This document shows, in pieces, positions 1-64,000 of a stretch of 64,000 nt of DNA. The translations under genes and the position numbers were made by a program. The first letter of the stretch is position 1; every line of letters starts with the position of its first letter. Under the pieces are notes generated by a model, which did not search any database, had not been told where the DNA came from, and was given only the letters and a program-made list of their open reading frames with translations. Origin of the DNA: Muricea muricata (taxonomy: Eukaryota; Cnidaria; Anthozoa; Malacalcyonacea; Plexauridae); assembly GCA_963855995.1 (NCBI GenBank), contig OY979720.1:17256430-17320429 (forward strand), in the 5' to 3' direction.

Positions 1-1013
1 CAACCTTCAATTAGGTGGGTGGAGGCTGTCAGCAAAAACTGTCAAACATCAGAACTTTCAGAAGAAGTTAGAAAGATTTTGTTGGCAGCCTGGAGACAAA
101 GTACTGGCTCAGCCTATTCCTCTGCCTGGAGTAAGTGGGTTAGCTGGTGTACTGAACGAGAAACTATTCCACTTTCAGCTTCTGTAGAGACTGTTTTAGA
201 GTTTCTTACAGAGCAATTCAATAATGGCAAGGCTTATAGGTCCATTAATGTTTATCGGTCAGCCTTATCAGCAGTGTTACCCCTAGTGGATACTTGTAAG
301 ATAGGGTCTCACCCTTTGGTTTCCCAGCTATTGAAAGGGATGTTTAATTTGCGACCGCCTCAGCCTCGATATTCGCATACATGGAATGTATCACAGGTAT
401 TGACTTACACAAAGTGAAGTCGATTGGGGTTAATAAAGATTTAAATCTGAAAATGCTATCCTTTAAATTAGTTACTCTTTTAGGTTTAACTGCTTCAGAT
501 AGATCTTCAGATCTTGCTAAGCGAGATTTACGATTTTGTACTTTTCTACCTAAAGGAGTGTCGTTCACTCTTCCTGGACTGACAAAAACTTCTAAGCCAG
601 GTGATCTACCAAAAACTAGTTTTCACGCGGCGTTTCGGGCAGATATAGATTTATGTCCAGTAGAATGTTTGAGGGTTTATTTGGACAGAACCAAGGGATT
701 TCGCTCCAATAATAAAGATCAACAAGATAAGTTATTTTTGTCGTTTGTAATTCCCCACAAACCGGTTTCGTCAGCTACTTTAGCTAGGTGGATCAAATCC
801 TATCTACAATTAGCGGGCATAGATACTTCGATTTTTTCTGCCCACTCTCTTCGAGGAGCTTCCACAACGGCAGCACTTAATCAGGGTGTTTCTCTGGCCG
901 ACATTTTGAAAATGGCAAATTGGTCTCAAGAGAGCACTTTCACACGTTTCTACTACAAGCCTCAATTTAATACGGTTCCTGGTAATGCAGTCTTATCAGC
1001 GAAACGTTCTTAA
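1..1013 (+). pseudogene. DIRS-like tyrosine recombinase, frameshifted, 5' truncated by window
   Basis: The reading frame is open from the window edge to the stop at 417 and resumes in another frame, running to the stop at 1013, so this is the 3' part of a recombinase ORF broken by a small frameshift near 404-419. The first part has the all-alpha core-binding domain of phage-integrase-type recombinases (AWRQSTGSAYSSAWSKW, then SINVYRSALSAVLP). The second part has the catalytic domain: an Arg region (LTASDRSSDLAKRD), the HSLRGAST motif (the H-x-x-R box) and the nucleophile region FTRFYYKP near the C terminus. This layout is typical of DIRS/Ngaro retroelements and of Cryptons. The inverted repeats just downstream favour DIRS. 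The frameshift and the absence of a reverse transcriptase in view suggest a dead copy, although the remainder lies outside the window. Confidence 0.85.
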
Positions 1014-1030
1014 TGTTGATTGGCTTTGAA

Positions 1031-1440
1031 GGTGCATTGTTAAATTGAGTCGAGTATCTTGAAATATAATTTTAGATTATGCAAGTCTGTGTAGCAGATG
1101 CAGTATAATATTATTTTATATGAAAGATACGAGACGAGATTTAACAATGCATTCCCACCTCTTTTTTCTGTTTTCCCTCCCTTGCGTTGTTTAATATTTG
1201 TTTATGTAGGTCGTTCACGAAAAAGACGAGGAGAAGGCGCAGGCCAGCGGTAATCTAGTGCTTGGTGGAGCGGAACGCTATGTTGTGTGTTTTCAGTTGT
1301 TTTACTTTTAATTCACTGTATTTTTGTTATTTGGAGTGAATAAATAAAGACAATGCATTGTTAAATCTCGTCTCGTATCTTTCATATAATTAATATTATA
1401 CTGCATCTGCTACACAGACTTGCATAATCTAAAATTATAG
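1031..1440. repeat. DIRS-type inverted terminal repeat and internal complementary region
   Basis: Positions 1065-1152 and 1351-1438 are near-perfect reverse complements (about 85 bp each). Positions 1031-1066 are in turn a diverged reverse complement of 1116-1150, so three related segments lie after the recombinase stop. DIRS elements have inverted terminal repeats plus an internal complementary region at this place, used to template the circular intermediate. The segment between the arms (about 1153-1350) is unique sequence ending in AATAAA at about 1342. The element end is probably close to 1440. Confidence 0.7.
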
Positions 1441-3081
1441 ACCTGCTGGAATATTACTTTAGAAGCTTTATAGCCGTGGAATAAACAGTCATAATTAAGA
1501 AAATGATTTTTTGCGTAATACTAACCATTGGTATTGTAGCTACATTGACTCACGCTCTTCATTGTCACCACTTTGAAATTTGGTCGAAAATCGGTTGATA
1601 TATACGTCAACAAAGTAATACCTGACGTCGTTTTACAAACGTTACATGATTCAACATTAGTCAACACACGTCGATATAACGTCCGTTGAAGTAGTGAAAG
1701 AACCTATACATGCATTTCGTACACTATTTACTACATCTACACTGACATCCTTAGTTCTTTAGCTCAGTCGAGAATAAGACCTATTTCATTGGTAGAGAAA
1801 ATTACGTAATAGCTGTCCAACCAGTGTGTCCAATCCTGGGTCAAGTTCCATCCAGGGGTACAAATCATTTAATTTTTGATAAAATTCTGGAATACTAATT
1901 CTGGGCGTTGTTTGTTTGTATATTTGTATATATATATTTATTCGCTTCAGATTGCTTATTTTGTTATAGCCACATTGTTTCGACTCTTGGGCATATATGT
2001 TACATCAAAACCAGTAAACCCTAAATGGTACTATTACAAAATACCAATCATACAATTGTCGCTCATATTACACTTATCACTAACTGTTTTTCGCTCAGTT
2101 AAAATAATTAATCGAGAATTAAGTTGCTTCGTTCTTCAAAAAATAAAAATCTATGTAAATTGTAATTGATAATAGCATAGCCAGTTCAGACTGCGTAGCC
2201 AGTTTAGACTACTAAGCTGTTGAAACACTTGAGCGATCATATGTGATATTTCTAGGGTTTGCAGAATTCCTTTACCGCCCTCTCCCCCAATTTAATGTTG
2301 TAGGGATAATACCTATGCTTTTGAACTATGTCAATATTGAACCGGGGGAGGGGGTTTGAATCATTTTAGACCTACGCTCATTGCTGATTCAAACCACTAT
2401 GACTATGCCTATGGCGGAAAAAGCAATGTAAGAGCATAAGACGGCTTTTTAACAAATGAAAATAAATTTGATTCCAAAAAGAATTGGAAAGTATCTATTT
2501 GCAACGTCTTCAATAGATACAACAACTGAAGAAACATCCGGTGCATAAGAAAATTATTTAAACAAAGGATGCGCTCGTGAACGATGAAGATTTTGATCCA
2601 GAAAAGGCTATGGAAGCGGCTGTCAATAAGAGAAAATTTCTTATTAAAAGACGTTTAAAAGACTACATGCAGTTTCACTGAGGACAGTGATGATGATGAA
2701 AATCATTAACTACATAAATATTTCTCATATTACTCTTAGTAAAATTTTATATAAATATTGGAGTTTAGTATTATTTTAATATATGGGAGGGTTATAACTG
2801 TCGGGCCTCGTGAGCATGTGCTCATCTGCTCATCGCGTAAAATTGTAGGGGACATGAAATTCTAGCAAGATATATCAATACTGGGCTTAATACTTCACAA
2901 AATATTCCATATGCTAATCTGTGTGTTAATTTATGCAACGAAAGAACCGTCTTTCCACCAATATTTTGTTCTAAAAAGGACACGTTTTCGCATTCGCCAT
3001 AACCTTTTAAATAATGATAATACATGTACATATTAATTTCAATCAATTTTTGTTCAATGTATGTGTATTTTCTCCTATCTT
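1441..3081. other. AT-rich intergenic stretch, no gene seen
   Basis: No open frame here looks like a protein; the short frames at 1876-2169 and 2822-3046 are low-complexity AT-rich translations. Around 2461-2710 there is a short lysine/acid-rich fragment with in-frame interruptions that could be the decayed end of a transposon ORF, but no family can be named. Confidence 0.5.
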
Positions 3082-3252
3082 AAGCCCGTTTTTCGCTTGG
3101 CGAATTTGTTCGCGCGAACAGGAAAAAAGTAGGAACAGTTGTTACTTGTTCGCGGCGAATTTTTCGCCAACCAGTGTTAACCAATCACGTTGCCGAATTG
3201 TTGTTTTCGCTTTGCGTCGCGCGAAAAAAATCGCCTAGTGGAAAACGGGCTT
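3082..3252. mobile_element. MITE-like element, 171 bp, GC-rich interior
   Basis: The ends are inverted repeats of about 22 bp: AAGCCCGTTTTTCGCTTGGC at the left and the near reverse complement at the right (TCGCCTAGTGGAAAACGGGC). The interior is rich in TTCGCG-type hairpins. It has no coding capacity. A target-site duplication could not be fixed with confidence. Confidence 0.65.
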
Positions 3253-3368
3253 TACAGTCTTTACTCAGTAACATTGTCATCTAAACGTTAGATGACTTCA
3301 GCCAATGACATTCAGATCATCTCACGCTAGAGGAGAACATTAACATAACACTACACTGAAGCATTAAA

Positions 3369-3778
3369 ATGGAGCGCATCGGAACTCTTCCTGAAACAAA
3401 CGATATCCTATCTCCAACTATCATAACTCCCTTTGGAATACTATCTCCTCCCGCCGAAAAGAAGAAGAATGTTACTTCTGTCTGGAAACAATAATATAAA
3501 AACAATTTCTGGTGTTCAAACTACCGTGTTGCGGACACTACACTAACACAGAATGTTTCAAGACCTGGTCACCTTATACAGAATCAACAGTGCGATGCGC
3601 CTGTTGTAGAACAACATATCAATACAAAGACATATGCTTCCTATGCTTACAAGGATGCATCGAAAAACTCAATTGCACAATGTGCTGCCACACAAAAGTT
3701 CACACAGAATGCACAACAGACCTCACAGCTCTCACTCCTAACCTACGACCACACATTGCAATGCGGACAACTCACTGA
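3369..3778 (+). pseudogene. Remnant of a small RING-like zinc-binding protein
   Basis: A 41-codon ATG frame starts at 3369 (MERIGTLPETND...) and stops at 3494. In another frame, 3512-3778 encodes a cysteine/histidine-rich segment without an ATG. That segment has a half-RING pattern (LPCCGHYTNTECFKTW, then CACCRTTY) and a second metal-binding half (CFLCL, CTMCCHTKVHTEC). The two parts look like a protein broken by a frameshift, but they could be unrelated. No introns are apparent and the surroundings are repeats, so a mobile-element or viral origin is possible. I do not recognise the family and assign no function. Confidence 0.35.
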
Positions 3779-4032
3779 TTGTGACCAGCTCTGATAACAT
3801 GTATAATAAACACTATTCTATTGAACACCGTCATTTGAACAATTTATTCGAACAGTTCACCAATCGCCCTCAAAACACTTGTTTATTCAGTTATTGTGAA
3901 AAAAATCAATTTGTTGTAAAATTTTTTTGTAATATACATTTTCAAAACACATGTTTTGTGTCTCTGTTTAATGCGATGACGTCACCTCACTTCCGCATGC
4001 ATTACTTCTGGCCCCAACGACAGCGACATGCA

Positions 4033-4147
4033 AATAGACCTTAGAAGTGCTTGCGTCACGCAGTTTCAATGCATATAAATACAAGGCAAATTTTTCCCAC
4101 ATGTTTCCCACATTGCATTGCAATTCCATTACCACTAACGTCTATTA
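4033..4147 (+). mobile_element. Dispersed MITE family A, copy 1
   Basis: The ends are AATAGACCTTAG and CTAACGTCTATT, near reverse complements. The body contains TGCTTGCGTCACGCAG, TTTCAATGCATATAAAT and CCCACATTGCATTGCAA, which recur in the copies at 22807-22942 (reverse orientation) and 61763-61894. Confidence 0.75.
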
Positions 4148-4394
4148 CTTCCAGCGCCATTCAAATATAAAGCACGAACGGCAGTGAAGTGGGAGTGTAT
4201 TATCCTGCATCGCATGTGTTGATGAGAACAAGTGAGTGTTTGAGATAAGAATATGAATTTTAAAATGTTAATAAATATATGGGTATTTTGTTACTTAATT
4301 AATAGTAATATTTAGACGAGATAGACACAAGTGAACGTGTTCTATTAATAAAGCATATATAGTCCTCGCTAGTGACAAACCTAAGCACAGCCAG

Positions 4395-6660
4395 CACTAC
4401 TAATACTAATAGTACCAACACTCGTTATACTACAGAATAACTACTAGTACTAAGCAGAAGGAATTGGCTTTTGAATTGACAGGTGTTCTGTACATGTCAT
4501 AGTTTATGCTTGTAGTCTTGTGCTTATGCTTATGTTGGGGCCTATATTTAAACAATGTTTTCCGGAGGGTGTCCTCCACTCTGGGACCCACTTATCTTTG
4601 AGTGTGCTTGTGATGCAGGCGCCCCATAATGTATAATGTATATGTTATCCTTGTTTTTCATATCATGAATTAAATGTTCATAGAGTGACTTAGCAAAAAG
4701 CGTGCAATTTCACATTGGAGTTTTCACAGTTGAGATCCCCGCCCGGTACACTACAAATGGCGTCTTGAAACTTGGGCGTGGTAAGAATTAGCAATAAACA
4801 ATAAGATAACCCTCTTTTCTATCATTTTACACCGAGGAACTACGGTTTCGTCCTAGAAATGTTAGATATCCACTATTTCATGGCTATAACAACGTTTTAG
4901 CGCGATGTGTTTCATGAACATGTGCGGGGAAACCCCCTTATATGGTGGGGAATTCCCTATTTTTAGACACACATTATTTTTTTTCACTTTTTAGTATAAA
5001 ATACACAAAATAACAATTTATGTACTGCTCTATGTTGAAAACGTGTTCAATAGACCATTTTTATGTCATTACATCTTAAAGAAATGTAAGAATTGATATC
5101 AAAGAACGCTGCTAGCTTATTGAACATGGGTGCGTAAAACCCCTTTTCCAGTGGGGAATTCCCTAATCCGCGAGAGCGAAATAAGGATTAAAATCTACGA
5201 AATAACAATTTATGTATATATTCTGTTATTCTGTCATTTTTTAATATGCTCCCAAATTTTATCTCAGCAACCTCAAAATTGTTCAGTAGAGTAAACAGGG
5301 ACTAGGGTTATTAAGATGAAATATGGTACCATATTTATCACATACAGAATATCATGTGATTCTGGAAATGTACACTTTACTAATAACTTGCAGTTACCTA
5401 CATAAAGGCCAGACTGCAGAGTATGGCAGGTGCGCACCCAAAAATAAAATTTTTTTCAGGTAAAAATTGGCGCACCTTGCAAGAAAATAGCGAAGAATTT
5501 CAGAGCACCTACCACACCTAGTCGACTTCGTCTGGTGTTTTGGAAGACCTCAGGAACACTTCATTTTCACTTTTTATGTTCACAATTAGTTACATTATAA
5601 CCAAGCTTTGAAATATAATGCAGCCCTTAAATATTTAGGCCAGGGATGCAAAATCTTCTTATATTATTTCTTCTTATATGTTCTTATATTATATTAAGAA
5701 GATTTTAATTTGGATGAAAATTCTTCTTATATTTTCTTATAAAATAAACATTAAATAAAAATGTTTTAACACTTTCTCACATCAATTTCTCAAGTATTGT
5801 ATTAATAATAATACTACAGAATAACTACTGATACTAAGCAGGAGGAATTGGCTTTTGAATTGACAGATGTTCTGTCATAGTTTATGCTTGCATGTGGTCT
5901 TGTGCTTATGCCTATGTAGGGGCCTACATTTAAAAAAATGTTTTCCGGGGGGTGTCCTCTTGGGCGTCGTAAGAATTAGCAATAAATAATAAGACAACCC
6001 GCTTCTTTGTCACTTTCATCGAGTAACTACGGTTTCGTCCTAGAAATGTTAGATATCCACTATTTCATGGCTATAACAACGTTTTAGCGCGATGTGTTTC
6101 ATGAGCATGTGCGGGGAAACCCTCTTGTATGGTGGGGAATTCACAATTTTTAGACACGCATTATTTTTTTCACTTTTTAGTATAAAATACACAAAATAAC
6201 AATTTATATACTGTTCTATGTTGAAAATGTGTTCAGTAGACCATTTTTATGTCATTACATCTTAAAGAAATGTAAGAATTGATATCAAAGAACGCTGCTA
6301 GCTTATTGAACATGAGTGGGTAAAACCCCTGTTAAGAAGGAAGTTTATATTGGGTTAAGGGTTAAGTTATTACATTTCCATTAAAGTGGAAACACTTTTG
6401 GCCGAGTAAAAAGACTAGGTCGAGAGAGTAAAAAGCATGGTTGAATAATGTTTGTTTTTCACTCATTCCAGTATTAAATATCTCATTTTTTTTATTCATT
6501 GTTTTTTTTTTGTTTTATTCGTCGCTTTCGAGTTGTTTTGGGAAGAGTCTAGTTTACAGCCCCTTTTCCAGTGGGGAATTCCCTAATCCGCGAGAGCGCG
6601 CGCATTTTTTTCACATTTAAATTTAAAATCTACGAAATAACAATTTATGTATTCTGTTAT
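4395..6660 (+). repeat. Tandemly duplicated repeat block, second copy interrupted
   Basis: Copy A runs from about 4428 to 5235 and copy B from about 5811 to 6660, with high identity: shared landmarks are GGAATTGGCTTTTGAATTGA, CTACGGTTTCGTCCTAGAAA and GATATCAAAGAACGCTGCTA. Copy B lacks about 190 bp present in A (after about 4575). It also carries an extra segment at about 6330-6560 inserted within a CCCC run, after which the sequence resumes at CCCCTTTTCCAGTGGGGAAT. There is no coding capacity in either copy. The segment between the copies (5236-5810) includes a low-complexity TTCTTATA tract at about 5652-5745. Confidence 0.75.
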
Positions 6661-6842
6661 GTTGTAAATGTGCGCGGTATAGATGGATAGTTCGGATGTC
6701 ATACGTCTTAAATGTGAGAATTGATGTGAAAGAGACAATTTATATCAAAGACAGATTGATAACTGACCACGCGTTTTGTCTAGTCTGACTGACGTTGCTA
6801 GCGCAGACAGTGCTGCTAAAGTAAACTACATAAAATGCATAT

Positions 6843-6985
6843 GATATCATAGGTAGCCCACTAATTGATGGTATATTTTTATATGATGTAAACATTGATG
6901 CATCACAAGCTGACCGCGCATTGAACTGGACCACGCGCATCACAAAAAATATACCATCAATTAGTGGGCTACCTATGATGATATC
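6843..6985. repeat. Foldback repeat with 37-bp arms
   Basis: 6843-6880 and 6944-6985 are near-perfect reverse complements (landmark TAGGTAGCCCACTAATTGAT) separated by a loop of about 63 nt. Transcribed RNA would form a strong hairpin. It lies about 270 bp upstream of the DED-RING gene start. Confidence 0.8.
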
Positions 6986-7249
6986 GAAAAAAACTCTTCT
7001 TACGGTTTTCTTATTGATTTTCGTAGTGATTTTAACACCCTTGAAACTGTTTGCTTTGGTAAACTTAATGTTGATTTCAAATATAACGCAGGATCACACC
7101 TGGTAAGGTCGGCCCTTCCTGTGGAAATCATTTAGACAACCGCTGAGTAAGAATTGTGTTGCGAGAGTTACATCAGTAATTGCTTCGTGTAACATGGCTT
7201 ATATGATTTATTAATTTTTAGGTTTTTGTCTCATTGACAGTTACAGAAA

Positions 7250-10200
7250 ATGGATGGTACTCCCAATAAAACACCTCCTGACGACGGATATTATGAGAGG
7301 ACACAGCGAAGCACTGATGACGAACAAGAAGAACAAGAAACACAAAGCACCGAGAAAGAAAAAATATCTCTGAGTAATGTTCCGCCTACATCTGAGGCGA
7401 CAACCATGTACAACAACTATAAGCTTCTGTTGCTCTCTGCTGGTCGAATACTTCTTTCCAGCGACGTCGCGAAGCTGATGTCCTGGGCCACTCAAAATTT
7501 CCCAGTCGTTAACCCTGAAAACGCCACCCATGTCCTCTTTCAACTTGATGAAATCGGAGTCATCAATGCTACAGATTTAAGTCAACTTCGTCATTTCTTT
7601 GAATCTATTGTCAGATTTGATCTTGTACATATTATTGATGAATTCCTCATTGGAAATTATGCACCACTTCGACAGATTCCAGCTTCTAAAAAACGTGATG
7701 CAAGAACCACACAAAACCCTCAACATGGCACGATAACAAGAAATTCAAATATCTTCAATGCGGCGAGCACCAGCCAATTTTCCCGTCGAGGTTCATCAGC
7801 GAGAGCAGAAAACATCAATGAACCACCAAGCTCTATCCTTCAACAAAAGCAACAAGCTTTTCCCTCACTTTTCTCGAAACACCACACTTCTAACGGCGCA
7901 ACATTTTTAGCCAGATCTCCCAATGAAAATCGGTCCACAACCCACCAGCAACAACACATAAAATCTGGAACGGCTGGCAGCACTGAATCAAATCTAGTTG
8001 TTGGTAATGGTCCCGGTACAAGTAAGTTATTTTTTCTTTTGTCAAACCTTCTTGATCAAATACGAATTTTGATGAAGTGTTTCTAGGAAAAGTTATAAAC
8101 TGCTTTTAGACTAACTATGTTGTATTAACTACTTACTATTTTCCTAAAATTTCAACAAATATGAGGGATCCATTCCTGAAAGTAATGTTAATAATGATAT
8201 TTTTTATGAAAACACATATATGCTTGATTATCAGCTTATTACAAGGTTATTCTAACAAGTCTAGTACAAACACTGTATAACATAAATACTACATCATAAC
8301 GATGTCTGCCTATTTGGAACAACCTAGTGATAATTTGTACGATTTTTGCTTCTGTCAGAATTTCTGAGCTAAAAACAAGTAAAAACTCCGTCTGTAAGAA
8401 GGGTGGACTATATTTGAAGAATCCCAAGGGGTTTGTTTGTGACTACTAGCGCTATCTTACAAGAGTTGTTTGAAATATTTTGTTTGAAACAGATGAGAGA
8501 AGAACGACAACAGGAAGTTCTTCTGCAAATTCGTCTGCGACAAACAACCCAAAAAATACCCAGACAATTGGCAGCAATGCTTCAAAACTTTCCAAGTTCC
8601 AACGATATCAAGAGCAATCCGACATTTGGCTGTGCAGCCATTACAAACGACATTGTTACGTAAAATTCGAATGCTGTGATCAGTTTTGGCCGTGTCATCG
8701 TTGCCATAACAACCAAAGCACGTGCGGCAGCAAGAATTTACGTGACACCCAGTTGGTGAAGTGCGCCTATTGCAATAAAGTGCAACAGGTAACCCTTGTT
8801 ACCATAATTATAATTAGTAATGATCAATTATCACATGATCAAACACGTGTTATTTATATTGAGAAGAACAAGAATATCTTGTCATTGTTGGCATATAAAA
8901 GCACAATAAATATGGGTTACAATAAATACAATTAGAATACATTATGATCGTTCGAAGATTACAACAATCCTGATAAATGCCTTGACTGGTCATTTTGTTA
9001 TGTCCTCCCTAAAAGGTGTAGTAATCAGTGTAGTAATAATGGAGTTACATGACAGTGATATGCGATAGCTAATAAAAGTCCTTTTCTAATATAGTTCGGT
9101 CAGTACTGTTGTGACTGTGGTGCTAAATTTGCCAGTTATTATTGTGGAAAATGTAAACACTTGACTGGCACAGATGATCATCCTTATCATTGTGAAAAAT
9201 GTGGCATCTGCAGGTATATATAATTTATTGGCATACGAGACCCATAAAATTTCGTTGAGACCCATTGAATTTCGGCGTTTGTTAGCGGAAGCTAGCCTGT
9301 GTCCCAGACCACACATGGTTTGCGAAGGCCTGTCCATTGAACTATAAGTAAACTGGATCGATAAGTCAAGGGGGGATTGAAGCGAATTCGACTCAGTTTT
9401 TCTGAGTTTTTAGTTGAAATACTTAACGTCAAAAATTGGGCGGCATATCAAATGAAAGCTATTAAGAAGTTGTATTTAGTGTAAAAATTTCGAGACGTCA
9501 GGGAAAAGAAAAACAACAAGTTTGAAGGGAAATTTGCACTTGTTTTCGTATTTTTTGGGCATTAATTTTTTTGTCTAAAGTCTCGAATTTTTTATACTAA
9601 ATGAAACTTTTAATAGCTTCAATTTGATGTAGGGTCCGATCTTTAGCGTTAAGTATTTCGTCTCAAAACTCGGGAAAACTAACTTGGCTTCACCCATTAA
9701 CTGAACTTTTGTATTGAGTTAGCATTCCAGTTGTATTACAGTTCACTAGGTCTGCCACTAACTTTCCCACGAAAGTTCCGTTACTACCCGAGTACGGTTG
9801 TAACCAACGGTTGAACTAATCGGCTTTTGAACAACCAGCGCAAGGTGGTTATAATCTTTTACAGTCAGTCAGTGAATTGGTAACAGCATTCCGCTGTACC
9901 CACTCGGGTGTGCCATTAATAACTTCAGCCAGTGATATGACATATTACAGGAGCCTGAGATTTTTTGTGTTCAAAAAAGAAAGTTGATTTTGTTGGAAAT
10001 TCCAAGGTTGCGTTGTTTATACACACTGTTGATAACTCCGGTTTGATTCTATATTTTTAATGTAGAACCAATGGTAATCGTTCATTCCATTGTGATGTCT
10101 GCGGTATTTGTATGGATCTCGAGCGTCTCGGGAATCACATATGTCGTGAAGGTAGTGGACATGATGAGTGTTGCATTTGCTTGCAGGTACTGAGTATTGG

Positions 10201-11589
10201 AACTATTTACTAGTATTTTTAATGTTTCAAGTTTTAACCATGAAGTGATAAAAAAGTTACTTTTTAAGTCATGACCAGTCAGAAAAAAACGTTATTCTTC
10301 TTGTAGGATGCGCTAACCGGATGCCAAATCCTCCCATGTTCACATAAAGTTCACAACGAGTGCGCAACACAAATGATACGCAGCGGAATGTAAGTATTTG
10401 TTTATGGTGTTTTTAGAAATGTCGTATACGATTATGTCACTAATGAAAAAATAGTAATTTGTTACAAGCTTTCGACTGCCAGTCTGGAAATAAATGATCA
10501 TGCATTTTTAGTTGTTTGTGAATGCAAGTCGATCAGTATTTGAATTCTAAAATATAACCAGAGTAAAGAGAGACACACGATGGCTATAACCACAGTTTGC
10601 CTGGCCAATAATGTCCACATCAAAAATGAACATTAATTATAAGAAGTTACCCTTGAGCAGTATATAATTATGCTTAGAATCCAAGTTTTAGTGGTAAAAT
10701 GAGACTTTTATTAAGAAGTAAAATTTTTTTCTAAATTTCTTAATAAAATATTTTAACAGCCGCTGCATTTGAAACTTGTAGCTATGAGGATGAAAACAGG
10801 TTGTGCTCTCCATACTGTTCAATTGTTAATGATATTTTTGGCCTTGTTACAACTGATTCAGGCTCAATCACATAGTTTAATATTGACAACTATAAACATT
10901 ATGCAATGTAATAAGTATTGCAATGAGGGGCGTGATGATATGATCGTACCAAATTGTACTGATGAGGCGTAGAATGCCGAAACATGCTCAAGCATGTCTA
11001 CAGATTGTATTATTTCTATTTATATATGTCCAAATAGGGTTATTTATACAGGACAAAATAAGTCGCGCGACATATATAACTAAGACGCTTCTTAATTGCA
11101 GAAGACGCAAGCTTATGGTATAAAAGAAACAAAATGCTTGTTCGCGACTTAGCTTTATAAGACGCGTCTTGTTAATCAGAGGATAAGAACAAACAATCTC
11201 GAACAGGCAAAACTGTGAAACATTAAGAGGCGAACCATTTATACGTACCTTCGTGTCTTACATAAGTAATACGTAGAACGAGCGCGTATAAATGCCCACG
11301 TTGGCGTATTAGTTAAGTCGCGAGTTATTTTGTCCCGTATAAATAGCCCTAATAATATTTAGCGCGCAAGGTTTCTCATTTTTTTCATACAAAACTTAAG
11401 TAAAACTTACCCATGACTACTTGCGCGTTCAATATCTATTGAGAAAATATAACCCTTTCACATTTTCCAAATTACCCTTTCTGTTTTTTCTTTCCCTACA
11501 GCACCTGTTGTCCAGTTTGTCGTGAGAGTTTTGCGAACAAGCTTGAACGACGATCATTACCAAATTCACGAAAACGTTCTGGAAAATAA
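7250..11589 (+). CDS. Death-effector-domain CHY/RING E3 ubiquitin ligase-like protein
   Basis: Six exons join in phase: 7250-8021, 8493-8788, 9104-9213, 10066-10186, 10307-10389, 11502-11589 (489 aa). Residues about 54-135 look like a death effector domain (helical, YKLLLLSAGRILLSSDVAKL to FDLVHIIDEFLIG). A Ser/Asn-rich linker follows. Exon 2 encodes a CHY zinc finger (CSHYKRHCYVKFECC, then CHRCH), exon 3 the CTCHY finger (YCCDCGAKFASYYCGKC, HCEKCGIC), exons 4-6 a RING-H2 (CCIC, LPCSHKVHNEC, CCPVC). Order and spacing match RCHY1/PIRH2, a ubiquitin ligase. The N-terminal DED is foreign to that family, and the C-terminal zinc ribbon of RCHY1 is replaced by a short basic tail. All RING ligands are present, so ligase activity is likely; recruitment to caspase/FADD-type partners is inference. 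The ATG at 7250 has no better in-frame rival. Confidence 0.85.
9373..9695. mobile_element. Imperfect foldback element in intron 3 of the DED-RING gene
   Basis: The left half (AAATACTTAACG, AAGCTATTAA, TTTAGTGTAAAAATTTCGAG) is mirrored by the right half (CTCGAATTTTTTATACTAAA, TTAATAGCTT, CGTTAAGTATTT). The arms are about 130 bp with scattered mismatches. There are no ORFs. Confidence 0.6.
10945..11010 (+). ncRNA. Type-I hammerhead self-cleaving ribozyme motif
   Basis: Every invariant core position is present. CTGATGA is at 10959-10965. Stem II is GGC (10966-10968) with GCC (10976-10978) and a 7-nt loop. GAA is at 10979-10981. Stem III begins with the required A-U pair (10982 with 10997) and continues CATGC (10983-10987) with GCATG (10992-10996) around a TCAA loop. 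The cleavage-site C is at 10998, giving a GTC cleavage triplet. Stem I pairs TTGTA (10954-10958) with TACAG (10999-11003, one G-U pair) and continues after one mismatch with CAA (10950-10952) against TTG (11005-11007). Stem I is the open end, so this is type I, as seen in metazoan retrozymes and Penelope-like elements. It lies in intron 5 (10390-11501) on the gene's sense strand. Confidence 0.85.
11035..11351. mobile_element. MITE-like element with 27-bp inverted ends
   Basis: The left end TAGGGTTATTTATACAGGAC is mirrored by a right end finishing CCGTATAAATAGCCCTA; both continue inward through ACAAAATAA and GTCGCG-type sequence. The element is about 317 bp, has no ORF, and sits just downstream of the hammerhead motif in the same intron. 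Confidence 0.75.
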
Positions 11590-12183
11590 ACGTGGATGAT
11601 GGCCAGTCTATAAGCTATGACTACTGGATGCTGTCTGCAAGTTTTCGTTCCTGTAAAGACTAACAGGCCATGTTTCATTCCCCTTTTCACGGCATTTGTG
11701 AGTATCTTGTTCTATTTTTACACATGCGGGTTAGTTGACATGTCTTACATTCCACAAGAGCTAGTTTCTCCACACTGAATTGTTATTTGCTGTTTGTATA
11801 TCGTCAAAAACATTTCTTTTTCATTGTTTTAGATCCAAGCGATTTCACTCCATGGATTTCATCGTAATTATTTTAAATTTTTTTATGCTTGTGTATTCCT
11901 AAATATTACCATGCTATAGATGCAGTACCGGCTGGGTGATATATACATTAACCGGTCGGTTTGGAAATTGCGTTTGTTATCATTCGCCACTGTTGTTGTT
12001 TTTTCATCGGAACTTATTTTGTTACGACGCTTTGACATTGCTGTATTGATGACTGTGTATTCACCTTTGTCTCTGTACATTATAAGTGACGTTAAATCGT
12101 CCTGTTGTATGGGTGCTGAGCGTTCAGTCAACAAGTCAGTAAAACTATTCGGATTTTACAAGGACCAATATTAAGCATTTACT

Positions 12184-12536
12184 AAACACCACAAAAAAAA
12201 GAAAGTTCCCCCGTGTCAATATATCAGTGGTGTAAGTTATTAACATACCTGTCAATGAATAACCTCATCTAGCGCTAGTTTGATCCGTGATTGTCGTTGG
12301 CTAAATGCTGTGAAGAATATTAATAGATCACAACTTTCATTGAAGTCAAAGAAGCTCAATTTCAACATTAGCATGTTTTTAAGTGATCTCTGTTAATTTT
12401 AAAATGGAGACTGTTTGCATTCGCACAGCTCGACCAAATACCATAACATCATATGGAGCTTGATGTCTTTCGTGAAGAACTGATTAGCTTTCAACTTGCC
12501 ATGTTAAGAGGGGGCCTTTCTTTTTGTGTGGTGTTT
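12184..12536. mobile_element. MITE-like element, about 353 bp
   Basis: The left end AAACACCACAAAAAAAAGAA and the right end (CTTTCTTTTTGTGTGGTGTT) are inverted repeats of about 30 bp extending into a G/C run (TTCCCCCG / AGAGGGGGCC). There is no ORF of note inside. Confidence 0.7.
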
Positions 12537-12819
12537 AAAATGATTTACAGCTACAAACTCAAAGAATCATTGCTCAAAGGAGAAGAAAAGTAAAACTGAG
12601 CCAGAATCATGCAGCATTGCCTTGTGTGACATAGGAAGATCTTTTTGAATGTAAACAATGCACTGTAAGACAAAGAGTGGTACAGAAGATTTCAATAATG
12701 TTGTTGTTGAATGCACTTGTGGGAGGTAGGTTTTAGGAGTGTTCCTGCACAGACCTCTCGATTAACCGTACGCATCAATTCTAATATGTCTTGGTGTTAT
12801 GTACCCAGGAAGACATGAT

Positions 12820-13041
12820 GTTTGTGGTGTTGCTCTGAAAGGTAGACTGCAAAGGTGTTGAGGAGAGGACGATCGAGGGGATTCAGGCAGGCTGATATAG
12901 TTAAATGGACCTGACCGCGTAGCTCAGTTGGTAGAGCGTTGGAATTGCCTTCCAAAGGTCGCAGGTTCGAATCCCGCCGTGGACAGTGAAATATTTGTCA
13001 GTCTGCCCGGTGTGGACGTAGATCAGAGAAACACCACAAAC
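12820..13041 (+). mobile_element. Short element with inverted ends enclosing a tRNA-derived SINE head
   Basis: The ends GTTTGTGGTGTTGCTCTGA (12820-12838) and TCAGAGAAACACCACAAAC (13023-13041) are near-perfect inverted repeats. Inside, 12913-12984 folds as a tRNA-like sequence: A box TAGCTCAGTTGGTAGAGC, anticodon arm TTGGA/TCCAA with TGC in the anticodon position, B box GGTTCGAATCC. It has mismatches in the acceptor (A-A) and T stems (A-C), so it is a tRNA-Ala-like SINE head rather than a working tRNA gene. The leader GACCTGACC recurs at 27588 and 56766. Confidence 0.6.
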
Positions 13042-13899
13042 AAAGTCATATATATTTCTGTTGTCTAAAGTTACCAACACCTCCGCTAGGTACGTTCACC
13101 ACTGCCTTTACGAAAGTAGTCTAAAGTGTGTTCATCAACAATCTGGAAAACTGATACTGGACATTTTAACCAAATGATATTTAGAATACACTGTAAATTT
13201 TACATATGACGAGCATATAATTAGTAAAACTAAACCAAATGATATTTAGAATACTGTAAATTTTGCATGACCAGCATATAATTAGTAAAACTAATTACAG
13301 TTAATTGTTATTAATTATCGTAATGATTACTTAATTATTGTATGCTGAACTATATTATTATCAATTACACGACGTTTTCAGTATAGATTTAAAATCATTT
13401 ATGTCCTTATTTACTGTACATTGTTTAAAAGTGCAATACTTGCATTTTACATCGTTGCTAGGGACATTAGTTGAAGCACTTGAAGGTCGCATTTGGCAGT
13501 AGTTGATTCTAGTTAGATTTTTGACCTAGGCGAGAGAAACGAAAGCCAGAAATAGCGTCTTAAAATTAGTAAAACTGCAAAGTTTCATTGCGAAATGTTG
13601 TAAAATGCCAAAAATATAGATTTTTACGCAGTTGTTGTACAGTTACTTGAATTAGTATTTACGCTCGGAAGTTTAAAATGTGGTAACATTTTTTGCGCCT
13701 TACGAATATACAAAATTTGTAAACAAACATGTACAAAAATTGTAAACTCCAAAGGATTATATTTTCCGCATTTTACAACTAAACTATGCAATTTTACTTA
13801 TTGTATTTACTCATTGCACTTTCTAGTTGTACTGATCTGTATTACAAAACCTTATCCATAGCTGGCATAATCTACAAATAGGCCGTATAGGTTTTGTGA

Positions 13900-14024
13900 G
13901 TGTGTGCCAATCAACCAATTAGGAAGAAGAATGGTTGTGATTGGCTGCTCAGTAATGGCGGGAAATTCATTCTTAACATGCGCGTGCGCAATGCGTACAA
14001 ATAATGTGCTTGAAGACTTTCAAG
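13900..14024 (+). promoter_or_regulatory. Probable POM121-like promoter with CCAAT, E2F-like and NRF1-like sites
   Basis: Within 125 bp of the start codon are CCAAT at 13907-13911 and 13915-13919, a reverse CCAAT (ATTGG) at 13940-13944, an E2F-like GGCGGGAAA at 13957-13965, and TGCGCGTGCGCA at 13979-13990, one base from the NRF1 consensus. There is no obvious TATA box. The cluster is typical of TATA-less promoters of widely expressed, cell-cycle-linked genes. Assignments rest on the consensus of these conserved factors and are not proof of binding. Confidence 0.5.
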
Positions 14025-17000
14025 ATGGCCGACACTGGGACCTTATTTTCTGTAGCGTTGGTGATTATAACGTTTTTCTTGTATGGTTTAAAATGGGCTG
14101 TCTTGGTAAGTATAACAGTCCTTCTTTGCCACGTTTTTCTGTCACTTTCAAATTCTCGTGGTGGTCAAAACGCGGTTAAAAAGTGGTCAAACGAGAGTAC
14201 AGAAACTAGATTGGAGGATCATTCGGCTATGGATTTATTATGTACTGGGAATTCGGATGGAGGGATGGAATCTAGCGGTTATGGAACTAGATTTTTACGG
14301 AATATAGTTAGGAGGAATCCAACCTTGACACAAGATTTGCCGTTTAATGATTCAGAGAGGCATAAAAGGTCGAGAAGGCGCCAAGGAGAGTCCATTTTGA
14401 GATCACAAGAACCACTTCTGTCTCGTGTTACAAAACATCTGTCATTCAAGTAAGTACAGCACAACTTTCCTGGAAACAATTTTGTCAGGCTTATGCAGGG
14501 AATGACTCCTTATTCAAGTTCTCTGTAGAAACATTTCTGTAGTTGGCAAGTTGCCAAGTTAATTGGCACTTGGAAACATTCCTGAATTATTTTAGGGCCA
14601 CATCAGTATTCAAGTCAAGGCCGTGAAGGGCGTGGCAGGGTCCTATTTCCATTCCCAAGCCCAATTTTTGACCCATTGTCCAAGTGCATTATTAGTCCTA
14701 GTGACTGTGTTGCTGAAATCTTGAACCCATTCCAATTTTCTATTTTTTTGCCATGGCATGGGGTCCCATTTTCCCTACAAAAAAGCCACTGTCCATACAA
14801 AAAGCCACTTTCCAGCTCTCATTTTGCCCCCTTAGGACCCAAGTCTGGCCAACCTACTTGCCGAAAATGCCACTTTGACATTTGCATAGCAATGTGATAT
14901 TGGACATTACGAGGCGGTGTACTGAGGGGGGTATGGGGTACAACACCCCCAGTTTGGGAACAGTGGTAAAACTAAATATGTGTGAAAAATGTTTGGTGGG
15001 TAATTAATTTTTTTGAAATGGTTTGAAGATTAACCAATAAAATTTAATTTGTCAGTAAAACGTGGAGTCTCCATATAAACACCCCTTTAAGTAGTTGCTT
15101 TGGTATGCTATTAGACATTACCCCTGAGTGGGGGAGGGAGGTGTGTCTATTTGTCTGCTTTGAACCATGGATTGTTACTGTACATTGAATAGTGTTATTT
15201 ACAATCATGATGAAAGTCAAATTATTTTTGTTCATTGCTAATAAATATCTGTGACTTTTGTTTCAAAATTTATTTTCAGCAATACATCATGCTATTATCC
15301 GAACAGGACAAAACTTTCTCTGTCATCCAATGACAGGTCTTTCCTAAGTCCTGCCCGGCAAGCAAGGTCGTATACATCTCCAACTTGGTACTCTCCTCAT
15401 GATACCGCACTACCATCCCAATCACCTTCAAAAACATCCAGTGTGATAGAAGAACGATACCATCCAGGACAATTCAGCATTGCCAGTCCTTCAAGAACTG
15501 ACTTGCCCTATGTATCAACTGTGAAGATCAGTCGACCTGGTGATGATGACTCTCGTTTTGCGCTGTGAGTCATTTTAGTCTCTGAAGTTTTCCCAAAAAG
15601 CCCTTAAAGGAATAACCAGCTGATAATTTGGGTTGTTCCTGCAAAAGTGCTATAACTGCCCCCCCCCCCCTCTACAATTAAAGGGCAAAGAGCTGGGGGC
15701 TGCATGTTAATATTGTCTAGGAGATCACACTTCTACCATAATTGCATTGTAGTTACAAGTCTCTTTTATAAACTATTGAGCCTGCAATCCTCTCTGAAAA
15801 AGGTTTAGGGTCATATGAATGTTTTTCAAATTTCAACAGGAAGGTTGATGAAGTAGGAGAAGCTTTAAACACTGTTTTAAATATATACAGTATGCTGCCA
15901 ATTTTATATGTCTTACACTTGGTAAAGAACTGTAACTACTACGGTTGAGGGCAGTCTACTACTGCCAGTGGATTTCAGTTCATTCTGATGGCTTAGTGGC
16001 CAAGGAGCAAGCTATCGACAGCCAGTGGCTGCTATGGTTGCTGCTAAACTCAAGGCCTGGTTTGCTATGAAATGTTTGGATCCTAATATTTTCACTTCTC
16101 TCTAAAAATCATTGAATTTCTTCCTAGTGAATCAATCCTTCACAAAAGGTTAGAAAGGACGAAAGATAATCCATGTAGTAGACAATCAGTTTTGCTTGCG
16201 CTTGGTCAAAAAAACAGGTCAGTTTTATGTTAACTAGATTAATAATTTATTCTTAGTGACTTTCACCAAAAAATCAGAACTTTGAATATGTTAAAAGAAA
16301 GCAGTTTCATTGTACCCCACAAAAATGTTTTCTTCCTAAGATTTTTGTAAGGGTATTTTACTTTAGGTTAAGTATGTTATGGATCAGCACAATTTTTGAT
16401 GTGGAACTTTTGTGGTGTTAACTCCAAACATCAATCAAACATTAAATATTTTCTTTAGAAAGCGTACAGCGTACGATTGCGACAGTTCTCTGGTGGAGTC
16501 TTATTCAGTAAAGAAAAGGTTAGCCAATGAATTCTCTTGTGTCATACAGTTGTAAATGTCAAATATGCCTGCGTGGAAATGACTTGAAGGATGGTTTTTA
16601 TGCCTGGTATAGAGCCTCTCCTTCCCTAATGCAGCCCTGTACTGTCCAATTACGAGTGCTTTCTCTTTCACGTTTTAGACGGCGTGATGATCTTGATGAC
16701 TTTCTTGAGGTTGTCAACGACCCATTATCATCGCCCTCTAAATACACCGCTCTCAAATCAACAAAAAGATCGTATCCTGACTCTGTTTCTGAGAAACCTT
16801 CGTTGGAAGTTACTAGAAAAAGAACCAAGGAGAACGCAATGAGATCTGGCAGTGGATCAAGTCCACTTTTGTAAGCACAAGTAACTTTAAAATCTTTGTG
16901 GGCTTGCACGTTCGCGAAAAACCGCGTGAAGCTATCATCCCAAAGCTTTCCATCCGTAAGCTCGAATCTTTATCAGTGCTAATAATGTGACTTGTCCTAA

Positions 17001-20000
17001 ATTACACGTCCCTTAAAGTGTCAATTTATTTGCGTGCGCCCATAAGGGAGGTGTAAATTTAAACGACTCGCGTTATTATAACTGATGAAGATCGGAGCTT
17101 ACGGATCGAAAGCTTTTTGGGATGATAAATGTGCGTGGTGTTTCCACCAAATTAAACTGAAACTCGTGATTCTTGCTGGTATTTTATGTAAAGATTTTAT
17201 TTTAGGAAGAATTCTATTGGCCATGAAGACAGTGGCGTGGATCTTGACTCTCCCGTGAAAGTTTCGCAGGAGAATTTCAGCCAAGGTAGAGTTCAGATGT
17301 TTTGCAACTCAAGTGATTGGGTAGAGTACACAATTTGATAAAATTACACAATTCAAAATGTACAATAATTAACCAAGTCATGATAAGTATCTTAGTTTCT
17401 CATGGAGCTGACGTCCAGACCGAAAAAATTTTCCTGCGAAATGTATGCTCCCTTGATTCACAACTGTATCATGTGTTGATGTGTGGCATGAGATTAGAAA
17501 GTCTACAGGCGGGCTTGGCCCTCCCTCTCCTGCCGTAATTAGCAACCAGCCAATTTGCAATCTTCGGCAGTTGATCTCAAATTGATAAACACAGTAGACT
17601 GTTGTTTTTTAGGCAAAGTTGTTCAGCCGGTCAAAGCGAAGAAGCGAAAATCTGTGACTTTTTCTGACACACTTGTGAATGGACCCAATATTGAAAAACG
17701 TTCTCCCCAAACATCAGATGATAGAAAAACCCAAAATGGGGATAACTTGATGAAAGATTCTGACGATGATAATTTACCAGTGTTTCGGGTAAGTTTGGTT
17801 AAGGCAGATTCACACCTGCGGATTCTAGTGCGATTTTCTACTTTGTTGTAAGAAAGCTGAATAGCGATATCCACTGGATTGTGATTTTCTTAACCTTTCT
17901 AAACATGTTCAGTAACTGGTAAAACCCATATTAGTTCCGCATTTTCGAGTTAAAGTCACTGAACATCGAAAATATACAATACGCATATAAAGCTTAGTGA
18001 TCCGGTAGATAGCGTTTCTCATCTTTCGTATGCCCATTCACTGAAGTGAATTTGAAGGTGGATGTTTGTTTACACTAATCTTTACTTTTCAGACTGGTTT
18101 TTCCCCACGCAAATCGCTTCAACCAGAATATTTGTCATCTTTGGCTAACCGAACGGAGGTATGTAAATTACTCGCGAAAGAAACTCGTGAAATTTCAGAG
18201 ACATTGTAAAACTATGAAGGAGGATGCGTGTGCGACTCTATGTTTTTGTATGTTGCTAGCACAAGAGGTCCCCTCGTCGTAGCCGCGGTTCAAATATAAC
18301 TGCCAAAGATCTTCAAGAAAACAGGAGGGAAGCTTGGAGACGATCACAGAAACTGTTAGATGAAGTGGAGGAATCGTTTTCAAGAGAGATTGGTAGGCTT
18401 GTCCTGGCTACTTTCTTTTAATTTAACTCTTTTTTTAGTCTGTTTGATGATTTCCCCATATATGCCAGTGTACTACTATATTCTTGGGTTTCACTATGCC
18501 ATTATGTAGTGAATCCGGGTGGGGGAAAACCTCTAATGTATTGAAGTGAGCAAATGATATCAAGCACATATACTGATTTCCTCTAATGTAGAGTTGACCC
18601 ACTAAAATCTGTGACGCGACGTGAAACCCAAGAATAAAGTAGTCATTTCGTATTTGAGCTGGATTGTTTGGAGAGACACTGCGACAGAGAGGTTTTTTTT
18701 TTTTTGAAATAATGAGGCATCTTTTATATTTACTTGCTTCCATTTTAACTTTTTCTTTCCAGCCACTTTGCATTGCCCCTCTAAATAAATTATAGACGCT
18801 TTGTGGTTGGCAATCTAGAAATGGCTAAGCTGAACGCATAGATGATCAAAGCAGGGGGGGGGGGGTAACTAGCATCGTGAATAATTGCCGTTACTACATT
18901 TTTTCAATTTCAAAATCTTAGGATCAACGCAATTGTCGGTTGTGCAGACGATTTCAACAACGACTATTACGTCATCTTTGCCCTCGACTGCCATGTCGTC
19001 ACTTCCGGTTTCTGACATACCATCCACTGGTGTACAGACAACAGCAAGTCGACCTAAAACCATCTTGACTGGTCATTTCACCAACTTCAGTGGTGTCGAT
19101 CAGACAAGCCGTACGAATTCAGCCAATATAGGTAGTTCAAATACACTACTTGCTGACGCAGATGCGAAACTACAAAGTGGGATTCTTAGTGGATCAACAG
19201 GGACAGGTGGTTTGACGTTGGATTCATCAAAAAGTTCTTCAAAATCCCCAAGTATCACCGGGTTATTTGGTGGTACTTCAAGTACAGCTGCAGTATCGTT
19301 GTCAGCACCCTCACTGTCAGTGAACAATACTTCAACCAAGGCAAATACAACTACTCAACAATCGCCGTTTAGTTTGCAACCTTCTGTTACGTCATCCAAC
19401 GCAGCTTCAATTACAGGCATTTCATCAACTACGCATGTCACTCAGAATGCAAACCCTGGTCTTTTTAATTTTAAAACAAGCTCCCAAACGACAAATGGTA
19501 CTGGTACCAGTGTATCTGCAGGTCAGTCTGGATTGTCATTTCCTGCATCTGCAGTCACGAAAACAACCTCAGCCAGCGGCTTCTCTGCGCCTGCTGTACT
19601 AGAAGGAAACGTCAGCGGTGGGTTTACGTTCGCTACACAGCAGGGACAAAACACATCCGCTCAAAAGAGTTCTACTTTCACTGCGCCGGTGACAGAGAAA
19701 CCAAATATCACCAGCGGCTTTAGCTTCACTGCGCCCACGAACGATAAACAAACTACCAGTGGTGGTTTTACCTTCGTTGCGCCGACGAACGATAAACAAG
19801 CAAGCAGCAATGGGTTTAGGTTTACTGCGCCCACGGACAATAAACAAGCGACCAGCGGTGGTTTTAGCTTTACTGCGCCGACGAGCGATAAACAAGCTAC
19901 CAGCGGTGGTTTTAGTTTTACTGCGCCCACAAACGATAAACAGGCTACCAGTGGTGGTTTTAGTTTTACTGCGCCCACGAACGATAAACAAGCTACCAGC

Positions 20001-21276
20001 GGTGGCTTTAGCTTCACGGCGCCGACAAACAACAAACAAGCTACCAGCAGTGGTTTTAGCTTTACTGCGCCCACGAGTGATAAACAACCGACCAGCAGTA
20101 GCTTTGCCTTTACAGCGCCCTCGAATAATAAACAAGGGACCAGCGGTAGCTTTCCTTTCACTGCGCTCACGAATGATAAAGCAAATGCCAGCGGTGGATT
20201 TCAATTTACTGCGCCCACAAATGTTACAACAAGTGCCAGCGGTGGTTTTCAATTTGCAGCTCCAGCAGTGAACAACAACAATAACAACAATTTTACTGTA
20301 CCCACGGTTCCTAAAGCCAGTAACTCTAAAGGTGGATTTACATTCAATTCAGGAAACAAGCCTTTAAACACCGCCCAGAATGCTCCGATCTCATTTAATT
20401 TCGGTAAGTGGAATTCATGCTGTATATTAACAGTGTTTCGCTGGTGTCTTGAGGGTATTTTTTTACAAAATTAACACAGCGGATAGGGAAAAACGACGGG
20501 GTTGGAAAGAGTGAATTTCATCGTCGGGCTTTGTTTGACAATTGGTTTTGTGTTTGAGTAGAAAACTTAGAAATAACGCTATTTTTTCTCAAATCTTGCT
20601 TAGGGCAATAATAGTACACCCTTAAAAACGCACAAGTTGTTGTAAACCAACAAACATATTGTTACACACTAGTTATGTTCGTAAAGCTTGTTCTTAGTTT
20701 GTCATAACAAGTTTAGAAACAAGCTGTTAACAACTAGAACAAGGATGTTACAAGACTGAAGAAACAGGGTTGTAACAATATCATGTCTTACCTGTATCAC
20801 CCATGTTGGGACAACTTTGCAACAAGTCTGATAATGTGAACAAGGTTGTTACAAGTTGTTAACAGTTTGTTCTAAACTTCTTCTAGCAACTTGTGACGAG
20901 CCATGCGTACAGAACTTCTTTGGCAATGGACCATTCGCCTTTTAGACAAACTTTTGAATTAGGGATGTTTATTAGAACTGCTGAAAAAAGCATCCTAAAT
21001 TTAGTAAAATGGTGAAGTTTGGTTGCAAAATATTGTAATCTTTTCAGCTGTGCTAATGAATATTCCTAATTTCAAATTTTGTTTAAAAGGGGAATCGTCC
21101 TGCTTCTAATCAATTCTCTGACAGTCCAGTTCTATCTTCTTTCAGGTTCTCCCCCTCCTGCGGGCGGTTTTAATTTTGCGGGTGGATTTGCGTCGTCCAC
21201 TCCCATACCCACAAATTCGGGCAGAACGAGCAGCACGGTGGCGAAAACGAGACAACGGAGACGCGCAAGAAAATAG
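14025..21276 (+). CDS. POM121: POM121-like nuclear pore membrane nucleoporin
   Basis: Eleven exons join in phase: 14025-14449, 15280-15564, 16128-16217, 16459-16518, 16679-16870, 17206-17285, 17613-17788, 18093-18158, 18260-18392, 18922-20403, 21146-21276 (1039 aa). Residues about 5-33 form a membrane anchor (TGTLFSVALVIITFFLYGLK). A basic, Ser/Pro-rich middle follows, with lysine/arginine clusters (KAKKRKSVTF at 385-394, RKRTKE) of the kind that bind importins. Then comes a Ser/Thr-rich FG domain, and finally a strongly basic C terminus (TRQRRRARK). POM121 has the same order: transmembrane helix, nuclear localisation signals, FG repeats, basic end. It anchors the pore scaffold to the envelope. 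The ATG at 14025 (CAAGATGG) is preferred over the upstream in-frame ATG at 14004. AATAAA signals follow the stop (about 21307 and 21341). Confidence 0.85.
16938..17132. mobile_element. GATCCG-hairpin foldback family, copy 1 (POM121-like intron 5)
   Basis: The arms 16938-16985 and 17083-17130 are inverted copies carrying CATCCGTAAGCTCGAATCTT and CTGATGAAGATCGGAGCTTA, each itself a small hairpin. Related copies lie at 25795-25890, 41823-42066 and 46380-46515. A partial right terminus (GCGTGGTGTTTCCACCAAAT) follows at about 17134. Confidence 0.75.
19612..20270 (+). repeat. 48-bp coding tandem array of FG repeats
   Basis: About thirteen units of 16 codons have the consensus SGGFSFTAPTNDKQAT (protein residues about 735-952). 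Third-position variation between units is modest, which suggests ongoing unit turnover. Each unit carries a GF.F core, the hydrophobic cohesive motif of nucleoporins. Long ORFs on the minus strand and in the other plus frame here are by-products of the periodicity. Confidence 0.9.
20635..20895. repeat. AACAAGTTGTT-type degenerate short-repeat tract
   Basis: The tract is built of loosely repeated, self-complementary words such as TTGTTACAAGTTGTTAACA and AACAAGCTGTTAACAAC in POM121-like intron 10. Similar tracts occur at about 46228-46330, 50020-50200, 53195-53400, 57310-57420 and 59200-59470. Confidence 0.6.
20925..21080. mobile_element. Short copy of palindromic element family B
   Basis: The left end (GGACCATTCGCCTTTTAGAC, then AAACTTTTGAATTAGG) mirrors the right end (CTAATTTCAAATTTTGTTTA, AAAGGGGAATCGTCC). 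The arms match those of the full-length element at 28640-29035, so this copy seems internally deleted. Confidence 0.65.
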
Positions 21277-22377
21277 CGGAACAAAATTTAGCAAAGTAGA
21301 ATCGGAAATAAAAGTGAATTTTATAGAATATTCCTTAGATAATAAACTATTTTTCATACAAAAATACAAAAATAGAAATTTGTTCATGTAGATAAATTTA
21401 TCTAAAAGCGTTTGTAAAAAAGTCAATTAAACTTATTAAATCTTAGTTTAGATAACTGACGCTCATGGTTCGCTTTCGGAACTAATGTTGAATAGGGCGT
21501 AAAAAGAAGGGCCACTCACGTGAACCTTTAAAGTTTGTGTTTCCGCGCATTTCGCATGTTCATTTTTTAGCCAGTTAATTAATTGCAGTTTCTGGCCAAT
21601 GAAAACGATGAACTGGTGATCCACGCCATCACCGAACGTTTGGCCAATCAGTTACAATTTCAGAACCATCCTCAGAGATATGAAAAACTAGATTCATATT
21701 AATATAAATCTAGTTTTTCAGTAACATTAAATCAGGGGGGACATGTTGCACTGCTGAGTGGCCTAACTATTAACTCGCTATAGTGTGCTAATTTTTAGCA
21801 TTTACCATAAATTGTGAATCATGGAGATATCAGGTAGAATGAGCTTGGTGACGGGGGGGGGGAGGGGGACTTTGCAGGAAAAAATGAACTTGAAGGAGTC
21901 CGATAACGAGTTATACAAAGTGTACTAAAATGACCCTAGATATTGAAAATGATCGATTAGAATTTCACTGGCTAGCTCGAAGTTAAATCCACGAGTTCGC
22001 ACAGGGACATAACCATAACTTTTAAACAGGGAGGAGCTCTGTGGAGACTAATATCTATGATAGCCGAGGAGTCTGAATTTGGGCATTGCCGTTTATAGCC
22101 ATATCGGCATCATTGTCGAGGTGAAAATGTCTTGAATATCTACAGATGGAGGTTTTCACGACACTTCCAGTCTTCCACGTCGTTCTAATGTCGTCTTTCG
22201 TCTTCGAAAACTTTCTATCAAAAACAGGGGGGAGCGCGGCTTCTTTGGCTTGGGCGTCTGTGTTATGATGCGCCTTCTGGAGGAGAATGGTAACTAATGA
22301 CATGTAATAACATTGTTTCAATTTTCGTTCAGTCGCATATTCCATTGAAAAGCGGGCATTTTTAAAAACATTACAAA
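21277..22377. other. POM121-like 3' flank and upstream region of the JmjC-AKR gene
   Basis: There is no gene. A 25-bp word (GAGATATGAAAAACTAGATT and its next five bases, 21675-21699) is part of a small palindrome and recurs at 47398-47422. CCAAT words lie in GGCCAATGAAAA (about 21595) and TTGGCCAATCAG (about 21640). An 11-base G run lies near 21854. The transcription start of the downstream gene cannot be fixed. Confidence 0.45.
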
Positions 22378-25300
22378 ATGTGGCTAACCATCACTTGGTT
22401 TCTTATAATTTTGCAACACTCGAATGGCAAGGATGAAGCTGCAAACGTCGTTAACAAATTAAAAGGTATTTTATTTCAACTTATTGTACCTTTGTTGCAA
22501 TCACTGAATCAGCACAATCATAACAATGTAGTAATTGTACATTGGCGTACTGAATAGTATAGCCGGGTTATTTCTGTTGGAATAATTCACATATCTTCGA
22601 GTTCTTTGATAGACTGTTGCGAATTTATTTGAATCTCAGAATGCCAAGCTTTTTGTTTAATAATTTTTTAGCCTTTATATAATCTTTAATCATTCATTCC
22701 ATGCAGCTGCTCATCTGTGACAGGTGCATGCGTGCATCACTCCAGCTAAAATTTAAAATTTTGCAGCAATTTTTCTTCCGTGGTGGTATATGCAATTCAT
22801 ATATGCAATAGACGTTAGAGATGCTTATGTCACACCGGAGTTAAACAATGAATTGCAATGCAATGTGGGAAACATGTGGGAAAAATTTACCTTGTATTTA
22901 TATGCATTGAAAACTGTGTGACGTAAGCATTTCTAAGGTGTGTTCATATGTACAATTCATAAGTATCATGGGCATCCTTTGTGGTGTGGATGTCATCATT
23001 GTAGCTTAATGAACAGGGACTGTAGAAGATCAGTAATTGAGGAGGCATTTACTCATATATTTGAGTTCAAAAGCCCTAAAAACAATTAATTTTAAAAGAA
23101 ATATTACTGAGGCAGAATATAAAGCCACCCATTTACTGATCTCTGCTGTCCCTAATGAATAATATCAATTGAGTTCACAATAAAGAACGAGCAATGTGTT
23201 CCAAGATGTACAAGACAACCCACAACAAATGACAGTAAGCTAGTCACACTGTAGCATCACAGCCGGAGTGGGCATTATGTCTTGGAAGTGTTCACACTGT
23301 CATTTTCGCATGATTTTCTCCCACTTGTGCAGGCTTCTAAAAACATTGACCAATCAATGATACACAAATATTTCGATTCTTCATAAGACATCTACTGAAA
23401 AATTTCAATCCACATTGTGGGGAGCAAAAATGACCAGAGTGCTTTAAATTGTGAAATACTGACCATATAGTTCTGTTAATCTTGACTAATTTAGTGGCGT
23501 GCCACTGCGTGCGAGCTTAGTTGGGCGACCTATGATTTACCATCCATTCTTGATTTCCAAACTGAAAAGTCTCATTTTTTGTGTAAAAGTTCTCTTTTTA
23601 TAAACAAGCTTAGCAGAAGGATGTCATGTGGAGGGGTCTCAAGTGGAGGGGTGTCACTCCCTGCAGCCAGTGGCGAAGCCAGGCTGACATTTGGTCATGC
23701 AAATGCAAATTGTTCTATGTTTAATGACTGTATAAAGAATCAATTTCTAAAGGAATGAATAATGATGATGATTTAAATTTGCATAGCATGACCCAATTGT
23801 CGGGCTGGCTTCATTACTGCCTGCAGCCTTCCCCCAGGGTGTACCCCTATCACTATAACATGTCTAATGCCGGTTTTGAATAAGTATATGCAAGGGATGT
23901 TAGGTCCATACATAAGTTGCCCCAGAGAATGTCAATCATTTATGTCCGAGGACATTTTCGTACTGTCTGATAAAATGTAAAATAAATATGATATGCTTGG
24001 AAGGTGCATTCAAATTCAATACAAAGACTGCAGAGCGTGTTATTTATAGGAAGGGACCATAGTTGAGCATTGAAAGTATGGGCAACACTGGGACATGTGT
24101 GGACACAACCCAGGGGCACATTGCTTAGAAATAAGCAAGTTTATCTGCCATGAAAAGTAGGAGCAGTAGTTACACTATTGAGCTAAGAACATGCATTTTG
24201 CAGTTGCCTTGATGTATTATTATTGACTTTATTTTAGGACATCTCGAGGCAATAGGATCTCAAGGTACATTGTTAGGAAATGTGCCAGAATTAAAGTTTG
24301 CTCCAGATGGGAGATATTTCTATAAAAAATTCATTCATGGACGGCAACCTGTTGTCATTCGAAACGCGGCAAGTCATTGGTTAGCTGTAAAAAACTGGCC
24401 AAACGAGACATACTTACACTTGACTTATGGGGAACTGCCATTTACAGTACTTATGTACAAAGTTTACAGGGATTCGTTAAGTGTTCGCAAGGACATGAAC
24501 CTGTCAGATTTCTTAGAGATTTACAAGGAACAACCAGTGTATTTGGATTCACAGTTTCCACCCTCAAATTTGATCAATGAAATAAATCTACCATCCATCC
24601 TGCAGTGTGAAGAGATCAGTTCAACTATAAGTGATGTGAACCTCCTTATGAACAGTGGAGGTGCTAGCTCGCCACTTCACCATGATGGCTACGAGAATGT
24701 CTTGGCAATTATCTCGGGAACAAAGAAAGTTATCCTCTTTGGTAGTTCCTACAGTACAAACGTCTATGCTGATGAGTTTACTGCGCTACCTGGCCTGTCG
24801 CCAATTGATCCTCAAAAAGTAGATTTGGAGAAGTTTCCTAAGTTTGCAGATGTGATGTATTATGAGTCTGTGCTTCATCCTGGTAAGTGTTGGAATATAT
24901 TAATGGTAAATGATGGTGTTTTATGGTGATAGTTGAGTGGTGGTGGTAACATACACGGGAGAGTTCTATTGTCAACTGTTTCTTGCCAACATTTGTGATG
25001 ATGTTGAAGAGTTATCGTTCTTTATTTTATAACTGTTTGCCGCGTCCACGATTCGGGCAACGAAGATAGTTACATACACGTACGCTTTTAAAAAAAGTTT
25101 GCGAACGCGACTCAGAAAAGAGCAATAACTCTCCAAAGTTTTTACAGATAGTATAAATATTGACGAGTGAGAGTTGCGTCATATGTTGCCCTCTCATGTT
25201 ACTGCAAACTCAGAAATGTTGAGAAAGTTAAAAATCGTGTGCGGTCATTGGGAAAAGTGGACGTGTTTTGGGCGTGGTTCAGCTCTTCCAATCGTGACTC

Positions 25301-28300
25301 TCCGAGATAACTCTCCGCTTCATAAGTCTCACTTCAGTCATGCCCAGTTATATTTGGCGACTAATGTTACTAGTTTTCTATAATATTAATATTTTCAGGA
25401 GACATTTTGTACATTCCTCAATACTGGTGGCATCATTTCACATCCGCAGGATCGCCAAACATTGCTGTTAATATTTGGTTTCAGATGTTTAACTACGAAC
25501 AACAGTTCGAAAGCGCAGGCCTGAAAGAAAGTCAAGATGTCGTCAAGGTGTGTGAAATAGTTAATAATTATGTAGCATCTGACTATTCAGCAGCGACTTG
25601 AACTAACAAACACACCAAACTATGTTTAAAATTTTTTATATAACAAGCGATCAGCGCTGTCGACTAATTTCCATAACCTTCCACAGGCATAGGGTGGTTG
25701 GGAATGAGACACTAATAAACTTTTGAAAAGAATGCATGACATGAGTTCCTTGTATGTTTGCATGGTGAATATCAAATTAAAATATAATTTTGTGGAAACA
25801 CTACGTGAGTTTATTATCGCATTATTAATAGCACTGATGAAGATCCGAGCTTACGGATCGACGTGGTGTAAAATTATATTTTAATGCATGACATATATCC
25901 TCATTATAACTGATATCTTTTTTATTTGGGGGAGGATTATTACAACTCGTCCTTAAACAAACTAACTGTAATTTAATATACACATTTAGGCTAAAAGGGT
26001 TGACAAAAATTCTTTATACTATAAGGCCCTCCAGCAAGAATCAAACATCCGCTTTGCGATGTTGTTGTAATTCCAAAGATGTAGGTTCAATTTCTGCCAG
26101 AGGACCTATAAGTTGATGATGAATGTTTCTCAACTGTTCCAAACTTGAATTTCGACATGTATGTTATTTGCACTCTAATTAAGGCATATATTAATCGTTT
26201 AGAAGTCCTAAGATCATCGTTGATTTACTATATTGCCCAAATTTTGCAACTTTCGAAACTTTTTTGAAACGAAACTCTGAATGGTTTAAATTTATTTTCG
26301 AGGATTGCAAACTATGGCAGAGCGTTGGCGATATTCATTTGGTAATCTAAACGAGATATTTCTCTTTCAGACCACAGAACTGTTTGAAAAGCTTGCTAAA
26401 GAAGAGCCTCAGAGCATCGAATGCAAAGAACAAGCGCCACCTCTTGATCAGATCTTAAAAATTGCCGTCAGTGATAGTTCGTCTGCATCACTGAGAATCC
26501 CGAAAGTCGCAAAACGACCAGAAGATTTTAAGTTGATTACTGGTTACACAAGTAAGAGTTTTGTTGTGGAAAACATGAGAAGAACTAAATGAAAAAGTTT
26601 AAAACTAAATGAAAAGAGTGTTTAACCTCGATGATATAGTCATTTGTAAAAAATGCGTCGACGTTAAAGCTAAAAATTTCGTCTGAGAAAGGCAAAGCAA
26701 TGCAAGAAACAAAGGGTGGACTGTTTGTAGAGGAATCGTTTGGGGGCATCAGCAACCTCGTTTTATTGCTGTTCAAACTTAGAGAAATTTGCTTGAATTT
26801 AAGCCCTTCAAACGTCGTGCAAACATAGATTTTTCATAATAAAACTGTTCTTCTCTCGTCTTGTAGTGCCTGCCTTGGGTTTCGGGACAGCTGCTCTCCA
26901 TCCAGATGACAGATCACCAGCAATTTTAACTGCCTTGGATTCAGGGTATAGGTAAGTACAACATTTTAGCTTAGTGAATGCATTGTGGAATAATTGTTAG
27001 GCCTGGAATTCTCGCTTTGTAAGAAAGGCAAGAAGGAGGAAAGACTGGTAGTAAATAATGAGAAACATTTTGTTGCTGTTTCTCAAATTAATGACCACAT
27101 TTATCATGATTACAGGTTGTTTGATACAGCACAAGTATATGGAACGGAGGGTAATTTAGGAGCTGCAATCAAGGAACGAAATATTCCACGTGAAGACGTA
27201 ACCATAGTTACGAAACTTCATCCCCAGTACCATGGCTATGAGTCCACGATCTCTGCCGTGCAAGGCTCGCTCGAGAATCTTCAAACTGATTATATCGATG
27301 TGTTTCTAATCCACACAAAACACTGCGATGGAGGATACTTCAAATGTCCTGAAGGTAAATTCGCTGGGATGGCAGCGGTTGCTTGATTTTCTACTTTTAT
27401 TTAAATAACTAGTTAAGAAATTTTGAAAATATGACTAAATTATTGGCAATCGATTTAGTTTCCTCGAGGAATATTTCTTACAAATTCCTTAAGCAATGTA
27501 AACCTGTAAGATTTTTATATGTCTTGGTGTTTTTTGCTCAACAAAGCACGAAAAATAATCGACCAGACTCGAATTGTGACATACTCGAACCGACCTGACC
27601 TGACCACGTACGTAGTTCAGTAGGCAGTCTGAGCATTTGGCTAGCATTCAAAAGGTCGTAGGTTCGCGAGCATAATTTTCACCTGAGTGCGAAACACGCA
27701 GATATAATTGTGATAAAATTAGTGAACAATTGCTTAGTCTAGTATATAAAAAATGCCGTGTCTTCCTTCTTTAGGTAAACCAGAAGGAACTTGGAAAGAC
27801 AGCTGGCGTGCTATGGAGTATCTTTACAATGAAGGGGAAATACGCAGTCTTGGTGTCAGTAATTTTGATCTCATCGACATGAGAGAGTTAATGAACTTTA
27901 CCAAAGTCTCTGTGGCGGTTGTGCAGAACTGGTTTGATCCGTTTCATCAGGATGAATCCGTGAGAGGATTCTGTAGGAAACATCAGATTCATTACATGGG
28001 TTATTCGACTTTAGGTTGGTTATAATTTTTTCCAACAGGCATGGGACTTTGTTACACGTTAAAACTTGGTTAAAAATAAGCTGATACGTTAACAGTGATG
28101 TCAACATTTCTCTGACGTTGTTTTACAAAAACTTGTTCAACATTACCAAACAGACGTCAAAATTATGTAATGTTTGATTTTATCTCGTCGATTTGATTTG
28201 AAATTTCGACGTTGTTTTAAAATCGTTGAGTCATATAGTTGATGAGGTCGACAACGTAATTTCTCCGCTGTTTTAGCGTCAAGAAAATAACGTTTTGTTT

Positions 28301-29709
28301 CCAATCATTTTTCAACATTAATTGCCCACAATGTTCAAACACATTGAGTTCACCACTTGTTAGGAATACTTACCAATAAAATGGTTTTTAAAATCTTTAT
28401 TTTTCAACAATTATATTTAGGTTCTCAGTGGACTGCTTATGGAGGCCTGGAGAGCAATCCCGTGCTTACTTCTCCGACGTTTTTTGAGATTGCGAGTCAT
28501 TATGAGTTCGTTATCGCTCAAGTCATATTGAGGTTGTATAAACTACACTGTGCAACTTTGTTTAGAACTGTTGCATGCAATTCTCATAAACTATGCTTGC
28601 TTGCGTTTATTCATCTCTGCATTACAAATATTTAACCCTTTCTCACTGAACCATTCCCCTTTTAGGCAAACTTTTGAATTAGGAATATTCACCAGTACTG
28701 CTGGAAAGAGCATCCTAAATTTAGTCAAGCTTTGAAGTTTGGTTGCAAAATATTGTAAAATGTGGAAAATATAGACTTGTGAAGTTTGAAAATTTTATAT
28801 ACTTTTGTATTATGCGCAGAAAAGTGCAATCAGAATTCGAAATCTAATTACACTTTTCCGCGCATATTACAATAGTATATACAAAATTTGCAAACTTCAC
28901 AGGACTATATTTTCCACATTTTACAATGTTTTGGAATCAAATTTCACAGCTTTACTAAATTTACGATGCTCTTTCCAGCTGTGCTAATGAACATTTCTAA
29001 TTCAAAAGTTTGTCTAAAACGGAAATGGTCCATTTCGGACGAAAATGACGTTTTAAAATCCTGGAAAGTCACAGCTCTTTTACGTGACTAGAACAGCTTT
29101 TGGTACACATTACTTAATTAAGGATTGGATGATAAATAGAAAACGTTCCTGAAAGATGCATTAAAGACCATTTACATTTTTGCTTCTGCACCGTTTAGAT
29201 AAAGAGGATATTTTAGGGACAGTTTCATTGGTGGAGCCTGCCCATCTTTGCCTATTACCAACTCACGACCAGTATTATAAGTTGTCAAATTATCAGTTCC
29301 AAAATTCTGAGTTTACTGATAAAATACTTAGTTTAAGAATATGATCAGTGGTCGGCAGTCTTTGTTCTTGAACCTTATCAGGATTCATAAACTGATGCTT
29401 GCACCCGATTCTATTAGGTGGGCCATTCATTTGAATGTGACTGTCATCCCTCGTTCACGTGATCCACGACACATCCTCCTCAACTTCAAGGCACTTGATA
29501 TTGAACTCAGCACAGACGAGATCAAGCTTATCACCGAGGAGTGGTTGCCAAATAGCAGCGGCACAGCCGAGGAGAAAGGGAAAGAATGGGAGAGTCCGGA
29601 AACGGATGAGGTGGAGCTTGGTAATTCAGAAGAATTAGAAGACACTGGGAAAGAGAATGATGGGAGCGATAACATCGTGATTGGCGGTGAAAATAGAGAT
29701 GAACTTTAG
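22378..29709 (+). CDS. ER-lumen JmjC hydroxylase / aldo-keto reductase fusion protein
   Basis: Nine exons join in phase: 22378-22465, 24238-24882, 25399-25547, 26371-26551, 26867-26951, 27116-27354, 27775-28014, 28421-28532, 29418-29709 (676 aa). The N terminus (MWLTITWFLIILQHSNG) is a signal peptide; an in-frame stop five codons upstream fixes the start. Residues about 40-300 form a KDM8/JMJD-like JmjC domain with Fe(II) ligands H177, D179 (PLHHDGYENV) and H256 (IPQYWWHHF) and a 2-oxoglutarate lysine at K192. Residues 355-625 form a complete aldo-keto reductase with catalytic D386, Y391, K416 and H449 (FDTAQVYG, VTKLHP, FLIHTKHC) and the nucleotide-site motif TVIPRSRDPRH. The acidic tail ends in RDEL, a KDEL-type ER retrieval signal. 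The reductase has no start of its own; its first Met codon is split across an intron. Dioxygenase plus NADPH reductase activity in the ER is inferred; the substrate is unknown. The exon 8 donor (GTTGTA) is weak. Confidence 0.9.
22807..22942 (-). mobile_element. Dispersed MITE family A, copy 2
   Basis: This is the reverse orientation relative to 4033-4147. The ends are AATAGACGTTAGAGATGCTT and a right end containing GTGACGTAAGCATTTCTAAG; the interior is TTGCAATGCAATGTGGGAAA. It lies in intron 1 of the JmjC-AKR gene. Confidence 0.75.
23668..23820. mobile_element. MITE family C, copy 1
   Basis: The inverted ends CAGTGGCGAAGCCAG and GGCTGGCTTCATTACTG flank AATCAATTTCTAAAGGAATG and AAATTTGCATAGCATGACCC. 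The same structure occurs at 41612-41763. Confidence 0.7.
25795..25890. mobile_element. GATCCG-hairpin foldback family, copy 2 (JmjC-AKR intron 3)
   Basis: It contains GTGGAAACACTACGTGAGTT, then CACTGATGAAGATCCGAGCT and TACGGATCGACGTGGTG. The preceding TTGTATGTTTGCATGGTGAA is shared with the element at 41823-42066. The interior is truncated. Confidence 0.65.
27588..27672 (+). mobile_element. tRNA-derived SINE head, degraded
   Basis: The leader GACCTGACCTGACCACGTAC is followed by an A-box-like TAGTTCAGTAGGCAG and a B-box-like GGTCGTAGGTTCG. It lies in intron 6 of the JmjC-AKR gene and shares its leader with the sequences at 12913 and 56766. Confidence 0.55.
28640..29035. mobile_element. Palindromic element family B, long copy
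   Basis: The arms are about 170 bp. Left: CATTCCCCTTTTAGGCAAAC, GCATCCTAAATTTAGTCAAG, AAAATGTGGAAAATATAGAC. Right: GTCTATATTTTCCACATTTT-like sequence, CTAAATTTACGATGCTCTTT, GTTTGTCTAAAACGGAAATG. The centre carries a second palindrome around CGCAGAAAAGTG / CACTTTTCCGCGC. It lies in intron 8 of the JmjC-AKR gene. Shorter relatives lie at 20925-21080 and, more diverged, at about 13560-13830. Confidence 0.75.
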
Positions 29710-31058
29710 GGAAAAAAGGGGGAAGTGGAAGCATCCAAATACGTCATTGAACACTATTTATTTTAAAATTATTATACAGTGTGTCTGAGAAAGAATGACA
29801 CTCTGGCAAAATAGCGAGTATCACTTTTGATTGAAATGCATTTGCGTGAACTCTGCATATTGATCAGATATTTATTTTTATGCAAACATGGTTTGTGTTC
29901 GTCTAAGAATGAATTAAACATTGATTTTCAGTTTGCCGTAACTGCATGCCAAATTCCGATTGTTTTGGGAAATTGAGAAAACTGACTGTTAAAATGAAAA
30001 GGCAATATTTTTGTTGCGCGTTGATGAACCTTTTGGGTCGCCATCAACCTATACTAAAATGCTTTGTGAGTGGTTGGTTATAACAATGAAAGACAATATA
30101 TACCACATATATAAACTATAGAAATTGGTTTTCTGAAGAACGAATCACAAACAGTAATGACTTTTGTTTCCAAACACCGATTACAAAGCCTGATCATTTT
30201 GGTTGGTATCTACCGAACGTTCTCCAAACTAAAGGCCTGTTCAAACGAAGCCAACATGTTGGTCCAACATCACCCAACATTGTTGGTGCAACATGTTGGC
30301 TTCGTTTGAAGACCATGTTGGAAGATGTTGGCTTAATTTTAAACATGTTTAAAATTTCGTCCAACATCATGCAACATTGTTGGGCCAACAATGTTGCATG
30401 ATGTTGGCTTCGTTTAAACAGGCCTTAACAGCAATGCTAGTCAACATAACAGAATACTCATGATAATATTTAACTTGGAAAAGTCCTTATGAACAATCTT
30501 AAAAATTTTTATTAGAAATATGACAGGGCGAAATGTAGTGGCCCTCAAAGGACACCTAAATTTTGTTGACATTTTATATTTTACTTTTAAAATTTTATTT
30601 AATATCGAAATAGTAGCTATGGATAGATTGTCTTATAATATATATGTTTAATGCTGTAAAACAATAAATTATACTAGAAAAGAAAAAGTATTCGTGTTCG
30701 GGTTTTTTGCGTCAGTATTGATACAGGCAATCTCTTCACGCATTTTCTGGAGCCAAATTGTCCGCATAAGTTCCAAATTAAGTGCTTTAATTATATTTAT
30801 TCTGGAGCAATTACTTAATTTATCAAATTATTGCGCTATATAAAAGCATAAGAGATAAAATTATTAAATTAACGTATGAAAAAAAACGTTTAAAAATTTT
30901 TAGAAATTTAATTAGCATACAGCGCGCGGTGCGGTAGGGAGATTGGTTGCGAGTGCATGAAAGCGAGGCAAATCTTACGTGTGATTCTTTTCTCTTTGAA
31001 ATCACAGAGAGTGAATCACACATTGTATTCGACTGTAGTTCTTTCAAATCTTTACAAA
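29710..31058. other. Intergenic region between the JmjC-AKR and SSR3 genes
   Basis: There is no gene. It includes the MITE at 30232-30426. AATAAA at about 30664 is far from either neighbour. An inverted CCAAT (GATTGGTTG, about 30941) lies about 110 bp upstream of the SSR3 start and may belong to its promoter. Confidence 0.5.
30232..30426. mobile_element. MITE-like hairpin element built from CCAACAT/ATGTTGG words
   Basis: The inverted ends AAGGCCTGTTCAAACGAAGC and GCTTCGTTTAAACAGGCCTT are near-perfect. The interior repeats ACATGTTGG, CAACATTGTTGG and CATCATGCAACATTGTTGG, so transcripts could fold in several alternative hairpins. Confidence 0.8.
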
Positions 31059-34000
31059 ATGTCGAAAAATAAGAAGCTCACCAAAGAAGAGGAGTTACTT
31101 TTGCAAGATTTTGGGCGCAATGTTTCGACGAAATCGTCTTTGCTGTTTTATTGTAACGCTTTCTTCGTGTCAGCCGTTCCACTTTGTAAGTATTGTGGTG
31201 ACCTTTGTTCATTAGAATATTTTTACATATATATACACATGTTTTAGCAGAGAGCTTGTTATAGTGATATAAAACCGCCTTAAATGCTAAATAAATTCGT
31301 TGTGAGAGCAGGCTAGGGTAAATTCCGAAAACAGAACTGTACTATTAATTGATAGAGGTTGATAGATTTTTTCTGGCAATTGTGGACTTGGTTTGTGATT
31401 GTTTTATCACCCTGTCACATTGCAGACATCAGAAAGGGATGTTGTTTTGCCCAATCTGCCCTATTTAGTCATGATCGCAGGACAAACCCACAATTGCCGG
31501 ACCAAATGAGCAGTCCATGCAAACAGGTTGCTTGCATTCATAATGAGTCTGATATTAAAATACAATCTTCCTTAGCCAAACTTAAATGTATCTATCTATA
31601 CTTGTGAAACTCATTATAAAACACAAAAGAAATCATGAGCGTGAAGGAGTCTGTGTACCCCGATCCTGAATTCTGATGATTCACAAAATTTAACTTTGAT
31701 TTTCTTGCTTATAAGAAGATGTATTTTGCAAATTTATTTATAAAATTGTAGAGTTTCGACTTTCACAAGCCATTTACAACATTTGCATCTGTATTGTATC
31801 AAATATGCAAATTATCACCTTCGGCTCAAGCTTTTATATGCTGATACAATATGACCTCAGACCTCTCATGAACAAAATAGTACAAAGGCAGTTGAGGTTG
31901 GAAACTCAGTGAACTTCCTAGCCTTTGTCATGAGCGAGGATTTTAGCTGGCTTCACCATGCACAAATCTTTTGAAATTTTGTTTGTTAATATTTCAGCAG
32001 TACAGTTAAGTGCTTTGGCAAGGTGATGCTTTTGGAGAATTGCTGTATAAATCCAAAAGTTCATTGTCTTTAACATGCACACAAGTCAGCATGAAGACAA
32101 ACAAAAAGATAGAACAAAAATATTAGCTATGTTTCCATACGATATCTCTCAACAGCCAATAATATTTGAAGAAATAGATGTTTTTCCTGGTAAAATCTTG
32201 TGCCAATCTTGTTTTAATTGAAAATTTATCAAATTTGACACAAATTTCAGTTTCACCTAGTCCCATAATGCCAACAGGTCCGAAGTGACTCAGTAATATG
32301 CAAAGTTGAACGATTGCTTCGTTTTCAACCACTGTGGCTTTCCTGTAGGATGTAAAACATGGTTGTAAACTTGGATGTTTGAGGCTTATGAAAGCACTCT
32401 TGATTGATAATTCTTCCAGGGTTATTCTGGCGTGTTCATGAGATGGATCCACAAGACTCAATGATCTTGTTTGCTGTTATGACTTTGATTTGTACATGGT
32501 TTATTTCTTATTCTTATAAGAATATTAAATTTCAATTGAAACACAAGTAAGTTAACTGTTGACTTTTTATACAATTGTAAAGTTAGAATATCATAAGAAT
32601 ACGGTCCAAAAGTGAAAAAAAGCAAATGAAAAATGTTTGAATAGATGCTATTGCCTAATTCAAGTTGTTGTTCAAGAAGTTGTGTCATGAGAACAAGCCA
32701 TGGTATATTTTGAGCAATATGTTACAGCAATTTGCGTCCAATCATTTTCACCTTTTTTCTTACTTTTGTAACGTTCCATTTGGCTGTTTGAAACAGAAGA
32801 CATTTTGATGCAAAACCTGACAGTTCTGCAACTGTCTTGTTATGTCATGTTTTGATGCAGGTTTTATCAATTGTTGTGATAAAATACCCCAATTTCGTGG
32901 AGTAGAAGCTTGTTTAGAAATTCAATTGATCAGCTAGACACTAGGATATAAAACTTGCTGGGGCTTTTTTTATTGGTCAGAAAGAAGTCAAACTTGTTAA
33001 ATCAAACTATTGTAAACTTGAGATTTGAATATTATTGTGCTAATTATTACATATTTACAAGGTGTCATGTAAACTTCAATTTCTTTAGGATTGCGCTGAA
33101 GATTGAGCATGCAGTGACCCGTGAAGTGAACAATCAATTAGATTCAAAGCCTGAGACCAAAAAATTAACAAGACAAGAAAAAGATGAAAGGTTGGCTGAA
33201 TGTTTTTTCTTTTTTATGATGTTGTATTGATGTCTTGCATCATGCGTGCATATATGTTTAAAGTAGCTCCTATGCAGGTTCTCCCTAAGTTTATTGTCCT
33301 CATCGCCTAGCCTTTGATAGAAAGAGAGAAACATACATTTGGATCATTGACATAAATACATCTGGTCTGCCTGCTCACAATATTTTTACCTGAAATTGGC
33401 ATTATCAATTGAAAATCACAATGGCTGATGAATGCTGATGATTCTCTGGACATTGCTGGCTCTTAAATATACAAAAAATACAGGTCAGCAGTAAACTTCA
33501 TGAGCAAACGCTCATATTTAGGCCATCTTTAATGATGCCTTTTGAGGCCGAGCAGGCAGTCCAGATTTATTTTTGTCAATGGTGCGGACTGTAGCCATAT
33601 GAAAAACTTGCATAAATGCTATTGCTTGACCTTATGCAGCTTCAGACGGGGTACTTACTAACACTAGGGTGCTTTCATTTTTTACCCAAGGGGTGGAAGA
33701 ATCAGGTGGGGTACAAGTGGTGCAACATAGGGGGGCATGTTTGTCAAACTGGGAAGGGGTGTGAAGTGACATGAAAAAGAGGGTTAAGAAAAATTGAGGG
33801 AGTTAACCCCCTCTCCAGAAAGAAAATCTGCCCATGGGATAATAACATGATACTATCTGTTATATGTTCATGATGTTAATTTTTTTCTTTTGTATTTGAA
33901 TGCATTTCTATTTTTTCAGAATTTTATGGAAGAAAAACAATGTTGCTGACATGGAGGCGACAACCTACTCAATCTTTTATAATAACACCCTGTTCTTGTT

Positions 34001-34788
34001 TCTGATGCTGATAATGTCTTTCTATGTTCTAAGGTCATTCAACCCAGGAGTGTATCCTTTTTGAAACAAGTGCACAATAGGAGTAGATGTACAGTATTAT
34101 TTTTGTAAAATAATAAGACTGTTCCATGCCATCAAGAACTTTGCTGCTGAAGGATTTGATCGTACAGTCACTAGAGCAGTAGAGCTATGTCTTTAAGCTC
34201 TAAGATTGTGTTAGTGTAACTTTGAGACTCTGAACCTTTTTATACAAAAAACAACCAATTTTCCCAGATTCAGATGCAAATCACTTAGAAAGCAATTGAA
34301 GTTAGCTACAAGTAAGTGTAATTTGCACAATTGTCTTTTGGCAATGTGAGTGACTGGGTTAACAAGCATGTGATAGGTTTACAGTCAAGTTGACGTAAGG
34401 ATGTGTTTACATTGCTTACTCCCCCTTTTTCATAACTTCTGGAAGTTGATCTTGTTTAAAGTTTTTGTTCAAATTGCTTGGTTTCAACTGAATAAACTTG
34501 TGGCAAATCGACAAATATCAGGTTGCAACTATTCTGGTTTTCACAGACTTGATGAGACCGAAAGACTTGATGCAACCTGGTGAAAAACTTGCACAAAGCC
34601 GGTAAAATCCACAAGTTGTAAAAGTCTTTGGCACTTCTCTGTCTTCTCACTGTGTAAGCATATTCCTCTAACAAAGGTCCCTCTGGTATCAATTTCCTTA
34701 ACATATTTTTAGTAATTATGTGATGTCTACTGCTGCTGCATCTGGATTTGTTGCTCTCCTGTCAACCTCATCCTCTCCTGCTACATAA
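31059..34788 (+). CDS. SSR3: Translocon-associated protein subunit gamma (TRAP-gamma)
   Basis: Five exons join in phase: 31059-31185, 32420-32546, 33089-33190, 33920-34051, 34713-34788 (187 aa; vertebrate SSR3 is about 185). The N terminus [20 protein letters not shown] and later stretches ([60 protein letters not shown]) follow the family closely along the whole length. Four hydrophobic segments lie at about 27-47, 57-74, 136-155 and 162-180, with a charged cytosolic loop between the second and third, as expected. The protein is part of the TRAP complex, which sits beside the Sec61 channel and helps nascent chains into the ER. The exon 3 donor (GTTGGC) is unusual but gives the conserved junction DER-ILWKK. 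Exons 2 to 5 have no long ORF of their own. Confidence 0.95.
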
Positions 34789-34831
34789 TGTTCAAATGCA
34801 GCACAAATATATTGAGTTTTTTGTTTTTACA

Positions 34832-34837
34832 AATAAA
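34832..34837 (+). terminator. Poly(A) signal of SSR3
   Basis: AATAAA lies 44 bp after the SSR3 stop codon. Confidence 0.6.
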
Positions 34838-35489
34838 GTGGCTCAAGCTAGCCTGAATCATGTCAACTGTGTAGTTTTTCATTGTTGTTGGTTGTCATTT
34901 AGAAAGTTTCGCTAGTTGTACTTTTTAATTGTTGTACAACGTGGATTGCCCAAGATCTTGGGCAGGAAGTCTTGCAAAGCAACAGTTTAGGTTTGTTTTT
35001 ATGTGAGGGGTAGTCACATCTGCTCTTTACATAGGAGGGTATTTCACACTAACCCTACAAAAAACAATATTGAGAGGGTAACTCCCCAGTTTTTAAAAAA
35101 ATTAGTGCCGTTAGTGTTGGATAGCCCCCCTGAAGGGCTAACAATGTTGCACCGATAATTTTTTCAATTTATTTTTTTGGGGGAGGGGAATTTCTCTCAT
35201 GTTTTCAAAACAGGGGTTGGTGTGCCCTTCCTACCTCTAATGTTTTTAAACTAGGAAAACACAATGTAGAGGGGTGTTGTTAGGGGTTTTGCCTCTGTAT
35301 TAGGGGGGTAGGCCTATGCTCTACTGCTTGGCCGTCTTACCCCCCTGGAAATGACCGTGAAGGCCTGGAAATAGCATAAAAGACATGCGTAGTTTGATGA
35401 AAAAAAAGCTGGTTTTCTTTGAAAGGAAGACAAAGATGTTCGAATAAAACACGTTTTATGCCCTTTTGAAGTATTTCTGTGGTCTGGTC
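34838..35489. other. Intergenic region between SSR3 and Mi-2
   Basis: There is no gene or clear repeat. Homopolymer G/C runs lie at about 35123-35128, 35180-35188 and 35340-35346. The Mi-2 promoter and 5' UTR must lie here, but no clear core element was found. Confidence 0.4.
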
Positions 35490-61420
<25,931 letters not shown>

Positions 61421-61570
61421 ACGACAAAACTTAGCAAACTCTGTGCTTAAAAACTTAGTTTATTGTGTTGTGTAAGGTCTTACTTTGTATTTAAGGACTT
61501 TTAAACTAAGATATGGGACAGTAATTGCAATCTTCTTAACTCCTATTGGCTAATGTAGTACTGTCATTAT

Positions 61571-61576
61571 AATAAA
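61571..61576 (+). terminator. Poly(A) signal candidate for Mi-2
   Basis: AATAAA lies 151 bp after the Mi-2 stop codon. Confidence 0.5.
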
Positions 61577-61762
61577 TTATTGAACGTGATATAATTTTCT
61601 ATAAAATACGCACATGTCAATTTTTTACTGGTTATTGTTTTCACCTGCAGAGGTTGACTTTCACTTTTTGGCAGCTCAATTTCAAAAAAAATTGAACAGT
61701 GATTTTTAACCCTAAATTTTAGACAAAATCCTAGGTCAAACAACCTAACCAACTGAACAAAC

Positions 61763-61894
61763 CTTTGAAGTGCTTACGTCACGCGGTTTTCAATGCATAT
61801 AAATTCAAGATAAATTTTCCCCACATGTTCCCACATTGCATCGCAAGTCATGTTTTATATCTCTAGCGTGACGTAAGGACCTCTAACGTCTATT
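61763..61894 (+). mobile_element. Dispersed MITE family A, copy 3
   Basis: It contains GAAGTGCTTACGTCACGCGG, TTTTCAATGCATATAAATTC, CCCACATTGCATCGCAAG and a CTAACGTCTATT end, in the same orientation as 4033-4147. Confidence 0.75.
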
Positions 61895-62129
61895 GTCATG
61901 CTGCCATTTCAGATAAAAATCAACTCAAATCAAAATTTATTCTCTGATAGTTAGAATAAAAAAAATTACAAAGAAAAATAGCGATGGAGAACTAAATTTA
62001 ATTCTAAAAGTAATATACCTAGTCAATCTTTTTCAAAAGTACTTGGGACACTAGCAATTTTTCGTGAAAAATCAAGGTACACCGTTGATATGTGTATAAA
62101 ATCCACATTTCCCCTCCTCGCCTCCCCAA

Positions 62130-63885
62130 TCAATGAAAATGTTGGAAAATGTTATTACAAGGATTGAAGTTACTGTTTTCAGAGATTTTATAACTTTGGT
62201 TAAATATACTTTGGTACAAATTTTGTCATTGTTTAACCAAGCCCATTATTACACGAATTATTGTGTCTTTAATGTTTAAAAATGTTATTATAAGGATTGA
62301 AGTTACTGTTTTCCGAGATTTTATAATTTTGGTTAAATATGTACAAATTTTGTCATTGTTTAACCAAGCCCATTATTACACGAATTATTGTGTCTTTAAT
62401 GTTTAAAAATGTTATTATAAGGATTGAAGTTACTGTTTTCAGAGATTTTATAACTTTGGTTAAATATGTACAAATTTTTTCATTGTTTAGCGAAGCCTAT
62501 TATTACACGAATTATTGTGTCTTTAGTGTTGGAAAATGTTGTTGTAAGGGCTGCTGTTAGTGCTGTATTGTTTTCAGAGATTTTATGAGTTTGGTTAAAC
62601 ATGATCAAATTTTGTCATTATTTAACCAAGCCTATTATTACACGAATTATTGTGTCTTTAATGTTTAAAAATGTTATTATAAGGATTGAAGTTACTGTTT
62701 TCAGACATTTTATAACTTTGGTTAAATATGTACAAATTTTGTCATTGTTTAACCAAGCCCATTATTACACGAATTATTGTGTCTTTAATGTTTAAAAATG
62801 TTATTATAGGATTGAAGTTACTGTTTTCAGAGATTTTATAACTTTGGTTAAATATGTACAAATTTTGTCATTGTTTAACCAAGCCCATTATTACACGAAT
62901 TGTTTTGTCTTTAATGTTTAAAAATGTTATTATAAGGATTGAAGTTACTGTTTTCAGAAATTTTATAACTTTGGTTAAATATTTACAAATTTTGTCATTG
63001 TTTAGCGAAGCCTATTATTACACGAATTATTGTGTCTTTAGTGTTGGAAAATGTTGTTGTAAGGGCTGCTGTTAGTGCTGTATTGTTTTCAGAGATTTTA
63101 TGAGTTTGGTTAAACATGATCAAATTTTGTCATTATTTAACCAAGCCTATTATTACACGAATTATTGTGTCTTTAGCGTTTAAAAATGTTATTATAAGGA
63201 CTGCTGTGTTGTTTTCAGAGATTTTATAACTTTGGTTAAGCATGATCAATAATTCGTGTAATAATGGGCTTGGTTAAACAATGACAAAATTTGTACATAT
63301 TTAACCAAAGTCATAAAATCTCTGAAAACAATAATTTCAATCCTCATAATAACATTTTCCAACACTAAAGACACAATAATTCGTGTAATAATAGGCTTGG
63401 TTAAACAATGACAAAATTTGTACCTATTTAACCAAAGTAATAAAATCTCTGAAAACAATAATTTCAATCCTTATAATAAACATTTTCCAACACTAAAGAC
63501 ACAATAATTCGTGTAATAATAGGCTTGGTTAAATAATGACAAAATTTGTTCCTATTTAACCAAAGTCGTAAAATCTTTGAAAACAATACAGCAGCCCTTA
63601 TAATAACATTTTTGAACATTAAAGACACAATAATTCGTGCAATAATAGGCTTGGGTAAATAATCACAAAATTTGTTCCTATTCAACCAGTCATAAAATCT
63701 CTGAAAACGACAATAATTTCAATCCTTATAATAACATTTTCAAACACTAAATACATGATAATTCGTGTAATAATAGGCTTGGTTAAACAATGACAAAATT
63801 TGTTCCTATTTAACCAAAGTCATAAAATCTCTGAAAACAATAATTTCAATCCTTACAATAACATTTTCCAACACTAAAGACACAT
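62130..63885. repeat. 127-bp satellite array with head-to-head inversion
   Basis: On the plus strand from about 62130 to 63240, units are marked by ACACGAATTATTGTGTCTTT at 62251, 62378, 62505, 62640, 62767, 62893, 63020 and 63155. Spacing is 126-127 bp except two of 135 bp, giving a four-unit higher-order period of 515 bp. At about 63245 the orientation flips, and five inverted units follow (marker AATTCGTGT near 63254, 63382, 63510, 63637, 63764). Short ORFs here repeat the same peptide and are not genes. Confidence 0.95.
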
Positions 63886-64000
63886 GCATGGCCACAATAA
63901 CCATTTGAACTTTGAAGTAAAGATAAGAAATCAAGTGGCATGCATGCAAAAACCGAGTTAACATATAACCAAGGCCAGATTTTGGAGAAATTGTAAGGGA
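63886..64000. other. Unique sequence after the satellite, nothing seen
   Basis: About 115 bp follow the last satellite unit and hold no recognisable feature. Confidence 0.5.

What the first reader, a model, noticed from the sequence alone, without database searches (positions are those of the whole stretch)
22378..29709. A secreted-pathway JmjC dioxygenase fused to an aldo-keto reductase, with an RDEL tail
Seen: nine exons close in phase to one 676-aa frame with a signal peptide, an intact JmjC metal triad (H177, D179, H256), an intact reductase tetrad (D386, Y391, K416, H449) and a C-terminal RDEL. Known: JmjC/cupin hydroxylases oxidise protein or RNA side chains with Fe(II) and 2-oxoglutarate; aldo-keto reductases reduce carbonyls with NADPH; KDEL-like tails keep soluble proteins in the ER. 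Inference: one ER protein pairs an oxidising and a carbonyl-reducing site, so it may process the same substrate in two steps. I know of no such characterised protein.
Basis: partly seen in the sequence, partly recalled or inferred. Interest (0 to 1): 0.88.

Follow-up and report, generated by a model that had tools for sequence, protein, structure and literature searches.

The report
ER-bound JmjC oxygenase–aldo-keto reductase fusion
A coral gene makes one protein that joins an oxygen-inserting enzyme to a carbonyl-reducing enzyme and carries an ER-retention tail; the same unstudied fusion occurs in many cnidarians, a brachiopod and apparently algae, so it is a real, old, uncharacterised enzyme family rather than a prediction error.

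Summary
Observation confirmed. Nine GT-AG exons give a 676-aa protein with all seven named catalytic residues and an RDEL end; Pfam gives Cupin_8/JmjC and Aldo_ket_red. The fusion is not private: 23 database entries carry both domains, among them octocorals, stony corals, anemones, Clytia, Lingula and unnamed alga-like sources. Octocoral-type orthologues keep a KDEL-like end; hexacoral relatives add ShK and/or PQQ-type propeller domains. A paralogue in this genome has the same intron, in position and phase, inside the first reductase strand, so linker and reductase start share one exon: the proposed refutation fails.

The two-step idea is only partly supported. Clytia P0012 and P0009 have a wrecked JmjC site with an intact reductase, Lingula the reverse, and P0104/P0105 have JmjC and propeller without reductase, so the modules are separable. 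The model of the Paramuricea orthologue shows two confident domains and a poorly predicted linker. Substrate, cofactor preference and localisation are untested. Nine paper searches found no description of the architecture.

The parts
22378..22465 (+). Exon 1: start codon, hydrophobic N-terminus (signal-peptide-like), residues 1-29
24238..24882 (+). Exon 2: most of the JmjC/Cupin_8 domain; H177 codon 24678-24680, D179 codon 24684-24686, 2OG-lysine candidate K192
25399..25547 (+). Exon 3: end of JmjC core; H256 codon 25431-25433
26371..26551 (+). Exon 4: linker (with C312) and the first residues of the reductase domain (343-354, by the P0001 model aligned to aldose reductase), so both domains share this exon
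26552..26866 (+). Intron 4, phase 1 inside Met355; same position and phase in the paralogue on C15 and, as read from run-out residues, in nine single-exon ORFs of unnamed sources
26867..26951 (+). Exon 5: start of the reductase barrel (MPALGFGT)
27116..27354 (+). Exon 6: reductase tetrad D386, Y391, K416, H449 and the two-cysteine loop C453/C460 (codons 27324-27326, 27345-27347)
27775..28014 (+). Exon 7: reductase barrel (GVSNF, QNWFDP)
28421..28532 (+). Exon 8: reductase barrel
29418..29709 (+). Exon 9: cofactor-phosphate loop (VIPRSRDPRH), acidic tail, RDEL at 29695-29706, stop

Best explanation
It is an ER-lumen two-module oxidoreductase. The first module is a JMJD5/JMJD7/FIH-type Fe(II)/2-oxoglutarate oxygenase that most likely hydroxylates a side chain of a secretory-pathway client. 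The second is a carbonyl reductase of a distinct 'two-cysteine-loop' aldo-keto reductase subfamily. A linker tethers them, and the RDEL tail retrieves the protein to the ER. I think the fusion mainly co-localises and co-dosages two activities of one secretory pathway rather than forming a rigid substrate channel. Shown: gene, domains, catalytic residues, conservation of the fusion, separability in relatives. Inferred: ER location, hydroxylation, carbonyl reduction, shared pathway. Unknown: the client and the cofactor preference.
Against: Total sequon number in the window protein is no higher than in shuffles (4 vs mean 3.1, P 0.37). No signal-peptide predictor or localisation data. P0005, P0013, P0155 and the partial rows P0014, P0015, P0025 show no hydrophobic N-terminal segment (their starts may be mis-predicted). 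Among the 28 rows, KDEL-like ends occur only in the four octocoral-type proteins (P0009 ends KGEL), so ER retention is not a family trait. The linker is as conserved as the domains between window and Paramuricea (89.6%), which would also fit a specific domain contact.
Confidence: 0.5

Rival explanations
1. Two-step enzyme on one substrate: the JmjC site oxidises a group to a carbonyl or unstable hemiaminal and the reductase converts that carbonyl to an alcohol on the same client.
For: Both sites intact in most fused relatives; one fused reductase clade shared by animals and alga-like sources; similar divergence of both halves where intact.
Against: Halves separate in nature: JmjC dead in P0009/P0012, reductase absent in P0104/P0105, reductase residues lost in Lingula P0013; no confident domain arrangement in the model.
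Confidence: 0.2
2. A small-molecule enzyme, such as a lipid-carbonyl or prostaglandin reductase, with the JmjC half as an accessory oxygenase; one database entry names the Paramuricea orthologue 'Prostaglandin F synthase'.
For: Name of P0001; trypanosomatid prostaglandin F synthases among the best solved matches.
Against: The match is generic: aldose reductases and bacterial reductases score about as well; the JmjC half resembles protein hydroxylases; hexacoral relatives carry ShK and/or propeller domains.
Confidence: 0.15
3. One catalytic module plus one mainly binding or regulatory module; the non-catalytic one differs between lineages.
For: JmjC domain without its active site still recognisable in P0009/P0012, reductase domain without Tyr/His kept in P0013; JmjC half more diverged than the reductase in pairs with the dead rows (71.5% vs 50.9%).
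Against: In the window protein and most relatives both sites are complete.
Confidence: 0.12
4. Gene-model artefact: two neighbouring genes joined in error.
For: None found; no RNA-seq for this genome was available.
Against: Full-length orthologues; 688-aa frame in a 2,533-nt contig; conserved junction intron in the paralogue and in single-exon ORFs.
Confidence: 0.02

Closest known systems
JMJD5 (KDM8), JMJD7 and FIH, JmjC protein hydroxylases
   Same: JmjC fold, HxD...H triad, lysine 13 residues after the Asp, overall sequence and model of a JmjC-only relative
   Different: Those are not known to be fused to a reductase and are not ER proteins (recalled); the position of JMJD5 Glu238 (substrate contact, recalled) is Leu101 here by my reading of the alignment, so arginine is not implied for the window protein, although the five hexacoral ShK forms P0004-P0008 do have Glu there
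JMJD8, an ER-lumen JmjC-only protein
   Same: JmjC domain in the ER lumen; described as the first such protein (PMC5684140, abstract and passages seen)
   Different: JmjC-only per the paper, with no reductase; direct sequence comparison with JMJD8 not done
Aldo-keto reductases of the aldose reductase type
   Same: Barrel fold, D/Y/K/H tetrad
   Different: Secretory-looking, fused, two-cysteine insert after the catalytic His, altered phosphate-binding Arg
Uncharacterised cnidarian proteins such as Paramuricea 'Prostaglandin F synthase', Dendronephthya LOC114518412, Nematostella LOC5518642
   Same: Same JmjC-reductase architecture
   Different: Hexacoral forms add ShK and/or PQQ-type propeller; no function reported in the searches made

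Membership tests
JmjC / Cupin_8 2OG oxygenase | HxD...H metal triad | tested here: met
   H177, D179, H256, aligned to JMJD5
JmjC / Cupin_8 2OG oxygenase | 2OG-binding lysine 13 residues after the Asp (role recalled) | tested here: met
   K192, aligned with a JMJD5 lysine
JmjC / Cupin_8 2OG oxygenase | double-stranded beta-helix fold | tested here: met
JmjC / Cupin_8 2OG oxygenase | 2OG turnover | not testable with these tools
   needs assay
JMJD5-type arginyl hydroxylase | substrate-contacting Glu238 (role recalled) | tested here: not met
   Leu101 at the aligned position (my reading); His, His, Asp in the other three octocoral-type rows, Glu in the five hexacoral ShK rows
Aldo-keto reductase | Asp-Tyr-Lys-His tetrad | tested here: met
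   D386, Y391, K416, H449
Aldo-keto reductase | (alpha/beta)8 barrel | tested here: met
Aldo-keto reductase using NADPH | Arg contact to the NADPH 2'-phosphate (role recalled) | tested here: not met
   His598; His or Asn in all 23 fused rows, but His also in 3 of 7 alga-type and 2 of 10 other reductases there; the neighbouring Lys is Arg592
ER-resident soluble protein | C-terminal KDEL-type signal | tested here: met
   RDEL; KDEL/KDEL/KEEL in the other octocoral-type proteins
ER-resident soluble protein | cleavable signal peptide | tested here: inconclusive
   hydrophobic N-terminus conserved, no dedicated predictor
Prostaglandin F synthase | PGH2/PGD2 reduction | not testable with these tools
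   a source's name only

The most novel reading that the evidence does not exclude
JmjC-reductase proteins carry out an undescribed oxidise-then-reduce modification of secretory proteins, kept since before animals and some algae parted or passed between them, and split in medusozoans into one JmjC-active and one reductase-active paralogue.
Probability: 0.2. Interest if true: 0.85.

Novelty: new variant of a known kind. Interest (0 to 1): 0.6.

Why it matters
It adds a conserved, apparently undescribed enzyme architecture to the small set of ER-lumen 2OG oxygenases. Nature has already run the separation experiment (JmjC-dead, reductase-dead and reductase-less relatives), so the question whether two tethered redox enzymes share a substrate can be tested directly with existing proteins.

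Tried and rejected
Gene-prediction artefact: rejected on orthologues and the shared junction intron.

Prokaryotic or viral origin of the fusion: a viral-contig scan gave 18 loci, all matching only JmjC residues (169-273, one to 280); I did not examine those loci further. A scan of prokaryote genomes gave one locus, reductase region only (residues 330-619, Hoyosella); both patterns of that scan lay in the reductase. Both scans are pattern-limited, so absence is weak evidence.

DMSP biosynthesis (the reductase and decarboxylase steps of the transamination pathway; PMC11306096, passages seen): considered because corals and algae both make DMSP; dropped to a few percent because the protein looks secretory, a methylation lies between those two steps, and that paper's bacterial decarboxylase domain is of another family.

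Propeller history: group I and group II propellers hit each other above outside propellers by BLAST (236 vs 102 bits for P0005), but the propeller tree is unresolved with long branches meeting (only the last 430 residues of P0043 were used), so loss of the propeller in octocorals is likely, not shown. The JmjC tree also has long branches meeting (P0009 with P0012, C13 with JMJD5), and JmjC-only rows (P0155, P0147, P0104, P0105) fall among the fused ones, which fits reductase loss or fragments but does not by itself show a single fusion.

Excess glycosylation sequons: not found.

Papers: nine searches. Four found nothing. Searches listed 3 of 3, 15 of 83 and 5 of 5 papers; from titles and abstract starts none describes this architecture. 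led to JMJD8 (its second listed paper was not opened) and to the DMSP paper. One library only; preprints are not held and most subscription papers are missing.

Full report
The gene. Reading the window and rebuilding the splice pattern gave nine GT-AG exons between 22378 and 29709 and a single 676-residue frame. All seven residues named as catalytic are present, and the protein ends in RDEL. Pfam places Cupin_8 at 57-276 and Aldo_ket_red at 358-620, both far above cut-off.

It is not chance and not a mis-joined model. The protein database holds full-length counterparts in Paramuricea clavata (82%, 100% of the query) and Dendronephthya gigantea (76%), with a similar short hydrophobic start and a KDEL end. 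P0003, an unnamed sequence that groups with the octocorals, encodes 688 aa in a 2,533-nt contig, and P0093 carries a transcript-style name; I read both as cDNA, which is an inference. The strongest structural argument is the domain junction. Exon 4 of the window encodes the linker and, by the P0001 model aligned to aldose reductase from residue 343, the first residues of the reductase; intron 4 sits in phase 1 inside the Met355 codon. The paralogue in the same genome (contig C15) has the intron at the same place and phase. Nine single-exon ORFs of unnamed sources run out at this same point with residues that fit A|GTAAG: P0147, and the eight short ORFs P0172, P0175, P0176, P0180, P0181, P0184, P0186 and P0187, which are 73-92% identical to Oculina P0010. 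The script's pattern found eight of the nine, plus two unrelated matches in P0107 and P0151; P0187 was read from its printed sequence. So the shared exon appears to predate the split of the two paralogue groups.

A family with several layouts. Three protein searches (each scored only about 8,000 candidates and one search listed 120 of 131, so absences mean little) returned 23 listed entries with both domains, two of them isoforms of one Nematostella locus. Layouts: octocoral-type JmjC-reductase-KDEL; hexacoral JmjC-reductase-ShK-propeller (Oculina, Actinia and three unnamed); JmjC-reductase-propeller, most with an N-terminal hydrophobic segment that may be an anchor (Oculina, Nematostella, Actinia, Montipora, Stylophora and two unnamed); JmjC-reductase with an internal hydrophobic segment and no propeller (P0093, unnamed); P0009 and Clytia P0012; Lingula P0013; and P0014, P0015 and P0025 from unnamed sources that I call alga-like because their reductases sit beside reductase-only rows, one of which is named Trebouxia. 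The reductase tree (40 rows) puts all 23 fused rows, the window's included, in one clade (97/94), and groups them with the reductase-only rows that share the two-cysteine loop. Within cnidarians it separates a group I (octocoral-type, hexacoral ShK-propeller, JmjC-dead forms) from a group II (propeller forms without ShK). The JmjC tree shows the same broad split but with weak deep support, long branches meeting and JmjC-only rows among the fused ones. The window's genome has one gene of each group: this one and C15:3213555-3224959, whose catalytic residues read intact in the matched exons. In that search (44 of 84 candidates scored) no propeller or ShK match lay in the window, so this gene most likely really ends at RDEL.

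Catalytic inventory (window plus 27 chosen relatives). Of 27 rows that cover the JmjC triad, 25 keep it; P0009 has Tyr/Ala/Met and Clytia P0012 lacks the Asp. K192 is kept in 23 of 27; P0013 and P0025 have Arg there. Of 23 rows covering the reductase tetrad, 22 keep it, five of them (P0011, P0088, P0089, P0014, P0015) with the Tyr shifted by an insertion; Lingula lacks the Tyr and has Lys for His. P0104 and P0105 keep JmjC and propeller, with no reductase domain listed and 3 residues aligned to that region. P0104's name format suggests Clytia (recalled); if right, one animal holds a JmjC-active and a reductase-active protein separately. In pairs with the JmjC-dead rows the JmjC half differs more than the reductase half (mean 71.5% vs 50.9%, 39 pairs), against 46.5% vs 47.2% in 153 intact pairs and 68.8% vs 61.1% in 18 pairs with Lingula (JmjC measured over residues 140-276). 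This indicates that the covalent link is dispensable in some lineages.

Details that bear on mechanism. C453 and C460, just after the catalytic His, are in 23 of 23 fused rows and 7 of 7 alga-type reductases, but in 0 of 10 other reductases: a subfamily mark and probably a disulfide. C153 and C312 are present in 27 of 27 covered and 28 of 28 rows. The cofactor loop reads IPRSRDPRH: the Lys of IPKS is Arg and the phosphate-binding Arg is His (Asn in the five hexacoral ShK forms), so NADPH preference should be measured, not assumed; His also occurs there in 3 of 7 alga-type and 2 of 10 other reductases. The residue aligned with JMJD5 Glu238 is Leu101 by my reading, so arginine is not the predicted client here, though P0004-P0008 have Glu.

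Judgement. I accept the observation fully and the reading 'one ER protein with an oxidising and a reducing site' as well supported by sequence. I do not accept sequential processing of one substrate as shown. The most economical view is a tethered pair of secretory redox enzymes acting in one pathway. Nothing found in nine paper searches describes the architecture.

Noticed in passing
window 28647-28801 and 28878-29032: Large inverted repeat (155-nt arms, 86% complementary, 76 nt apart) inside intron 8, like a foldback or MITE-type element.
   Followed up: partly
window 348-1013: 221-aa open frame with a Phage_integrase (tyrosine recombinase) domain, E 7.8e-10, probably a mobile element.
   Followed up: no
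window 39798-40875: 21-bp tandem array, 51 copies at 92% match, open in several frames, one reading DGSFTGH.
   Followed up: no
window 46652-58330: Pieces of an SNF2/CHD-type helicase gene: two SNF2-rel_dom open frames and a weak CHDCT2 match below cut-off.
   Followed up: no
window 18885-20474: 529-aa open frame with repeats of the form SGGFSFTAPTNDKQAT, nucleoporin-like by eye; no Pfam match.
   Followed up: no
window 8474-8935: CHY zinc finger, E 6.6e-9.
   Followed up: no
L042, L043, L044 (own genome C13, C5:9.68M, C6): Further JmjC genes with a similar start of the JmjC region; no reductase match was seen in the stretches fetched (5.5-6 kb each): perhaps a small secretory JmjC family in this coral.
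   Followed up: partly
P0022 (977 aa): GMC oxidoreductase fused to an aldo-keto reductase, another oxidase-reductase fusion.
   Followed up: no
P0092 (1673 aa): JmjC-reductase-propeller preceded by a BTB/Kelch protein; probably two genes merged in that annotation.
   Followed up: no
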